From NCBI GenBank assembly GCA_030526425.1, contig JAUNCT010000003.1, positions 1 through 64,000 on the forward strand: DNA of 64,000 nt, in the 5' to 3' direction. Below are positions 1 through 64,000 of this stretch, piece by piece. The notes below the pieces were generated by a model that was given only the letters and a program-made list of their open reading frames with translations, did not search any database and had not been told where the DNA came from. The stretch's first letter is position 1. Each line of letters opens with the position of its first letter. The translations under genes and the position numbers were made by a program. Source of the DNA: Clostridia bacterium. GTDB taxonomy: Bacteria; Bacillota; Clostridia; Christensenellales; CAG-138.

Positions 1-145
1 CGCTATGGACCTTTTTATTCTCCTAAATGCTCATCTTCATTTTACAATGCGCCGAAAAATTTTTTATTTCCCGAAAGTTTGTCATTTTTTGACGAGTTGT
101 TCTCTTCTTTGCAAAGTTTCCTCTGCCCCACAGACAAAAGCCGAC
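1..145 (-). promoter_or_regulatory. Non-coding left edge with an operator-like dyad
   Basis: No credible gene lies here. On the minus strand there is a perfect-to-near-perfect dyad at 79-95 (TTGTCA, five bases, TGACGA), an AT-rich stretch and a possible -10 (TAAAAT, 44-39) followed by an AGGAG at about 21-25. This reads like the promoter region of a leftward gene whose start lies outside the window. A nearly identical dyad sits upstream of the DUF4438-like gene at 7356-7372. Seen in sequence; regulatory role is inference. Confidence 0.35.
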
Positions 146-182
146 AAAAAACGGTCTCCCCTGCTTCGGGGAGACCGTTTTT
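146..182 (-). terminator. Intrinsic terminator after the HAD phosphatase
   Basis: A perfect 15-bp inverted repeat (AAAAACGGTCTCCCC and its complement) around a six-base loop, with a run of T on the minus-strand exit side. It lies just past the stop of the HAD gene and closes the peptide-importer operon. Confidence 0.85.
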
Positions 183-192
183 GCGGTATCGT

Positions 193-819
193 TCAGCGCT
201 TGTAAGGAATGACGGCCTTTTCGGGATGGAGGCGGAAGTACTCGTTCCATTCCATCTGCTTGCGTTCGCCGTTCTCTTCGTAGATCAGCCAGGCTTTCTT
301 GGCCTTGTCCGCGATGAAGTGATCGGAATACGCGTCGCTGTAGAAGTTGTCGATATCCTTGCAGTCGTACTGCAGCTCGAAGTTGACGAGCTTCGCTTCC
401 GCAACTGCAAACTTTCCGGTGCACTTGCCGGTGACGCGGTCCATCTCGGTCGCAACGAGGTTCTTCAACCCGAGGCGGCGCACGATGGGTTCCATGATGA
501 AGCGCGGCGTACCGGACGCGATGATATCGTCGGGCTTCTTCACGCCGTCGTACCAAGGCATCATGTACTGCTCGACTTCATCCCAATAGGCTTCGAGCAG
601 CTTGTCGAAATCCTCGGTTTCCGCGATGCGCTTGAGCACGGGAGCATACTCCGCCTCGCGGGTCTCGGTCTTGGTCGCCCAGCCGCGACGGAGCTTGAAC
701 TCGTTCCATTTGTAGTTCAGCTTGCAGAAGAAATAGCCCTTCTTGCGGAAGATGAACTGGAAGAAACGGTCCTCACTGTCCCCGTAGAACAGGGTTTCAT
801 CAAAATCGTAAACGTTCAT
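193..819 (-). CDS. HAD-superfamily phosphatase (HAD-IB-like)
   Basis: 208 aa cytoplasmic protein. Motif I is YDFDETLF, with the nucleophile and acid aspartates at residues 5 and 7; motif II is the Ser/Thr in ASGTPRF; motif III is the YSDAYSDH segment. This order fits phosphoserine-phosphatase-like (HAD-IB) enzymes, which hydrolyse small phosphomonoesters; the substrate cannot be read from the sequence. It is the last gene of the oligopeptide importer operon, 16 bases after the second ATPase, and is followed by a strong terminator, so it is probably co-expressed with the importer. Family call is firm, physiological role unknown. Confidence 0.85.
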   Translation of the reverse strand: MNVYDFDETLFYGDSEDRFFQFIFRKKGYFFCKLNYKWNEFKLRRGWATKTETREAEYAPVLKRIAETEDFDKLLEAYWDEVEQYMMPWYDGVKKPDDIIASGTPRFIMEPIVRRLGLKNLVATEMDRVTGKCTGKFAVAEAKLVNFELQYDCKDIDNFYSDAYSDHFIADKAKKAWLIYEENGERKQMEWNEYFRLHPEKAVIPYKR

Positions 820-835
820 TCGTTATCCTTTCGGT

Positions 836-1806
836 TCAACCGTTGATATCGCGGATATCCGCAAGGCGGGAACACGCCACAAAGTGTTCGGGACGGACTT
901 CGACGAGCTGCGGAACACCGTTTCTGCAGTTTTCGCATGCATACTGGCAGCGGCTCGCGAAACGGCAGGCGTTCGGCGGGTCGATGGGGCTGGTGATCTC
1001 GCCCTTGATGGTGATGCGCTTTCTGCGGTTGCGGAGCGACGGCACGGGGATCGCGGAGAGCAGTGCCTCGGTATAGGGATGCAGCGGGTGCGCGAAGAGT
1101 TCTTCCGCGGGTGCCTTTTCGACGATCTGCCCGAGATACATGACGGCGATGTCATCCGAGAAATGGTTGACGACCGACAGATCGTGCGTGATGAACATGT
1201 ACGTGAGACCGCGTTCCTCCTGCAGCTTTTCGAGCAGATTCAGGATCTGCGCCTGAATGGAGACGTCGAGTGCGGAGACCGGTTCGTCGCAGACGATGAA
1301 TTTCGGTTCCATCGCCAGCGCGCGGGCGATGCCGATGCGCTGACGGCGTCCGCCGTCGAGTTCGTGCGGGTACGCGTTGACGAGACGTTCCGCAAGACCG
1401 ACCGTATCCATCAGTTCGAAAACGCGTTCCTCGATCTCGCGCTTGTCCTTGAGGATCTTGTTCAGGATGAGCGGTTCCGCAATGATCTGGTTGACCGACT
1501 TGCGGGGATCGAGCGAGGAGTACGGATCCTGGAAGATGATCTGCATGTCCTTGCGCATGGCGCGCATTTCGCGCTTGCCGAGCTTTGCGACATCATTGCC
1601 GTCGAACAGCACTTCGCCGCTCGTTGGCTCGATGAGGCGCAGGATGCAGCGACCTGTCGTGGACTTGCCGCAGCCGGATTCACCGACGACGCCGAGCGTT
1701 TTGCCGCGACCGATGGTGAAGTTGACATGGTCGACCGCATGCAGCATCCCCTTCGGGGTTTTGAAATATTTGGTGAGATCTTTGACCTCGAGAATGTTGT
1801 CTGCCA

Positions 1807-1807
<1 letters not shown>
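836..1807 (-). CDS. oppF: Oligopeptide/dipeptide ABC importer ATP-binding protein (OppF/DppF type)
   Basis: 323 aa, one of two ATPases energising a peptide importer at the inner face of the membrane. Walker A GESGCGKST lies at residues 42-50, Walker B is FIVCDEP with the D-loop SALDVS, and the H-loop is FITHDLS. The C-terminal oligopeptide domain carries the usual Cys-containing PNACRFASRC segment. The signature motif reads LDGGRRQR rather than the common LSGGQRQR; I recognise this form from other clostridial OppF proteins. Its start codon overlaps the stop of the preceding ATPase gene, so the two are probably translated together. Confidence 0.93.
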
Positions 1808-2823
<1,016 letters not shown>

Positions 2824-2835
2824 GGTCTTCCCTCC

Positions 2836-3726
2836 TTATCGTTTGAGTTTCGGATCGATCGCGTCGCGCAGACCGTCGCCGATGAGGTTGAAGGAGATAA
2901 CGGTCAGCAGGATCGCAAGACCCGGGAACAGGGTCATGTAGGAATAGTCGCGGATGTACTGACGTCCTTCGGACAGCATGGCGCCCCACTCCGGCGCGGG
3001 CAGCGGGATGCCGAGACCGAGGAAGCTCAGCGCGGACGCGGAGATGATCGCAGAACCGATGCGCAGCGTCGCCTGAACGATGATGGGCGAAAGGCTGTTC
3101 GGCAGGATGTGCGAGCGGATGACCTGCCAGTTCGTCGCACCGATGGCACGGCTCGCCTCGACGTACTCATTGTTGCGGACGGTCAGAACGGAAGCGCGCG
3201 CGACCTGCGCAAACGACGGGACCGTACAGAGACCGACGGCGATCATGAGGTTGAGCGCACTCTGACCGAGTGCGGAAACGACCGCGATGGCGAGCAGGAT
3301 GCTGGGGATCGCCAAGAAGATATCGACGACACGCATGATGATGTTTTCGACGATACCGCCCACATAGCCCGCGATCGCACCGAGCGTAACGCCGACGATG
3401 AGCGAAACACAGACTGCGATAAGACCGATGGACAGCGAATAACGGGCACCGTAGAGCACGCGGGCGAAGATATCGCGGCCGAGCTGATCGGTACCGAACC
3501 AATGCTGTGCAGACGGGGGCTTCAGACGCTGAGTGATGTGCTGGGCGACAACATCCTTCTGGTAATCGAAAATGAAACCGGAAGCGATCGCCACGCCGAC
3601 GATCAGAATGACCATGAACAGACCGAGCATCGCACCGGGGTTCTTGCGGAAACGGCGCCAGACCTCCTGCAGCGCGCTGCGGCGCTTGTATTGTTTGCGG
3701 GAACGCGTCCCTTGGTTGTTTTCCAT
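2836..3726 (-). CDS. oppC: Peptide ABC importer permease (OppC/DppC type)
   Basis: 296 aa integral membrane protein. It has a basic N-terminus, one N-terminal membrane helix, the periplasmic segment with WFGTDQLGRDIFARV typical of OppC/DppC, then a five-helix BPD transport core with the EAA loop (EASRAIGATNWQVIRSHILP). It pairs with the OppB-like permease encoded 13 bases upstream. AGGAGG ribosome binding site precedes the ATG. Confidence 0.94.
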   Translation of the reverse strand: MENNQGTRSRKQYKRRSALQEVWRRFRKNPGAMLGLFMVILIVGVAIASGFIFDYQKDVVAQHITQRLKPPSAQHWFGTDQLGRDIFARVLYGARYSLSIGLIAVCVSLIVGVTLGAIAGYVGGIVENIIMRVVDIFLAIPSILLAIAVVSALGQSALNLMIAVGLCTVPSFAQVARASVLTVRNNEYVEASRAIGATNWQVIRSHILPNSLSPIIVQATLRIGSAIISASALSFLGLGIPLPAPEWGAMLSEGRQYIRDYSYMTLFPGLAILLTVISFNLIGDGLRDAIDPKLKR

Positions 3727-3739
3727 GATGGTTCCCTCC

Positions 3740-4669
3740 TTACTTCGAATACTGCGCCTTGATGCGCGGATCGACGAAGGCGTAGATGATATCGAGCATC
3801 AGGTTGATGATGCAGACGACGATCGCCGTGAGAATGATGAAGCCGAGCACGACGGGGATGTCACGCTGGTTGATGCCTTCGACGAGCTGGCGGCCGATGC
3901 CGGGCCAGGCGAACACGGTTTCGGTGACGACGCAGCCGCCCATAACGTAAGCGAACTGGACGCCGCCCGCCGTGACGATCGGGATCAGGGCGTTCTTGAA
4001 GGCGTGCTTCATGATGGACTCCTTCTTGGAAACGCCTTTCGCGAGCGCCATGAACACGTAGTCGCTGCGGATGGTATCAAGCATCGCCGAGCGGGTCGTA
4101 CGGGTCATGAAACCGGCGAGGTACGCGCCTTCGGTCAGCGCGGGCAGGATGACGCTCGCAAACCCGTTCATACCACCCGAGGGCAGCCATCCGAGATGGA
4201 GCGCGAACGCGAGAACGAGCAGCAGACCGAGCCAGAAGTTCGGCATCGAAACGCCGACGAGCGACAGGATCATACTCGTACTGTCACCCCAGGAATTTTG
4301 GTGCGTCGCAGCGTAGATACCGAGCGGGATGGAAATCAGCAACGCGATCACGATGGACGCCACTGCGAGCGCCAGGGTCGCGGGAAGTTTCGAGAAGTAG
4401 ATTTCTGCAACGGGGCGTTTGGACTGATAGGATACGCCGAGGTCGCCCTTGCAGAGGTTCAGCAGATAGCGTCCGCAACGGACAAGGAAGGGATCGTTGA
4501 GATGATACTCTTCGCGCGCGGCGGCGATCTCCTCTTCGGAAGCACGTTCGCTGACGATCTGGTACACGGGATCACCCGGCGCGAGATCCATGGTGAAATA
4601 GATGACCAGCGTGATACCGATAATGACCGGGATCAGCATCAGCAAACGCTTCAGGATATAACGATACAT
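3740..4669 (-). CDS. oppB: Peptide ABC importer permease (OppB/DppB type)
   Basis: 309 aa. It starts with MYRYILKRLLMLIPVIIGIT, the hallmark N-terminal helix of the DppB family, followed by FTMDLAPGDP and the EAA-type loop near SDYVFMALAKGVSKKESIMKHA. Together with OppC it forms the membrane pore. A stable hairpin lies between the upstream binding-protein gene and this gene, which may lower permease expression relative to the binding protein. Confidence 0.94.
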   Translation of the reverse strand: MYRYILKRLLMLIPVIIGITLVIYFTMDLAPGDPVYQIVSERASEEEIAAAREEYHLNDPFLVRCGRYLLNLCKGDLGVSYQSKRPVAEIYFSKLPATLALAVASIVIALLISIPLGIYAATHQNSWGDSTSMILSLVGVSMPNFWLGLLLVLAFALHLGWLPSGGMNGFASVILPALTEGAYLAGFMTRTTRSAMLDTIRSDYVFMALAKGVSKKESIMKHAFKNALIPIVTAGGVQFAYVMGGCVVTETVFAWPGIGRQLVEGINQRDIPVVLGFIILTAIVVCIINLMLDIIYAFVDPRIKAQYSK

Positions 4670-4729
4670 AGAACCGGTCCTCCCAAAGTGTTGTAATTCA
4701 AGAAAATTCGTAGGGGAAATTTCCCGAAT

Positions 4730-4756
4730 CAGGCTCCCCCGCGAGGAGGGAGCCTG
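4730..4756 (-). terminator. Intercistronic hairpin between binding protein and permease
   Basis: CAGGCTCCC and its exact complement flank a nine-base loop, just 3' of the substrate-binding-protein gene. It lacks a T-run, and a GGGAAATTTCCC palindrome follows at 4714-4725. It more likely protects the upstream message or attenuates transcription than stops it fully. Confidence 0.55.
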
Positions 4757-4780
4757 TCAGGTGCTTATGTGTTTGCGGGA

Positions 4781-6277
4781 TCAGTCGACGACCACGTAGC
4801 TGTAAGCGTAACGGTGGCAGAAGGACGGATCGAGCGTGAGGTTGCGGATGTTCTTGGTGGCCGCAACGTACAGATCGTTGTAGTACATCGGAACGATGGG
4901 CGCCTTTTCGAGGACGTAGCGCTGGATCTCCTTGTACATGGAGAGACGGGTCGCATCGTCCTTTTCGACGAGCGCCTTGTCCATCAGCTCATCGATGTAG
5001 GGATCCGCGAAGTGCGAACGGTTGGAACCGCTGCCGGAACGGAGGATCGGACGGACGTTGTTGTCGGGACCCGCGCTGTCGTTCGCCCAGTTGTACATGC
5101 TCATCTGATAGTTGCTCTCTTTGAACATGGTCTTCAGGGTCGCGATATCGAGCTCTTCGATGGACGCGTTGATGCCGATGGCAGCCAGCTGCTCCTGGAT
5201 AACGAGCGCCTGCAGCTTCTTCTCCTCACCGGAGATGGAGATGGTGATGTCGAGACCGTTCTCGTAGCCGGCTTCCTTCAGGAGTGCCTTCGCGCGGTCG
5301 ATATCCTGCGGATACAGGTCGATCTCCGCATCGCGGCCGTAACCGACGGAGAAGAAGGTGTTGGTCACGGTGCCGCGGCCTTCCACTGCGACGATGACGA
5401 TGTCGTCCTTGTTGATCGCGCAAGCGACCGCCTGACGGACCTTCTCATTGTCGAAGGGCGCCTTTTCGACGTTCATGGTGATGTACTGCATCTTCTCGGA
5501 AGCCATGGTCAGCAGGGTCAGGTTCTGATCCGCTTCGATGTGGTTCAGCTCGATGGGAGCGGGATCGGTGCAGACATCGACTTCACCGGTCTGCAGTGCG
5601 ATCAGACGGGTGGAAGCTTCGGGCATGATGCGGAAGGTGAAGACCTTGGTCTTCGGCATTTCCGCCCAGTAGTTTTCATTGCGGACGAGCGTGGTGTGAT
5701 CGCCGTATTCCCATTCGGTCAGGGTGTAAGGACCGGAACCGACGTTGGGACCCCATTCCGCATCGGCATTGACCGCCGCTTCGGAGAGGATGCTCATGGT
5801 GGAGTAGCTCAGATAGAACAGGATATCCTGCACGGACTCGGACAGCGTGATCTGCACGGTGTGATCGTCGACCGCAACGGCTTCCTTGATCCACTCGACC
5901 TTATCGGAAGTGAAGGAAGATTCACGCGCGCGGTTGATGGTGAACACGACGTCGGAAGCCTTGACTGGATCGCCGTTCTGGAAGGTGGCGCTCTCGTTGA
6001 GGTGGAACACCCAATCGACATCGGAGGTCTGCTCCCAGCTCGAAGCGAGGTCTGCGACGAAGCCGCCGTTGACGAGGTCGAGATCGACGAGCGTGCTGTG
6101 GGTCATCCAGCGGAGCATGCAGTTCGTGGTGCCGTTGGACTGCTGCGGATCGAGGAGGGTCAGGTCTTCTTCGAGCGCGACGATCACGTTCTCTTTGACC
6201 TTTTCCTCTGCGAACGCAACGGAGACGGTGCCGAGCACCATGGCCAGGCACAGGATCAGGGAAACGATTTTCTTCAT
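4781..6277 (-). CDS. oppA: Peptide ABC importer substrate-binding protein (SBP family 5)
   Basis: 498 aa extracytoplasmic receptor delivering peptides to the OppBC pore. The start at 6277 is chosen because a signal peptide (MKKIVSLILC through AFA-EE) begins there with AGGAGG upstream; a longer in-frame extension overlaps the previous gene and looks wrong. The mature part shows the family-5 pattern, including LDPQQSNGTTNCMLRW, DVVFTINRA and GSGPYTLTEW. There is no lipobox cysteine, so this is a type I secreted receptor and not an obvious lipoprotein, which is unusual for a monoderm Gram-positive. Specificity (di- versus oligopeptide) cannot be told. Confidence 0.92.
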   Translation of the reverse strand: MKKIVSLILCLAMVLGTVSVAFAEEKVKENVIVALEEDLTLLDPQQSNGTTNCMLRWMTHSTLVDLDLVNGGFVADLASSWEQTSDVDWVFHLNESATFQNGDPVKASDVVFTINRARESSFTSDKVEWIKEAVAVDDHTVQITLSESVQDILFYLSYSTMSILSEAAVNADAEWGPNVGSGPYTLTEWEYGDHTTLVRNENYWAEMPKTKVFTFRIMPEASTRLIALQTGEVDVCTDPAPIELNHIEADQNLTLLTMASEKMQYITMNVEKAPFDNEKVRQAVACAINKDDIVIVAVEGRGTVTNTFFSVGYGRDAEIDLYPQDIDRAKALLKEAGYENGLDITISISGEEKKLQALVIQEQLAAIGINASIEELDIATLKTMFKESNYQMSMYNWANDSAGPDNNVRPILRSGSGSNRSHFADPYIDELMDKALVEKDDATRLSMYKEIQRYVLEKAPIVPMYYNDLYVAATKNIRNLTLDPSFCHRYAYSYVVVD

Positions 6278-6330
6278 TGGTTTTCCTCCTATTCTGTTTT
6301 CCGGACCGGAGTCCGAAAGAAACACGGTTT

Positions 6331-7203
6331 TCAGACGCCCATGAAATCGGCGATGTTCGCCGTCTGCCCAAGCACGGGTTCGATCACGGGGGTCTTTGCG
6401 GTCATGAGGCAGGTGACGCCGGGGCCGTGTCCCATACGGATGCAATCGGAATGCATCACGACGCCGATCGTCCGGGCGCCCTTGAGGTAGCCGCGACCGA
6501 AGCTGTTGTCATGATCTTCGATTAGCACGATATCTCCGAAACGGAGCTTATCGAGCCCGTACTTCACAAGCGCATCTTTGTCCTGCGTCATGATATCGTA
6601 ATCGCCGTGGTAGCAGCTCGGTTCACCGATGCCGCTGCCCATGAGAAACGGCGGAACGACCGCCGCAACGGGAACTTTCAGAACGCCGTTTTCGGCGGTG
6701 ATACCCATCTTTTTGTAGAGCTCCGGGTCGAGATTCATCACCGTGACGGAATCTTCGAATCCTTCGAGCACCATGCCCTGCCCGTAGGCGCGGACCTGCA
6801 CCTTGTCGAGCATGGTCATTTTCTCGAGCGTTTCCCGCGGGAAGTAGCACAGCACATGCTCCACGCCGCCGTGGGTGCCGGTGACGAAGCCCTTCTCCCC
6901 CTTCGCATCGCCGGTGATCACCGTTGCGGTGTTGCCGACGCAGACAAGGTTGTTGAGACCGTCGTTCTCTTTGTGGTCGCTGTTCATGATGGTGACGCCC
7001 GGTTCGATATGATCGCCCGCCCAGCCGTAGACCGAGTCGCCGACTTTGACGTTGTAAACGATCGCCCCGGTGTTCGGCAGCATGTGCGCGTGACCTTCGC
7101 AGTCCAGACGGTAGGGCAATTCCTTCACGGTGGGATGGCGTACCTGTCCCATGACGCTCTGCATCACGAGCGCTTTTTCATTGGCGATCGGAACGTTTTT
7201 CAT
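6331..7203 (-). CDS. DUF4438-like protein
   Basis: 290 aa, no signal peptide or membrane helix. The sequence is rich in small beta-type motifs (GHAHMLPNTGAIVYNVKVGD, VCVGNTATVITGDAKGEKGFVTG, GYLKGARTIGVVMHSD) and matches my memory of the DUF4438 family, which has a solved but functionally unassigned Thermotoga member. Conserved His, Asp and Glu residues (CEGHAHM, HGGVEH, EDHDNSFGRG) could bind a metal or act catalytically. It is the first gene of the peptide importer operon, 53 bases before the binding protein, so a role linked to the imported solute is plausible. Function unknown. Confidence 0.65.
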   Translation of the reverse strand: MKNVPIANEKALVMQSVMGQVRHPTVKELPYRLDCEGHAHMLPNTGAIVYNVKVGDSVYGWAGDHIEPGVTIMNSDHKENDGLNNLVCVGNTATVITGDAKGEKGFVTGTHGGVEHVLCYFPRETLEKMTMLDKVQVRAYGQGMVLEGFEDSVTVMNLDPELYKKMGITAENGVLKVPVAAVVPPFLMGSGIGEPSCYHGDYDIMTQDKDALVKYGLDKLRFGDIVLIEDHDNSFGRGYLKGARTIGVVMHSDCIRMGHGPGVTCLMTAKTPVIEPVLGQTANIADFMGV

Positions 7204-7425
7204 TTTTTCGGAAGCCTCCTTCGGTGCACTTTACGATACTTCTCGCTGTTTTTTCGGAACGGTCGCAAAGCGATGCAACAAATCGTATATGATGTTTGCA
7301 TTTTAACACGGATTATCACTTTTCGAAAGATTATATATTATCTTATGTGAAAACATTGTCATGTTTTGACAAGTTTTCGCCGTTTTGGCATGCCGATTTG
7401 CAATTTTCTTTGATGTTTTTACAAG
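7204..7425 (-). promoter_or_regulatory. Promoter region of the peptide importer operon
   Basis: About 220 bases of AT-rich leader. On the minus strand there is a perfect dyad TTGTCA-N5-TGACAA at 7356-7372, then two AT-rich -10 candidates (TATAAT near 7335 and TAAAAT near 7304) and finally AGGAGG before the ATG at 7203. The dyad is the best candidate operator for the operon. The exact transcription start cannot be chosen from sequence alone. Confidence 0.45.
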
Positions 7426-7456
7426 TTAAAAAGAAAAACGGACCGAAGTCCGTTTT
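7426..7456 (-). terminator. Intrinsic terminator of the feo operon
   Basis: AAAACGGAC, a CGAA loop and its complement, followed on the minus strand by a long T-rich tract. It lies ten bases past the stop of the Cys-rich FeoB partner. Confidence 0.85.
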
Positions 7457-7465
7457 CCGTGATTC

Positions 7466-7630
7466 TCATTTGTTCTTTTCCGAACCGCAAAGGCTGCGTG
7501 CCGCGCAGGAGGTACAGTTCCCGCCGCAGCCGAGGCACTTCCCCTTCTTTTTCCGGCGGCGCATCACAACGCACGCCGCAACGACGAGCCCCGCAACGAC
7601 CGCAAGGACAACATAATCCGATGCGCTCAC
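7466..7630 (-). CDS. FeoB-associated Cys-rich membrane protein
   Basis: 54 aa. I choose the GTG at 7630, which overlaps the TGA of feoB as GTGA; a longer frame from 7684 would run inside feoB. One membrane helix (VVLAVVAGLVVAACVVM) is followed by a basic patch RRRKKK and a Cys cluster (CLGCGGNCTSCAARSLC). This is the standard pattern of the small FeoB-associated proteins found next to feoB in Firmicutes, thought to help ferrous iron transport. No function has been proven for the family. Confidence 0.8.
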   Translation of the reverse strand: MSASDYVVLAVVAGLVVAACVVMRRRKKKGKCLGCGGNCTSCAARSLCGSEKNK

Positions 7631-9630
7631 AGCAACGACCCCACGGAGTATACGAGGAACGCCACGAGCCACGCAACCGAGCACTGCAGCAGCACGACGC
7701 CGAACGCCTGAAGCTTACTGCCGAGTTCACGCCGGATCGTCGCGACGGCGGCGACACAGGGCGTGTACAGCAAGGTGAACACCAGGAAGGAGACCGCGCT
7801 GAGCGGCGTGAAGACCGCGGTCAACACGGTGCCGAGCTCCGCCATGGAGCTGCCGAGCAGGATCGCCAGGGTGCTGATGACGGATTCCTTCGCCATGAAC
7901 CCGGAGATCAGCGATGTGACCATGCGCCAATCTCCGAAGCCGAGCGGGCGGAACAGCGGCGCGAGCAGGCGACCGATCCCGGCGAGGAGACTTGCGGCGG
8001 AATCTGTGACGACGTTGAGCCGCGCATCGAAGGTCTGCAGGAACCAAATGACGATGGTCGCAACGAAGATGACCGTGAACGCGCGCTCGATGAAATCCTT
8101 CGCCTTATCCCAGAGCAGCAGCGCAACGTTCTTCGCCGACGGGAACCGGTAGTTCGGCAGTTCCATGACGAACGGGACGGGCTTACCGCGGAAGAGCGAA
8201 TTCTTCAGCAACAGCGCGATGAGGATGCCGACGCCGATGCCGGCAGCATACAGAGCGATCATCGCGATGGCGGCGTACTTCGGGAAGAACGCCGCGCAGA
8301 ACACCGCATAGATCGGGATCTTGGCGGAACAGCTCATGTACGGCGTGAGCAGGATGGTCATCTTCCGGTCGCGGTCGCTCGAGAGCGTGCGGGTCGCCAT
8401 GATGGCGGGCGTCGTACAACCGAAGCCGATGAGCATCGGCACGAAGCTGCGCCCGGAAAGCCCGATCTTGCGGAGGAGCTTGTCCATGACGAACGCGACA
8501 CGCGCCATGTAGCCCGTATCCTCGAGGATCGACAGGAAGAAGAACAGCGTGACGATGATGGGCAGGAAGCCGAGAACGCTGCCGACTCCGGCGAAGATAC
8601 CGTCGATCACAAGACTTTGCACGACCGGGTTGATGCCATATGCGGCAAGCGCGGCGTCCGCAACGCCGGTGAACCATTCGATGCCGGTGGCAAGCAGATC
8701 CGACAGGAAGCTGCCGATGACGTTGAATGTGAGGAAGAACACCAGGAACATGACCGCGAAAAAGCACGGGATCGCCGTGTAGCGCCCGGTCAAAACGCGG
8801 TCGATCTTCTCACTGCGCAAACGTTCTTTGGATTCGTGCGGTTTCTTGACCGCTTTGCGGACGACGCTTTCGATGAAGCCGTAGCGCATATCGGCGAGCG
8901 CCTCGTTGCGGTCGAAGCCGGACTCCGTTTCCATTTCGGTGACCGCATGCTCGATGAGCTCGTGCTCGTTGGTATCGAGTTCCAACCGCGACGCGATGAG
9001 TTCATCGCCCTCGATGAGCTTCGTTGCCGAAAAACGGGACGGCATGCCCGCACGTTCCGCATGATCCTCAACGATATGGGAGACCGCATGGATGCAGCGA
9101 TGCACAGGACCCACCGGACAGAAGTCGAGCACCTTGGGCAGTTCGCGCTTTTTCGCGATGTCGAGCGCGCGGTTGACCAGTTCGGAAACGCCGCTGCCGT
9201 TTTTCGCCGAGATCGGGACGACCGGGATACCGAGCAGCTCGCTCATGAGTTTGACGTTGATGGTGCCGCCGTTCGCGTGCACCTCATCCATCATGTTGAG
9301 CGCGAGGACCGTGGGAACACGCAGCTCGAGCAGCTGCAGAGTCAGGTACAGGTTGCGCTCGATGTTCGTGGCGTCGACAATGTTGATGATGCCGTCGGGT
9401 TTTCCGTTGAGGATGAAATCGCGCGTGACGATCTCCTCCTGCGTGTAGGTGCGCATCGAATAGATGCCCGGGAGGTCGACGACGGTCACATCCTTCGTTT
9501 CGCGGATGGTTCCGGACTTTTGGTCGACCGTGACACCGGGGAAATTGCCCACGTGCTGATTCGAACCGGTAAGGACGTTGAACAGCGTGGTCTTTCCGCA
9601 GTTTTGGTTGCCTGCAAGCGCGAAGATCAT
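7627..9630 (-). CDS. feoB: Ferrous iron transporter FeoB
   Basis: 667 aa inner-membrane Fe(II) transporter with a cytosolic G domain. The start at 9630 overlaps the feoA stop as ATGA and has GAGGAGG upstream. G1 is GNQNCGKTT at residues 7-15, G3 DLPGIYS, G4 NMMDE, then a helical GDI-like spacer and a membrane domain with the conserved GCTTPAIMATR and ESVISTL segments of the two Gate repeats. It forms one operon with feoA and the Cys-rich partner. The neighbouring DtxR-family regulator is a candidate controller, but no matching operator is visible at the feo promoter. Confidence 0.97.
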   Translation of the reverse strand: MIFALAGNQNCGKTTLFNVLTGSNQHVGNFPGVTVDQKSGTIRETKDVTVVDLPGIYSMRTYTQEEIVTRDFILNGKPDGIINIVDATNIERNLYLTLQLLELRVPTVLALNMMDEVHANGGTINVKLMSELLGIPVVPISAKNGSGVSELVNRALDIAKKRELPKVLDFCPVGPVHRCIHAVSHIVEDHAERAGMPSRFSATKLIEGDELIASRLELDTNEHELIEHAVTEMETESGFDRNEALADMRYGFIESVVRKAVKKPHESKERLRSEKIDRVLTGRYTAIPCFFAVMFLVFFLTFNVIGSFLSDLLATGIEWFTGVADAALAAYGINPVVQSLVIDGIFAGVGSVLGFLPIIVTLFFFLSILEDTGYMARVAFVMDKLLRKIGLSGRSFVPMLIGFGCTTPAIMATRTLSSDRDRKMTILLTPYMSCSAKIPIYAVFCAAFFPKYAAIAMIALYAAGIGVGILIALLLKNSLFRGKPVPFVMELPNYRFPSAKNVALLLWDKAKDFIERAFTVIFVATIVIWFLQTFDARLNVVTDSAASLLAGIGRLLAPLFRPLGFGDWRMVTSLISGFMAKESVISTLAILLGSSMAELGTVLTAVFTPLSAVSFLVFTLLYTPCVAAVATIRRELGSKLQAFGVVLLQCSVAWLVAFLVYSVGSLL

Positions 9631-9863
9631 TTGCTTTCCTCCTCGGTCATGATGGTGATGCAAGCCGCATCCTCTTTGCGGAGCGTCAGCTCATAGCCGC
9701 GCAACCGGATCTCGATCGGGTCTCCCATCGGGGCGACCTTGACGAGCGTGACCTTCGTTTTGGGGATGATGCCCATATCGAGCAGGCGCAGGCGCAGGGA
9801 TCCTTCCCCCGCGACCTTGGTGATGACAGCGGACTTGCCCGTCGTCAGTTCGGATAGTTTCAT
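9627..9863 (-). CDS. feoA: FeoA domain protein
   Basis: 78 aa SH3-like FeoA protein: LSELTTGKSAVITKVAGEG, then LRLLDMGIIPKTKVTLVKVAPMGDP and the C-terminal GYELTLRKEDAACI strand, which match the family core. It is proposed to modulate FeoB. It is the first gene of the feo operon, and a palindromic GCATGC pair lies about 15 bases upstream of its start. Confidence 0.95.
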   Translation of the reverse strand: MKLSELTTGKSAVITKVAGEGSLRLRLLDMGIIPKTKVTLVKVAPMGDPIEIRLRGYELTLRKEDAACITIMTEEESK

Positions 9864-9877
9864 CTATGTCTCCTTTT

Positions 9878-9893
9878 GCATGCATCTGCATGC
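9878..9893. promoter_or_regulatory. GCATGC-N4-GCATGC palindrome upstream of feoA
   Basis: Two copies of the self-complementary hexamer GCATGC separated by four bases, located between the feoA ribosome binding site and its presumed promoter. It could be an operator or an RNA hairpin. It does not resemble a DtxR or Fur box. Confidence 0.3.
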
Positions 9894-9990
9894 GTTGGTG
9901 TGCTTTATCATATGCCGCTTCGGCGACATTTCAGTGTATCCCCAAGAGTTCTTTCGTGTCAACCGCGAAGGTCACCGGCACCGGCTGTTC

Positions 9991-10038
9991 TTGCGGAACC
10001 CGAATAAAGAGATATATAATTCGGGTATCCAACCGAAT
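9991..10038 (+). promoter_or_regulatory. Promoter of the PNPOx-TSUP operon with overlapping inverted repeats
   Basis: A -10 TATAAT at 10015-10020 with a TTGCGG -35 eighteen bases upstream. The -10 is flanked by CCCGAAT (9999-10005) and ATTCGGG (10019-10025), and a third CCGAAT lies at 10033-10038. The middle arm can pair with either side, giving two mutually exclusive hairpins or a symmetric operator over the promoter. Confidence 0.5.
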
Positions 10039-10061
10039 CCAAATCACCGGAGGTACCCACC

Positions 10062-10454
10062 ATGGAAGAAGTCTTGGCGTTTCTCGACGCTTGCGGAACC
10101 TATTACCTTGCAACGAACGACAACGGGCAGCCGCGTGTCCGTCCTTTCGGCACCGCGCTGATCCACGAGGGCAAGCTGCTCATTCAAACGGGAAAATCGA
10201 AGCCCTGCTCGAAGCAGATGCACGAAGACCCGCGTGTGGAGATCTGCGCGTTTCTGAACGGCAAATGGCTGCGCCTGACGGCGAAAGCCGAGGAACTCGA
10301 TTCCGTTGCGGCGCGCAAAGCGATGCTGGACAAGTATCCGCACCTGCGCGGCATGTACGATGAGAACGACGGGAACTGCGAAGTTTTCGCACTGCGCGAC
10401 TGCACCGCCGCGTTCACCTCGTTCACGGAAGCGCCGCACACCGTTTCCTTCTGA
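10062..10454 (+). CDS. Pyridoxamine 5'-phosphate oxidase-like FMN-binding protein
   Basis: 130 aa split-barrel flavoprotein. The N-terminus (MEEVLAFLDACGTYYLATNDNGQPRVRPFG) and the middle (LLIQTGKSKPCSKQMHEDPRVEIC) match the small PNPOx-like family that binds FMN or F420. Members are often general flavin reductases or nitroimidazole reductases; the substrate here is not known. It overlaps the following TSUP gene by one base, so both are probably one transcript from the promoter at 10015. Confidence 0.85.
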   Translation: MEEVLAFLDACGTYYLATNDNGQPRVRPFGTALIHEGKLLIQTGKSKPCSKQMHEDPRVEICAFLNGKWLRLTAKAEELDSVAARKAMLDKYPHLRGMYDENDGNCEVFALRDCTAAFTSFTEAPHTVSF

Positions 10455-11212
10455 TGTGGACACAGCTGCTGATCGTTTGCCCGCTGGTCTTTCTCGGCGG
10501 ATTTGTCGACGCCATTGCCGGCGGGGGCGGTCTCATCACCTTGCCGGCATATCTGTTGGCGGGGCTTCCTCCGCACAACGCCATCGCCACGAATAAAGTC
10601 AGCTCCTCCTGCGGAGGCTTCGTTGCGATGGTCAAGCTCGGACGGGCGGGCTGCATCCCGTTGCGGGAGTGCCTATTCGCAGTGCCCTGCGCGCTGATCG
10701 GCTCGGCCGCGGGAGCGAAACTCGCGCTGTCGATTGGCGACGATGTGTTCCGCATGATCCTGCTGGTCGTGTTGCCGCTGACCGCGCTTTACGTGCTTGC
10801 GGGCAAGGGCTTGAAGGACGAACCTTCCGGTCCGCCGCTTTCCGACTGCAGGCTGTACGCGTTCACGGCCCTGATCTCCTTACTGCTCGGCGTTTACGAC
10901 GGTTTCTACGGACCCGGAACGGGAACGTTTCTGCTGTTGCTGTTCACCGGCGTTGCGAAGATGAACGTGCGCAACGCTGCGGGGCTTTCGAAAGCAGTCA
11001 ATTTTTCGACCAACATCGGCTCCCTCGTGACCTATGCGCTTTCGGGCAAGGCGATCTTCGCTCTGGGTCTGCCCGCGGCGCTGTGCTCGATGCTCGGCGC
11101 ACGGCTCGGCAGTTCGCTGTTTCTCAAGGACGGCACGCGGATCGTCCGCCCCGTGATGCTCGGCGTGCTCGGCATCTTCTTCGTGAAGACGCTGTATGAG
11201 CTTTTGTTTTGA
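10454..11212 (+). CDS. TSUP/TauE-SafE family membrane transporter
   Basis: 252 aa, about eight membrane helices. The N-terminal GGFVDAIAGGGGLITLPAYL and the internal repeat LLGVYDGFYGPGTGTFLLL are the two family signature loops. TSUP proteins export sulfite, sulfoacetate or related organosulfur anions, or take up such compounds; which one cannot be told. It is translationally coupled (ATG overlapping TGA) to the PNPOx-like gene. Confidence 0.9.
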   Translation: MWTQLLIVCPLVFLGGFVDAIAGGGGLITLPAYLLAGLPPHNAIATNKVSSSCGGFVAMVKLGRAGCIPLRECLFAVPCALIGSAAGAKLALSIGDDVFRMILLVVLPLTALYVLAGKGLKDEPSGPPLSDCRLYAFTALISLLLGVYDGFYGPGTGTFLLLLFTGVAKMNVRNAAGLSKAVNFSTNIGSLVTYALSGKAIFALGLPAALCSMLGARLGSSLFLKDGTRIVRPVMLGVLGIFFVKTLYELLF

Positions 11213-11226
11213 GCGGCTTCGCATAC

Positions 11227-11276
11227 GGTTAGTCTTCGCTAACCTACCATTTGAATTTTAATTAGCACAGGCTAAC
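11227..11276 (+). promoter_or_regulatory. Tandem operator-like repeats upstream of the DtxR-family gene
   Basis: Two copies of TTAG-N5-GCTAAC at 11229-11243 and 11262-11276, spaced 33 bp (about three helical turns). The first sits in a perfect GGTTAG-N6-CTAACC dyad and the second in TTAGC-N4-GCTAA. The half-sites resemble those of DtxR/IdeR boxes (TTAGGTTAG...CTAACCTAA), though spacing differs. Autoregulation by the downstream gene is the simplest reading. Confidence 0.55.
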
Positions 11277-11362
11277 TTGTCAAGCGACCCGCGCAGCGAA
11301 GATTGAAAAAATCCCGGTTTCATGATAAGCTACCCCCAATGACACCCCGAGGAGAAGGAAGC

Positions 11363-11728
11363 ATGCTCGAATCCGGCGAAATGTATTTGGAAACGATCTA
11401 CGTTCTGGCGCGGACGAAATCCGCCGTGCGCGCGATCGACGTGTGCGAATCGATGGGCTATTCGAAGCCGTCGGTGAGCCGCGCGATGGGGTTGCTGAAA
11501 AAGGACGGATGGATCGAAACCGACAAAAACGGCTTCATCACGCTGACCGCGACCGGCTTGGAAAAAGCCGAAAAGATCTATGAGCGGCACACGGTGATCA
11601 CCAAGGTCCTGATCGGGCTCGGCGTTTCGGAAGAAACCGCCGCCGAGGACGCCTGCCGCATCGAGCACTACCTCAGCGATGAGACCTTCGAAGCCGTAAA
11701 GCGGCATTGCAACGCATACAGCAAATGA
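11363..11728 (+). CDS. DtxR-family metal-dependent transcriptional regulator
   Basis: 121 aa: winged helix (residues 3-65, recognition helix KPSVSRAMGLLKK) and a metal-binding dimerisation domain, no SH3 domain. The ATG at 11363 with GGAGAAGG upstream matches the family start. Aligned by eye to Bacillus MntR, the metal ligands are Met7, Glu10, His76, Cys98, Glu101 and His102. Met and Cys replace the Asp8 and Glu99 of MntR, as in the iron regulator DtxR, so I infer Fe(II) rather than Mn(II) sensing. The nearby feo operon supports this. Two candidate operators lie upstream. Confidence 0.88.
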   Translation: MLESGEMYLETIYVLARTKSAVRAIDVCESMGYSKPSVSRAMGLLKKDGWIETDKNGFITLTATGLEKAEKIYERHTVITKVLIGLGVSEETAAEDACRIEHYLSDETFEAVKRHCNAYSK

Positions 11729-11767
11729 AAAACGCCTCCGTTTTCCGCCGGGAACGGAGGCGTTTCG
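11728..11767. terminator. Bidirectional terminator between dtxR-like gene and azlD
   Basis: AAACGCCTCCGTT and its complement around a ten-base loop, flanked by A-rich and T-rich sides. It serves two convergent genes. Confidence 0.85.
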
Positions 11768-11780
11768 CTTTCTCTTCGGT

Positions 11781-12101
11781 TCAGATGCGCAAAAGCAGCA
11801 TATAGCATACAGTGCCCACGGCAACGGAGAGGATGGTGTTCTTTTTCCAAAGGTGCATGCCTGAAACGACAGCGACCGCAAGGAGCGTTTTGAGGTTCAT
11901 CGCAAGACCGTTTGTCGTGAGATCCTTCAGGCAGTAAACGACCAGCGCCGCAATGACCGCGAACGGCAGCAGATCCCCAAGGCGCCGCACGACGGCAGGT
12001 ACTTCTTTGGAACGCCCGAACAGGACGAAGGGCAACGCGCGCAGACCGAATGTGATGAGCGCCGCGCCCGCGAATACAACGAACAGCGTTTCAACGGACA
12101 T
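11781..12101 (-). CDS. azlD: AzlD-family small subunit of branched-chain amino acid exporter
   Basis: 106 aa, four predicted membrane helices; LITFGLRALPFVLFGR and VVRRLGDLLPFAVIAALVVYC are typical AzlD segments. With AzlC it forms a branched-chain amino acid (or analogue) export permease. It overlaps azlC by 11 bases, so coupling is likely. Confidence 0.92.
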   Translation of the reverse strand: MSVETLFVVFAGAALITFGLRALPFVLFGRSKEVPAVVRRLGDLLPFAVIAALVVYCLKDLTTNGLAMNLKTLLAVAVVSGMHLWKKNTILSVAVGTVCYMLLLRI

Positions 12102-12780
12102 CGCCGTTTTCCTCCTTTCGTGCGATCGCCACGAGGACGACGGACGCGATCAGCAACGCAGGCAAAATGAAATTGCTTTTGCCGAACAGCAACAGGCACA
12201 GCACCGAAGCACCGAGCCCGGTGAGCGCCGCGCGGTGATCCTTCGTATTCCGCCACTGGTCGATGAACACGGTGACGAACAAAGCGGTCATCGTAAAGTC
12301 GATGCCGGTGAAATCGAAGGGCACCACGTTGCCGATCACGGCACCGAGCACCGAACCCGCGACCCAGTACAGCTGACAAAGGATCGCCGAGGCAAAGCGG
12401 TAATCTTCCAACGAAACGCCTTCCCCCACCGGTGCGGGTGCACAGTACAAGGCGTAGGTCTCATCCGTCAGAGAAAAGATCATATACAGCATGCGCTTGC
12501 CCATGCGCTTGAAGTCTTCGATGAAGCTGATGCCGTAAAACACATGCCTGCTGCCGAGCGCGAACGCCGTGATCAAAATCGACGGGATCGCCGCCCCGGC
12601 TTTGAGAAAGCCCGCAAGAGCCATTTGAAAGGCGCCGGTGTAAATGAAGATACTCGCCGCTGCCGACCAGCCGGCACCGTACCCGGCATCATGCATCATG
12701 ATCCCGAACGCCGTGCCGAGGAACACATAGCTGAACATGATCGGCAGGGTATGCAAAAATGCTGTTTTGAATGTTTTCAT
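12091..12780 (-). CDS. azlC: AzlC-family branched-chain amino acid export permease
   Basis: 229 aa membrane protein with the family N-terminus (LPIMFSYVFLGTAFGIMMHDAGYG) and the DETYAL motif after FSLT. Large subunit of the AzlCD exporter. Its ATG begins two bases after the stop of a 21-codon leader frame, and GGAG within that leader acts as its ribosome binding site. Confidence 0.93.
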   Translation of the reverse strand: MKTFKTAFLHTLPIMFSYVFLGTAFGIMMHDAGYGAGWSAAASIFIYTGAFQMALAGFLKAGAAIPSILITAFALGSRHVFYGISFIEDFKRMGKRMLYMIFSLTDETYALYCAPAPVGEGVSLEDYRFASAILCQLYWVAGSVLGAVIGNVVPFDFTGIDFTMTALFVTVFIDQWRNTKDHRAALTGLGASVLCLLLFGKSNFILPALLIASVVLVAIARKEENGDVR

Positions 12781-13080
12781 CGTTATCTCCGTGGATTCAT
12801 CGGACCCGGCGGGGGTACATTCCTGCCGGGAGGTATATCGAATGCCATGATATCCTCTTTCCGCGCGACGCGCTATCGTTTTTTTCTATTGTGCCCTTCA
12901 TATGCCGAGGGTCCGATTTCAAAAACTCACGGAAACCGCGGTTTTTCCTTTCCGGCGCTTCGGGATTTGCGAATTGTCATTGACAAATTCTATATTTCGT
13001 ATATTATATATTCATATCAATAACATATGGCGGAGATACCGAAGCACGTATCCCTCCGCCGAACAAAGGAGAGCACCCCG
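12781..13080. promoter_or_regulatory. Divergent region between azlC and paaK
   Basis: The left half (to about 12890) is azlC leader, including the leader frame. The right half carries the paaK promoter: TTGACA at 12980-12985, sixteen bases, TATTAT at 13002-13007, with AAAGGAG before the ATG at 13081. A TTGTCA-T-TGACAA dyad (12975-12987) overlaps the -35 and may be an operator. No T-box or riboswitch fold is recognisable. Confidence 0.6.
12783..12848 (-). CDS. Possible 21-aa leader peptide upstream of azlC
   Basis: An ATG-to-TAA frame with an AAGAGG ribosome binding site, ending two bases before azlC. The peptide begins MAFDIPPGRN, contains the polyproline run VPPPGP and ends in two arginines. 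The reading frame also holds a CCCGGC/GCCGGG hairpin (12805-12830). A stall at the proline run could control access to the azlC start. It is short and unverified; it may be a chance frame. Confidence 0.35.
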   Translation of the reverse strand: MAFDIPPGRNVPPPGPMNPRR

Positions 13081-14385
13081 ATGGCAAATTACTATCAACC
13101 GGAAATCGAGTGCGCTTCCCGCGAAGAGATCGTCCGGATCCAGAACGAGAAGCTGGTCAAACAAGTCCGCCACGTTTACGATAACGTTCCGTACTACAGA
13201 CACCTGATGGAAGAAAAAGGCGTAACGCCGGACGATATCCGTTCGATCGACGACATCCACAAGCTGCCGTTTTTGACCAAGGCCGATCTCCGCGAGGCGT
13301 ATCCTTACGGGCTGTTGGGAACGGACCTCAAAAACTGCGTCCGCATCCAGTCCACCTCGGGTACGACGGGCAAACGCGTCGTTGCTTTCTACACGCAAAA
13401 GGACATCGATCTTTGGGAAGACTGCTGTGCGCGCGCCATCGTTGCGGCGGGCGGTACGAATGAAGATGTTTGCCAGGTCTGCTACGGTTACGGTCTGTTC
13501 ACCGGAGGTCCCGGTCTGAACGGCGGTTCGCACAAGGTCGGCTGCCTGACGCTGCCGATGTCCAGCGGAAACACCGACCGCCAGATCCAGTTCATGATGG
13601 ACCTCGGTTCGACGATTCTCTGCTGCACGCCTTCTTACGCCGCGTTCATCGCCGAGACGCTTGCCGAAAAGGGATACAAGCCCGAAGACAACAAGCTCAA
13701 AGCGGGCATTTTCGGCGCCGAGCCCTGGACCGAGGAGATGCGCCGCGACATCGAAGCGAAGCTCGGCATCAAAGCCTACGACATTTACGGTCTCACCGAG
13801 ACGACCGGCCCCGGCGTTTCCTTCGAGTGCGAAGAGCAGACCGGTATGCACATCAACGAGGACCACTTCTACGCCGAGATCATCGACCCCGAGACCGGCG
13901 AAGTGCTGCCCGAGGGTTCGAAGGGCGAGTTGGTATTCACCTCGCTCGACAAGGAAGGCTTCCCCCTCCTCCGCTACCGCACACGTGATATCTGCGTGCT
14001 TTCCCGCAAGAAGTGCAGCTGCGGACGCACCCATGTGAAGATGTCCAAGCCCATGGGACGCAGCGACGACATGCTCATCATCCGCGGCGTCAACGTGTTC
14101 CCGAGCCAGATCGAGACCGTGCTGCTGAACGAGGGCTATTCGCCGAACTACCAGATCGTCGTCGACCGTGTGAACAACACGGATACGCTGGATGTCTATG
14201 TCGAGCTCACCCCCGACCAGTTCAGCGATATCATTTCCGAGAACCAGAAAAAGGAAAAGGCGCTGGAAGGCGCGATCCGCACGATGCTCGGCATCGGCGC
14301 GAAGGTGCACTTGACCGACCCGAAGACCATCGCCCGCAGCGAGGGCAAGGCCGTGCGCGTCATCGACAAGCGCAAACTCGTCTGA
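13081..14385 (+). CDS. paaK: Phenylacetate-CoA ligase family (arylacetate-CoA ligase)
   Basis: 434 aa adenylate-forming enzyme. The AMP-binding loop is SSTSGTTGKRV, followed by GYGLFTGGPGLNGG, YDIYGLTETTGPG and the C-terminal GRSDDMLIIRGVNVFPSQIE, all hallmarks of PaaK. It activates phenylacetate, indoleacetate or another aryl acid to the CoA thioester with ATP. The start at 13081 is set by AAAGGAG. In many anaerobes paaK-ACT pairs sit beside indolepyruvate:ferredoxin oxidoreductase genes (iorAB) in aromatic amino acid fermentation; those are absent here. Confidence 0.93.
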   Translation: MANYYQPEIECASREEIVRIQNEKLVKQVRHVYDNVPYYRHLMEEKGVTPDDIRSIDDIHKLPFLTKADLREAYPYGLLGTDLKNCVRIQSTSGTTGKRVVAFYTQKDIDLWEDCCARAIVAAGGTNEDVCQVCYGYGLFTGGPGLNGGSHKVGCLTLPMSSGNTDRQIQFMMDLGSTILCCTPSYAAFIAETLAEKGYKPEDNKLKAGIFGAEPWTEEMRRDIEAKLGIKAYDIYGLTETTGPGVSFECEEQTGMHINEDHFYAEIIDPETGEVLPEGSKGELVFTSLDKEGFPLLRYRTRDICVLSRKKCSCGRTHVKMSKPMGRSDDMLIIRGVNVFPSQIETVLLNEGYSPNYQIVVDRVNNTDTLDVYVELTPDQFSDIISENQKKEKALEGAIRTMLGIGAKVHLTDPKTIARSEGKAVRVIDKRKLV

Positions 14386-14401
14386 GAAAAGGAGGAAACG
14401 T

Positions 14402-14830
14402 ATGTCCGTCAAACAACTTTCCGTATTCGTGGAGAACAAGCAGGGCAGCCTCGTCAAAGCCTTGCGCGCCGTTTCCGAAGCCGGCTTGAACATCCGTGCG
14501 ATGAGCATCGCAGACACACAGGATTTCGGCGTGATCCGCCTCATCGTCGGTGATACCGAAAAGGCCGTTGCGGTACTTTCCGATTCGTGCCTCGTGCGCG
14601 CGACCGATGTCGTTGCGGCGAAGATGGACGACAAGGCCGGCGCACTGTGCGGCATCCTTTCCGTGCTGGACGACGCCGCGATCAACGTCGAATACATGTA
14701 CGCCTTCACCGCCCCCACGGCGACCGGCGCTTACGTGGTGCTGCGCGTTTCGGATGTCGCCGAAGCGGAGAAAGCCCTGACTTCCGGCGGTATCGAAGTA
14801 CTGGACAAGGAAGCGATCAAGGGGCTGTAA
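14402..14830 (+). CDS. Tandem ACT-domain protein
   Basis: 142 aa made of two ACT domains (VKQLSVFVENKQGSLVKALRAV... and VVAAKMDDKAGALCGILSVLDDA...). Such proteins bind amino acids and act as sensors. It follows paaK by 16 bases and is a common partner of PaaK in Clostridia, where it probably senses an aromatic amino acid and modulates the ligase or associated oxidoreductase. Confidence 0.9.
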   Translation: MSVKQLSVFVENKQGSLVKALRAVSEAGLNIRAMSIADTQDFGVIRLIVGDTEKAVAVLSDSCLVRATDVVAAKMDDKAGALCGILSVLDDAAINVEYMYAFTAPTATGAYVVLRVSDVAEAEKALTSGGIEVLDKEAIKGL

Positions 14831-14839
14831 ACGAGATGG

Positions 14840-14875
14840 AAAAAAGCCACCCTGCGGGGTGGCTTTTTTGTTTTT
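14840..14875. terminator. Bidirectional terminator
   Basis: AAAAAAGCCACCC, a four-base loop and the complement with a T-run on both exits. It separates the convergent paaK operon and the five-repeat secreted protein gene. Confidence 0.9.
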
Positions 14876-14884
14876 GGGAGTCGG

Positions 14885-15685
14885 TTATTGGTTGGCGATC
14901 GCGATCACGGACGCCATCTCGACGCAACGGTACAAACCGTTGGCAAGCTGTTGCGGCGCGCCGTTGCAGCTTTTGTCGTTTTTGCTCATATCGTCCAGGA
15001 CACCGCTGATCAAATCGGTATATCTGCCCGAGGTGTTCTTTTCCATCGCGATGATGCTCAGCAGTTCCACCATGCGGTACGCACCGTTCGCCTGTTGCTG
15101 CGGCGCACCCGAGCAACGCGCGTTGTTGAAAGACATGTCATCGAGAACGCCCGAGATCAGATCCGAATAGCGGTTCCCGCTGTCGAGTTCATATGCGATG
15201 ATCGCAAGCAGTTCCACACAGCGGTACAGACCGTTTGCGATCTGCTGCGGAGCACCGTTGCAGCTTGCGTTGTTGGAAGACATATCGTCGAGCACGCCGG
15301 TGATCAAATCACCGTATACGCCCGAACTGTCGTTGACCAGTGCGATGACCGCGAGCATTTCCGCGCAACGATAGGCGCCGTTCGCAGTCTGTTGCGGCGC
15401 ACCCGAACAACGCGCATTGTTCGCATCGCGGTCTTCCAAGATGCCCGTGACAAGTTCGGAGGCTTTGGCGTTCCCGTCCTCCAAGGCGATGACGGCCAGC
15501 ATTTCCACAAGCCGGTAAACACCGTTTGCCGCCTGTTGCGGCGCGCCCGAACAACGGGCGTTGTTCGACGACATGTCATCGAGAATCGACGAGATGAGAT
15601 CCGAGTAGCCCGATGCCGCAAACCCGGGCGTTACCGCCGCGAATACCAACAGCAACGCCAATAAAAGACCGACTGCTTTTTTCAT
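14885..15685 (-). CDS. Secreted protein of five tandem ~49-residue repeats
   Basis: 266 aa. A signal peptide (MKKAVGLLLALLLVFAAVTPGFAA) is followed by nothing but five repeats (residues 27-75, 76-123, 124-172, 173-221, 222-266). Each repeat has a consensus YSDLISGVLDDMS, then NN-A-R-C-[SN]-GAPQQ, ANG-[AL]-YR, and VELLAIIA. The Cys is invariant (45, 93, 142, 191, 240); GAPQQ is unchanged in all five. The pattern looks like an alpha-helical solenoid exposed outside the cell. I do not recognise the family. Repeats diverge little, suggesting recent expansion. Confidence 0.8.
   Translation of the reverse strand: MKKAVGLLLALLLVFAAVTPGFAASGYSDLISSILDDMSSNNARCSGAPQQAANGVYRLVEMLAVIALEDGNAKASELVTGILEDRDANNARCSGAPQQTANGAYRCAEMLAVIALVNDSSGVYGDLITGVLDDMSSNNASCNGAPQQIANGLYRCVELLAIIAYELDSGNRYSDLISGVLDDMSFNNARCSGAPQQQANGAYRMVELLSIIAMEKNTSGRYTDLISGVLDDMSKNDKSCNGAPQQLANGLYRCVEMASVIAIANQ
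14888..15607 (-). repeat. Five in-frame direct repeats of about 147 bp
   Basis: The DNA encoding the secreted repeat protein is a tandem array with a 144-147 bp period. The best conserved core encodes CxGAPQQ and recurs five times. It is a coding repeat, not a CRISPR array: there are no unique spacers between short identical repeats. Confidence 0.9.
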
Positions 15686-15731
15686 ATGTTCTCCCCCATT
15701 TTGTTATTGCTTTCTCCAAAGAGCGTGAAAC

Positions 15732-16400
15732 TCACATGTCGTTGTCGACTTCTTCGCGTTCCTTATTCGCTTTCATTGCTGCTTCATTAGCAGCTTCTTT
15801 ATAATCATCTTCCGTGTATTTATGATAGCTGACATAGACAAAATATTGATAATTATAATTTTCTTTGCGGACATAGAAAGAGACAATATCAATTTTCACA
15901 TTGTAGTTACCGCAATCGACAGCCCACTCGTCGTAGTTGATATAGTCAACAGCACCGTTATCCCAAAATTTATACATGATATCATACCATTCCTTCAGAC
16001 TCTCAAAAGCCGGTCCCGTGATCGGCTCTACCAAACCACCGGTATTCCCAATTGGATTTCCGTATTTTCTTTTGAGGCTCTCGGTCAATGTTTTGTAAAC
16101 ACTGTTCATTTCATCACTATTATAGCAAACAGCCGGACCAAAACTATAACACACGCTTTCTAATTTATCTTCGTTATCAAAATAGAAACCGCATGAAGCG
16201 CCAACATAACCTGCAATTTTACCTTGGAACCAATTTGAATCTGAACTTTCTCTTTTCAAAGTCTTTTCTTTTTGAAATACTACTTCTTTCTTATCACCGA
16301 ACAGTATTCCATTTCGGAGGGCGAATTCTTCGGCGAATGCCGGGAATGCCATTGCCAGTACCAACAGAACAGCCATCCATTTCAGAACCAATGATTTCAT
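15732..16400 (-). CDS. Secreted protein of unknown function, AT-rich
   Basis: 222 aa with a clear signal peptide (ending PAFA-EEF) and a mature domain rich in Tyr, Asn, Lys and acidic residues; the C-terminus is charged (KANKEREEVDNDM). Three to four Cys could form disulfides. Base composition is visibly more AT-rich than the flanking genes and codon choice follows, so it may be recently acquired. No family recognised. It lies 46 bases downstream of nothing obvious and is oriented like the five-repeat gene, so both could share a transcript. Confidence 0.7.
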   Translation of the reverse strand: MKSLVLKWMAVLLVLAMAFPAFAEEFALRNGILFGDKKEVVFQKEKTLKRESSDSNWFQGKIAGYVGASCGFYFDNEDKLESVCYSFGPAVCYNSDEMNSVYKTLTESLKRKYGNPIGNTGGLVEPITGPAFESLKEWYDIMYKFWDNGAVDYINYDEWAVDCGNYNVKIDIVSFYVRKENYNYQYFVYVSYHKYTEDDYKEAANEAAMKANKEREEVDNDM

Positions 16401-16667
16401 ACTTTCTTCCTCTCTTTTTCTTATTGAATATCTGAAACACGAAGCACCGGTGTGTGCCCGTGCATCATTCCCGTTGTTTTGCCAATCGTGATTTTGAAAA
16501 TTTGCCGAACCGTTTACCGCTCATGCGGTTATGTCGAATTGAATGTTGTTTTGCCGTGTATCTTGAAACCCTTGTTGAATTTCAATATAGCCCGCTTTCG
16601 GGCAATTGTCAACATATTGACATTAAAATATTATGATTTCATCATTCTATTGAAAGGGATGCGCGGT
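16401..16667 (+). promoter_or_regulatory. AT-rich divergent intergenic region with XRE promoter and operator
   Basis: On the plus strand, TTGTCA (16606-16611), 17 bases, TATTAT (16629-16634) forms a good promoter. Overlapping the -35 is a perfect dyad TGTCAA-CATA-TTGACA (16607-16622), a likely operator for the HTH protein encoded just downstream. The left part is the leader of the secreted AT-rich protein and shows no clear signal. Confidence 0.6.
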
Positions 16668-16901
16668 ATGATCGTTTACGACCGGTTGTGGAAGACGATG
16701 CGCGAGAAGGGCGTATCCCAGTACCGCCTGATCCGCGAATACCGCATCAGCACCGGACAGCTCGACCGCTTGCGGAAGAACGCCGACATCAGCACCTATA
16801 CGCTGGGACGGCTGTGCGAGATCCTCGACTGCGAACTGGAGGATATCGCGGAATTCCGAAAAGACGAAGATGTGCCGACGGTCGGTGATACCGCGATATA
16901 A
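16668..16901 (+). CDS. XRE-family helix-turn-helix regulator
   Basis: 77 aa, essentially one HTH domain of the Cro/CI type (LWKTMREKGVSQYRLIREYRISTGQLDRLRKNADISTYTLGRLCEILDCELEDIAEF). The start at 16668 has GAAAGGG nine bases upstream; an in-frame ATG at 16659 is too close to it. Very likely autoregulated through the dyad over its promoter. Similar tiny XRE proteins are common in mobile or accessory DNA. Confidence 0.85.
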   Translation: MIVYDRLWKTMREKGVSQYRLIREYRISTGQLDRLRKNADISTYTLGRLCEILDCELEDIAEFRKDEDVPTVGDTAI

Positions 16902-16902
16902 C

Positions 16903-16938
16903 AAAAAGCCACCCTGCGCGGGTGGCTTTTTGTTTTTC
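16903..16938. terminator. Bidirectional terminator
   Basis: AAAAAGCCACCC with its complement around a five-base loop, then TTTTTGTTTTT. It ends the XRE gene and, on the other strand, the SLC13-type transporter gene. Confidence 0.88.
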
Positions 16939-17000
16939 CGTTATTCAAAGAACAAGCAACGCATCAAGGACGATGTGTGCAGGATGCGTGAACCGACCGT

Positions 17001-18110
17001 TCAAGCGAGGAACATGCTCGCGCCGGCGAGTGCGAGGATCAGCAAGGAAAAGTTCAGTACAAGGAAGGTCTTCATGAACTTCCCGGGCTCGGCGCCTTTC
17101 GAAGCACAATACAGCTTATAGCCGATGAGGCTCGCCATACTGGCGATGGGCGTACCGAGACCGCCGATATCCGTGCCGAGGATGAGCCCGCGGGCGTTAT
17201 CCGTGAACGCGGAAAGCAGCAATGCGGCGGGCACGTTGCTGATGACCTGACTCGACAGGGCGGAAACGAGCAGCTCCCGCCCTTTCAGCAGGGAACCGAG
17301 GGCATTGCGCACGGATCCCATGCGCGATAAGTTCCCCGAAAACACGAAGAACATCACAAAGGTCAACAGCAGGCAATAGTCGGCGGATCTCAGGATGCCG
17401 CGGTCCACAACAAGCGCGGTGAGAACGACCGCCGCAAGCATCACGGGCCAAGGCAGAATGCGGAAAACGACGAGCAGACACACAACGAACAGCACCGCGT
17501 ATACGAGGGCGGACCTGCCGTCGACAACGGTCTTTTCGATCTGTGGGAGTTCGAGTTTCGTTTTCCGTACGCCGAAGCACAGTACCAAGCAAACGACGAG
17601 CGAAACGATCCATACCGGTGCGGTGATGCCGAAAAATTCCCCAAAGCCGAGACCGTACTTCGAGAACAGATACAGGTTCTGCGGGTTGCCGACCGGGGTG
17701 AGCATCGAGCCCATATTCGCCGCGATGGTCTGCACGACGACGACCCAAACGATCGCCTGCGGCGCATTCGCCATCGTCAGGACCAGGATCGCAAACGGAA
17801 CGAACGTGATGAGCGCGACGTCGTTCGTGATAAGCATGCTCGATACGAAGCTCATGAGTACGAGCGCCACGCCGACACTGCGCAACGTGCCGCACTTTTT
17901 GAGTGTGAACGATGCCATCGACCGGAAGATACCGGCGCGGTTGAGCCCCTCGACCACGGTCATGAGGCAAAACAGCAACGCAAGCGTTTTGAAATCGATA
18001 TACGACAGGTAGGTCCTGTCGGGCGCGACGAAGCAGCAGCTGACGAATGCTGCGAGAAACGAAACCGCAAGAACGGGTTCCTTTTTGACAAATGCAAGAA
18101 CGGACCGCAT
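17001..18110 (-). CDS. SLC13/ArsB-type anion transporter
   Basis: 369 aa, about ten membrane helices. The start at 18110 is preceded by AGGAGG. Features of the ion-transporter superfamily are the two half-repeats with SSMLITNDVALITFVPFAIL and VISNVPAALLLSAF (helical hairpin plus NDV/NVP turn) and ANMGSMLTPVGNPQNLYL. Members export arsenite or take up citrate, sulfate or other anions, some with Na+. Substrate not assignable. Slightly short for the family (usually above 400). Confidence 0.85.
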   Translation of the reverse strand: MRSVLAFVKKEPVLAVSFLAAFVSCCFVAPDRTYLSYIDFKTLALLFCLMTVVEGLNRAGIFRSMASFTLKKCGTLRSVGVALVLMSFVSSMLITNDVALITFVPFAILVLTMANAPQAIVWVVVVQTIAANMGSMLTPVGNPQNLYLFSKYGLGFGEFFGITAPVWIVSLVVCLVLCFGVRKTKLELPQIEKTVVDGRSALVYAVLFVVCLLVVFRILPWPVMLAAVVLTALVVDRGILRSADYCLLLTFVMFFVFSGNLSRMGSVRNALGSLLKGRELLVSALSSQVISNVPAALLLSAFTDNARGLILGTDIGGLGTPIASMASLIGYKLYCASKGAEPGKFMKTFLVLNFSLLILALAGASMFLA

Positions 18111-18151
18111 GACCGTCCCCCTCCTTCTGTTTTTGAAAATCAACGTCGGTC

Positions 18152-18179
18152 ATTATAACACGGTTCGTTGTGTTTGCAA
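18152..18179 (-). promoter_or_regulatory. Promoter of the SLC13-type transporter gene
   Basis: On the minus strand TTGCAA (18179-18174), sixteen bases, TATAAT (18157-18152), with a TG one base upstream of the -10 (TGTTATAAT). It lies 42 bases before the ATG. Confidence 0.7.
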
Positions 18180-18181
18180 TC

Positions 18182-18203
18182 AAAAAACGCCCCGAAGGGC
18201 GTT
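18182..18203 (-). terminator. Terminator of the mscS transcript
   Basis: AACGCCC, CGAA loop and complement followed on the minus strand by TTTTTT, 14 bases past the mscS stop. Confidence 0.85.
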
Positions 18204-18216
18204 GGTTCGTTTGGGA

Positions 18217-19032
18217 TCAATCCGCAGGCGCGAGGAGACCCGCTTTGTGTGCTGCGGAGCGCACCATGAAATTGACGGTCTGACTTCTGGCGATCTCGAC
18301 CTCCGGCGGACAAAGGAAGCTCACGCGGTAGGTCGTGTAGCGCAGCTCGAAGCTCCAGATGCCGCTGAACTGCGCATCCGAGCAACCGGGCAACGCATCG
18401 ATCTCGGGCAAAAGATCCGTCAGCAGTTTCCCGATGGCGGCGGGATCGTCCTTATACGAGAACGGGATATCGAGATAGGCGCGGTGGACCGTCGGCTCGA
18501 AGCGCGTGATCTCGCCGATGAGGCGGTTCGCAAGATACAGCGTACCGTCGTTCGGGATGATGTAAAGCTCGGTGCTCGTGAGCCCGAACCCCATGACCTT
18601 GGAACGCATCCCCTTGTATTCGACGATATCGCCGACATGGAAGATCCCTTCGGTCAGGATGCGGATACCCATGATGATATCCTTCAGGTAGTCCTGCATC
18701 GCAAGACCGATGACGGCGGACAAAATTCCGATCCCCGCGAAGATACCGCCGAGATCGACGCCGTACAGATCGAGGACCAGACCTGCGACCATCACAACGA
18801 ACACGGCCTTGATGCCGCGGACGACCACGTTGCCGACTGTGCTTCGCAGGAACGCAGACTGATCGCCCGGGTGGCTCTTGATCCAGTTTGCGTACATGCG
18901 TTTGACGAACCGGTTGATGAACACCGCCACGCCGATGATGCCGATGGTCAGCAAAATCCGCGGAAGGTCGATATTCTGCAGGATCGATGAGGTGATCTCG
19001 TTTCCCTGCGCATCACTGATGATGTTGTTCAT
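18217..19032 (-). CDS. mscS: MscS-family mechanosensitive ion channel
   Basis: 271 aa. One to two N-terminal helices, then the pore-lining helix (GGIFAGIGILSAVIGLAMQDYLKDIIMGIRIL) and the MscS beta domain (VGDIVEYKGMRSKVMGFGLTSTELYIIPND). Opens under membrane tension to release osmolytes. It begins one base after the dCMP deaminase stop, so the two genes are co-transcribed, apparently without functional link. Confidence 0.92.
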   Translation of the reverse strand: MNNIISDAQGNEITSSILQNIDLPRILLTIGIIGVAVFINRFVKRMYANWIKSHPGDQSAFLRSTVGNVVVRGIKAVFVVMVAGLVLDLYGVDLGGIFAGIGILSAVIGLAMQDYLKDIIMGIRILTEGIFHVGDIVEYKGMRSKVMGFGLTSTELYIIPNDGTLYLANRLIGEITRFEPTVHRAYLDIPFSYKDDPAAIGKLLTDLLPEIDALPGCSDAQFSGIWSFELRYTTYRVSFLCPPEVEIARSQTVNFMVRSAAHKAGLLAPAD

Positions 19033-19033
19033 A

Positions 19034-19453
19034 TCAGAATTTCACTTCCCCGAGCTTGTTGTAGACGTGATCGATACCCGCGTTTTTGATCAGACGGGAA
19101 CAGATCAGGCACGGCAGCGCGTTTTCGATCGGCACGCCGTTTTCGAAGCCCGCAAGGTACAGCGCACCGCCCAGCATATCGCGGCGGCTTGCGGAGATGA
19201 TGGCGTTTTGCTCGGCATGGACCGCAACGCATTTTTCGTATTGTTCGCCGTGCGGGATGTTGTTGCGCTCGCGCCAGCAGGTACCGACATCGCAGCAGTT
19301 GTCCTCTCCGCGGGGCGCGCCGTTGTATCCGGTTGCGACGATCTCGTCGTTTTTGACGATCACCGCGCCATACTGCCTTCTCAGGCAAGTCGAACGCTTC
19401 GAGACCTCTTCGGCGATGGAGATATAATAATCGTGCTTCGAGATGCGTTCCAT
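19034..19453 (-). CDS. dCMP deaminase (ComEB-like)
   Basis: 139 aa zinc enzyme converting dCMP to dUMP for dTMP synthesis. Zinc and proton-relay motifs are VHAEQNAI and LPCLICSRLI; the extra nucleotide-binding segment GYNGAPRGEDNCCDVGTCWRE is typical of dCMP deaminases rather than cytidine deaminases. The start at 19453 has an AAAGGAG upstream. A hairpin with a T-run sits directly before it, after ychF. Confidence 0.92.
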   Translation of the reverse strand: MERISKHDYYISIAEEVSKRSTCLRRQYGAVIVKNDEIVATGYNGAPRGEDNCCDVGTCWRERNNIPHGEQYEKCVAVHAEQNAIISASRRDMLGGALYLAGFENGVPIENALPCLICSRLIKNAGIDHVYNKLGEVKF

Positions 19454-19468
19454 CGGTTTTCTCCTTTC

Positions 19469-19497
19469 AAAAAGCGGCCGCCCTTCCGGGTAGCCGC
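19469..19497 (-). terminator. Weak terminator between ychF and dCMP deaminase
   Basis: On the minus strand GCGGC-TA-CCC-GGAA-GGG-CG-GCCGC followed by TTTTT; the T-run abuts the dCMP deaminase ribosome binding site. It probably limits read-through into the downstream pair. Confidence 0.6.
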
Positions 19498-19504
19498 ACA
19501 TGTG

Positions 19505-20596
19505 TCAGACGTTGAAGCGGAACAGCGTCACATCGCCGTCCTGCATGACATACTCCTTGCCCTCGGAACGGACCAGACCCTTTTCCTTGCAGGCGGTCAT
19601 TGAACCGAGTTCCTTCAGGGTATCGAAGGGGACGATCTCCGCGCGGATAAAGCCGCGCTCGAAATCGGTGTGGATCTTGCCCGCGGCCTGAGGCGCTTTG
19701 TCGCCGCGCTTGATCGTCCACGCGCGGACCTCATCGGAGCCCGCGGTCAGGAAGCTGATGAGACCGAGCAGACGGTAGCAAGCCTTGACGAGCTGATCGA
19801 GACCGCTTTCCGGAATGCCGAGCTCCGCAAGGAATTCCTTCTTCTCTTCGGGGGTCATCTCGGAGATATCCTCTTCGAGCTTCGCGCAGACGGTGATCGC
19901 TTCGGAGCCTTCCGCCTTTGCGCCCTCGTACAGTGCCTTGACATAGGCGTTCGGCTCCTGACCGACATCGTCTTCGGAGACGTTGGCAACGTAAATGACG
20001 GGCTTCGAGGTGAGCAGGAACATGTTGCGGATCATCAACTGCTCTTCCTCATCGGCTTCGAGCGTGCGGATGGGCTTGCCCGCCTCGAGATGCGGCTTCA
20101 TGCGGTTGAGCAGGGCGACCTCCTGCGCGAGCTTCTTGTCGCCGGTACGCAGCAGCTTCGAGGAACGCTCGAGACGCTTTTCGACGGTTTCGAGATCGGC
20201 AAAGATCAGCTCGAGACCGATGGTCTCCATATCGCGTGCGGGGTCGACGCTGCCGTCGACATGAACGATGTTCTCATCGTCGAAGCAACGGACGACGTGA
20301 ACGACGGCGTCCACTTCGCGGATGTGGGAAAGGAACTTGTTGCCGAGACCCTCGCCGCGGCTCGCACCGCGCACGAGACCCGCGATATCCACGAATTCGA
20401 TCGTGGCGGGGGTGTACTTTTTCGGCTGGTACATATCGCGCAGGACATCGAGACGCTCGTCCGGAACGGCAACGATGCCCACGTTGGGTTCGATGGTGCA
20501 AAACGGGTAGTTTGCCGCCTGGGCGCCCGCCTGCGTGATCGCGTTGAAGAGGGTGCTCTTGCCGACGTTCGGCAGACCCACGACACCTAATTTCAT
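19505..20596 (-). CDS. ychF: Redox-regulated ATPase YchF (OLA1 family)
   Basis: 363 aa. Start at MKLGVVGLPNVGKSTLFNAIT (20596); a seven-codon longer frame has no better ribosome binding site. G1 is GLPNVGKST, G3 DIAGLV, and the G4 position reads NVSE rather than NKxD, the change that switches this Obg-family protein to ATP. A coiled-coil insert and a C-terminal TGS domain (GKIHTDFERGFIRAEIV) are present. It binds ribosomes and affects stress and translation fidelity. Confidence 0.97.
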   Translation of the reverse strand: MKLGVVGLPNVGKSTLFNAITQAGAQAANYPFCTIEPNVGIVAVPDERLDVLRDMYQPKKYTPATIEFVDIAGLVRGASRGEGLGNKFLSHIREVDAVVHVVRCFDDENIVHVDGSVDPARDMETIGLELIFADLETVEKRLERSSKLLRTGDKKLAQEVALLNRMKPHLEAGKPIRTLEADEEEQLMIRNMFLLTSKPVIYVANVSEDDVGQEPNAYVKALYEGAKAEGSEAITVCAKLEEDISEMTPEEKKEFLAELGIPESGLDQLVKACYRLLGLISFLTAGSDEVRAWTIKRGDKAPQAAGKIHTDFERGFIRAEIVPFDTLKELGSMTACKEKGLVRSEGKEYVMQDGDVTLFRFNV

Positions 20597-20706
20597 AGCA
20601 TGTATCTCCTTTGTCACCGGGAAACGACCGGCAACCGGCGCCCCGTTTCGATTTCCGTTGCATACGGATGCGCGACGCTTGGGACGTCAATCCATATACG
20701 ATTGTC

Positions 20707-20712
20707 ATTATA
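20707..20712 (-). promoter_or_regulatory. Extended -10 of the ychF promoter
   Basis: TGCTATAAT on the minus strand, about 110 bases before the ychF ATG; TG plus perfect TATAAT. No strong -35 at usual spacing. The rest of the 264-base gap between ychF and the MBL gene shows nothing else. Confidence 0.6.
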
Positions 20713-20860
20713 GCAGAAGCAGCCCCCGGACTCAACCGCATTTCTTGCCGCACCTACGCAAAAAGGGCCCCGAAAGTCGTATTACCACCACCGGAGCCAT
20801 TGCATTCGCCGGATCGGCGCGTTACGCTGTTGCCGAAGTAAACAACCGAAGGATACCCTT

Positions 20861-21634
20861 ATGTTCAGAAAAATCAGCGAACGCATTTGGTATATGGAAG
20901 CAGAATATTATTCCGACAGACCCGTTCTCGGTTATATCCGCGGAGACGACTTCGCCTTTGCCGTGGATGCGGGCGCTTCCGAAGCGCATGTCGCGCAGTT
21001 TTACCGTGAGCTCGAATGCAACGGGCTGCCGTTGCCCGCGTTCACGGGGATCTCCCATTACCATTGGGATCACAGCTACGGCGCCGCCTTCGTCCACGGC
21101 GTCACGTTGGCGTCCGCCCCTTGTCAGCGGATGCTCGAAAAGGAATCGGCATTCGAATGGACGCCCGAGGCGATGGAACGGCGCGTTGCTTCCGGCGATG
21201 ACATTTCTTTCGGATATCACTCCAAACGCAAGGAGTATCCGGATCTTTCGGACATCGCAGTCGTCCCCGCAGATATTGCGTTGCATGGCAATGCGACCGT
21301 CGACCTCGGTGGGGTACATGTCGAGATCGTTTTCTGCGGCGGACCGCACAGCGACGATCACCTGATCTTCTTCATTCCCGAAGAACGTTTTCTGTTCCTT
21401 TCCGATGCCACGGGCAAGGAGCTGTTCACACTCCCGTGGGAGTACGATGCCAAGCACCCGGAACGGTTGGAAGATACGATCGCGGGATTGCCTTACAACC
21501 AAAGGAAACTCGCGCCTTTCATCGACCTTTTGGACACACTCGCGTTCGACCGCTACCTTCTCGGGCACCGCAACGATGTCCTCACAAAGGACGAACTGAT
21601 GTCGGACCTGCGTTCGAATTTGAAATCCCGTTAA
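20861..21634 (+). CDS. Metallo-beta-lactamase-fold hydrolase
   Basis: 257 aa. Metal motif ISHYHWDHSYG (HxHxDH), then GGPHSDDHLIFF and FLFLSDATGKE supply the further His/Asp ligands, and LGHRND the last His. This is a binuclear metallohydrolase; the substrate is not clear. A ribosome binding site is weak (GGATACCCTT). It precedes the purine salvage island by about 240 bases and may be a separate unit. Confidence 0.85.
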   Translation: MFRKISERIWYMEAEYYSDRPVLGYIRGDDFAFAVDAGASEAHVAQFYRELECNGLPLPAFTGISHYHWDHSYGAAFVHGVTLASAPCQRMLEKESAFEWTPEAMERRVASGDDISFGYHSKRKEYPDLSDIAVVPADIALHGNATVDLGGVHVEIVFCGGPHSDDHLIFFIPEERFLFLSDATGKELFTLPWEYDAKHPERLEDTIAGLPYNQRKLAPFIDLLDTLAFDRYLLGHRNDVLTKDELMSDLRSNLKSR

Positions 21635-21876
21635 ATACAACTTTGGACTGTGCACCCGTACAGCAAGCATAACTTTCTTCGTTTTGTTTGCTGTTTTTGT
21701 TGTCATAGGATATTTATATATGTTCTATAGGGAAATTTATATGCCTCGCAATGAATTCACAAAAGTCGTATTACCTTTGTTGTATGTCTTGCATACCGCA
21801 TTGCAAGGGAGTAGACTAACGCTCGTGCTTTCCGAAAAGCACCGAACAAAACACGCACCGAAAGGGGTCTGTGAAC
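21635..21876 (+). promoter_or_regulatory. Leader region of the purine salvage island
   Basis: About 240 bases without a gene. The left part is AT-rich (21690-21760) and likely contains the promoter, but no single -35/-10 pair stands out. I looked for a purine riboswitch core and did not find one. GAAAGGGG at 21860 is the ribosome binding site for the deaminase. Confidence 0.35.
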
Positions 21877-22446
21877 ATGAGTAAAGAAACCATGACGATC
21901 GAATACGAAGCCGGTCACGAGGTGAAGCTCTCCGAGCTGAGCGCACGTGAAGTCGAGCTTCTCGAACGTGTCATCGAAATCTGCCGCGAAGCAAAAGAAG
22001 CCGGAAACTATCCCTTCGGCTGCCTGCTTGCCGACAAGGACGGCAACATCCTGATGGAGCAGGGCAACTGCGAAAACGAGCACAAGGGTGACTGCACCGG
22101 TCACGCCGAAACCGAGCTGATGCGCCGCGCTTCCCAGGTATACAGCAAGGAAGAAATGTGGGAGCTGACCATGTACAACTGCGGCGAGCCCTGCGCGATG
22201 TGCGCCGGCGCCATGTACTGGGGCAACCTCGGCCGCCTCGTTTACATCGGCCGCGAATCCACCCTGAAGGAGTACACCGGAGACGACCTCCGCAACCCCA
22301 CCCTCGCACTCCCCTGCCGCGCAGTCTTTGCCTGCGGACAGAAACCCGGAATGCAGCTCGTCGGACCGGTCCCCGAGCTGGAGGATAAGCTCATGGAGCT
22401 GCACAAGGGCTTCTGGCATCCCTCCGATCCGAGCCTCGCAAAATAA
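21877..22446 (+). CDS. Cytidine deaminase-fold nucleobase deaminase (guanine deaminase-like)
   Basis: 189 aa zinc deaminase. The zinc site is formed by GHAETELM and EPCAMCAGAMYWGNLGRLVYIG. The arrangement and length fit the CDA-fold guanine deaminase/TadA-like group (GuaD type), and the C-terminal HKGFWHP tail is also GuaD-like. The first gene of a purine uptake and deamination cluster, so guanine to xanthine is the best guess, but other bases are possible. Confidence 0.8.
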   Translation: MSKETMTIEYEAGHEVKLSELSAREVELLERVIEICREAKEAGNYPFGCLLADKDGNILMEQGNCENEHKGDCTGHAETELMRRASQVYSKEEMWELTMYNCGEPCAMCAGAMYWGNLGRLVYIGRESTLKEYTGDDLRNPTLALPCRAVFACGQKPGMQLVGPVPELEDKLMELHKGFWHPSDPSLAK

Positions 22447-22510
22447 GTCGTTGCACGGCGGCACGCCGCCGATCATTCCAATGAAAATATTATTTTGAAG
22501 GAGAAAAGCA

Positions 22511-23485
22511 ATGAAAAAACTGATCACCCTCGCACTGGCGCTCGTCATGGCGCTGAACGTCCTCGCCTTCGGTTCGATGGCGGAAGAAAAGCAGATGCGC
22601 GTCGCATGCATCCTGTCCGGTCCCATCAGCGATATGAGCTGGAACTACACCGCACATCAGGGCATGCTGAAGATCGAAGCCATGGGCGCCGAGATCGCGT
22701 ACCAGGAGAACGTCGAGAATTCCGCGCTTCCGGATTGCATCAACACCTACGCCAGCGACGGTTTCGATATGATCATTCTGAGCACCAACTCCTACGAAGA
22801 GGCTTCCCTGCCGATCGTTCAGGATTATCCCGAGACCCAGTTCATCATCATCAACGGTCAGACCACCGCGGGCAACGTGACCAGCTACGCCGTTGCGGAT
22901 GAAGATCAGGGCTTTATGCAGGGCTTCATCGCCGCGACCCTTTCCAAGACCGGCAAGGTCGGCTTCCTCGGTTCGATGGAGATCACTCCCATCCTGAACG
23001 GCAGCATCGGCTTCGAGCAGGGTGCGAAATTCGCGAACGAGAACGTTGAAGTGAACTCCGTCATGCTCGGCACCTTCACCGATGTCGCAGCTGCGAAGGA
23101 AACCACCACTGCCATGATCGCGAACGGCGTCGATGCCGTTGCCCCGATGTGCGATGCGGCGGCTCTCGGTGTCGTCGAAGCTGCAGAAGCGGGCAACATC
23201 GTTGCAGTCGCTTCCGGCGAAGGTCAGGAGACCATCGCTCCCCACGCAGTCCCCGTCGCGGTCATCAAGGACACCTCGATCCTCTACGCCAAGGTCTACG
23301 AAGACTTCCTCGCGGGCAAGCTGACCGGCGACACCGGCGTTCTGAAGCTCGGTGCTGCAGACGGCATCGTCTTCCTCTCCGATTGGTATGAGGCGGGCAA
23401 CGCTCTTTCCGACGAAGTCAAGGCGCAGATCGTCGCAGCCTACGAAAAGCTCGTTTCCGGCGAAGTTGCCGTGAAGCTCGGCTGA
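22511..23485 (+). CDS. BMP-family (PnrA-like) nucleoside-binding protein
   Basis: 324 aa periplasmic-type binding protein. Signal peptide MKKLITLALALVMALNVLAFGSMA without a lipobox Cys. The BMP family pattern is visible: SDMSWNYTAHQGM, YASDGFDMIIL, ADEDQGFMQGFIAA, GKVGFLG, then IANGVDAVAPMCDAA. In related systems (BmpA/PnrA/NupN) it binds purine nucleosides. It sits directly before the two permeases and ATPase of its importer, and is followed by a strong terminator-like hairpin. Confidence 0.9.
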   Translation: MKKLITLALALVMALNVLAFGSMAEEKQMRVACILSGPISDMSWNYTAHQGMLKIEAMGAEIAYQENVENSALPDCINTYASDGFDMIILSTNSYEEASLPIVQDYPETQFIIINGQTTAGNVTSYAVADEDQGFMQGFIAATLSKTGKVGFLGSMEITPILNGSIGFEQGAKFANENVEVNSVMLGTFTDVAAAKETTTAMIANGVDAVAPMCDAAALGVVEAAEAGNIVAVASGEGQETIAPHAVPVAVIKDTSILYAKVYEDFLAGKLTGDTGVLKLGAADGIVFLSDWYEAGNALSDEVKAQIVAAYEKLVSGEVAVKLG

Positions 23486-23499
23486 TTTCCGATCAACAC

Positions 23500-23538
23500 G
23501 GAGCACAGCAAACTTCGGTCTCGCTGTGCTCCTTTTTT
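23500..23538 (+). terminator. Strong hairpin with T-run after the binding-protein gene
   Basis: GGAGCACAGC and its perfect complement around a 13-base loop, then TTTTTT. It has full intrinsic-terminator form but lies inside the transporter operon, so it probably sets a high binding-protein to permease ratio by partial termination. The following 110 bases are pyrimidine-rich with no clear second promoter. Confidence 0.8.
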
Positions 23539-23648
23539 GCATAGTACGGAAACTTCCGTTTCCGGTCGCTCGTTTTCTTGCTTCTTCTTGTTTTCTTACT
23601 TCTTTATTTACGATTGTCCGCGTATGAACGCGGCTAGGAGGTACCGCA

Positions 23649-24752
23649 GTGCACACAAAAGCACCCGGCCGTCTGCAACGGCTTTTTGACACGATCTACT
23701 TTCCCATCGCTTCGATCCTCGCATCATTCCTTGTTGCGGGCGTTGCGTTCAAGCTGCTCGGTTTCGATCCCGCCGTTGCGTTCGGCGGTCTTCTTTCCGG
23801 CTCCGTCGGCTCACTGAACGCATGGGGCGAGACCCTCAACAAAGCGACGCCCGTGATCCTGACGGGTCTCAGCTACGCCATCGCCCAGCGTTGCGGCGTG
23901 ATCAACCTCGGTGCGGAAGGTCAGGTCTATATCGGCGCACTTTGCGCCGTGCTTGTGGGCACCGAACTTTCCCTCCCCGCGGCGCTGCATATCCCCGTCG
24001 TATTGGCGGCGGCGTTCCTCGGCGCCGCTTTGTTCGGCACTTTGCCGGCCATTATGAAAAACCGTTTCGGCTCAAGTGAGCTCATTACCACGATCATGTT
24101 CAACTACGTTGCGCTGTATTTCGTGCACTACATGATCGCGGGACCGATCAAAGACATGAACAGCGGCAGTAACTTTGCCCAGTCGAAGCAGATGCTGCAA
24201 ACGGCACAGCTTCCCCGGTTGAACGCGATGTTTCCCGGCGTGACCTTGCCGAACCGTCTGCACGCGGGTCTGATCGTTGCGGTCCTGGCGCTGATTTTTT
24301 ACAGTTTCTTCCTTTTCCGCACCACGCGCGGCTATGAGATGCGCGTGATCGGTCTGAACCGCTCCGCAGGCGAATGTGCCGGCATGAACATCCGCACGAA
24401 CACTTTGCTTTCGATGTTCCTCGCGGGCGGGTTCGCCGGGCTCGGCGGCGCATGCGAGCTGATGGGCGTCCAGCGCCGCATCATGGAGAACGCGTTCAAC
24501 GGCTTCGGCTTCGACGGCGTTGCGGTCGCATTGCTCGGCGGCAACAGTTCGGGCGGCATCGCGCTATCGGGTATTTTGTTCGGCGCACTGAAGAGCGGCG
24601 CGACGAAGATGCAGATGAAGAGCGGCGTCCCCACCGCGACGGTCTACATGCTGCAGGGACTGATCATCCTGTTCGTTGTCGGCAAGCGCCTGTTCGACTA
24701 CCACCGCATCACAGAGCGCAGAAAAACGCACCACGGAAAGGAGAACGATTGA
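23649..24752 (+). CDS. Nucleoside ABC importer permease (NupP/YufP-like)
   Basis: 367 aa, GTG start preceded by TAGGAGGTA. BPD_transp_2-type permease with about ten helices; conserved segments include INLGAEGQVYIGAL, FGSSELITTIMFNYVALY and RVIGLNRSAGECAGMN. First of two different permeases forming the heterodimeric pore. Confidence 0.91.
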   Translation: MHTKAPGRLQRLFDTIYFPIASILASFLVAGVAFKLLGFDPAVAFGGLLSGSVGSLNAWGETLNKATPVILTGLSYAIAQRCGVINLGAEGQVYIGALCAVLVGTELSLPAALHIPVVLAAAFLGAALFGTLPAIMKNRFGSSELITTIMFNYVALYFVHYMIAGPIKDMNSGSNFAQSKQMLQTAQLPRLNAMFPGVTLPNRLHAGLIVAVLALIFYSFFLFRTTRGYEMRVIGLNRSAGECAGMNIRTNTLLSMFLAGGFAGLGGACELMGVQRRIMENAFNGFGFDGVAVALLGGNSSGGIALSGILFGALKSGATKMQMKSGVPTATVYMLQGLIILFVVGKRLFDYHRITERRKTHHGKEND

Positions 24753-24753
24753 G

Positions 24754-25650
24754 ATGGAAGGTTTTCTCTCCTCTGCCATCCGCATGGCGACCCCGCTTCT
24801 GATCGCTGGACTCGGTCTTGTGTTCAGCGCAAGCGCCGGCATCGTCAACATCGGCACCGAAGGCTTCATGCTGCTCGGCGCACTGATGGGCTGTGCCGGT
24901 TCCTATTGGACGGGTTCCGCATTCTTGGGTGCGCTGATCGCTATGGTTTCGACGATGCTGTTCTCGGCAGTCTTCGCCTTTTTCGTACTGAATATGCGTG
25001 CCGACCAGACGGTCGTCGGCGCGGCGATCAACATTTTCGCCAGCGGTCTGACCATTACGCTGAACCGCATCATTTTCAAGGGCGTCCCCGTTCTCGCGGC
25101 GTATGACCCGGTCGACATTCCGCTCCTTTCGGAGATACCGGTGATCGGCGTGCTGTTCCGCCAGTCCGTCGTGTGCTATCTGGCATTCCTCGCCGTGCCG
25201 CTCGCATGGTATGTGATGAAGAAAACGCACATCGGTCTCGAAGTGCGTTCCGTCGGCGAAAACCCGCGCGCAAGCGATACGCTCGGCATCGACGTCAACG
25301 GTACGCGTTGGTGGACGATCCTCCTGTCCGGTCTGTTCTCCGGGCTCGCAGGCTCCTACATGTCGCTCGGACAACTGAGCTTCTTCACCGAGGGCATGGT
25401 TTCGGGCAAAGGCTTCATGGCGCTTGCCGTCGTGGTTTTGGGTTGCTACTCGCCCCTCGGTGTGCTCGGCGCATCGCTGGTCTTCGGCGCGGGTATGGCG
25501 CTGCAGTTCCGCCTGCAGGCTGCGAACACCGGCATTCCCTATCAGATCATCACGATGCTCCCCTACCTGATCACCCTGCTTGCGGTGTGCGGCTTTGTCC
25601 GCGGGTCCCGTTCCCCCGCCGCATCCGGCGTCCCCTACACGAAAGAATAA
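24754..25650 (+). CDS. Nucleoside ABC importer permease (NupQ/YufQ-like)
   Basis: 298 aa, start one base after the previous stop, with AAAGGAGAA upstream. Family marks are SAGIVNIGTEGFMLLGALMG, MRADQTVVGAAINIFASGLT and RSVGENPRASDTLGIDVN. Second half of the pore. Confidence 0.92.
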   Translation: MEGFLSSAIRMATPLLIAGLGLVFSASAGIVNIGTEGFMLLGALMGCAGSYWTGSAFLGALIAMVSTMLFSAVFAFFVLNMRADQTVVGAAINIFASGLTITLNRIIFKGVPVLAAYDPVDIPLLSEIPVIGVLFRQSVVCYLAFLAVPLAWYVMKKTHIGLEVRSVGENPRASDTLGIDVNGTRWWTILLSGLFSGLAGSYMSLGQLSFFTEGMVSGKGFMALAVVVLGCYSPLGVLGASLVFGAGMALQFRLQAANTGIPYQIITMLPYLITLLAVCGFVRGSRSPAASGVPYTKE

Positions 25651-25660
25651 GGAGCGCGCA

Positions 25661-27193
25661 ATGGCTTATCTCGAATTCAAAAACATTACCAAAGTATTCG
25701 GCAGCGTCGTTGCCAACAGCGATGTGAGCTTCACCGTGGAGAAGGGGCACATCCACGCCCTGCTCGGCGAGAACGGCGCGGGCAAAAGCACCCTGATGAA
25801 TATCCTGTACGGGCTTTCCTCCCCGACGAACGGCGAGATCTTCCTCGACGGCAAAAAGCTGCGGATCAAAAGCCCCGGACAGGCGATCGCCGCGGGCATC
25901 GGCATGGTACACCAGCACTTCATGCTCGTCCCGACGCTTTCGGTCATCGAAAACGTGATGCTCGGCTACAAGGAGTTCGGCAAATTCAGTCTGAACCTCA
26001 AGCAGGCCGTCCGCCGCTTCACGGGACTCGCCGAGAAATACGGCATGCCGCTCGACCCCTACGAGATCGTCGGAAACCTCTCGATCGGTCAGCAGCAGCG
26101 CCTCGAGATCCTCAAGGCCCTGTTCCGCAATTCGCGCTTGCTGATCCTCGATGAACCGACCGCCGTTTTGACCCCGCAGGAAACGAACAAGCTGTTCGAG
26201 CTGCTCCACAAACTCACCGAAAACGGTCTGACGATCATCTTCATCACGCACAAACTCGGTGAGGTCATGGACATCTGCGACCGTTGCACGGTCCTGCGCA
26301 ACGGCCGCGTCGCCGCGAACCTCTCCATCAGCGAGATCTCCGGGCACGAAGAACTCGCCGCGCTGATGGTCGGCAAGCACATCGACCTCGTAACGCACAA
26401 GCGGGAAGCCGCACCCGGAGACCCCGTCCTCATGGTCAACGGTCTCCGCTATACCGACAAGCAGGGCGTTGCGCGCCTCAAAGACATCGACCTTTCGGTG
26501 CGTGCCGGTGAGATCGTCGGCGTCGCGGGCGTGGACGGCAACGGACAGAGCGAGCTGGTCAAGTGCATTCTCGGTCTTTTGAAGCCGGATGCGGGTTCCG
26601 TCACGGTCGACGGTTCGGATGTGACCGGAAAGCGCCCCAAGGAAGTCCTCGGGCACGGCGTTGCGCACATCCCCGAAGACCGCTACAAAATGGCGATGGT
26701 CAAAGAGCTGACCATCAGCGAGAACATGATCCTCATGAGTTACGACAAGGCGCCGTTCTCGAAACACGGCGTTCTCGACCGGAAAACGATCGACGGCTAC
26801 AGCGAGGAGATCTGCAAGCAGTACGAAGTCAAAACGCCTTCCGTAAAGGAACTTGCGGGAAGACTCTCCGGCGGAAACCAGCAGAAGTTCGTCGTCGGAC
26901 GTGAGCTCGACCGGAAGGCCAAGCTCATTATCGCAGTGTACCCCGACCGCGGTCTCGACATCGGCACCACCAAGTACATCCAGTCCCGTTTGGTGGAAGA
27001 ACGCGACCGCGGCGCGGCCGTACTGCTGCTCTCCACCGAGCTCGACGAGATCATGGAACTGAGCGACACGATCCTCGTGCTGCACGACGGACACATCATG
27101 GCACAGATCCCGCAGAAGGAAGCGAAGCGCGAAACCATCGGTCTGTTGATGGCGGGCGTCCGCAACGATGAAGGAAAAGGAGAAAACGAATGA
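25661..27193 (+). CDS. Nucleoside ABC importer double ATPase (NupO/YufO-like)
   Basis: 510 aa with two nucleotide-binding domains. Domain 1: Walker A GENGAGKST (36-44), signature LSIGQQQRLEIL, Walker B LLILDEPTAVLTP. Domain 2: signature LSGGNQQKFVVGREL, but the Walker A region is degenerate (GVDGNGQSEL) and Walker B reads LIIAVYPDRGLDIGT, as is normal in this family. Domain 2 is thus probably catalytically weak. Powers the importer. Overlaps the first adenosine deaminase gene as ATGA. Confidence 0.93.
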   Translation: MAYLEFKNITKVFGSVVANSDVSFTVEKGHIHALLGENGAGKSTLMNILYGLSSPTNGEIFLDGKKLRIKSPGQAIAAGIGMVHQHFMLVPTLSVIENVMLGYKEFGKFSLNLKQAVRRFTGLAEKYGMPLDPYEIVGNLSIGQQQRLEILKALFRNSRLLILDEPTAVLTPQETNKLFELLHKLTENGLTIIFITHKLGEVMDICDRCTVLRNGRVAANLSISEISGHEELAALMVGKHIDLVTHKREAAPGDPVLMVNGLRYTDKQGVARLKDIDLSVRAGEIVGVAGVDGNGQSELVKCILGLLKPDAGSVTVDGSDVTGKRPKEVLGHGVAHIPEDRYKMAMVKELTISENMILMSYDKAPFSKHGVLDRKTIDGYSEEICKQYEVKTPSVKELAGRLSGGNQQKFVVGRELDRKAKLIIAVYPDRGLDIGTTKYIQSRLVEERDRGAAVLLLSTELDEIMELSDTILVLHDGHIMAQIPQKEAKRETIGLLMAGVRNDEGKGENE

Positions 27194-28218
27194 TCGACGA
27201 AAGAACGAAACGCCTGATCGCAACCATGCCGAAGGGCGAAAACCACATCCACATCGAAGGTTCCATCCCCGCAAGAACCGCGCTGAAGCTTGCGAAACGC
27301 AACGGCGTTGCCCTACCCTTTTCCACGGAAGCGGGAATGAAAGAGTTCATTGCACGGAATGTCGTGGATCTCAACTCCTTCATGAAGAGTGACCGGCTCA
27401 TCAATTCCGTTTGCCTCACCGAGGAAGACTATTACGATGTCGTTTACGATCTCGGCGAAGACGCCAGGAACCAAAACATCGTTTACCAGGAACTGCACCT
27501 CGACTACCCGCTGAACGAGGAGCGCGGCATCCCGATGGATGTCGTTATGAAGGGATACGGGCAGGGACGCCAAGCCGTGAAACGCGATTTCGGCGTCGAC
27601 CTTGTGTTCATCGCGGGGATCGACCGCAGTCTGCCGCCCGAGCAATGCACGGCTTTCGTGCGGAACCTCGAACCGTACCTCGGCATGATCGACGGTGTGG
27701 GCATGGATTGCGAAGAGAAGGGCTACCCCTGCATCCTGCACAAGGACGCCTACGAGCTGGCGGGGCGGATGGGTTTGTTCAAAACCGCACACGCCGGCGA
27801 AGACGACGGCTGTCAAAACATTTGGGATGCGCTCGAGGTGCTCGGCTGCAGCCGCATCGACCACGGTGTGCGCGCCATCGACGACCCCGTTCTCGTAAGG
27901 GAGCTTGCGGACCGGAAGACCCTGCTTGCGATGTGCACCCGTTCGAACACGATGACCCGCCTTTTCCCCACTCCCGCGGACCACTCCATCAAGCCGTTGA
28001 TGGCGCAGGGCGTCATCTGCTCCGTGAGTTCCGACGACCCGCCGTATGTCGGCGACCTTCTGTGGGAGTACGAGGGGCTCGTCACGAACCTCGGCTTCGG
28101 CGAGGACGAGCTGATCCGCGTCGGGCGCAACGCTTTGGAATACTCCATCAAGGGGCAGCACCATCTCGCCGCTTTCGACGCATGGGCGAAAGCATGGAAG
28201 GACGGAACGGTATGCTGA
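27190..28218 (+). CDS. add: Adenosine deaminase-family enzyme, copy 1
   Basis: 342 aa amidohydrolase-fold enzyme. Metal and catalytic residues: HIHIEGS (His-x-His), TAHAGED (His and proton-donor Glu), RIDHGVRA (His) and SVSSDDPP (Asp). Start is ATGA-coupled to the ATPase gene. It would deaminate imported adenosine or deoxyadenosine to inosine. Some usual ADA segments differ (ELHLDYPLN in place of ExRxSP), so a related aminopurine substrate is possible. Closely similar to the next gene, from which it differs by a two-residue insertion (RSNTMTRLF). Confidence 0.88.
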   Translation: MIDERTKRLIATMPKGENHIHIEGSIPARTALKLAKRNGVALPFSTEAGMKEFIARNVVDLNSFMKSDRLINSVCLTEEDYYDVVYDLGEDARNQNIVYQELHLDYPLNEERGIPMDVVMKGYGQGRQAVKRDFGVDLVFIAGIDRSLPPEQCTAFVRNLEPYLGMIDGVGMDCEEKGYPCILHKDAYELAGRMGLFKTAHAGEDDGCQNIWDALEVLGCSRIDHGVRAIDDPVLVRELADRKTLLAMCTRSNTMTRLFPTPADHSIKPLMAQGVICSVSSDDPPYVGDLLWEYEGLVTNLGFGEDELIRVGRNALEYSIKGQHHLAAFDAWAKAWKDGTVC

Positions 28219-29234
28219 CGGAACGCATGCAGCGGCTGATCCGCGAAATGCCGAAGGGCGAAAACCACATCCACATCGAAGGCTCCATCCCCGCGAGGAC
28301 CGCGCTGAAGCTCGCGAAGCGCAACAACATCGCGATGCCGTTCAACGATGAGGATTCGATGATCCGCTACATCCGTTCGCATTGCGGAAGCCTCGATGAG
28401 TTCATGGCGTGCGACCGGCTGGTGAATTCCGTGTGCCAAACCGAGGAAGATTATTACGACGTCGTTTACGACCTCGGCGAGGATGCGAAAAAGCAAAACA
28501 TCGTTTACCAGGAGCTGCACCTCGATTATCCCCTGAACGAAGAACGCGGCATCCCGATGGATGTCGTCATGAAAGGCTATGAGCAGGGGCGGCAAGCCGT
28601 GAAGCGCGACTTCGGCGTCGACCTTGTGTTCATCGCGGGGATCGACCGCAGCCAAAGCCCCGAAAAAAGCACGGAGTTCGTGAAAAACCTCGAACCGTAC
28701 CTCGGCATGATCGACGCCGTCGGCATGGATTGCGAAGAGCTCGGTTATCCCTGCATCCTGCACAAAGAAGCGTATGAGATCGCCGGGAAGATGGGGCTTT
28801 TCCGCACCGCGCACGCGGGCGAAGAGGGCGACTGCCGGAACATTTGGGACGCCTTGGATGTGCTCGGTTGCCAACGCATCGACCACGGCGTCCGCGCCGT
28901 CGACGACCCAGTTCTCGTGCGGGAGCTTGCCGACCGGAAGACCCTGCTCGCGATGTGCACGCGTTCGAACGTACGCCTGTTCCCCACCCCCGCGGACCAT
29001 TCCATCAAGCCGCTGATGGCGCAGGGCGTCGTCTGCTCCGTGAGTTCTGACGACCCGCCGTATGTCGGCGACCTTCTTTGGGAATACGAAGGTCTGGTCA
29101 CCGACCTCGGCTTCGGTGAGGACGAACTGATCCGCGTTGCGCGCAACGCCTTGGAATACTCCATCAAGGGGCAGCATCATCTTGCGTTGTTCGATGCATT
29201 TGTGCGAAAATGGAAGGACAACGATCTGAAATAA
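28212..29234 (+). CDS. add: Adenosine deaminase-family enzyme, copy 2
   Basis: 340 aa paralogue of the preceding gene, most of the sequence identical by eye, including HIHIEGS, TAHAGEE, QRIDHGVRA and SVSSDDPP. Its ATG (28212) overlaps the end of copy 1 by seven bases. Copy 2 reads RSNVRLF, the usual ADA form, where copy 1 has two extra residues. Clear tandem duplication; both catalytic sites look intact, so they may have different substrates. Confidence 0.88.
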   Translation: MLTERMQRLIREMPKGENHIHIEGSIPARTALKLAKRNNIAMPFNDEDSMIRYIRSHCGSLDEFMACDRLVNSVCQTEEDYYDVVYDLGEDAKKQNIVYQELHLDYPLNEERGIPMDVVMKGYEQGRQAVKRDFGVDLVFIAGIDRSQSPEKSTEFVKNLEPYLGMIDAVGMDCEELGYPCILHKEAYEIAGKMGLFRTAHAGEEGDCRNIWDALDVLGCQRIDHGVRAVDDPVLVRELADRKTLLAMCTRSNVRLFPTPADHSIKPLMAQGVVCSVSSDDPPYVGDLLWEYEGLVTDLGFGEDELIRVARNALEYSIKGQHHLALFDAFVRKWKDNDLK

Positions 29235-29249
29235 CGGAGGTTAGAGAAC

Positions 29250-30011
29250 GTGCACGCAGATGAAACCGAACGTTCCCTGAGAGACCGTGTCCGCCGGCAG
29301 ATGCTCGACCTGATGCGCCACATGGACTACGGCTATTCCACAAAACTGCTGTCGGAAACGCAGCTTGCCGCGAAATTCGAAGTGAGCCGCACGACGATCC
29401 GCACAGTACTTGCGGAACTCGAGACCGAGGGCAAGGTCATCCGCCGCCACGGAAGCGGCACCTATGTGAACCCGCTCGCACTGACCGTGGAAACCACCCT
29501 GCATCCGCGCGTGAACATGTACGATCTGATCTGTCAGAACGGATATACCCCGGTAATCAAGATGCTCGATGTCCGCGAGCGCCCCGCCAACGAGCTCGGC
29601 GCGAAGCTGAACCTGTTCGAGTTCGACCGCATCACCGAAGTCGCCAGCTGCTTCTACGGCAACGACAGCGACACGCCGCTGATGTACTGCCTCGACTACG
29701 TGGACGCGCACCGCTTTTCCGGAATGGACTGGATGGAGCACGAGAACTTCGCAGGGTCCATCTACGATTACATCCGCCATGCGGTCGGCGTCAACATCGT
29801 GTGGGATATCATCAACGTACGCGGCGCGCACAGCGAGCAGCTGCCCGCATTGAAAGAATTCTTCCGCGTGCCGGACGGTGAGATCAAACCGCTCGTCAAG
29901 CTCGAGATCACCAACTTCGACAACCTGAACCAACCCTCCCTGCTGGGCAACATCTACATCGACTCCGATCTGATCCGCCTGAACATCGTCCGCGATCTGA
30001 CCAAGATGTGA
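29250..30011 (+). CDS. GntR-family regulator with UTRA ligand domain
   Basis: 253 aa. An N-terminal winged helix (residues 8-72, FEVSRTTIRTVLAELETEGKVIRRHGSGTYV) and a C-terminal UTRA-like effector domain. GTG start with ATAACGGAGG upstream. Embedded between the adenosine deaminases and adenine deaminase, so it most likely senses a purine or purine nucleoside and controls the island. Confidence 0.9.
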   Translation: MHADETERSLRDRVRRQMLDLMRHMDYGYSTKLLSETQLAAKFEVSRTTIRTVLAELETEGKVIRRHGSGTYVNPLALTVETTLHPRVNMYDLICQNGYTPVIKMLDVRERPANELGAKLNLFEFDRITEVASCFYGNDSDTPLMYCLDYVDAHRFSGMDWMEHENFAGSIYDYIRHAVGVNIVWDIINVRGAHSEQLPALKEFFRVPDGEIKPLVKLEITNFDNLNQPSLLGNIYIDSDLIRLNIVRDLTKM

Positions 30012-30059
30012 CCGCAGTCCTGCACGTCGCGTTCTACCCGAATGAAAGGATAACGAATC

Positions 30060-31826
30060 ATGAAAGAACGTATCGAAACCTTCAAACGGCGTCTTGAAGC
30101 AGCCGCCGGCAAGCGCAAGGCCGACCTGTTGCTGATGAACGTCCGCCTCGTGGATGTTTATACCGAAGAGATCCGTCCGGCATCGATCGCCGTTTACGAC
30201 GGACGCATCGTTGCGATCGATCCCGCACCGGGCACGGAGGCCGAGCGTGTCATCGACGGCGGCGGCATGTACGCCGTTCCGGGCTTCATGGACGCGCACG
30301 TCCACGTGGAAACGACCCTGCTCACGCCCGAAGCGCTGGCCGAGGTCATCGTTCCGTGGGGCACGACGACCCTGATGGTCGATGCGATGGAGATCGCCAA
30401 CGTTGCCGGTGAAGAGGGTCTGCTCGCCATGGTCGAAGGCGCGGAAAAGCTCCCCTTCCGCATGTTTCTCGAGATCCCTTCCCGCGTGCCGACGGCACCG
30501 GGGCTCGAAACGACCGGCGGAGTACTCGGTCCGAAAGAGGTGCGCAGCCTGCTTGAGCGCAACGAAAGCGTGAGCCTCGGCGAACTCGACCCTTCGAAGG
30601 TGCTCGACCTGAAGGACGAATATCTCGAAAAGATCCTGACCGCCCTCGACAACGGCAAGATCTGCAACGGGCACGCCATCGGTCTCGGACCGCTCGAGCT
30701 GAACATGTACGCCTCCGCACACCTGACGGACGATCATGAGTGCGTCACCTTCGAAGAACTGCGCGACCGTCTGCGTACCGGCATTTCCGTGTTCATCCGC
30801 GAGGGCAGCAGTGAACGCAACGCGAAGCGCCTCCTTGCGGGAGTCGCGGAGCACCGGTTGCCGACCGAAAACCTGATGTTCTGCACCGACGACAAGCACG
30901 TGCAGGACATTGCGGCCGAGGGACACATCGGTTACAACGTGAAGCTTGCTGTCGAAGCGGGCATCGACCCCGTGAAGGCGATCCGCATGGCGACGCTGAA
31001 CACCGCGAAGCACTTCCGCATGGAGGAGCACCTCGGTTCCCTGACCCCGGGACGCCTTGCGGACATTCTGCTGTTGCCCGACCTCAAAGAGATGCGCCCC
31101 GCAATGGTCATCAAGGACGGTATGGTCGTCGCGGAAAACGGGCGCGCCGTACCCGTCCCCGCAAAGGACTACCCCGCCCGGCTGTTCGACACGGTGCATG
31201 TTTCCGAAACGATTTCGGAGGAGAGCTTTACCGTGACCTCCGAAGGCAAGCGCGCTCGATGCCGCGTGATCGACCTGATTCCCGATCAGATCATCAACAA
31301 CGCCGCGGAAGCGTGGTTCGATGTTTGCGGCGGCAAGATCGCCGCGGATCCCGCGCGGGACCTTCTCAAGCTTTCCGTCGTGGAGCGTTACGGCAAGAAC
31401 GGGCGCGTATCCACCGCCTTCGTGCGCGGATTCCGTCTGGAGCGCGGCGCGCTCGCGGCAAGCGTTTCTCACGATCATCACAACATCGTGGTCGTCGGCA
31501 CGAACGAACGCGACATGCTGCTCGCGGTCCGGGAACTGCAGCGTCTGCACGGCGGTTTTGCCGCAGCGGCGGACGGCGAGATCAAAGCCTCGGTCGCATT
31601 GCCTCTGGCGGGTCTCATGAGCCCGGAACCCGCCGCGACCGTGATGGCGCAGATGGAGACCGCGAACGCGGCGGTCCGTGCGCTCGGATGCCCGATGTCC
31701 GCACCGTTCATGACGCTGTCCTTCATTTCCCTGCCGACCGTGCCCGAGCTCGGTCTGACGGACGTCGGTCTGATCGACGTGCTTGCGCACACGACCTGCC
31801 CGCTCGTTCTCGAAACAGAAGAATAA
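30060..31826 (+). CDS. ade: Adenine deaminase
   Basis: 588 aa amidohydrolase, close to the usual 570-600. Metal-binding GFMDAHVHVETT, GHAIGLGPLELNMYASAHLTDDHEC, and the C-terminal domain motif VSHDHHNIVVVGTNERDM are typical of Ade. Converts adenine to hypoxanthine. Last gene of the purine island before a bidirectional terminator. Confidence 0.95.
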   Translation: MKERIETFKRRLEAAAGKRKADLLLMNVRLVDVYTEEIRPASIAVYDGRIVAIDPAPGTEAERVIDGGGMYAVPGFMDAHVHVETTLLTPEALAEVIVPWGTTTLMVDAMEIANVAGEEGLLAMVEGAEKLPFRMFLEIPSRVPTAPGLETTGGVLGPKEVRSLLERNESVSLGELDPSKVLDLKDEYLEKILTALDNGKICNGHAIGLGPLELNMYASAHLTDDHECVTFEELRDRLRTGISVFIREGSSERNAKRLLAGVAEHRLPTENLMFCTDDKHVQDIAAEGHIGYNVKLAVEAGIDPVKAIRMATLNTAKHFRMEEHLGSLTPGRLADILLLPDLKEMRPAMVIKDGMVVAENGRAVPVPAKDYPARLFDTVHVSETISEESFTVTSEGKRARCRVIDLIPDQIINNAAEAWFDVCGGKIAADPARDLLKLSVVERYGKNGRVSTAFVRGFRLERGALAASVSHDHHNIVVVGTNERDMLLAVRELQRLHGGFAAAADGEIKASVALPLAGLMSPEPAATVMAQMETANAAVRALGCPMSAPFMTLSFISLPTVPELGLTDVGLIDVLAHTTCPLVLETEE

Positions 31827-31834
31827 AGTACGGA

Positions 31835-31878
31835 AAAGCGCCCGCCGCACGGAATGTGCGGCGGGCGCTTTGTTTGTT
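31835..31878. terminator. Bidirectional terminator
   Basis: A 14-bp GC-rich stem AGCGCCCGCCGCAC/GTGCGGCGGGCGCT, five-base loop, T-rich exit. Shared by ade and the convergent propeller-like gene. Confidence 0.88.
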
Positions 31879-31886
31879 TGCGCTCT

Positions 31887-32894
31887 TTATGCCACGGGCG
31901 GAACGATGCTCCAACAGTGTTCGCTCCCCCACAGCTTCCCGAATCCTTTGAAGAGCATGTTCACGGCTTCGGAGGACGCATAGATGCGCCCGTTGTACAG
32001 GACGATCTCTTCGCCGAACGGCGGCAAACGGAACACCGCCTCACGGCGGAGGCTATACAGAGGCACTTCGTTCCCCATGACGGCGAAGGTCCGCTCTTCG
32101 GGAACGAGCGAGTTCTTCACCACTTCGCTCAGTTTGAAGGCAAAGGAAGTCGACAGATACAACGATTCCCCGTCGAAGCACGCCCCCTGCACGTAATCCG
32201 GAAGCGCAATGGCAACGAAGGGCGTTTCACTGAGACCGAGCGGCGCTTCGGGATCGATTTTGAAGCCGAGCATCAGTGCTTTCGTTTCACCCGCCTTGGT
32301 TTGCAGCGTGTGATTCGCGCGCAGTGCATAGCCCTTGATCCACGGCATGGTGAATTCACCGACGTAGACCGCTTCGTTATCCCTTGCGATCCAGGAAACG
32401 CGGGCGCCGTCTTCCGGTCCCGTCTTGGTCGAAAACGTACCGATGCAACGCACCGTTTCCCCGTCTTCCGCAGCAAGGATCTCCTGCTTGTCGAACACGT
32501 ACATGCAATCGGCAGAGCTGCCCGCAAGGTAAATGAAACGGTCGGTGACGGCGATGCCGCCCGCGTGCGTCGTGCAGGGGGTACCGTCCTCATTCAGCAG
32601 AGCGATCCTCTTGACCGGGTTTCCGGACTTCGCATCGACAAGGTACACCGGGTCGGCGGTACCGTCGCGCATATAGCCCGAAAAAAAGAACAGCCCGCTC
32701 TCTTCATCGTAATCGAGCGCCTGCTGATCGAAGGCGCGGTCGTCCGCACCGGGCATGGGAAACTCCGCGATCGCGGAAGCGTAAAACGGGCGCAGCGCGA
32801 CGGCATGCCATACCCCGACCGCCGCCACAAGCAACACAATGGCGGCGAGCAGGAACGACACGGCTTTCGCGAGCGCCCTCAAAATCTTTTTCAT
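31887..32894 (-). CDS. Membrane-anchored extracellular protein, possible beta-propeller
   Basis: 335 aa: one N-terminal membrane helix (residues 10-32), then an extracytoplasmic domain with repeated strand motifs (ALDYDEESGLFFFSGYMRDG, GGIAVTDRFIYLAGSS, WIARDNEAVYVGEF, GACFDGESLYLSTSF, IVLYNGRIYASSEA) suggestive of propeller blades. No catalytic motif seen. It follows phoR by 50 bases in the same direction and may be part of the phosphate transcript. Function unknown. Confidence 0.7.
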   Translation of the reverse strand: MKKILRALAKAVSFLLAAIVLLVAAVGVWHAVALRPFYASAIAEFPMPGADDRAFDQQALDYDEESGLFFFSGYMRDGTADPVYLVDAKSGNPVKRIALLNEDGTPCTTHAGGIAVTDRFIYLAGSSADCMYVFDKQEILAAEDGETVRCIGTFSTKTGPEDGARVSWIARDNEAVYVGEFTMPWIKGYALRANHTLQTKAGETKALMLGFKIDPEAPLGLSETPFVAIALPDYVQGACFDGESLYLSTSFAFKLSEVVKNSLVPEERTFAVMGNEVPLYSLRREAVFRLPPFGEEIVLYNGRIYASSEAVNMLFKGFGKLWGSEHCWSIVPPVA

Positions 32895-32944
32895 CGATGG
32901 GTCCGATTCCTTTCCGACCGGGTTCGCCGGAACCGGTACCGCAT

Positions 32945-34603
32945 TCAGGCTTCCCGATGCTTCGGAAGCGTTACGGTCACGATGGTCCCCTTTCCCGGTT
33001 CGGAATCCATTTTAACACATCCACCGTGGTATTGCACCGCGTGTTTGACGATGGACAGCCCAAGCCCGGTACCGCCCGAAGCCTTCGAATGGCTTTTGTC
33101 GACGCGGTAGAACCGTTCGAATACCTTGTCTCTGTGCTCGCGCGGGATCCCTTCGCCGGTGTCGGCAACGCGCACGGTCACTTGCTTTTCATCCTCCGCC
33201 ACAACGACATCGACAGTGCCTTCCGGGCGGTTGTAACGGATTGCGTTGTCCATGAGGTTGTAGACGATCTCATACAGCAGGCGGCGCACACCGCAAAGCC
33301 GTCCTTCAGCGCCCGAAACCGACATGCGGACCCTTTTTTTCTCTGCGGCATCCGCAAGGGTCTCCCTCGCCTCTTCGGCAAGCGTCATCAGATCCGTTTC
33401 CTCCGTGGGCAGTTCCGTACCCTCATCGAGACCCGAAAGCTCGATGATATCGCGGATGAGCTGCAGGAGGCGCTGCGCCTCGAACCGGATGTGCCCGACA
33501 AAGCGCGGCATATCCTCTTGTTTGACCAGCCCGTTCTCGATGAGTTCCGCCGAGCCGATGATGGATTGCAGCGGCGTTTTGAGTTCATGCGAAACGTTCG
33601 CGGTGAATTCCCTGCGGTCGCGTTCGGCGTTCACGCGGTCGGTGACATCCATGCCGAGAACGACCATTCCGCCGCCCTGTTCCGCAACGGTCCGCGTAAG
33701 CGTGAACAACCAGGTGCGTCCCCCGCGTTCCAAGCGGCATTCCGCATGCCCTTCCGCATGTGCGGCGGACAGTGCATCGCGCAGTTCCTTACCGTGTTCA
33801 AGCGACAGGACATCCGTTCCCGCAAGGACCTCCGTCCCGAACAGAGCGGAAGCTGCCGGATTGCAGCTGAGGACCCGTCCGCGGTCATCGAGCAGCAGCA
33901 GAACTTCCTGCATGCCCGAGGTGACCCGCTCGAATTCGGAGCGCATCCGGTCGAGGTTCTCGCGTTTGCTTTCGAGCTCCAGCTGCTGCCGGTGGATGCG
34001 CCCGAGCAAGGGCGACAATTCGGGGTAGGTGTCGTTCGAAAGCGGGTTTTCGAGATCGAGCGCATTGAGCGGTTCCGTGACGCGTTTTGCCATGCGGTTC
34101 GCAAGCACGACGGCGAGCACCGCTGCAAGTACGGTCATCAGAACGATCGGGCGGAGCATGCCGAGCAACAGGGCGAACACGGTCGCGCGTTCGGTGGAGA
34201 TGCGCAGAACGCTCCCGTCCGACAAGCGCAGGGCTTCATACAGCGTTGCTTCGGTGAGCGTTGCAGATTTGCGGTGGCTCGCGCCCGAACCGGAGTTCAT
34301 CGCTTCGCGGATCTCATCACGCGAGGCGTGGTTTTCCATGGTCGCGGGGTCTGCGTGGGAATCATACAGCACCGTACCGGTGGGATCGACCCAGGTCAGG
34401 CGGAAGCGTTTCGGCTTGAGCCCGGAAAGGTAGTCGACGCCCTGTGATTCCGTCGCCGCGGCGGCCAGGGTGAGTTCGTCCTTCAGCTGCGTCTCCTCAA
34501 GCGTCGTGAAATACGGAAACAACGCGCCGACGATCACCGCCGTCGTTGCGATGAGCACGGCGATGGTCAGGCACAGGATCGACTTGAATATTTTTGCTGT
34601 CAT
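32945..34603 (-). CDS. phoR: PhoR-type sensor histidine kinase
   Basis: 552 aa. Two membrane helices flank an extracellular sensor region (residues about 32-165), then HAMP-like linker, a PAS domain (FERVTSGMQEVLLLLDDRGRVL...), the H-box FTANVSHELKTPLQS and a HATPase domain with N-box NLMDNAIRYN, G1 DTGEGIP and G2 GGTGLGLSIV. Start overlaps the response regulator stop as ATGA. In this operon it senses phosphate status via PstSCAB-PhoU. Confidence 0.93.
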   Translation of the reverse strand: MTAKIFKSILCLTIAVLIATTAVIVGALFPYFTTLEETQLKDELTLAAAATESQGVDYLSGLKPKRFRLTWVDPTGTVLYDSHADPATMENHASRDEIREAMNSGSGASHRKSATLTEATLYEALRLSDGSVLRISTERATVFALLLGMLRPIVLMTVLAAVLAVVLANRMAKRVTEPLNALDLENPLSNDTYPELSPLLGRIHRQQLELESKRENLDRMRSEFERVTSGMQEVLLLLDDRGRVLSCNPAASALFGTEVLAGTDVLSLEHGKELRDALSAAHAEGHAECRLERGGRTWLFTLTRTVAEQGGGMVVLGMDVTDRVNAERDRREFTANVSHELKTPLQSIIGSAELIENGLVKQEDMPRFVGHIRFEAQRLLQLIRDIIELSGLDEGTELPTEETDLMTLAEEARETLADAAEKKRVRMSVSGAEGRLCGVRRLLYEIVYNLMDNAIRYNRPEGTVDVVVAEDEKQVTVRVADTGEGIPREHRDKVFERFYRVDKSHSKASGGTGLGLSIVKHAVQYHGGCVKMDSEPGKGTIVTVTLPKHREA

Positions 34604-35274
34604 ACGGGATTCTCCCAACGGTACCCGACGTTGCGGATGGTTTCGATCCGCGCGCCGTAGTCGCCGAGCTTTTGGCGGAGCGTGCGGATATGCGAATCGA
34701 GCGTGCGGGAATCGCCCATGAAGTCGGATTTCCACACCATATCGAACAAACGGTCTCTGGTATACACCATGCCGGGACGCGACAAAAACACGGTCAGCAG
34801 TTCGAACTCCTTGTAGGTGAGCACGATCCGCGTACCGTCTGCGGTCACGGTCCTTTCTTCGGTGTTGACGACAAGCCCCCCGGAGGTCAGCAAATGCGGT
34901 GCCTCCTTCGGGGCGGAACGGCGGAGCACCGCTTTCACGCGGGATACCATTTCCATCACGCTGAACGGCTTGACGATGTAATCGTCCGCGCCGAGGTCGA
35001 GCCCGCGGATGCGGTCGTACTCCTGCCCCTTGGCCGTGGCGAGGATCACCGGGACTTCGGCGGTACGCGCGGAGGCTTTGAGCTTTTGCAGCAGCGAGAT
35101 GCCGTCCATCCCGGGCAGCATGACGTCGAGCACCACGAGTTCGGGAAGTTCTTCTGCGAGCGCATCCCAAAAAACCGCTCCATCCTCGAACCCGCGGGTC
35201 TCAAAACCGGCACTGTTCAGTGCATAGCACTCGATATCGCGGATCCCCGCGTCATCCTCAACGACCCAGATCAT
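34600..35274 (-). CDS. phoP: PhoP/PhoB-type response regulator
   Basis: 224 aa OmpR-family regulator. Receiver domain with acidic pair DD (6-7 region), phospho-acceptor Asp in LVVLDVMLPGMDG, Thr in ILATAKG and Lys in IVKPF; C-terminal winged helix (ERTVTADGTRIVLTYKEFELLTVFLSRPGMVYTRDRL). ATGA coupling to phoU upstream and phoR downstream. Confidence 0.94.
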   Translation of the reverse strand: MIWVVEDDAGIRDIECYALNSAGFETRGFEDGAVFWDALAEELPELVVLDVMLPGMDGISLLQKLKASARTAEVPVILATAKGQEYDRIRGLDLGADDYIVKPFSVMEMVSRVKAVLRRSAPKEAPHLLTSGGLVVNTEERTVTADGTRIVLTYKEFELLTVFLSRPGMVYTRDRLFDMVWKSDFMGDSRTLDSHIRTLRQKLGDYGARIETIRNVGYRWENPV

Positions 35275-35918
35275 CGTTTTTCCTCCTCATGTGTACCCGT
35301 CACGGAATAGATCACCCACTCCGCAAGGTTCACGGCATGGTCGCCGATGCGCTCGAGATATTTCGAAATCATCAGCAGGTCGAGTGCGAAGCCCCCTTCT
35401 TCGGGGTCGCGGGCGATCAATCGGATTATATCATTTTTCGCGGCGATGAAACAATCGTCGACCGCATCATCCGCGGCAATGACCGCTTTTGCGCGCACGA
35501 TATCCCGTTCAACGAAAGCCGCCACGCCGGATTTGACCATTTCGGTCGTCCGACGTGCCATTTCTCCGATCGTTTCCGGGATAAAATCCGTCCGTCCGTT
35601 CAAAAACGTCACGATCTCGGCGATGTCTTCCGCCTGGTCGCCGATCCGCTCCATATCCGTGATCATTTTCAAAGCGGAGGAGATCATGCGGAGATCCCGT
35701 GCCACAGGCTGGCGGTGCAGCAGCAGCTTCACGCAGCGCCCTTCGATATCCCTCTCCATCCTGTCGACCGCGGCGCCGTTTTCGCGCACCTTGGCGGCGA
35801 GCTCCGTATCGCCTTTGAGCAGCGCATCCGTTGCGGAAGCGATGGCTTCTTCACAGAGCGCGCCCATCTCGATCAGTTCGCGGTTCAGTTCGAACAGCTG
35901 TTCATCCAATCGGTTCAT
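35271..35918 (-). CDS. phoU: Phosphate uptake regulator PhoU
   Basis: 215 aa, two PhoU three-helix bundles with the metal-binding repeats (ERDIEGRCVKLLL, DMERIGDQAEDIA, YLERIGDHAVNLAEWVIY). It relays phosphate transport status from PstB to PhoR. Start at MNRLDEQLFEL with GGAGAGAAAAG upstream; the stop overlaps phoP as ATGA. Confidence 0.95.
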   Translation of the reverse strand: MNRLDEQLFELNRELIEMGALCEEAIASATDALLKGDTELAAKVRENGAAVDRMERDIEGRCVKLLLHRQPVARDLRMISSALKMITDMERIGDQAEDIAEIVTFLNGRTDFIPETIGEMARRTTEMVKSGVAAFVERDIVRAKAVIAADDAVDDCFIAAKNDIIRLIARDPEEGGFALDLLMISKYLERIGDHAVNLAEWVIYSVTGTHEEEKR

Positions 35919-35947
35919 ATCTTTTCTCTCCTTTTTCTCGGTCCGAC

Positions 35948-36703
35948 TCAACCGAAGCGTCCGGTGATGTAATCCTCGGTGCGCTTGTCCTTCGGCATGG
36001 AGAACAGGTCGTCCGTCTTGCCGAACTCCACCAGCTCTCCGAGCAAGAAGAACGCGGTGCAATCGGAAACGCGAACCGCCTGCTGCATATTGTGCGTGAC
36101 CATGACGATGGTGTATTTTTCCTTCAGTTCGAGCACGAGTTCCTCGATGCGCGAGGTCGAGATCGGGTCGAGCGCGGAGGTCGGCTCATCCATCAAAAGG
36201 ACATCCGGCTCCACGGCAAGCGCGCGTGCGATGCAGAGGCGCTGTTGCTGACCGCCCGACAAACCGAGCGCGTTTTTCTTGAGCCTGTCTTTGACTTCAT
36301 CCCAGATGGCGGCGCCCTTGAGCGCGTTCTCCACGATCTCGTCGAGGCGGACGCGGTTGGTGATGCCGTGTGTCCGCGGACCGTAAGCAACGTTGTCGTA
36401 AATACTCATCGGGAAGGGGTTCGGCTTTTGGAACACCATTCCGATCTGCCGGCGCAGTTCGTTGACGTCCGTTTCCGGTGCGTAAATGTTTTGCCCGCGG
36501 AAGGTGACCTCACCCTCGATGCGTACGCCGGGAACGAGGTCGTTCATCCGGTCGAGCGTTTTCAGAAACGTCGATTTTCCGCACCCGGAAGGACCGATGA
36601 ACGCGGTAATGCTCCGCTCCGGGATGCCGATGGAAACGGAATGCAACGCCTGCGTCTTTCCGTACCAGAGATCCAGATCGCGTGCTGTGATGATATCAGC
36701 CAT
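35948..36703 (-). CDS. pstB: Phosphate ABC importer ATPase PstB
   Basis: 251 aa. Walker [10 protein letters not shown] (37-45), Q-loop [20 protein letters not shown] (PstB-specific), signature LSGGQQQRL, Walker [14 protein letters not shown]. Its ATG overlaps the end of the pyridoxal kinase gene by eight bases. Confidence 0.97.
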
Positions 36704-37517
36704 TGGTGCTCCTCTCTTTCAATACCGCTTCGAACGCAAGACCGTACCAGTGTCCGGGTTGCCGTACCGCGGTCTCGCGGATGCTTCTGTCGCAGAATTC
36801 CGCTGCGCTTTCCAGCGCCGTTTTTCCGTCCTTCCCCGAGAGCAGTTCCCCGAGAAACGCCGAGCCGAAAACATCGCCCGCGCCGTGCAGGGACAGGTCG
36901 GCCATGGGTCGCATGACCGAAACGGTCTCGTTACCGATGCGCGCAAGGTAACCGATCTCCCCGTTCCGTTCGATGCTCGTGATCACGGCGTTCTTACCGG
37001 GGAGTGCGGTCAGCAGTTCCTCATCGGACGCCGTAACCGGAAGCCCCGTCAAAAGCGCGGCTTCGGTGCGATTCGGCGTGATCCAATCCGCGAGGGCGCA
37101 AAGCTCCCGCATCGCCGCGACCTGCGCATCACCGAAGCAGGCGTACAGTTTGCCGTTGTCGCCGAGCACGGGATCGACGAGAACGACCGTCCCTTCATTG
37201 CGGAAGGACTTGATGAAATCCTCCGCGAGGCACACCTGCCCGACCGAGCAGCACCACCCCGTGGAGATCGCATCGAACGCCACACCGCATTGTTTCCAGT
37301 GTTCGGAAAAGCTGCGCATCTCATCGGTCATGTCCTTGACGACGAAGCCTTCGAAACCGCCCGTGTGCGTCGAGAGGATCGCCGTCGGCAGAGGGACAGT
37401 CTCCACACCGTAACTTGAAAGCACCGGCATGGCGACGCTCAGCGAGCATTTGCCGAAGCAGGAAAGATCGTTGATCAGGGCAGCCCGTTTCAGACCGCAT
37501 GGGTTGACGTTTTTCAT
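36696..37517 (-). CDS. Pyridoxal/pyridoxamine kinase
   Basis: 273 aa ribokinase-fold kinase. N-terminal [20 protein letters not shown], central [21 protein letters not shown] and the C-terminal anion-hole/catalytic motif [12 protein letters not shown] are those of the PdxK/PdxY family, which phosphorylates pyridoxal, pyridoxamine or pyridoxine. The start is ATGA-coupled to pstA and the end overlaps pstB by eight bases, so it is translated as part of the Pst operon. That position is unusual; nothing in phosphate import obviously needs it. Confidence 0.88.
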
Positions 37518-38371
37518 GATTGACTCCTTTTGCGGAAATATTTGCCTGCAAGCCCGGCGAGCGCGTTGACCGCGAGCGTCAACAGCATAAGGATCGCGGC
37601 GATGGCAAACGCCACGCCGAACTCCCCTTGTTCTTTTGCGTAAACATACAAGGCGACCGTAAGCGTCGCGCCCGGGGAGGCGAGCCCGTCGATCACGCCG
37701 TTGAGCGCGTGCGCAAAGCCCGCCGTGAACAGCAACGCCGCAGATTCGCCGAGGATGCGCCCCACGGAAAGGATGCAGCCCGTGACCACGCCGTCGATGC
37801 AACCGGGCAACACGACCGTGCGGACAACGCGCCACTTGCCCGCGCCGAGACCGAACGCACCTTCGCGGTACGATTGCGGCACCGTCTTCAGGCTTTCCTG
37901 TGTGGTCCGCATGACGGTCGGCAGGTTCATGATCGCAAGGGTCAGAACGCCCGCCATGAGACAGGTGCCCATGCGGTTCGAGAACAGCAGCATGCCCGCG
38001 AGACCGTAGATGACCGATGGGATGCCGGACAGGGTCTCCGCCGCGTATTCGATAACATACACGAGGCGTTTGTTCGTTGCATACTCGGTGAGATACACCG
38101 CCGCGCCGACGCCGAGCGGGAGCACGACGAGGAGCGTTGCGAACACGACATACAGCGTGTTCAGCAGATCCGGCAGGATGCCGATCGTCCCGCGGAGATA
38201 GCTCGGCTTCGTGGACAGGAGCTGCCATGTGATATTCGGAATACCCCGAATGATCACGTAGAGCATGATCGCAAGCGCAAGACCCGCGGTCAGGAACGCC
38301 GCGCAGCGCAGCAAAACCTTCACCGATGTCTCGTAACGCTTCCGTCTGTGTTTGACTGTTTGAGCATTCAT
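37514..38371 (-). CDS. pstA: Phosphate ABC importer permease PstA
   Basis: 285 aa, six membrane helices, EAA loop LKTVPQSYREGAFGLGAGKWRVV and GRILGESAALLFTAG. Pairs with PstC. It starts three bases after the pstC stop. Confidence 0.95.
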   Translation of the reverse strand: MNAQTVKHRRKRYETSVKVLLRCAAFLTAGLALAIMLYVIIRGIPNITWQLLSTKPSYLRGTIGILPDLLNTLYVVFATLLVVLPLGVGAAVYLTEYATNKRLVYVIEYAAETLSGIPSVIYGLAGMLLFSNRMGTCLMAGVLTLAIMNLPTVMRTTQESLKTVPQSYREGAFGLGAGKWRVVRTVVLPGCIDGVVTGCILSVGRILGESAALLFTAGFAHALNGVIDGLASPGATLTVALYVYAKEQGEFGVAFAIAAILMLLTLAVNALAGLAGKYFRKRSQS

Positions 38372-38374
38372 CGG

Positions 38375-39241
38375 TCAATCGTTCCCCCGTTTCAGAAAGA
38401 AATTGAGCGTGGCGTTGATGAGCAGGATGAACAAAAACAGCACGAGTGCGATGGAAAACAGTGCCTGTTGCTGCAGCCCGCTCGAATAAGACATTTCACT
38501 CGAGACCGCCGTGGTGAGGAACCGTACGCTGTCGAACAGCGAATGCGGCATGTTCGGCACGTTGCCCGCGACCATCATGACCGCCATCGCCTCGCCGATC
38601 GCCCGACCGACGCCGAGCACGACGGAGGCGGCGATGCCGCTTTTCGCAGCGGGAACGGAAACGCGGAACCAAGTCTCCGCCGGGGTCGCCCCCAGTGCGA
38701 GGGAAGCATCCTCATACTCTTTGGGGACGGCATCGAGCGCGGTGACCGACATTTTGATCACCGAAGGCAGGATCATTACCGCCAACACGACGATCGCCGC
38801 CAAAAGACCCGAACCGTCCGGGATGCCGAACGTCTTCCGGATCGCAGGGACGAGAACGAGCATGCCGACCAGTCCGTACACGACGGACGGGATACCCGCC
38901 AAGAGACCGACCGCGGACTGCATCGTGCGCTTGACCCGCGGCGACGCCATTTTGGAAAGATACACCGCCGTCAGAAACCCGACCGGGACACCGAGGACGA
39001 GCGCGCCGCAGGTGCCGTAGATACTCGTCAGCAGGAACGGCAGGATCCCGTACTTCGGTTCCGCCGCGGTCGACGCCCACTCTTTTCCGAACAGGAAATC
39101 CACAAGACCGATCTGACGGATCGCCGGGATACCGGACGCCACGAGATAAGCGGTGATCAACAGAACGCAACCGACGGTGACCAGCCCCATCAGGAGGAAC
39201 ACGCCCGCAACGATGCGTTCGGTCATACGGCTTTTTTTCAT
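38375..39241 (-). CDS. pstC: Phosphate ABC importer permease PstC
   Basis: 288 aa, six helices; SGIPAIRQIGLVDFLFGKEW is the classical PstC periplasmic segment and AVPKEYEDASLALGATPAETWFRV the EAA loop. Start at 39241 is chosen because AAAGGTGAG precedes it; the frame extends seven codons further without a site. Confidence 0.95.
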   Translation of the reverse strand: MKKSRMTERIVAGVFLLMGLVTVGCVLLITAYLVASGIPAIRQIGLVDFLFGKEWASTAAEPKYGILPFLLTSIYGTCGALVLGVPVGFLTAVYLSKMASPRVKRTMQSAVGLLAGIPSVVYGLVGMLVLVPAIRKTFGIPDGSGLLAAIVVLAVMILPSVIKMSVTALDAVPKEYEDASLALGATPAETWFRVSVPAAKSGIAASVVLGVGRAIGEAMAVMMVAGNVPNMPHSLFDSVRFLTTAVSSEMSYSSGLQQQALFSIALVLFLFILLINATLNFFLKRGND

Positions 39242-39271
39242 AGGTCTCACCTTTCGCTCCATACGAGGAAA

Positions 39272-39296
39272 GCGGCGGACCGCACGCGGCCGCCGC
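39272..39296 (-). terminator. Intercistronic hairpin between pstS and pstC
   Basis: GCGGCGG/CCGCCGC stem around an 11-base GC-rich loop, 15 bases past the pstS stop, without a T-run. Probably stabilises the pstS message or attenuates read-through. Confidence 0.5.
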
Positions 39297-39310
39297 CGAA
39301 GTGTTGTTTG

Positions 39311-40117
39311 TTATTTCGCGGGAACGACGCCTGCGGCAGCGATCACCGGGGCGGCGGCTTCGGAAGTGACGAAGTCGAAGAAGCGTTGTGCGACTTCACT
39401 GAGTTCCTTGCCTTCTGCGGTTACGAGCACAAAGGGGCGCTGTACGAGATAGCTGCCGTCCTTGATGGCTTCATCGGTGGGTGCGACGCCGCCGACGGTC
39501 AGGGCTTTGACGGTCGCCTTGACGCTCGCCGCGGATGCGTAGCCGATGGCGTTCGGGTTCTGCGAGACTGCGGTGATGACATCGCCCGTGCTCGTGAGTT
39601 CCTGACGGTATTTGCAGGCATCCTTCGTGCCGGTGATGGATTCGAAGCCGTCGCGCGTGCCGGAACCCGCCTCACGACCGATGAGAACGATCGCCGCATC
39701 GTTGCCGCCGACAGCGGACCAGTTCTCGATCTCGCCCGTGTAGATCTTCGCGATCTGTTCGACGCTGAGGTCCGCAACGGGGTTTTCGGGATGGACGACG
39801 ATCGCGATGCCGTCGTAGGCGAGGACGGTCTCCTTGAGACCCGAGGCTTTCTCTTCCTCTTTCAGGGCGCGGGAGGAAAGACCGATGTCGCAGCGGCCTT
39901 CCCGCGCGGCGGTGATGCCGGAGCCGGAGCCGGTGGGATTGTAGGTGAAGCCGAGACCGGTCTCCTCTTCGAACGCTTCACCGAGCGCGCCGATGACCTT
40001 TTCCATGCTGGTCGAACCGTCGGTGGAAACAGAGCCGCCCTTCGCGCCCAGCGCAAAGGTGAACGGAACGGTGAGCGCGACTGCGGCAACGGACAGGATG
40101 ACTTTCTTGAAATTCAT
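39311..40117 (-). CDS. pstS: Phosphate-binding protein PstS
   Basis: 268 aa. Signal peptide (MNFKKVILSVAAVALTVPFTFALG) without lipobox Cys, then the PBP-like phosphate-binding pattern: VSTDGSTSMEKVIGALGEAF, GSGSGITAAREGRCDIGLSSR and GREAGSGTRDGFESI, the three phosphate-contacting loops. First gene of the Pst operon, preceded by candidate Pho boxes. Confidence 0.95.
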   Translation of the reverse strand: MNFKKVILSVAAVALTVPFTFALGAKGGSVSTDGSTSMEKVIGALGEAFEEETGLGFTYNPTGSGSGITAAREGRCDIGLSSRALKEEEKASGLKETVLAYDGIAIVVHPENPVADLSVEQIAKIYTGEIENWSAVGGNDAAIVLIGREAGSGTRDGFESITGTKDACKYRQELTSTGDVITAVSQNPNAIGYASAASVKATVKALTVGGVAPTDEAIKDGSYLVQRPFVLVTAEGKELSEVAQRFFDFVTSEAAAPVIAAAGVVPAK

Positions 40118-40157
40118 GATTTTTCTCCTCTTTTTGTTGTTTGCTTTTTTCGACAGT

Positions 40158-40216
40158 TGTGATTCTACGACCCGGATGTGAAAACAAAAGCCCGACGTAT
40201 GTGAAATGCGCGTCAA
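40158..40216 (-). promoter_or_regulatory. Candidate Pho boxes upstream of pstS
   Basis: On the minus strand, TTGACG-N5-TTCACA (40216-40200) has the 11-bp period of Gram-positive PhoP boxes; further copies TTCACA (40182-40177) and ATCACA (40163-40158) follow toward the gene. The phoP-phoR pair lies in the same operon, so autoregulation under phosphate limitation fits. Inferred from pattern only. Confidence 0.55.
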
Positions 40217-40220
40217 ATCC

Positions 40221-40249
40221 AAAAGAAAAAACCGCCCTTGCGGACGGTC
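40221..40249 (-). terminator. Terminator of the YgjV-like gene
   Basis: ACCGTCC, four-base loop, GGGCGGT on the minus strand followed by TTTTTTCTTTT, 22 bases past the stop. It also insulates the pstS promoter. Confidence 0.8.
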
Positions 40250-40270
40250 TGTCGTTGGTGCTTCGGTTTT

Positions 40271-40789
40271 TTATGATATGGCGGTGTCTTCCCCGCCGTT
40301 TTTCCGCATGAGCGATGCGATGGCAATGACGAGTGCGACGGCATCGGCAACGGCGGACGGGATATCGGTGATGCAGCATTCGTAAACGATCCACAGCACG
40401 AGGTTCAGAATGATGTTCGCCTTGATGGCGCGCTCTTTCTTCGCAAAGTACATGCCGAGCGTATACAGCACGTTCGCCACGACGACGATCCAGCCGACTG
40501 CACCGCGGTTGTTGAGCGCCGCGCCGAGCACCGCCATCCATACCGCAAGCAACAGCATCAGGGGTTTTGTCAGCTTGTCCTTTGCGGCAAGCCAATTGCG
40601 CGCCGCGCAGGCGATGAGCGTGACGATGCCCGCGTAGGAGTCGAAGAACACGGAAGCCAGTGCCAAAAGCAGGCACTGAAAGACCTGGTTCATGTAGATG
40701 CCGTAACTGTCTTTGACCCAGCTTGCGCGCGCCGTGAAAAACGCCGCCGCCAACGATATGCAGTTTCCGAGGATCACACCCGTCGTCAT
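40271..40789 (-). CDS. YgjV-family inner membrane protein
   Basis: 172 aa, about six membrane helices, with a GNCISLAAAFFTARASWVKDSYGIYMNQVFQCLLL start typical of the Imp-YgjV family of unknown function. I choose the ATG at 40789 (GGAAGAG upstream); a TTG at 40819 is less likely. Confidence 0.7.
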   Translation of the reverse strand: MTTGVILGNCISLAAAFFTARASWVKDSYGIYMNQVFQCLLLALASVFFDSYAGIVTLIACAARNWLAAKDKLTKPLMLLLAVWMAVLGAALNNRGAVGWIVVVANVLYTLGMYFAKKERAIKANIILNLVLWIVYECCITDIPSAVADAVALVIAIASLMRKNGGEDTAIS

Positions 40790-40833
40790 CCGAAGCTTCT
40801 CTTCCTTTCCCGCTTTCAAAAATGCGCCCGTTC

Positions 40834-40896
40834 ATTATAACGGGTTTCCCACCGCGGCGCAATGCGCTTGCGGGTGCAACGTTCCTGCGGTAAAAT
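40834..40896. promoter_or_regulatory. Divergent promoters for the YgjV-like and zinc-ribbon genes
   Basis: Minus strand: TTGCGC (40862-40857), 17 bases, TATAAT (40839-40834). Plus strand: TTGCGG (40868-40873), 17 bases, TAAAAT (40891-40896). The two promoters are back to back with their -35 boxes five bases apart. Confidence 0.7.
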
Positions 40897-40925
40897 GAAG
40901 CCACAACACCGAGGAGGACGGAACC

Positions 40926-41450
40926 ATGGCGGAATGCGCACATTGCAACGAATGCTTTGACAAGGAAGACCTCATTTGCCTGCCGGACGGCGACCGCGTT
41001 TGCGAAGATTGTTTCGACGCCGCTTTCGAAGAAACGCGCGGCGACATGGAATACACCGGACCCGACCCGGAGGAGATCTTCTCGGGAGCACCCGTCGACC
41101 CCGGGAAGCTTGCGGAATGGTTCGACTTCGAAGGAACGAGCACCGCGGACGGCATGACCGCCGAGATCTTCGCCTTCCACGGGAGCGTGTTGTTCGACGA
41201 TGCGGACGCCATGGAAGCGCTCGGCGCGGATGAAAGCTTCGTCGAAGACTTTTTGATGTACTTCGGGCTCGATTTCGAAGTGGCTCTGTACGTGCACGAG
41301 GACCGCATCCTCTTTGCGAGCGTCGGCCTCGATGAAGAATCGCCCGACCCCACCGTGCGTTGCTCCGCCCGCGGATACGATCTTTCGGTCCCCGCCGCCG
41401 GATACGAGCTGGCATGCAATTTGATCTCCGCTGTGATCGCCGAAGAATGA
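40926..41450 (+). CDS. Small zinc-ribbon-like protein of unknown function
   Basis: 174 aa, strongly acidic. N-terminal CAHCNEC ... CEDC (residues 4-28) looks like a zinc ribbon or LIM-like knuckle; the remainder is predicted alpha/beta with many Asp and Glu and no recognisable enzyme motif. Good ribosome binding site (GAGGAGGACGG). Own promoter and terminator, so a monocistronic unit. Confidence 0.75.
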   Translation: MAECAHCNECFDKEDLICLPDGDRVCEDCFDAAFEETRGDMEYTGPDPEEIFSGAPVDPGKLAEWFDFEGTSTADGMTAEIFAFHGSVLFDDADAMEALGADESFVEDFLMYFGLDFEVALYVHEDRILFASVGLDEESPDPTVRCSARGYDLSVPAAGYELACNLISAVIAEE

Positions 41451-41457
41451 CAGGTGC

Positions 41458-41486
41458 AAAAGAGCCGCAAAATGGCTCTTTTTTTC
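41458..41486 (+). terminator. Terminator of the zinc-ribbon gene
   Basis: AGAGCC, seven-base loop, GGCTCT then TTTTTTT. Confidence 0.88.
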
Positions 41487-41565
41487 ATTATCGGACCGTT
41501 CTGTGCAGCGATGCCCCGAGAGAGCGATAGGATAATATATAAATATATTTTCTTATCGAATCCCA

Positions 41566-41595
41566 TTGAAAGAGATATATCACACATGGTAATAT
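41566..41595 (+). promoter_or_regulatory. Promoter of the first secreted flavoprotein
   Basis: TTGAAA (41566-41571), 18 bases, TAATAT (41590-41595) in a very AT-rich stretch, about 50 bases before the ATG. An AT-rich near-palindrome (CGATA...TATCG, about 41525-41558) lies just upstream. Confidence 0.5.
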
Positions 41596-41646
41596 ATGGT
41601 GTCGGTTCATGAGACCGATAATATTTTGTTTGGGAGAAAGAAGAAC

Positions 41647-43938
41647 ATGAAGAAGTTTCTGACTCTGCTTCTCGTCTTCGCGCTGTGCCTCTCCACCGTG
41701 GCATTTGCGGAGACCGCAGAAGGCACTTCCGCAGGCTTCGGCGGCGAAGTGAAGGTCGTTCTCGACGTGGTCGACGGCAAGATCGTTTCGGCTGCGGTGA
41801 CGGGCGATGCGGAGACCCCCGCCATCGGCGGTGCGGCGCTGGAAAAGCTCGTTGCACAGCTGACGGAAACCGGCAGTGCCGACATCGACGGCGTTGCGGG
41901 CGCGACCATCACCTCGAACGCGGTAAAGGAAGCTGCCAAGGCTGCGCTGAACGGCGGCGCGACCGCGGAAGCGAAGCTTGCGGACGGCACCTACAGCGCG
42001 GAAGCCTACGGCTTTGAAATGGCCGTGAGCAACAAGCTGACCGCGACCGTTGAGAACGGCAAGATCGTTGCGATCGCTTTCGGTGAAGGCAGCGGCGACA
42101 CCCCGCCGATGCGCGACACCGTTGCGGCGAAGCTGTTCCCCCGCATCATCGAGACCCAGTCCGTCGGTGTGGATTCCATCTGCGGCGCGACCGTGACCTC
42201 CGGTGCGGTGAAGACCGCGGTCGCCGACTGCATCGCGCAGGCGCTTGCCGCTGCGGGTTGCGAGGCTGACGCCATCGCGGCGTTCAAGACCGTGCCCGAG
42301 AAGAAGGGCGGCAGCGAAGAGCTGACCACGCAGGTCCTCGTCATCGGCATGGGCGGTTCCGGTACGTACACCGCGCTCCGTGCGGCGGAATGCGGCGCTC
42401 AGGTCCTGGCGATCGAAAAGCAGGGTCGTTACGGCGGAACCACCGCGCTGACCAGCGAGATCGAATCCATCAACCCCCCGCGCATCAAGGAGATCTACAA
42501 CAACAACGAAGATTTCTGCGACGCGGATGCGATGTACAAGGCATGGCTCGAGTACGTTGAAGGCGACGCACGCGTGAACGTCGTCGACATGTACTTTGAA
42601 CAGTGCGGTCCCGCGCTGGATTGGCTGGCGCTCGACCACGGCGCGCAGTTCGACATGAAACCGCAGGCAGGCTTCACCCCCACCGACGTTTACAAGGTCA
42701 AGTTCCAGTGGCTGCCGAACTTCGATGAGCGCAACCCCATGGCGCCCACCTACGGCTACAACAAGGCCGAGATCGCGACCTACTTCGACCGTCTCGTCAA
42801 TGACTACACCGCATTCGGCGGACAGTACATGCTCGAGACCGAAGCGTACGACCTGATCGTCGAAGACGGCAAGATCGTCGGCGCGAAGGCCAAGAACCTC
42901 GTCGACGGCACCGAATACACCATCCGCGCGGATGCGGTCGTCATCGCGACCGGCGGTTTCCTCGGCAACCCCGAGATGACCGAAAAGTACCTCTCCAACG
43001 AGTACTATCCGATGAAGGGCACCTGGAAGATCTACGGTTCCGCCCGCAACGACGGCAAGATGCTGCAGGCTGCGATCGATCACGGCGCGGCGACCTACAA
43101 CATCGGCATGCCGCCGGAAGTCCACATGTCCGGTACGGTCGACTTCCTGCCCGCGCATGAGTACGGCTACCCGATCAACTACGCCGAGGGCACCCTCGAC
43201 TTCAACACCGGCCTCGAGTGCCGCTGGACCGTTGCGGACCTGCCGCTCATCATGGGCGTTTCCGCCGACTCCCTCGCGGTCACCGTGGAAGGCAAGCGCT
43301 TCACTTCCGAAACCGGTATCGCCATGCTCGACCCGTGGATCGCGGGCCCGAACTACTGGTCCATCTGGTCCGCCGAGCAGATCGACGGCATCGTCAGCAC
43401 CGGTCTGAAGACCGATGTCATCGGACCCGCTGTCGGCTTCCTCGGTCACCGCGGTTCCATCCCCTCCGGCGTTGCGCTGCCCGAAGCTTATGAAGTCCTC
43501 GGTCACGCGATGGATCGCGGCTACGTCTTCAAGGCGGACACCGTGGAAGAGCTCGCGAAGCTCATCAACGTCGATGCGGCTGCCCTCGCAAAGACCGTTG
43601 CGGATTACAACGGTTACTGTGAGACTGGCGTCGACGCCGAGTTCGGCAAGGACGCGGCGCTGCTCACCCGCATCGGTGAGGGTCCGTTCTACGCCATCAA
43701 GATGGCGAGCTACAGCTACAACACCTGCGCGGGTCTCGACATCAACGAGAAGCTCGAGGTGCTTGACACCAACGGCAACGTGATGCCCGGTCTCTACTGC
43801 GTCGGTTCCGACTCCGCTGGCGTGCTCTTCACCGAGAAGAAGCCCTACGTCACCTTCGGCGGCGCGAACAACGGCTGGGCGCTGACCAGCGCTTACGTTG
43901 CGGGCGAGATCATCGCCAACGCGGTCAACGCGAAGTAA
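41647..43938 (+). CDS. Secreted flavoprotein reductase with two FMN-binding domains and a fumarate reductase-type FAD domain
   Basis: 763 aa. Signal peptide (to FAETAEG), FMN-binding domain 1 (about 29-105, flavinylation motif DGVAGATIT at 81-89), domain 2 (about 110-200, motif DSICGATVT at 176-184), then a FAD domain with GMGGSG (234-239) and the C-terminal LYCVGSDSAGVLFTEKKPYVTFGGANNGWALTSAYVAGE. FMN is attached to the Thr by ApbE. In this family electrons pass from membrane carriers to an extracellular organic acceptor. Motif 2 has Cys where Ser or Ala is usual before GAT. The acceptor cannot be told. Confidence 0.88.
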   Translation: MKKFLTLLLVFALCLSTVAFAETAEGTSAGFGGEVKVVLDVVDGKIVSAAVTGDAETPAIGGAALEKLVAQLTETGSADIDGVAGATITSNAVKEAAKAALNGGATAEAKLADGTYSAEAYGFEMAVSNKLTATVENGKIVAIAFGEGSGDTPPMRDTVAAKLFPRIIETQSVGVDSICGATVTSGAVKTAVADCIAQALAAAGCEADAIAAFKTVPEKKGGSEELTTQVLVIGMGGSGTYTALRAAECGAQVLAIEKQGRYGGTTALTSEIESINPPRIKEIYNNNEDFCDADAMYKAWLEYVEGDARVNVVDMYFEQCGPALDWLALDHGAQFDMKPQAGFTPTDVYKVKFQWLPNFDERNPMAPTYGYNKAEIATYFDRLVNDYTAFGGQYMLETEAYDLIVEDGKIVGAKAKNLVDGTEYTIRADAVVIATGGFLGNPEMTEKYLSNEYYPMKGTWKIYGSARNDGKMLQAAIDHGAATYNIGMPPEVHMSGTVDFLPAHEYGYPINYAEGTLDFNTGLECRWTVADLPLIMGVSADSLAVTVEGKRFTSETGIAMLDPWIAGPNYWSIWSAEQIDGIVSTGLKTDVIGPAVGFLGHRGSIPSGVALPEAYEVLGHAMDRGYVFKADTVEELAKLINVDAAALAKTVADYNGYCETGVDAEFGKDAALLTRIGEGPFYAIKMASYSYNTCAGLDINEKLEVLDTNGNVMPGLYCVGSDSAGVLFTEKKPYVTFGGANNGWALTSAYVAGEIIANAVNAK

Positions 43939-43951
43939 CATTCGTCTTTCG

Positions 43952-43982
43952 GACCGTCTCTCTCCGGAGGGACGGTCTTTTC
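43952..43982 (+). terminator. Terminator between the two flavoprotein genes
   Basis: GACCGTC, a 12-base loop, GACGGTC and TTTT; 33 bases before the next gene, so only partial termination may occur. Confidence 0.7.
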
Positions 43983-44015
43983 AAGGCAAACCCAAAACCA
44001 GAAAGGGAAACGACA

Positions 44016-45671
44016 ATGAAAAAGGTACTTTCTTTCGTTCTTGCGGCGATGATGCTGTTCGGCATCTCCTTCACCGCAATGGCAGAGGACAAGCTCGCGG
44101 ACGGTGAATACACCACCGTGTGCCACGGCTTCTACGGCGATTTCGACCTGAAGATGACCGTGAAGGACGGCGCGATCGCCGGCTTCGATTACAGCGCGAA
44201 CATCGAGACCCCCGAGCTCGGCGGCAAAGCCCTCGAACTCATGAGCGCGGACATGGTCGCCAACAACACATGCGGCGTGGATTCCGTTTCCGGCGCGACC
44301 GTGACCTCCGCGATGTTCCGCGTTGCGGTGGCGGGTCTTCTGAAAGAGATCGGCGCGCCCGCCGAAATGAGCGCGCAGGTCGTGAAGCCCGCGGTCACCG
44401 ATGAGACCCTGAAGACCGATGTTCTCGTCATCGGTTCCGGTGCGGCGGGTCTTGCTGCGGCTTCCGGTGCTGCGGAGAGCGGTGCAAAGGTCGTTCTGCT
44501 CGAGAAGCAGGACATCCTCGGCGGTTCCTTCGTGACCAGCGCGGGCATCGTTTATGCCGCGATGGACGAGGCGGATGTCGAGCCCATGGTCGCTTACTAC
44601 CAGATGCGCGCCAACGGCAAGGCGAACGAGGACCTGCTCCGCTTCTTTGCGGAGAACTCCCGTGCGACCATCGCATGGCTCGAAGGTCTCGGCACGCAGT
44701 GGGGCATGGTCGTCCCCGCGGGTCTGACCGGCGAACCCCGCGCACACTTCGCGATGGATGAGAACGGACGCATGATGGCGGGCGCCGTCATGAGCAACAA
44801 GATCGTCAAGCACCTCGAAGACCTCGGCGTGACGATTTTGACCGGAACCCCCGCGACCGAGCTGATCGCCGATGCGAACGGCGCAGTCGTCGGTGCGAAG
44901 GCGGTTTCCGACACGAAGAACTACACCATCGAAGCGGGCGCGGTCATCCTCGCGACCGGCGGCTTCGACGCTTCCTCCGAGATGAAGTCGCAGTGGTCCC
45001 CCTCTGCGACCGAAGACTTCCCGCTTTCTTCCAAGGGCAACACCGGCGACGGTATCAACATGGGTATCGCAGTCGGCGCGGCGACGGATTTCAAGGGCGG
45101 TATGATCGGCTTTGACTTCGTCGACGGTTCCCTGCCCGAGAGCGGTTACAACGCCGTTGCGATGTACTGCAACAGCTACGTGCAGCCCGACGGCACCTTC
45201 GTGAGCGACGTGATCGACTACCCGGTGACCTACCGTGCGATCAAGGACCTCGGCGTGGAGCACTTCTACGGTCTGTACGATGCGAAGGGCGCGGACACCG
45301 TTGCGGCTTCCCTCGCGCGCGGTTACGCCTGGAAGGGCGAGACCGTGGAAGAGCTGGCGGCTGCGACCGGCATGGACGCCGCGAAGCTCGCGGATGCGAT
45401 CGCTCGGGGCACGGGTCTTGAGAGCGCGCCGTACTTCGCCGTGATGGTCAAGCCCTGCACCATCGGTTCGATGGGCGGTCTCGTGATCGACACCGACGCG
45501 CAGGTCATCTCCGTTGCAGGTGCGCCCATCGCGGGTCTGTACGCTTCCGGCGAAGTCGCGAACGGTCAGTTCTACGACATCGATTACCCCGCTTCCGGCA
45601 GCTCCAACTGCATCAGCATGACCTTCGGTCTCGAAGCGGGCCGCAACGCAGCTGCTTACGCTGCAAAATAA
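44016..45671 (+). CDS. Secreted flavoprotein reductase with one FMN-binding domain and a fumarate reductase-type FAD domain
   Basis: 551 aa. Signal peptide (to MAEDK), a single FMN-binding domain (about 27-115) with the canonical flavinylation motif DSVSGATVT (89-97), and a FAD domain with GSGAAG (140-145), the ATGGFDA segment and the C-terminal GLYASGEVANGQFYDIDYPASGSSNCISMTFGLEAGR. Same architecture as the preceding gene minus one FMN domain. It probably reduces a different extracellular electron acceptor. Confidence 0.9.
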   Translation: MKKVLSFVLAAMMLFGISFTAMAEDKLADGEYTTVCHGFYGDFDLKMTVKDGAIAGFDYSANIETPELGGKALELMSADMVANNTCGVDSVSGATVTSAMFRVAVAGLLKEIGAPAEMSAQVVKPAVTDETLKTDVLVIGSGAAGLAAASGAAESGAKVVLLEKQDILGGSFVTSAGIVYAAMDEADVEPMVAYYQMRANGKANEDLLRFFAENSRATIAWLEGLGTQWGMVVPAGLTGEPRAHFAMDENGRMMAGAVMSNKIVKHLEDLGVTILTGTPATELIADANGAVVGAKAVSDTKNYTIEAGAVILATGGFDASSEMKSQWSPSATEDFPLSSKGNTGDGINMGIAVGAATDFKGGMIGFDFVDGSLPESGYNAVAMYCNSYVQPDGTFVSDVIDYPVTYRAIKDLGVEHFYGLYDAKGADTVAASLARGYAWKGETVEELAAATGMDAAKLADAIARGTGLESAPYFAVMVKPCTIGSMGGLVIDTDAQVISVAGAPIAGLYASGEVANGQFYDIDYPASGSSNCISMTFGLEAGRNAAAYAAK

Positions 45672-45690
45672 GATTTCCGCATAGGAAACG

Positions 45691-45725
45691 AAAAGAAGCA
45701 TCTCCAACCGGGGATGCTTCTTTTT
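45691..45725. terminator. Bidirectional terminator
   Basis: AGAAGCATC/GATGCTTCT stem with A-rich and T-rich flanks. Shared by the flavoprotein and MobA-like genes. Confidence 0.85.
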
Positions 45726-45759
45726 CGTTGTTGCGAAGTGCCGTTCGGCACCTGCGGAT

Positions 45760-46359
45760 TCAGATGTTGTTTTGTTGCCCGAGGACCGCGAGAACGCGCT
45801 CGTAATCCTCCCGGGTGTTGCAATTGAGGAACGCCGTTTCATCATGCCACGGAAAAAACGCGACGGTGTGCGTTTTCCACAGCCCGCGAACGGAATACCG
45901 TTTTTCGTTCAATAAGCGCTCAGCGATCGAAAATACGCGTCTTTCGTACACCCCGATGAGCGGTTCGTACTTTTCTCCGTGTGCAGCGATGGTGATGTCG
46001 TTGCCCGACGACCTGTGATGCGCGAGCATTGCGGAAAGCAACGTTTCCGGAACGAGCGGCGTATCCGCACCGAGCACGAAGACCGTTTCTTTGCGAGCCC
46101 GCTTCAGCCCCGCGTGGATACCCGCCAGCGGACCCGCACCCGGGTAGATATCCCCAACGCTCACCGTACCCGAGATTTTGAGATTGCCACCCGCAAGAAG
46201 GATCTCCCCGACGCCGAGCGCGCGCAGTTTTCGCACCGCATGTTCCGCCATGGTGCGGTCACCGAGGGGCAAGCGCAGTTTGTCAGTGCCCATGCGCGTG
46301 CTGCGCCCGCCGGTGAGCACGACCGCGGAGACCTCACAGCCCGAGCAAACGCAGCACAT
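45760..46359 (-). CDS. MobA-like nucleotidyltransferase
   Basis: 199 aa. NTP-transferase fold: AVVLTGGRSTRMGTDKLRLPLGD (nucleotide loop), VFVLGADTPLVPETLL and a C-terminal LNCNTREDYERVL segment as in molybdenum cofactor guanylyltransferase. The ATG at 46359 lies within the end of the glycerate kinase gene (26-base overlap). No molybdopterin or molybdoenzyme gene is in the window, so the assignment to Mo cofactor synthesis rests on the fold alone. Confidence 0.75.
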   Translation of the reverse strand: MCCVCSGCEVSAVVLTGGRSTRMGTDKLRLPLGDRTMAEHAVRKLRALGVGEILLAGGNLKISGTVSVGDIYPGAGPLAGIHAGLKRARKETVFVLGADTPLVPETLLSAMLAHHRSSGNDITIAAHGEKYEPLIGVYERRVFSIAERLLNEKRYSVRGLWKTHTVAFFPWHDETAFLNCNTREDYERVLAVLGQQNNI

Positions 46360-47452
46360 TGTCGGTGAGGGCGGTGAGATCGTGCGCCGCCGTTTCCTTC
46401 AAAGCCTCGGGCGTTTTGCATGCGGAAAGCGCGCTGAACATCGCCGTGACGCCGAGATCGTAAAGCGCTTCGGCACCGGGTTCGACCGAGCCGCACAGCG
46501 CGATGCAGGGAACGCCCGCCGCCTTGGCGCGCTTTGCGACGCCCGCGGGTGCTTTACCGCGGACGGACTGCCCGTCGAGCCGACCTTCGCCCGTAATGAC
46601 GACATCGGTATTGAACAGCAGCTCATCGAAATGCGCGGCGTCGAGCAACAATTCGATGCCCGGCAACAGCGTGCCCTTCAAAAAAGCGAGCACGGCGGCA
46701 CCCGCCCCGCCCGCGGCACCCGCGCCCTTGGCGGAAGCGCCTGTGAAGCCGAGATCGCGCCCGAGCACCTGCGCGAATTTGCGGATGCCCTTTTCGAGTT
46801 CTTCGGCAGTCTCCCCCACCGCGCCCTTTTGCGGACCGAACACGGCGGTCGCCCCTTCGGGACCCCAGAGGGGGTTGTCGACATCGCACGCGGCGGTGAC
46901 GGACAGACCGAAGGGCGTTTCCGGCGGGGTGATGCGCGCGACCTTGCCGAGGTTCAGTGCGAGAGGCGCGAGCTCCGCCCCGTCTTCACCGAAAAAGCGC
47001 CAGCCGAGGGCGTGCGCCATGCCGATGCCGCAATCGTTCGTGGCACTGCCGCCGAGCCCGAGCAGGATGCGCTTCGCACCCGCGCGTTTCATGGCAAGCA
47101 GCAGTTCGCCCACGCCGCGGCTCGTCGCATGCAGCGGGTCCTTTTCGCCTTTGACGAGCGAAAGCCCCGCGGCGGCGGAGAATTCCGCTACGCCCGTGCC
47201 GTCGGACATGATGCCGTACATCGCCTCGACAAAGCCGCCTTCGGGACCCGTGACCATGACGCGCTCCTCCCTGCCGCCGAGGATGCGCAAAAACGCATCC
47301 GTCATGCCCTCGCCCCCGTCTGCCATGGGCAGAGCGCGGATCTCCGCCTCGGGCAGACGGCGGATGATCGCCGCGCTGAGGATGTCGCACACCTCATCCG
47401 CACGGAGGGTGCCCTTGAACTTATCGGGCGCCAACAAAAACCTTCTGAACAT
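46334..47452 (-). CDS. glxK: Glycerate kinase (GlxK type)
   Basis: 372 aa. N-terminal FLLAPDKFKGTLRADEVCD and ALPMADGGEGMTDAF, a GLGGSATNDCGIGMAHALGW core, VVITGEGRLDGQS and the ending LTALTDNVLRLLGL are diagnostic of type I glycerate kinase. It phosphorylates glycerate, usually to 2-phosphoglycerate. Located before the MobA-like gene with overlapping ends. Confidence 0.94.
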   Translation of the reverse strand: MFRRFLLAPDKFKGTLRADEVCDILSAAIIRRLPEAEIRALPMADGGEGMTDAFLRILGGREERVMVTGPEGGFVEAMYGIMSDGTGVAEFSAAAGLSLVKGEKDPLHATSRGVGELLLAMKRAGAKRILLGLGGSATNDCGIGMAHALGWRFFGEDGAELAPLALNLGKVARITPPETPFGLSVTAACDVDNPLWGPEGATAVFGPQKGAVGETAEELEKGIRKFAQVLGRDLGFTGASAKGAGAAGGAGAAVLAFLKGTLLPGIELLLDAAHFDELLFNTDVVITGEGRLDGQSVRGKAPAGVAKRAKAAGVPCIALCGSVEPGAEALYDLGVTAMFSALSACKTPEALKETAAHDLTALTDNVLRLLGL

Positions 47453-47747
47453 CGTTCGTACTCTTTCCGCGGGCACCGGAACGGCACCCGTTTTCAAACA
47501 CAATATTTTAAAAAGTATAGCGGAACGGAGGGAATGAGTCAAGGAAGGGAACGCCCGGCACTCGAAACAAGGCGTACTCCTTCCGTCTCGCCTGCGGCGA
47601 GCCACCTCCCTCAAGAGGGAGGCTTCGAAGTTGTAACGTTGCTTGCATGCGATGAAATACATTCGTTGCTTCGGTTTGGAAACGACAGCACGACCGACGC
47701 AAAACCCGGAGGTCGCGTGACCTCCGGGTTCGTTTTCTTCGATGCTG
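47453..47747. repeat. Intergenic region with a Clostridia-type palindromic repeat
   Basis: The core (47574-47628) contains two hairpins in a row: CTCGCC/GGCGAG and CCTCCCTC/GAGGGAGG, with flanks GACGGAAGGAGT and GAAG on the minus strand. This closely matches a dispersed repeat I remember from many gut Clostridia intergenic regions (GAAGCCTCCCTC-type). No other copy is evident in this window. The rest of the gap holds the glycerate kinase start leader and a terminator. Confidence 0.6.
47700..47736 (-). terminator. Terminator of the PARG-M32 fusion gene
   Basis: AACCCGGAGGTC, four-base loop and complement, with T-rich minus-strand exit, 12 bases past the stop. Confidence 0.8.
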
Positions 47748-50108
47748 TTATTCGGTTTCGATGCCGTAGACGTCGGCGACCTTGCGTTTGAGATATTCGG
47801 TGTAGTACTTAGGGTCGAACTTGCCGCAGGCTTGTTCAAAGAGCTCGCCGGGCTTTTTGAGGCAGCCGTATTTGTGGATGTGTTCGGTGAGCCATGCGCG
47901 GACATCGGAAAGGTCTCCCTTCCCGACTTTTTCGTACACGTCGCCGAGGTCGCGCTCCATCACGGCGAGCATCTGCGCGCCGTAGGCACTGCCGAGGGCG
48001 TAGCTCGGGAAGTAACCGATGGAGCCGCCCGACCAGTGGGTGTCCTGCAGGCAGCCGTGCGCATCGTCCGGCACGTCGACGCCGAGGTATTCCTTATAGA
48101 GGGCGTTCCAGCGGGCGGGAACATCTTTGACTTGGAGCGTGCCCGCGATGAGCTGCTTTTCGATTTCATAACGCACCATGACGTGCAAAGCGTAGGTGAC
48201 CTCGTCCGCTTCCACGCGGATCAGCGAGGGCTCGACTCGGTTGACGGCGCGGTAAAAATCCTCTGCGGTGACGCCCGCCGTCTGTTCGGGAAAGATTCCG
48301 GCGAATTTTTCGAACAGCACCTGCGTGAAGGCGCGGGATCTGCCGATGATGTTCTCGTAAAAGCGGCTTTGGCTTTCGTGCACCGCCATGGAAACGCCGC
48401 CCGACAGGAGCGTGTGGTTGTACGCATCGTCGATGTCGAGCTCGTAGATGGCGTGACCGCCCTCGTGAATGACGGAGAACATCGAGCTTTCGGGCGCGTG
48501 CTCGTAGTAGTGCGTGGTGATGCGCACATCCCGGTTGGTGAAGTTGTTCGTGAAGGGGTGCTCCGTTTCGCCGATGGTGCAGAAATTCCGGTCGATGCCC
48601 ATGAGCTCCATGACCGCATCGGAAAAGGCGCGCTGCTTTTCGATGGGATAGGACTTGCGGAGGAAGGCATCGTCCGGTTGCGGACACCGGGCGACCTTGC
48701 GGATGAGCGGCACGAGGGTCGCGCGGAGTTCGGCGAAGAACGCGTCGAGCGTGGCGGTGTCCATCCCCTCCTCGTACTCGTTGAGCAGGGCGTCGTAGGG
48801 CGCCTTGTCGGGGGCGTAGTAGCCCGCGAACTTGCGGTTGAAGGCGACGATCTGTTCGAGGTACGAAGCAAACAAAGCGTAGTCGTTCGTCGTTTTCGCC
48901 TTTTTCCACACGGCGGAGGCGTTGTTCGTGAGGGTGACGTAGGCGGTATACTCGTTTTCGGGGATGCGCGAGATCTGCTCCGCCTCCTTCTTCAACAGCT
49001 CGGCCTTGCGGCGCAGGACCGTTTCGTTTTGGGGCGCGACCGCGAGGATGTCGTTTGCCAGCTGCAAGGTCGCGGGGTCGGCGATGAGCGCATACTCCAT
49101 GCCGCTCAAAACGCCCATGGTATGCCCGCGCCCTTCGGCACTGCCCTCGGGCGCGACGGTCTCCCCGTCCTGCATCAAGACGCCCATCGCGTGGCGGTAG
49201 GCGCAGAGCTTATCTTCCAACGCGGAAAGGCGTTCGGCAAGGCTTGCCGTGTCGGCGGGCGTCGGGAGCTCTTCCCACTTGCGGATGCCGCCGATTTCCG
49301 CGAAGGCGCGGTAATTGTCCGAGTCTTCCACGGGCGCATAGACCGCGAATTCGATCGTTTCGAAGTGCTTGCGGAACGGAGCGAGCGCATCCTCAAAAGC
49401 TTTGGCTACGACCTTCGGCGGGTTCATGAACGCACCGCAACCGAAGGCGCCGAGGATCAGGACATCCGCACCGTTCGCCGCGGCGATGGCAAGGACCCTG
49501 CGGATGCGCTTTGCCATCTGTGCGCGGAATTCCGCTTCGTCCGGAACGGTAAACAGCTGTTGGGGTTCGCGCAGGTCGGGCGCGGCGCAGGTGATGACAT
49601 CGACCGCATATCGCTCGCGATCCTGCAAGAAAGGACCGTCGAAGGTGTCTTCGCGCAGAACGCACACGCCGGGCGTGAAGATGCAATCGTCGTTGTTCAT
49701 GCGGTCGACGAGACATTCGTCGATCTTCCGCTTGTGTTCGGAATAAAACGACGCGGCGGAATCATCCGTCAGGCACGGATACAGGGTGCTGACCCGGCAG
49801 AGGCTTTCCTCCTGCGCGCGGGCGCCCCATGTCACACCTCCGCCCGGCGTGACGAACGAGGCGAAATTCAGCACGGCGACCTTGCGCTTGCCGTTGGCGT
49901 ATTTCTTCGCGGCGGCAAGGGTACGGTCCTTCGATAGGATCAGGGCGCAGGGTTCGGAACGCTTCGGTTCGGGAACGGGGACCTCTTCTTCGGCGAAGAT
50001 CACCCGCTGTGCCTTGACCGAAGCCCCGATGGTGCAGATGAGCGCGGGCTCGGTTTTGCAGGCGTGCATCGTTCTTTGAAAAATTTCGACCAATTCGCTT
50101 CTGTTCAT
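47748..50108 (-). CDS. Fusion: PARG-like macrodomain (TIGR02452) and M32 carboxypeptidase
   Basis: 786 aa, one uninterrupted frame with GAGGAGAA upstream of the ATG. Residues 1-275 form a microbial PARG-like macrodomain: PGGGVTWGARAQEESL holds the signature GGG (89-91) and catalytic QEE (99-101), and LGAFGCGAFMNPP follows. Residues about 285-786 form a carboxypeptidase Taq (M32) enzyme with HEGGH (548-552) plus HESQSRFYEN, RVEADEVTYALH and HWSGGSIGYFPSYALG. M32 enzymes are usually about 500 aa and stand alone. No signal peptide, so cytosolic. Both active sites look complete; I know of no such fusion in the literature. Confidence 0.92.
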   Translation of the reverse strand: MNRSELVEIFQRTMHACKTEPALICTIGASVKAQRVIFAEEEVPVPEPKRSEPCALILSKDRTLAAAKKYANGKRKVAVLNFASFVTPGGGVTWGARAQEESLCRVSTLYPCLTDDSAASFYSEHKRKIDECLVDRMNNDDCIFTPGVCVLREDTFDGPFLQDRERYAVDVITCAAPDLREPQQLFTVPDEAEFRAQMAKRIRRVLAIAAANGADVLILGAFGCGAFMNPPKVVAKAFEDALAPFRKHFETIEFAVYAPVEDSDNYRAFAEIGGIRKWEELPTPADTASLAERLSALEDKLCAYRHAMGVLMQDGETVAPEGSAEGRGHTMGVLSGMEYALIADPATLQLANDILAVAPQNETVLRRKAELLKKEAEQISRIPENEYTAYVTLTNNASAVWKKAKTTNDYALFASYLEQIVAFNRKFAGYYAPDKAPYDALLNEYEEGMDTATLDAFFAELRATLVPLIRKVARCPQPDDAFLRKSYPIEKQRAFSDAVMELMGIDRNFCTIGETEHPFTNNFTNRDVRITTHYYEHAPESSMFSVIHEGGHAIYELDIDDAYNHTLLSGGVSMAVHESQSRFYENIIGRSRAFTQVLFEKFAGIFPEQTAGVTAEDFYRAVNRVEPSLIRVEADEVTYALHVMVRYEIEKQLIAGTLQVKDVPARWNALYKEYLGVDVPDDAHGCLQDTHWSGGSIGYFPSYALGSAYGAQMLAVMERDLGDVYEKVGKGDLSDVRAWLTEHIHKYGCLKKPGELFEQACGKFDPKYYTEYLKRKVADVYGIETE

Positions 50109-50118
50109 GCCGTTCTCC

Positions 50119-50862
50119 TCATTTCCGACCGTTTTCCATAAAACCGAGGATCGCATCCGCGGTGGTTTGCCATTGTTCCCGGTGGGACATGGCCGCTTCG
50201 TTGTCGCCCGCTTGCGCGCCGTAGTCGCCGAAGCCCGCATGGTTCGCTCCCCGGAGCACGACCTCTTCGAAGCCTTTCGGCAGATTTGCCCGATACTTAT
50301 CATAGCTTTGGCGGTTCAAGACGCCATCGCGGTCACCGACTACAGACAGCACGGGCAACCCGGAATCCCCGAGGTCCGCAGTGGAATACGCCGCAAGCAG
50401 TACAAGCCCCGCAAAGCGCCCGGGCTCCTTTGCGGCACAGGACGCCGCCATTGCGCCGCCGAGGGAGTGCCCGCCGAGATACCAACGTGTGACACCCGGA
50501 ACGCTGCCGACGGTGTCGGTCGCGGCGTTGCTGCGGAACACGGCGAAGTTCGCGGGCATCTTCGTCACGACGCAGGTGACGCCCGCGCTTGCGAGATGCG
50601 CCATGAGCGGTGCATACGCGCGCTCATCCACCCGACCGCCCTGATAGAACACGAAGCCCGTGCCGTTCGGTTCCTTGGGGGTGAACACGATGTTCCGTTT
50701 CGTTTCGGTGACCGTGTACGCTTCCTTTGCGGCAAGCGCCGAGACCGCCGACTCGCCCGCACGCGCATAGCCCGCGGCGTAAACGCCGAAAGCCCCCGTG
50801 CCGAGGATGCAAAGCGCAAGAAGCACAAACAACGCCGTGCGCAATATCTTTTTCGTTTTCAT
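50119..50862 (-). CDS. Secreted or membrane-anchored alpha/beta hydrolase
   Basis: 247 aa with an N-terminal helix (LRTALFVLLALCILGTGAFG), likely an anchor. Catalytic triad by motif: Ser in GGHSLGGAMAA, Asp in VVGDRDGV, His in GANHAGFGDYG. Esterase/lipase-like or dienelactone hydrolase-like; substrate unknown. It starts upstream of the PARG-M32 gene on the same strand (ten bases apart) with GGAGGAAG, so the two are probably co-transcribed. Confidence 0.88.
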   Translation of the reverse strand: MKTKKILRTALFVLLALCILGTGAFGVYAAGYARAGESAVSALAAKEAYTVTETKRNIVFTPKEPNGTGFVFYQGGRVDERAYAPLMAHLASAGVTCVVTKMPANFAVFRSNAATDTVGSVPGVTRWYLGGHSLGGAMAASCAAKEPGRFAGLVLLAAYSTADLGDSGLPVLSVVGDRDGVLNRQSYDKYRANLPKGFEEVVLRGANHAGFGDYGAQAGDNEAAMSHREQWQTTADAILGFMENGRK

Positions 50863-50969
50863 GACACTTCCTCCATGGGATCCCTGTTTTTCTATCTTAC
50901 CACACGGGGCACGCGAATGCGAATCCGTGGTATACTTGGCACAAACACCGATTTTCGGGAGGTACACCG

Positions 50970-52028
50970 ATGAGAATACATCAGCTCGAGACCCCTGCGG
51001 CGATCGTCGACCTCGACGCGCTCGACCGCAACCTCAAAACCATGCAGGAAATGCTCGGACCCAAGGGACCGAAGCTTCGCCCGCATTACAAAAGCTTCAA
51101 ATGCACGGCGATCGCGCATTACCTCGCGGCGCGCGGCGTCGACCGCTTTTTGACGGCAAAGCTTTCCGAAGCCGAAGACCTGATCGCGTCCGGCTTCGAG
51201 GATGTGCTCATCGGCAACCAAGTGACGGACCCGCAAAAGATCGCGCGGCTCGCTTACCTTGCCGGTTGCTGCAAGCTGACGGTCTGCGTGGACGACGCCG
51301 CGAACATCGCAGCGCTCGAAGCCGCATGCGCCCTTGCGGAAACGACGCTGCACTGTCTGGTGGAATTCGACATCGGCATGGACCGTTGCGGCGTACATAC
51401 CGAGGAGGAATTCATCGCGCTTGCGAAGCAGCTCGACGCCGCGCCGCACCTCGTTTTCGAGGGTATCCAAGCCTATGCGGGAAACCTTGCGCATGAGTTC
51501 GACAAGGAGAAACGTGCCGCCGGTTCTTTTGCCGTGGAAGAGAAGGTGCGGCACCTGAAGGCGACGGCGGAAGCTTCGGGTCTGACCGTGCCCACCGTGA
51601 GCGGTGTGAGTACGGGCACGGTCGCCTTCCATACGTGTGAGACCGTTTACACCGAGGTGCAGGCAGGCTCGTTCCTGTTCGGCGACCGCAGCTACCGCGA
51701 CGTCGGAACGGCGTTCAGACAGAGCCTTTATCTTCTGACATCGGTGATTTCAACGCGCCCCGGTACCGCCGTGTTCGATTGCGGCGTGAAAAGCCTCGGC
51801 ATGGACCAGCGCGCGCCGTATTTTGCGGAGTACCCCGATCAAGCCGTGGAATTCAGCGAGGAGCACAGCGCACTGTACTTCGCGCACGACCTTTGCGTGG
51901 GCGACCGCCGCCGCATCGTGCCCGGACACTGCTGCACGACGGTGAACCTTTGGGACAAGCTGTACCTGTGCCGCGGCGGGAAGGTGGTCGCCTGCGTGCC
52001 CGTGACGGGGCGCGGCAAGGCGCAATAA
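50970..52028 (+). CDS. D-threonine aldolase-like PLP enzyme (DSD1 family)
   Basis: 352 aa fold-type III PLP enzyme. N-terminal alanine-racemase-like barrel with the Schiff-base Lys in RPHYKSFKC (K41), GGG-free phosphate loop VSGVSTGT, and a C-terminal metal site PGHCCTTVNLWD. This pattern fits low-specificity D-threonine/D-serine aldolase or dehydratase (DSD1). It stands alone, divergent from the hydrolase gene, and ends at a bidirectional terminator. Confidence 0.88.
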   Translation: MRIHQLETPAAIVDLDALDRNLKTMQEMLGPKGPKLRPHYKSFKCTAIAHYLAARGVDRFLTAKLSEAEDLIASGFEDVLIGNQVTDPQKIARLAYLAGCCKLTVCVDDAANIAALEAACALAETTLHCLVEFDIGMDRCGVHTEEEFIALAKQLDAAPHLVFEGIQAYAGNLAHEFDKEKRAAGSFAVEEKVRHLKATAEASGLTVPTVSGVSTGTVAFHTCETVYTEVQAGSFLFGDRSYRDVGTAFRQSLYLLTSVISTRPGTAVFDCGVKSLGMDQRAPYFAEYPDQAVEFSEEHSALYFAHDLCVGDRRRIVPGHCCTTVNLWDKLYLCRGGKVVACVPVTGRGKAQ

Positions 52029-52058
52029 GCACTCCCCCCAAAAAAAACGAAAAGAAAG

Positions 52059-52096
52059 AGACCGGAAACCCGAGAGGTTTCCGGTCTTGTTTGTTA
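52059..52096. terminator. Bidirectional terminator
   Basis: AGACCGGAAACC, five-base loop and complement, T-rich exit. Lies between the aldolase-like gene and the end of the Mrp-like operon. Confidence 0.88.
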
Positions 52097-54178
52097 TGCG
52101 CGCCAAATGAGCATGTAGATAAAGATGAGGCAGATCGCCCCGCACAGCATCAGGAACGCAAAGGAGATGTTCGAGGTGAGGCGCGTCGTGACATCGCGCA
52201 CGGTATGCATGGTGCGGTAGAACAGATGCGCATAGCGGTGCTTGCCGTGCTGCTCCTTGCCGAGGCGCCACGCGAAGGTATCGACCTCGAGACCGAGGCG
52301 GTACGGAAGCGAATCGCGCACAGTGTCCTGCTCATACCAGCGGGACGGCTTGTAGAAGACCTTGCCGACGAGAAGGATCAGCGCGTCCGGCAGGTCGCAG
52401 GCGATCCTTCCGAGGATGCCCGAAACGCGGAGCGTGCCCTTTGCAAGCGGCGTCGTGATGCGGTTTTCGCCGAAGAGCGCGGCGAACGCGCCGCCGACAC
52501 CGGGCAGGACCTTCGTCAGCAGCGGACGATACACGAGTTCCTCGAGGTCGAGCTTTTTCGGCCAGCGGTCGACATACGCGCCGTTCTTCATGAGGACCTT
52601 GCGGATGAACAGGAAGTAGAGCGCGGCGCCGATGGCAACGGAAATCGCTGCACCCTTGAGGTTCGCAAGCGACAGATAGTGCACCGCGTGCTCGAGGTGA
52701 CCCGCGTGGAAGAAATCGGTACCGAGGTCGGCGATGCCGTTCATGGTGGTGTTCGCCGTCAAACCGAGCACCGGCAGGAGCACCGCGGGAACGGCGAGCG
52801 CAATGAAGCTTGCGGGGGTCATATACCGCTTGTTCTCATCGAACGCCTGCTGACGCTTGGGGTCGGCGTTCTTTTCGACGAAGAGGCAGACGTAGAGCTT
52901 CGTCATGTAGGCGAGCGTCATGCCGCCCGAAATGAGGAACAGCCACTCGACGACGGACAGTGCGGGACCGTAATGCGGCACGCCCTCGACGATCGCTTCA
53001 TGCAGGAGCGTTTTGGAAACGTAGCCGTTCAGGAGCGGGATGCCGCCGATGCCGAGATAGCCCATGAGGAAGGCGAAGTTCAGCACCGGCTTTTTGCGCC
53101 CGAAGCCGCGGATCTCGTTGAGGTCGAGCTTGTGGAGGTTCATGTACACGACGCCCGCGCATTCGAACAGCACCAGCTTGAACATGGAATGGTTGACCAT
53201 GTGCAGGAGCGTACCGCGCGCGGCGAGGGCGTTCTCCTCCCCGAGCAGCCCCATCATGCCGATGCCGACGAGGATGAAGCCGATCTGCGACATCGAAGAG
53301 CACGCGAGCGTGCGCTTGAGGTCGATGCTGAACAGGGCGAGCACCGCGCCGAGCACCATGGTCACGGTGCCGAGCGTGAGGATCAGCGTGCCCCATGCGG
53401 GGTCGTGACGGAAGATGTTGCAGGAGATCGCGAGGATGCCCCAGATACCGGACTTGGTCAAAACGCCCGACAGCAGTGCGGACGCGGGCGCCGGCGCAAC
53501 GGGATGCGCTTTCGGCAGCCAGATGTGGAGCGGGAACATGCCCGCCTTGGCGCCGAAGCCGAAGAGGATGCACCCGCCCGCGATGTAGAGGGTCTTCTTA
53601 TCCGGGCAGGCGGCGGCAAGCTCGTACAGCTTCGAGATCTCGGTCGTGCCGAGCTTGAAGGAAACGAGGAACAGACCCATCAGCGCCACGAGACCGCCGA
53701 TGACCGCGACGGCGAGGTATGTGAGCGCCGCCTTGGTCGCGCCCGGCGTTTCTTCCTGCATGACCCAGGTGAAGGACGTGAAGGACATGATCTCGAAGAA
53801 CACGAACGCCGTATAGAGATCCGCGCCGAGGAAAACGCCCATCGTCGCGCCGAGGGTCATGAGGTTGAAGAAGTAATAGCGGTTTTGGTTGTGATGGTGG
53901 CGGAAGTACTGCGGCGAAAGCAGCAGGGTCATTGCCCACATGAGGGCGATGACCGCGATGTACACCTTGCGGAAACCGTCGAGCTCGAGTTTGAGCCCCG
54001 CCATGAGCGGCAGGGTCAGTGCGTGATCCGGCTGCAGTACGGTGAACACCGCGACGCCGAGCGTCAAAAGCCCTGTGCCGATGGCGACGCGGTCGCGCAG
54101 CGCTTCGTTTTTGCGCCCCACCGCGAACGCGATGAGCGCCATGACCATCGGGAAGAAAACGAGAATCGTCAAATCCAT
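52094..54178 (-). CDS. NuoL/Mrp-type proton-conducting subunit, long form
   Basis: 694 aa, the longest of four antiporter-like subunits. The proton-antiporter core has the TM5 Glu in FVFFEIMSFTSF, the TM7 Lys in GAKAGMFPLHIWLPKAHP and the TM8 Lys in LTKSGIW. An extra C-terminal part (after residue about 500) adds more helices, so this one may play the MrpA/NuoL end-of-chain role. Last gene of the operon. Confidence 0.88.
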   Translation of the reverse strand: MDLTILVFFPMVMALIAFAVGRKNEALRDRVAIGTGLLTLGVAVFTVLQPDHALTLPLMAGLKLELDGFRKVYIAVIALMWAMTLLLSPQYFRHHHNQNRYYFFNLMTLGATMGVFLGADLYTAFVFFEIMSFTSFTWVMQEETPGATKAALTYLAVAVIGGLVALMGLFLVSFKLGTTEISKLYELAAACPDKKTLYIAGGCILFGFGAKAGMFPLHIWLPKAHPVAPAPASALLSGVLTKSGIWGILAISCNIFRHDPAWGTLILTLGTVTMVLGAVLALFSIDLKRTLACSSMSQIGFILVGIGMMGLLGEENALAARGTLLHMVNHSMFKLVLFECAGVVYMNLHKLDLNEIRGFGRKKPVLNFAFLMGYLGIGGIPLLNGYVSKTLLHEAIVEGVPHYGPALSVVEWLFLISGGMTLAYMTKLYVCLFVEKNADPKRQQAFDENKRYMTPASFIALAVPAVLLPVLGLTANTTMNGIADLGTDFFHAGHLEHAVHYLSLANLKGAAISVAIGAALYFLFIRKVLMKNGAYVDRWPKKLDLEELVYRPLLTKVLPGVGGAFAALFGENRITTPLAKGTLRVSGILGRIACDLPDALILLVGKVFYKPSRWYEQDTVRDSLPYRLGLEVDTFAWRLGKEQHGKHRYAHLFYRTMHTVRDVTTRLTSNISFAFLMLCGAICLIFIYMLIWRA

Positions 54179-54191
54179 GCGGTCTCCCTCC

Positions 54192-55661
54192 TTACATTCC
54201 GGCGGCGATCGCCGCGGCGGCGTTCACGATGGGCTGTGCGAAGATGCCCGTGAGCAGCACGCCGACGGACAGAAGAACCATCGGAACGGTCATTTTGAAA
54301 CCGACCTCATGCACCGACCCGAGCCCTTCCGCGATGTCGTCCTTTGCGGGGAACCAAACGCGGCAGACGACCGTGAACATGTACATGGCGGTCAGCAACG
54401 CGGCAAACAGCAGTACGGCTGCGCCGGCATACGCGAGGCGGCTGCCGGAATCCGCGGCGGCGGTCAGCAGGTGCCATTTACTGACGAAGCCCGAGAACGG
54501 CGGGATACCCGTCAGCGCCAGTGCGGACACCGTGAAGCAGGCGAAGGTCACGGGCATCCTTCTGCCGATACCGCCCATGTCCTTGAGGTATTCCCTGCCC
54601 GTGCCGTGCAGGAGCGCGCCCGCGCAGAAGAACGCGAGGATCTTGATCTCGGCATGGAACGCCATGTGGAGGAGACCCGCGGTGAGACCCGCTTCGGTCA
54701 TCATCAGCACGCCGAAGAGGATGTAGGACAGGTTCGCCACCGTCGAATACGCGAGGCGGCGCTTCCAGTGATGCTCCTTCAGGGCTTTCGACGCACCGTA
54801 GAAGATGGTGAAGATCGCGATGCACATGGCAACGCGCTGTGCCCAGGAGTGCTTGATAAGCTCCGTACCGTAGGCAAAGTAGGTCAGACGGACGATCGCG
54901 AACACACCCGATTTGACGACCGCCACGGCATGCAGCAGCGCGGTGACCGGTGTGGGCGCGACGCTCGCTTTCGGCAGCCAGCGGTGGAGCGGGAAGATCG
55001 CCGCCTTGACGCCGAAGCCGACGAAACCGAACAGCCAGAACAGCAGCATGATGTTGCGGGAGCCGTAGTCGCCGCCCGCGAGCACGCCGCCGAAGGTGTA
55101 GCCCGCGCCGTTGCCCTTGCCGATGATGAACATGAGCGACAGGAACGCGAACGCGGCACCGCCGAGGCAGTATGCGAGATAGCTGCGGACCGCACGGGTC
55201 GCCTTACGCGTCATGGGCTGCATGACGAGCGGCACCGTAACGAGGGTGAGCAGCTCGTAGAAACAGTACATCGTGAACAGGTCCGCGCTCATCGCAACGC
55301 CGAGCGTGATGCCGTAGCACATCGTGAAGAACGCGAAGAACGACGGGAGCCGCTCCTCATGGGACATATACTCGGCGGCGTACAGCACCGTCACGGGCCA
55401 CAGCGTGGCGACGATGCCGGCAAAGAACCTGCCGAGCGCATCGAACCGCAGGCGGAACGCGAGAGCCTTCGTCATGTGCAGGAGGGTCAGTTCCGATTTT
55501 CCGCAGGTGAGGATGAGCCCCCAAACGAGCGCACTCGTCGCAACGGTGACCAAGCCGACCCACGCCATGAGGACCTTTTTCGGCCGGTTGCGGAAAAAGA
55601 ACACGGACGCGCCGCCGAGGATCGGCAGCAGCACCGCGAGGATAAGAAACTTTTCGTCCAT
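54192..55661 (-). CDS. NuoL/M/N-Mrp type proton-conducting subunit
   Basis: 489 aa membrane protein. TM5 Glu in MYCFYELLTLVTVPLV, TM7 Lys in GVKAAIFPLHRWLPKAS, TM8 Lys in AVVKSGVFAI, and GFVSKWHLL near TM12. A complete antiporter module closely related to the two next genes; starts 11 bases after the previous stop. Confidence 0.9.
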   Translation of the reverse strand: MDEKFLILAVLLPILGGASVFFFRNRPKKVLMAWVGLVTVATSALVWGLILTCGKSELTLLHMTKALAFRLRFDALGRFFAGIVATLWPVTVLYAAEYMSHEERLPSFFAFFTMCYGITLGVAMSADLFTMYCFYELLTLVTVPLVMQPMTRKATRAVRSYLAYCLGGAAFAFLSLMFIIGKGNGAGYTFGGVLAGGDYGSRNIMLLFWLFGFVGFGVKAAIFPLHRWLPKASVAPTPVTALLHAVAVVKSGVFAIVRLTYFAYGTELIKHSWAQRVAMCIAIFTIFYGASKALKEHHWKRRLAYSTVANLSYILFGVLMMTEAGLTAGLLHMAFHAEIKILAFFCAGALLHGTGREYLKDMGGIGRRMPVTFACFTVSALALTGIPPFSGFVSKWHLLTAAADSGSRLAYAGAAVLLFAALLTAMYMFTVVCRVWFPAKDDIAEGLGSVHEVGFKMTVPMVLLSVGVLLTGIFAQPIVNAAAAIAAGM

Positions 55662-55671
55662 GGTCCGCGCC

Positions 55672-57126
55672 TCAGAACATGGATGCGGCGACCGATGCGA
55701 GCCAACCGACGATCGGCTGCGAAACGATGCCCATCACCAGCGTGCCCGCGGAAAGCAGCACAACGGGGAGCCACATGGTCTTACCGCCTTCATCGTTGCG
55801 GGCAGGTGCCTTAAAGCCCTCCCCGGGGAAGAAGCCGTTGATCGTCACGGGGAGAAGGTAGCCCGCGGTGAGGAGCGCGGAAACGAGCAGCACGACCGGC
55901 GCGAGCCAGGTGAACACACCCATCCCGGAGTTGAGCGCGCCCATCGCAAGGTACCACTTCGAAACGAAGCCGGACGCCGGCGGGATGCCGATGAGCGCCA
56001 GCGAAGCGATCGTGAACGCCCACAGGGTCACGGGCATGGATTTGCCGTAACCGCGGTATTCGTCGACGTTGTGCTTGCCGGTGTTGTGGATGAACGAACC
56101 CGCGACGAGGAACAAACAGACCTTGATGCAGGCATGGAACAGCACGTGCAGAAGACCGCCCGTGACGGATTCCGGCGTGAGGAACAGCAGACCCGTCATC
56201 ACGTAGGAGATCTGGCTGACGGAGGAATACGCAAGGCGCTTTTTGAACACCTTTTCGCGGTACGCCATCATCGAGCCCATGAACACAGTGAGCAGCGCCA
56301 GCGCGAGCCACGCCTTGTGCACCCAGGTGCCGAACAGGAACCCGGTACCGAAGGAGAAGAACACGAGGCGGATGACCGCCAGAACGCCCGCCTTGGCGAT
56401 GATGCCCGACAGGACCGCGGAAGCCGGCGCGGGCGCGACGGGGTGCGCGGTGGGCAGCCAGCCGTGCAGCGGATAAAGACCCGCTTTCGCGCCGAAACCG
56501 ATGACGCCGAGGAACGCCGCAACGAGCAGGAGCGTTTCATGCCCCGCGAGCTTTGCCGCATCGAGGTTGCCGCCGGCGTTGAATTCGAGCGTCGTCGCAT
56601 AGCGGTTGAGGAAGAAGATGCAGCCGAGCGCGAGGAAGGCGCCCGCGACCGAGTAGAACAGATACTTCATCGCGGCACGCACCGACTCCTTCGAGCGGTC
56701 GTGCAGAACGAGCGGCATCGACAGCAGGGTGATCATTTCGAAGAAGAAGTACATGGTGATGAGGTTGCGCGAGAAGTCCATGCCCATGAGCGCCGCCTCA
56801 CTCAACAGGAAGAAGACGAAGAAGCGCCCCTCCCCTTCCTCATGCTCGAGATACTTGAACGCGTAGATGCCGGTGGGCAGGAAACCGAACGCCGCGATCG
56901 CCATGAACACCTTGGACACGCCGTCCATCCGGAGGGCGACGGTGAGCGTTTCCGTCATGGAAAACAGCACCGCTTCCGCAGCGGGCACGGTCAGCATGTA
57001 CAGGGCGAGCAGCGCTTCGAGAACGAGCGCCGCACCCGCGACGAGGTGGATCTTTTTCCGGTCTTCCCCAAGGAACGGCAGTACCGCCGCGGCAAGCACC
57101 GGGACCAGGATCATCAAAATCATCAT
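55672..57126 (-). CDS. mrpD: NuoL/M/N-Mrp type proton-conducting subunit (MrpD-like)
   Basis: 484 aa. TM5 Glu in MYFFFEMITLLSMPLVL, TM7 Lys in GAKAGLYPLHGWLPTAHP, TM8 Lys in GIIAKAGVLAV. Length and order relative to the NuoK-like subunit fit MrpD. Four bases separate it from the previous gene. Confidence 0.9.
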   Translation of the reverse strand: MMILMILVPVLAAAVLPFLGEDRKKIHLVAGAALVLEALLALYMLTVPAAEAVLFSMTETLTVALRMDGVSKVFMAIAAFGFLPTGIYAFKYLEHEEGEGRFFVFFLLSEAALMGMDFSRNLITMYFFFEMITLLSMPLVLHDRSKESVRAAMKYLFYSVAGAFLALGCIFFLNRYATTLEFNAGGNLDAAKLAGHETLLLVAAFLGVIGFGAKAGLYPLHGWLPTAHPVAPAPASAVLSGIIAKAGVLAVIRLVFFSFGTGFLFGTWVHKAWLALALLTVFMGSMMAYREKVFKKRLAYSSVSQISYVMTGLLFLTPESVTGGLLHVLFHACIKVCLFLVAGSFIHNTGKHNVDEYRGYGKSMPVTLWAFTIASLALIGIPPASGFVSKWYLAMGALNSGMGVFTWLAPVVLLVSALLTAGYLLPVTINGFFPGEGFKAPARNDEGGKTMWLPVVLLSAGTLVMGIVSQPIVGWLASVAASMF

Positions 57127-57130
57127 AGGT

Positions 57131-58633
57131 TCAACCTACCTTTCCGAAGATCTCCAACCCCCGCTCGAGCAGACCGATGAGGGGCGAAGCGAAGATGCCC
57201 GCCGTGAGATTCAGCACGACGGAAGCGACCGCGGAGACCGCGAACGAACTCTGATCGCGGAACTCCGGCGCGGGAAGAAACTCTTTCTTGGGAACGTTGT
57301 ACAGACGGATGACCGTACGCGCGAAGTAGAAGGTATTCAGCAGCGTCGACAGTGCGAGCACGATGAGCGGCAGGACCATCTTATGCTGCGTTTCGAGTGC
57401 GGCAAGCGCAAGCATGTACTTGCTCATGAACACCATCGTCAGCGGGATGCCGATCATGCTGAACGCGCCGATGGTGAAGGTGACGCCCGCAAGCTTCGCG
57501 GCGTGCGCGGCACCGTGCAGGTCGCGGAAGCGCTTACTCCCGCCCGCGGCGTCGACAAGGCGCGAAGCGGACAGGAACAGCGCGGGCTTCGTGACAGCGT
57601 GCGCGAGGATGTGGAACAGCGCGGCGGTGACGCCCATGGCGGGCGAGATGCCGATGCCGAGGTAGATATAACCGATCTGCGCAGAAGACGAATGCGCGAG
57701 CATGCGGTAGATGTCGTTTTCGCGGATGGCGCCGATGGAGCCCATGATGATGCCGCACATACCGAACACATACAGCACGTTCTGCACGCCCGAGGCGTAG
57801 AAGACTTCCGCACCGAAGACCGAGAAGATGACCTTCAGCAGGAAGAAGATGTAGCCCTTACTGACGAGACCCGAGAGGATACCCGAGGAGCAGGGCGTCG
57901 CATAGCCGTAGGTATCCGGCATCCAGTAATGGAACGGGAACATACCGCTCTTGATCGCAAGACCGACGGTGATGAGGCAGATCGAGGTCGACAGCGGCAC
58001 GCGGTATTCCCCGCTTTCGGCGAGGACCGCGATGGCGGACTTCATATCCGGCATGAGCAGGTGCCCCGTGATGTTGTAGAGGAACACCACACCGAGCAGG
58101 AACAGACCCGAACCGATGAGGCTGAAGATCATATAGCGGATCGCCGCGAGGGTGGTCCTGCCGACGTTGCGGATCATGAGGATGCCACAGGACGCGAGCG
58201 TGCAGATCTCGATGAAAACGTAACCCGTGAAGATATCGTTCGAGTAGCACAGCACGACGAGCGCCGCCTGGATGAGGTTCACCATCACGAAGTAAAGGTT
58301 GCGCTTGTCCTTTTCGATATCCTCGATGATGTGCTTGCGCCCGCCGATGAGCGTGAGGCACATGATCACCGAGAACGCCGCCGAGAACAGCGGCTCGAGA
58401 ATGCCCATTTGGATCTCGTTGCCCCACGGCCGCGGGAAGTGACCCATCATGTAGGTGACGGTCTTGCCGTTTTGGATGCCCATGACCAGCACGCAGATGT
58501 TCGCCGCGGCGAGCAGCCATGCGAGAGTCATCGAAAGGTGATGCGCCACACGGCTCTTCACGACCGAGCACGCGACGGAACAGATGAGGCACGCAACGAT
58601 CATGAACAGCGGAAGGTTGACGAAAAAGCTCAT
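57131..58633 (-). CDS. NuoM/N-Mrp type proton-conducting subunit
   Basis: 500 aa. TM5 Glu in GYVFIEICTLAS, TM7 Lys in AIKSGMFPFHYWMPDTYGYATP, TM8 Lys in LVSKGYIF. It resembles MrpD/NuoN. Its ATG overlaps the stop of the NuoK-like gene as ATGA. Confidence 0.9.
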   Translation of the reverse strand: MSFFVNLPLFMIVACLICSVACSVVKSRVAHHLSMTLAWLLAAANICVLVMGIQNGKTVTYMMGHFPRPWGNEIQMGILEPLFSAAFSVIMCLTLIGGRKHIIEDIEKDKRNLYFVMVNLIQAALVVLCYSNDIFTGYVFIEICTLASCGILMIRNVGRTTLAAIRYMIFSLIGSGLFLLGVVFLYNITGHLLMPDMKSAIAVLAESGEYRVPLSTSICLITVGLAIKSGMFPFHYWMPDTYGYATPCSSGILSGLVSKGYIFFLLKVIFSVFGAEVFYASGVQNVLYVFGMCGIIMGSIGAIRENDIYRMLAHSSSAQIGYIYLGIGISPAMGVTAALFHILAHAVTKPALFLSASRLVDAAGGSKRFRDLHGAAHAAKLAGVTFTIGAFSMIGIPLTMVFMSKYMLALAALETQHKMVLPLIVLALSTLLNTFYFARTVIRLYNVPKKEFLPAPEFRDQSSFAVSAVASVVLNLTAGIFASPLIGLLERGLEIFGKVG

Positions 58634-59028
58634 TCCTCCGCCTCCTTCTTCGCATCGTCCCGGTCGAGCTTCGCCTTCATGTAGATCTCATCGAGATCGA
58701 GCGTATGGTAGCGCGCATACAGGCGCACCGTCAGCGCAAGCATGACCGCCGTGACCGACACGGAAACGACGATGCCCGTGAGCACGAGACCCGCAGGCAG
58801 GGGGTTCACGTAATTGCCCGCTTCGGTCACCCCATCGACGATGATGGGCGCCGTACGCCCGTTGATGAAGCCGATGCTCGTGAGCATGAGGCAGGTCGCC
58901 GTATCCATGATGTTGAGACCGATGATCTTTTTGAACAGGTTCCGGTGCAGCAGGAGCGTGGAAAAGCCCACCGCGAACAGAACGACCGCAACGCACTGGA
59001 TGCGGTTCGACCACAGTGTTTCGAGCAT
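58630..59028 (-). CDS. mrpC: NuoK/MrpC-like subunit
   Basis: 132 aa, three helices, with the family core LFKKIIGLNIMDTATCLMLTS and a C-terminal charged tail (KAKLDRDDAKKEAEE). MrpC/MnhC homologue linking the antiporter subunits. It begins directly after the MrpB-like stop. Confidence 0.92.
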   Translation of the reverse strand: MLETLWSNRIQCVAVVLFAVGFSTLLLHRNLFKKIIGLNIMDTATCLMLTSIGFINGRTAPIIVDGVTEAGNYVNPLPAGLVLTGIVVSVSVTAVMLALTVRLYARYHTLDLDEIYMKAKLDRDDAKKEAEE

Positions 59029-59943
59029 TCAGATGCGCCCCCTTGTAAACACGGAATAGAAGCCGTACATCGTGCACGCGACGACGATGCCGACGGCGAT
59101 GTTGAGCGGCAGGATGAGACCCGCCGAGAAGATCATGCCGGGTGTACCCGGAACGAAGATCGACTCGAGATGGTTCGCGCCGCAGAAGAACGAGTAGCAC
59201 TTGGCGAGGCTGTAGAAGCACAGCGACGCGAGAACAATCCTGCGGTAGACCTTGAAGTTGAGGATCTTGTCGAGCTCATCGAAGCCGAACGCGATGGCGT
59301 ACAGGATGAGACCGCCGCCGATGACCGCGCCGCCGGAAAAGCCGCCGCCCGGTCCGAGGTGACCGTTGAGGATGACGTAGATACCGTAGACGATGACGAG
59401 CGGGACCATGATGCGCACGGTGCTGTGCAGCAGCGGGTCCTTCTGCATGATGTTGCGCTCGAGCTTCGTTTCAACGGGACTCACCGCGCCGCCGAGCGAC
59501 ATCAGAAGGATCGTGACCGCAGTCGCCGCGGTGAACAGAACGTGGGATTCACCGAGCGTATCGAACGCTCGGTAGTCGAGGATGACGCCCGCAACGACAT
59601 TGACCGCGCCCGTTTCCTCCATGCCCTGTTCGACATAGCGCTGCATGACTTCGTTGTGCGCCGGCGCATCCGCCGCGCCGAACGCGGGAAGCTTCGCGAC
59701 GGTGAGCAGCAGAAAGCCGATGAGCACGGTGCAAAGCACCGCCGCCGCAACGGGGTAGAACCTCGTGAAGATGCGGATCTCCCCTTCTTCGATGCCCTCG
59801 ACGGGCTTTTCTTTCCAGGCGTGCTCCGTCGCTTCCTTCGGCATCGGGTCGCCCGCGACGGCTTCGGTCAAAGCCTCCGTCATGTCGAAAGCGCCCGCGT
59901 CCCAGGTGCGGAGCCATTGCTTAAAGGTTGTTTTTTTCTTCAT
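59029..59943 (-). CDS. mrpB: MrpB-like subunit with N-terminal MbhE-like region
   Basis: 304 aa. A cytosolic acidic N-terminus, one helix, a segment resembling the C-terminal part of MrpA/MbhE (VNVVAGVILDYRAFDTLGESHVLFTAA), then the MnhB domain (RIMVPLVIVYGIYVILNGHLGPGGGFSGGAVIGG). In classical Mrp these two are in separate proteins (MrpA C-terminus and MrpB). Overlaps the previous gene by 23 bases. Confidence 0.88.
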   Translation of the reverse strand: MKKKTTFKQWLRTWDAGAFDMTEALTEAVAGDPMPKEATEHAWKEKPVEGIEEGEIRIFTRFYPVAAAVLCTVLIGFLLLTVAKLPAFGAADAPAHNEVMQRYVEQGMEETGAVNVVAGVILDYRAFDTLGESHVLFTAATAVTILLMSLGGAVSPVETKLERNIMQKDPLLHSTVRIMVPLVIVYGIYVILNGHLGPGGGFSGGAVIGGGLILYAIAFGFDELDKILNFKVYRRIVLASLCFYSLAKCYSFFCGANHLESIFVPGTPGMIFSAGLILPLNIAVGIVVACTMYGFYSVFTRGRI

Positions 59944-60190
59944 CTTCGGCCTTCTTCCGGATATCCCGCAGCTTTTTGAGTGTGACGAACAGCAGCACGC
60001 TCGAAACGCCGGCGCCGACCGCCGCCTCCGTGATGGCAAGGTCGGGAGCCTGCAACAGCACCCAAACGATGGACATGATGACGCTGTACGCCATGTAGAT
60101 GACGAGGCTCACGAGCAGGTTCTTGGTGAGGCAGGTGGTGATGCCGCACACGACCAGAAGCCCGAGCAGAAACAGTTCAATGAGATCCAT
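59921..60190 (-). CDS. DUF4040/MbhD-like small membrane subunit
   Basis: 89 aa, three helices. ELFLLGLLVVCGITTCLTKNLLVSLVIYM and LQAPDLAITEAAVGAGVSSVLLFVTLKKL match the C-terminal domain of MrpA that occurs as the separate MbhD subunit in membrane hydrogenases. Overlaps both neighbours. Confidence 0.88.
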   Translation of the reverse strand: MDLIELFLLGLLVVCGITTCLTKNLLVSLVIYMAYSVIMSIVWVLLQAPDLAITEAAVGAGVSSVLLFVTLKKLRDIRKKAEDEEKNNL

Positions 60191-60518
60191 TTTCCTTCTC
60201 CTCCCCCGTTTGGATGTGTTCGGATACGGTTTCGTCGGTGTCGATCTCCATGCGCCCGACGATATGCGATGCGACGGGGCTCGAGACCCAAAGCACGAAC
60301 AGAACTGCAATGAGTTTCGGCACGAACGACCAGCTGTGCACGAGCACCATGAGCCCCACGAGGATGCACGCCATCGACACCGTATCGAGGATGGCCGCGC
60401 AGTGCATGCGGTTCATAACGAACTTGAAGCGGTACACGCCGAGCATGGAGATCGCCGCGGAAACGATGCCCAGCAGGAACAGGACGGCTGTAATGAGATA
60501 ACGCACGGTTTCAGACAT
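60177..60518 (-). CDS. mrpG: MrpG-like subunit
   Basis: 113 aa, three helices; ISMLGVYRFKFVMNRMHCAAILDTVSMACILVGLM is the MnhG/MrpG core. Overlaps the DUF4040 gene (14 bases) and mrpF (8 bases). Confidence 0.93.
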   Translation of the reverse strand: MSETVRYLITAVLFLLGIVSAAISMLGVYRFKFVMNRMHCAAILDTVSMACILVGLMVLVHSWSFVPKLIAVLFVLWVSSPVASHIVGRMEIDTDETVSEHIQTGEEKENGSH

Positions 60519-60801
60519 CTTCTTCCTCCCCTTCCTTATGGGATGCGATGCTGACCTTTGCGAGCACGACCACCGCGAGGAAGCTGATCATGCAGTAGAT
60601 CAGGCAGACATCGAGCAGCCAGCTCTGGTCGAGCAGCACCGCGAGCACCGCGATCGCCGCGGTGGACAGCGAACCCAGCATGTTGATGCCGAGGATGCGG
60701 TCCGCCATGCGGGGACCGCGCACCGCGCGGAGGAACGCGAACACGAGGAACACGACGAGGCATACGAGTACCCCGGCGAGCAAAATACGGAAACGGTCCA
60801 T
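60511..60801 (-). CDS. mrpF: MrpF-like subunit
   Basis: 96 aa, three helices; the motif FAFLRAVRGPRMADRILGINMLGS is diagnostic of MnhF/MrpF. The ATG is one base after the mrpE stop. Confidence 0.94.
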   Translation of the reverse strand: MDRFRILLAGVLVCLVVFLVFAFLRAVRGPRMADRILGINMLGSLSTAAIAVLAVLLDQSWLLDVCLIYCMISFLAVVVLAKVSIASHKEGEEEDV

Positions 60802-60802
60802 G

Positions 60803-61261
60803 TTACGCCTCCAATCTGCGGATCCAGCGGAGGAACGTCGCGTCCTCCGAGGTGTCGAGCATCGAGCGGTCGAGACAGTGCACGGTGAACGCATCGCCCT
60901 CGACCTTGACGGTGATCGTGCCCGGCGTGAGGGTGATGGAATTCGCGAGCAGGAACCGGCCGATATCGGTCTTGAGTCCCGCTTCGAAGGTCACGAGCGT
61001 CGGGGCGAGGCGGTACTTCGGAAACAGGATGTCGCGAAGCACCACGAACGCGGCTTTGAAGATCTCCCACACGAGCACGCCGGCGTACGCGAGGAACAGC
61101 GGCGTCTTTTTGAGGACCCTGCCCTCGGTCTTGGGCGTGTAGCCGAACAGCTTGTATTCGAGCGCCGCCAGCGCCGCAACGATGGGCACGCCGAGCAGCA
61201 GGGTCTCCACGGTGACCTTGCCGCAAAGGAGCAGCCAAAAGACATACATCAGGATATACAA
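60803..61261 (-). CDS. mrpE: MrpE-like subunit
   Basis: 152 aa, PF01899-type: two to three helices, then VFVVLRDILFPKYRLAPTLVTFEAGLKTDIGRFLLANSITLTPGTITVKVEGDAF. First gene of the antiporter operon. I take the TTG at 61261 because GGAGG lies eight bases upstream; an ATG four codons later is possible. Confidence 0.93.
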   Translation of the reverse strand: MYILMYVFWLLLCGKVTVETLLLGVPIVAALAALEYKLFGYTPKTEGRVLKKTPLFLAYAGVLVWEIFKAAFVVLRDILFPKYRLAPTLVTFEAGLKTDIGRFLLANSITLTPGTITVKVEGDAFTVHCLDRSMLDTSEDATFLRWIRRLEA

Positions 61262-61301
61262 CGGATGAACCTCCTTTATCCCGTTAGTTTCACAACCTTG
61301 A

Positions 61302-61307
61302 ATTATA
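61302..61307 (-). promoter_or_regulatory. Extended -10 of the Mrp-like operon promoter
   Basis: TGCTATAAT on the minus strand, 41 bases before the mrpE start. A TTGAAT lies 19 bases upstream, so the promoter probably relies on the TG extension. Confidence 0.65.
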
Positions 61308-61410
61308 GCACAGCGTTACGCAAGTGATTCAAGAGAAACCGAATGAATCAATAGTTTTTATCGATATTCTCCCACTGTCCGCCCATGTGCGGAAAAAAGG
61401 GGACCGAAAC

Positions 61411-61449
61411 AAAAGAAAAACCCTTTCCCGCAGGTGTTCGGGAAAGGGT
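61411..61449 (-). terminator. Terminator of the metY-metA operon
   Basis: CCCTTTCCCG and its complement around an eight-base loop, then TTTTTCTTTT on the minus strand, just past the metA stop. Confidence 0.87.
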
Positions 61450-61453
61450 CGGA

Positions 61454-62389
61454 TCAGGCCTCCGCATGTTCGGGGCGGATGGCGCTGACATCGTAAGGCG
61501 TCGTCTGATAGACGTAATAGTTCAGCCAGTTCTGGTAGATGAGGTTCGCGTGGCTGCGCCAAGTGACGATGGGTTCCTTCGTATCGTCGTCGTTCGGGAA
61601 ATAGTTTTCGGGCACGTGGATGGGCAGACCCGCGTTCTTGTCGCGCTCGTACTCGCGGCGGAGGGTATCCGCATCGTACTCGGAATGCCCGGTGATGAAC
61701 ACGCGGCGACCGCCTTCGGTGGAAACGGCGTACACGCCCGCCTTGTCGCTCGATGCGAGGATCTTGAGACCGGGCACCTTTTCGATATCCTCGCGAAGGA
61801 CCGTCGTATGGCGGGAATGCGGGACCATGAATTCCTCGTCGAAGCCGCGCATCAGCATGGAGGTGCGGCGCTCGACCTTGTGGCGGAAGACGCCGAACAG
61901 CTTCTCGTCGAGGTCGTACTTCGGGATACCGTAATGGTAGTACAGACCCGCCTGCGCGCCCCAACAGATGTGGAAGGTGCTGAACACGTGCGTTTTGGAC
62001 CATTCCATCACGCGGCAGAGTTCTTCCCAGTATTCGACCTGTTCGAAGGGCATCTGCTCGACGGGAGCGCCCGTAATGATGAGACCGTCGAAATACTGGT
62101 CTTCGATCTCATCGAAGGTCTTGTAAAAGCGCAGCAGGTGCTCTTCCGAGGTGTTCTTGCTGTTGTGGCTTTTGGTGTGGATGAGCTCGAGCTCGACCTG
62201 AAGCGGCGTGTTGCCGAGCAGGCGCGCGAGTTGCGTTTCGGTGACGATCTTCGTCGGCATGAGGTTCATGAGCACGATGCGCAGCGGACGGATGTCCTGC
62301 GTGACGGCGCGCTTTTCGGTCATGACGAAGATGTTTTCTTCCGTCAGCGTTTTCGCTGCGGGCAATGAATCGGGGATCTTGATCGGCAT
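61454..62389 (-). CDS. metA: Homoserine O-acetyltransferase (MetA type)
   Basis: 311 aa. Catalytic Cys142 in [10 protein letters not shown], His in [13 protein letters not shown] and Glu in the HVPENYFP segment match the MetA family. Residue 111 is Glu (GAPVEQM); in the family Glu111 goes with acetyl-CoA use and Gly111 with succinyl-CoA, so this is predicted to make O-acetylhomoserine. The partner MetY, three bases upstream, uses that product. Confidence 0.93.
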
Positions 62390-62392
62390 CGC

Positions 62393-63673
62393 TTACTCTC
62401 CGAGCGCCTGCGAGATATCGCGGATGAGGTCTTCCGCGTCCTCGAGACCACAGGACAGACGCACGAGGTCTTCGGAAATACCGCAGGCAACGAGCTCTTC
62501 GGCATTCATCTGGCGGTGCGTCGTGCTGGCGGGGTGCAGACAGCAGGAGCGCGCATCCGCAACGTGCGTTTCGATGGCGCAGATCCGGAGCCCCTCCATG
62601 AATTTTTCCGCCGCGGCTCTGCCGCCCTTGACGCCGAAGCTGATGACGCCGCAGGTGCCGTTCGGCATATACTTTTGCGCGCGGTCATAATACTTGTCTC
62701 CTTCGAGCCCGGGGTACTGCACCCACGCGACGCGCGGATCGTTCTTGAGGAAGTTCGCGACCGCCAATGCGTTCTCGCAGTGGCGCTTCACCCGGACATG
62801 CAGACTTTCGAGACCGAGGTTGAGATAGAACGCGCTCTGCGGCGACTGGACGGAGCCGAGGTCGCGCATGAGCTGAACGGTCGCCTTGGTGATGTAGGCG
62901 CCCGCAAGACCGAAGCGTTCGGTATAGGTGACGCCGTGGTAGCTTTCATCGGGTTGGGTGAGCCCCGGGAACTTGTCCGCGTGGGCGTTCCAGTCGAACT
63001 TGCCGGAGTCGACGATCGCGCCGCCGATCGCCGCGCCGTGACCGTCCATGTATTTGGTGGTGGAATGGGTCACGATATCCGCACCGAAATCGATCGGGCG
63101 GCAGTTGATGGGCGTGGCAAAGGTGTTGTCGACGATGAGCGGGACGCCGTGCGCATGCGCCGCCTTCGCGAACTTTTCGATATCGAGCACGGTGAGCGCG
63201 GGGTTCGCGATGGTTTCGCCGAAGACCGCCTTGGTATTCGGGCGGAACGCGGCGTTGAGTTCTTCCTCGGTGCAGTCGGGCGAAACGAAGGTGAAGTCGA
63301 TGCCCATGCGCTTCATCGTGACGGCAAAGAGATTGTAGCTGCCGCCGTAGATCGAGGCGCTCGAAACGACATGGTCGCCGCAGGACGCGATGTTGAACAC
63401 CGCATAGAAGGTCGCCGCCTGACCGGAGCCCGTGAGCATCGCCGCGGTGCCGCCTTCCAGCTCGGCGATCTTCGCCGCGACGCGGTCGTTCGTGGGATTC
63501 TGCAGGCGCGAGTAAAAATACCCTTCCGCTTCGAGATCGAAGAGCTTGCCCATCTCGCCGCTCGACGCGTATTTGAAGGTGGTGCTTTGGACGATCGGGA
63601 TCTGGCGAGGTTCGCCGTTTCCGGGCGTGTAGCCGCCCTGCACGCAAACGGTGCCTTTGCTGTATTCGTTCAT
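62393..63673 (-). CDS. metY: O-acetylhomoserine sulfhydrylase (MetY)
   Basis: 426 aa PLP enzyme (Cys/Met metabolism family). PLP Lys in THSTTKYMDGHGAAIGG, YSRLQNPTNDRVAAKIAELEGG and the SCCLHPASTTHRQM motif are typical of MetY. Forms homocysteine from O-acetylhomoserine and sulfide. First gene of the methionine operon. Confidence 0.95.
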   Translation of the reverse strand: MNEYSKGTVCVQGGYTPGNGEPRQIPIVQSTTFKYASSGEMGKLFDLEAEGYFYSRLQNPTNDRVAAKIAELEGGTAAMLTGSGQAATFYAVFNIASCGDHVVSSASIYGGSYNLFAVTMKRMGIDFTFVSPDCTEEELNAAFRPNTKAVFGETIANPALTVLDIEKFAKAAHAHGVPLIVDNTFATPINCRPIDFGADIVTHSTTKYMDGHGAAIGGAIVDSGKFDWNAHADKFPGLTQPDESYHGVTYTERFGLAGAYITKATVQLMRDLGSVQSPQSAFYLNLGLESLHVRVKRHCENALAVANFLKNDPRVAWVQYPGLEGDKYYDRAQKYMPNGTCGVISFGVKGGRAAAEKFMEGLRICAIETHVADARSCCLHPASTTHRQMNAEELVACGISEDLVRLSCGLEDAEDLIRDISQALGE

Positions 63674-63726
63674 AAGATACCTCTTTCGGTTTGGATTCTC
63701 ATTCGGCGCCGGAGCGCATTTTGTAT

Positions 63727-63732
63727 ATTATA
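63727..63732 (-). promoter_or_regulatory. Extended -10 of the metY promoter
   Basis: TGTTATAAT on the minus strand, about 55 bases before the ATG. The roughly 100-base leader is too short for a SAM riboswitch and shows none of its motifs. Confidence 0.65.
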
Positions 63733-63774
63733 ACACAGATATCGGAAACGCGGTATGCCCGCACGGTTCCGGAT

Positions 63775-64000
63775 TCACGGCTTGAGCGCATTGCCGCCGA
63801 GAACCATGCGCAATTCATGCAACGCCGCGACAAACGCAAGAATGCAGGCACAAAGACCATACGCGGTTTTCAAAGCCCCGGGAAGCCCCGAAAGCAGGAC
63901 CGGCGGCGCCGCGAACAGGACTGCGCCGCAAAGTTTGTTGCAAAGGGAGTGCACCGAAACCACGCGGCGGTCGCGGATGAGACCGATAACGAGCGACAAG
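63775..64000 (-). CDS. CDP-alcohol phosphatidyltransferase family protein, C-terminal part
   Basis: 75 codons visible; the gene enters from beyond the right edge, so the start is not seen. The segment SLVIGLIRDRRVVSVHSLCNKLCGAVLF, then two hydrophobic stretches, resembles the C-terminus of CDP-alcohol phosphatidyltransferases (PgsA-like). Membrane helices: two. Moderate confidence only because it is partial. Confidence 0.5.
   Translation of the reverse strand, partial: LSLVIGLIRDRRVVSVHSLCNKLCGAVLFAAPPVLLSGLPGALKTAYGLCACILAFVAALHELRMVLGGNALKP

Follow-up and report, generated by a model that had tools for sequence, protein, structure and literature searches.

In the window, the whole 64,000-nucleotide stretch of DNA analysed here, one gene encodes a PARG macrodomain followed in the same reading frame by a complete M32 carboxypeptidase. 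Most likely, the join is a genuine one that brings into a single frame two intact enzymes, each of which would keep its ordinary activity. With moderate confidence, the protein can be described as the product of a resident M32 gene that captured a PARG, both enzymes being cytosolic and the two domains working independently of each other.

Architecture of the fusion gene

The gene, its domains and motifs, and the gene directly upstream are located as follows.

47748-50108 (-): fusion gene, PARG macrodomain plus M32 carboxypeptidase, 786 aa (translation; Pfam and NCBIfam; AlphaFold model)
49293-50108 (-): microbial-type PARG macrodomain, residues 1-272 (PF10021, TIGR02452; alignment to 3sig and 5zdb; fold match 3sih)
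49836-49844 (-): GGG of the PARG signature, residues 89-91 (motif position; conserved in the PARG alignment)
49806-49814 (-): QEE of the PARG signature, residues 99-101 (motif position; 3sig alignment; fold match)
49239-49292 (-): interdomain linker, residues 273-290 (low pLDDT; ATG and GTG absent from residues 261-307)
47751-49238 (-): M32 metallocarboxypeptidase domain, residues 291-786 (PF02074; alignment to 3hq2; fold match)
48453-48467 (-): HEGGH, residues 548-552, zinc ligands and catalytic Glu (motif position; alignment with 3hq2)
48375-48377 (-): E578 of HESQ, presumably the third M32 zinc ligand (motif position; M32 structures in general)
50115-50119 (-): AGGAG ribosome-binding site of the fusion gene, which overlaps the upstream gene's stop codon (sequence)
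50119-50862 (-): upstream alpha/beta hydrolase (PF12695), probably bearing a signal or anchor (Pfam; sequence; start placed at the ATG of MKTKKILRT)

Translation of 47748-50108 (-) yields 786 residues with zero internal stops, the stop codon of the gene being 47748-47750 (-). The AGGAG sits six bases 5' of the ATG at 50108. A longer protein was considered, as the frame is open up to 50303, but such a start overlaps the hydrolase gene and it is the ATG at 50108 that has the ribosome site. The AlphaFold model (mean pLDDT 88.5, pTM 0.71) contains two confidently predicted domains.

The N-terminal half is matched by PF10021 (PARG_cat_microb) at residues 7-153 (Pfam; E 2e-28, 99.9 bits against a cut-off of 23.5) and by TIGR02452 at residues 31-270 (NCBIfam; 161.9 bits, cut-off 50). 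It aligns across the catalytic loop with the enzymes of Thermomonospora curvata (3sig) and Deinococcus radiodurans (5zdb), and its part of the model matches 3sih with a TM of 0.83 by target length (Foldseek). Both the 3sig alignment and the fold match place E101 at the position of the glutamate changed in the E115A structure 3sij. The whole domain, the GGG-x7-QEE loop and the fold are therefore like those of microbial-type PARGs (PF10021, DUF2263 or TIGR02452; 3sig, 5zdb), although the fusion bears a C-terminal M32 peptidase whereas in most of the relatives found PARG stands alone.

The M32 family comprises cytosolic carboxypeptidases that depend on metal, and the C-terminal half is near full length for this family. 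PF02074 (Peptidase_M32) matches residues 296-776 (Pfam; E 8e-169, 562.8 bits against a cut-off of 25.1), covering positions 4-488 of the 489 in the profile. The half aligns along its whole length with Bacillus subtilis BsuCP (3hq2), which its part of the model also matches, with a TM of 0.95 by target length (Foldseek). Besides HEGGH, it keeps HESQ (577-580), IRVEAD (630-635) and GYFPSYALG (698-706); from M32 structures generally, we take E578 of HESQ to be the probable third zinc ligand. The likeness to the M32 Taq family thus extends over the profile, the HExxH, HESQ, IRxEAD and GYFPSYALG motifs and the fold. Unlike BsuCP, however, the fusion has an N-terminal macrodomain instead of a free N-terminus, and its M32 start codon is absent.

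E-values this small exclude chance for the domain matches, and one frame with two strong family matches rules out a chance frame or a frameshift. The sequence-only reading, which had placed a PARG macrodomain and a complete M32 peptidase in one open frame, is borne out, with GGG at 89-91, QEE at 99-101 and HEGGH at 548-552. By sequence and model, both halves look like working enzymes.

Relatives of the fusion and of its halves

Other fused members were sought with both halves and with the whole protein, as the sequence-only reading had proposed, and none was recovered in the genome, viral, plasmid or phage sets. Apart from the window's own, the genomes listed for comparison lie outside its genus. 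Its own genome (assembly fragmented, 72% complete) contains one PARG and one M32, both of them the fused ones. Among its own and relatives' genomes, 89 of 201 were matched, nearly all via M32 alone; G005 carries M32 and PARG at separate places, while in G077 a PARG was found and M32 was not detected. Genome contigs supplied 61 M32 loci, and none of these has a PARG. TIGR02452 scores above cut-off in 3 of 103 family, 8 of 396 order, 17 of 391 class and 14 of 398 phylum genomes, these being overlapping sets (roughly 1,200 genomes overall) in each of which the window's own genome is counted, and at none of the TIGR02452 loci read do PARG and M32 share a frame. The whole protein found a match in 59 of the 391 class genomes, with no fusion. 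Viral sequences gave the same result, with M32 fused to none of 80 viral PARG loci and no match in a whole-protein scan of viral contigs, and no plasmid or phage record covers 80% of the fusion protein. Hidden N-terminal domains before M32 were considered in L002, L014, L024, L060 and L078 and rejected, as the long open frames there look non-coding by eye.

No paper describing a PARG-M32 fusion was found in the literature searched. The earlier statement that no described fusion of this kind was known thus agrees with the papers and genomes searched, and within what was searchable the domain pair appears to be undescribed. The likeliest status of the fusion is that of a rare, lineage-restricted one.

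The tree built from 89 M32 sequences groups the window's M32 as a pair with that of a same-family genome, G006 (62% identity, SH-aLRT 94). In the PARG tree, the window's PARG pairs with that of G470, from another order, inside a mostly viral clade that is patchily distributed and rich in phage sequences. Because these placements differ, the halves seem to have different histories; as judged from the sequences, M32 would be a resident peptidase and PARG a widely exchanged hydrolase. Many viral contigs (L151-L230), several of them >200 kb, carry a standalone PARG of the same clade. The closest standalone PARG, that of G470, lies on a small contig with CTP_transf_like and BspA-type leucine-rich repeat genes (L143:3258-3926 (-) and 6642-7496 (-)), the CTP_transf_like gene being separate from the PARG gene.

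PARG has further fusion partners. In L094, L095, L117 and L118 it is fused to a DraG-type ADP-ribosylglycohydrolase; the DraG-PARG fusion of L094, from a same-family genome, lies directly 3' of a VWA-like gene (577-1251 (+) and 1270-3075 (+)). These proteins (PF10021 plus PF03747; L094, L095) place the same PARG domain within a two-enzyme protein, but the DraG partner is itself an ADP-ribose hydrolase, which makes the functional link obvious, whereas here the partner is a peptidase. A CTP_transf_like domain that looks NadD-like is fused to PARG in two genera (L110:1426-3018 (-), L124:1453-3048 (-) and L128:1438-3057 (-)), a link to NAD metabolism. In L140:1438-2859 (+), PARG has a C-terminal HD domain, an arrangement that recalls the D. 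radiodurans operon pairing PARG with an HD-domain protein (PMC11833690).

An independent M32 fusion is found in L017 (Clostridiales MAG RUG14842; 3363-5402 (+)), where a GNAT acetyltransferase is in frame at the M32 N-terminus. As in the window, another enzyme is joined to the N-terminus of M32, but the partner is an acetyltransferase and its M32 retains internal ATG codons at the start.

The junction and the neighbouring genes

The join falls where PARGs usually end and M32s usually begin. Standalone PARGs, such as that of G470, terminate near the position of residue 272, and M32 relatives have their initiator methionine a few residues ahead of the region that begins at residue 291 of the fusion. 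Between them lies a weakly predicted linker with pLDDT <50 at residues 282-287. This stretch is what favors a polyprotein, a single chain cut in the linker into two ordinary enzymes; no cleavage signal was recognised, however, and such processing is highly improbable.

Residues 261-307 contain no ATG or GTG, and the sole TTG, at 297, is without an obvious ribosome site. Separate M32 translation from within the gene was rejected on these grounds, as the first ATG does not come before residue 308. With no usable M32 start in this region, the fusion is probably the only form in which the M32 half is made.

Composition is even across the join. The G+C content is ~60-65% throughout the gene; the two halves have third-position G+C of 0.75 and 0.83 (neighbouring genes 0.71 to 0.87) and synonymous-codon scores of -0.93 and -0.80 (neighbouring genes -1.07 to -0.76). 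The sequence-only reading had held that the fusion would be an assembly artefact if close relatives kept the parts as separate genes and reads here showed a frameshift. All relatives found do have the parts apart, or one part only, but there is no frameshift. Given the intact frame, the absence of an M32 start codon and the even composition, an assembly artefact is unlikely on sequence grounds. The specific alternative is a chimera, in which PARG and M32 genes from different places or organisms were joined during metagenome assembly. It would account for the absence of the fusion from all relatives and for a gene neighbourhood not common to other M32 loci, and the source genome is fragmented. 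Chimeric assembly would nevertheless have had to join the genes in frame, exactly between the domains, with the M32 start codon missing and with G+C and codon usage matching on either side, well inside a contig of 109,794 bases. It is consequently quite unlikely, and a real fusion is preferred.

Upstream, the hydrolase gene ends at 50119, leaving a ten-base gap to the fusion ATG at 50108, and the two genes are likely on the same transcript. The likely N-terminus of the hydrolase, MKTKKILRTALFVLLALCILGTGAFG, is hydrophobic and on inspection resembles a signal or anchor, so the hydrolase probably acts outside the cytosol, whereas the N-terminus of the fusion has no such segment. The suggestion that the hydrolase is a partner in the same process as the fusion therefore loses ground, and on sequence features a shared process looks unlikely.

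The genes beside the fusion do not go with M32 in the relatives' loci compared; in L001 and L057, the gene after M32 resembles a tRNA nucleotidyltransferase (by eye). Divergent from the fusion operon, window positions 50970-52028 (+) encode an Ala_racemase_N plus D-ser_dehydrat protein of the D-threonine aldolase or D-serine dehydratase type. Farther along, a run of large genes at 52094-58633 (-), of which only the first, a Proton_antipo_M protein, was checked, resembles an antiporter cluster of the Mrp or membrane hydrogenase type. Neither the fusion nor the upstream hydrolase was matched by PADLOC defence models.

Predicted activities and their possible coupling

In the favoured account, a PARG gene from the patchy, phage-shared clade would have ended up immediately 5' of the resident M32 gene, and the PARG stop codon and M32 start codon would then have been lost, giving a single polypeptide. 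The macrodomain, with E101 as catalytic residue, would most likely remove terminal O-linked ADP-ribose, for example toxin-made 2'-OH-linked ADP-ribose on RNA, or the units at the ends of ADP-ribose chains. The zinc enzyme in the C-terminal half (H548, H552 and E578, with E549 as general base) would trim the C-termini of short peptides, and the short flexible linker would allow each domain to work alone. We infer the two activities, what they act on and that they are uncoupled. The fusion was seen in one genome, whose assembly is fragmented and 72% complete. That each domain keeps its ordinary role is the most economical reading.

The sequence-only reading had instead proposed that the enzyme strips ADP-ribose from a target and then trims it. 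Such a coupled device, with PARG removing ADP-ribose from a protein or peptide and M32 trimming it next, would speed the turnover of ADP-ribosylated peptides, and the physical join and the intact catalytic residues of both halves are consistent with it. However, a second fused case was not found, so that conservation does not speak for the pairing, and the M32 N-terminal end can join an unrelated enzyme (GNAT), which weakens any argument from fusion to shared pathway; given that PARG too is fused to several other enzymes, the join alone predicts no pathway. Moreover, bacterial PARGs of the microbial type undo 2'-OH ADP-ribosylation of RNA, and such a PARG guards E. coli against the RNA-ADP-ribosylating toxin (PMC11833690), so the demonstrated bacterial role is on RNA. 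Microbial PARGs are described as strict exo-hydrolases with a GGGx6-8QEE motif (PMC7050489), M32 trims peptides, and it is the join that would connect the two. Sequential action on one target is accordingly unlikely.

A further alternative is a sensor, in which the macrodomain would bind ADP-ribose and switch the peptidase on or off with the NAD or stress state. Macrodomains bind ADP-ribose, and the linker is short. The full catalytic loop is retained, however, unlike that of a domain reduced to binding, and no conserved fusion suggests an evolved switch, which leaves this role very unlikely. Taken broadly, a bifunctional enzyme that couples ADP-ribose removal to trimming, or whose M32 is under ADP-ribose control, perhaps against ADP-ribosylating toxins, is unlikely. 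The fusion's own genome, at 72% complete, has no DarT partner (PF14487), and two sirtuins score above cut-off on other contigs. Some selected coupling is possible in that the M32 half no longer starts alone.

Should the fusion prove to be coupled and fixed in its lineage, ADP-ribose removal would be tied to peptide turnover in one molecule, and the protein would offer a simple construct with which to ask if the substrates of bacterial PARGs include peptides besides nucleic acids. If the parts are independent, as is more likely, the gene would clearly exemplify how a resident peptidase gene can capture an ADP-ribose hydrolase that is widely exchanged.
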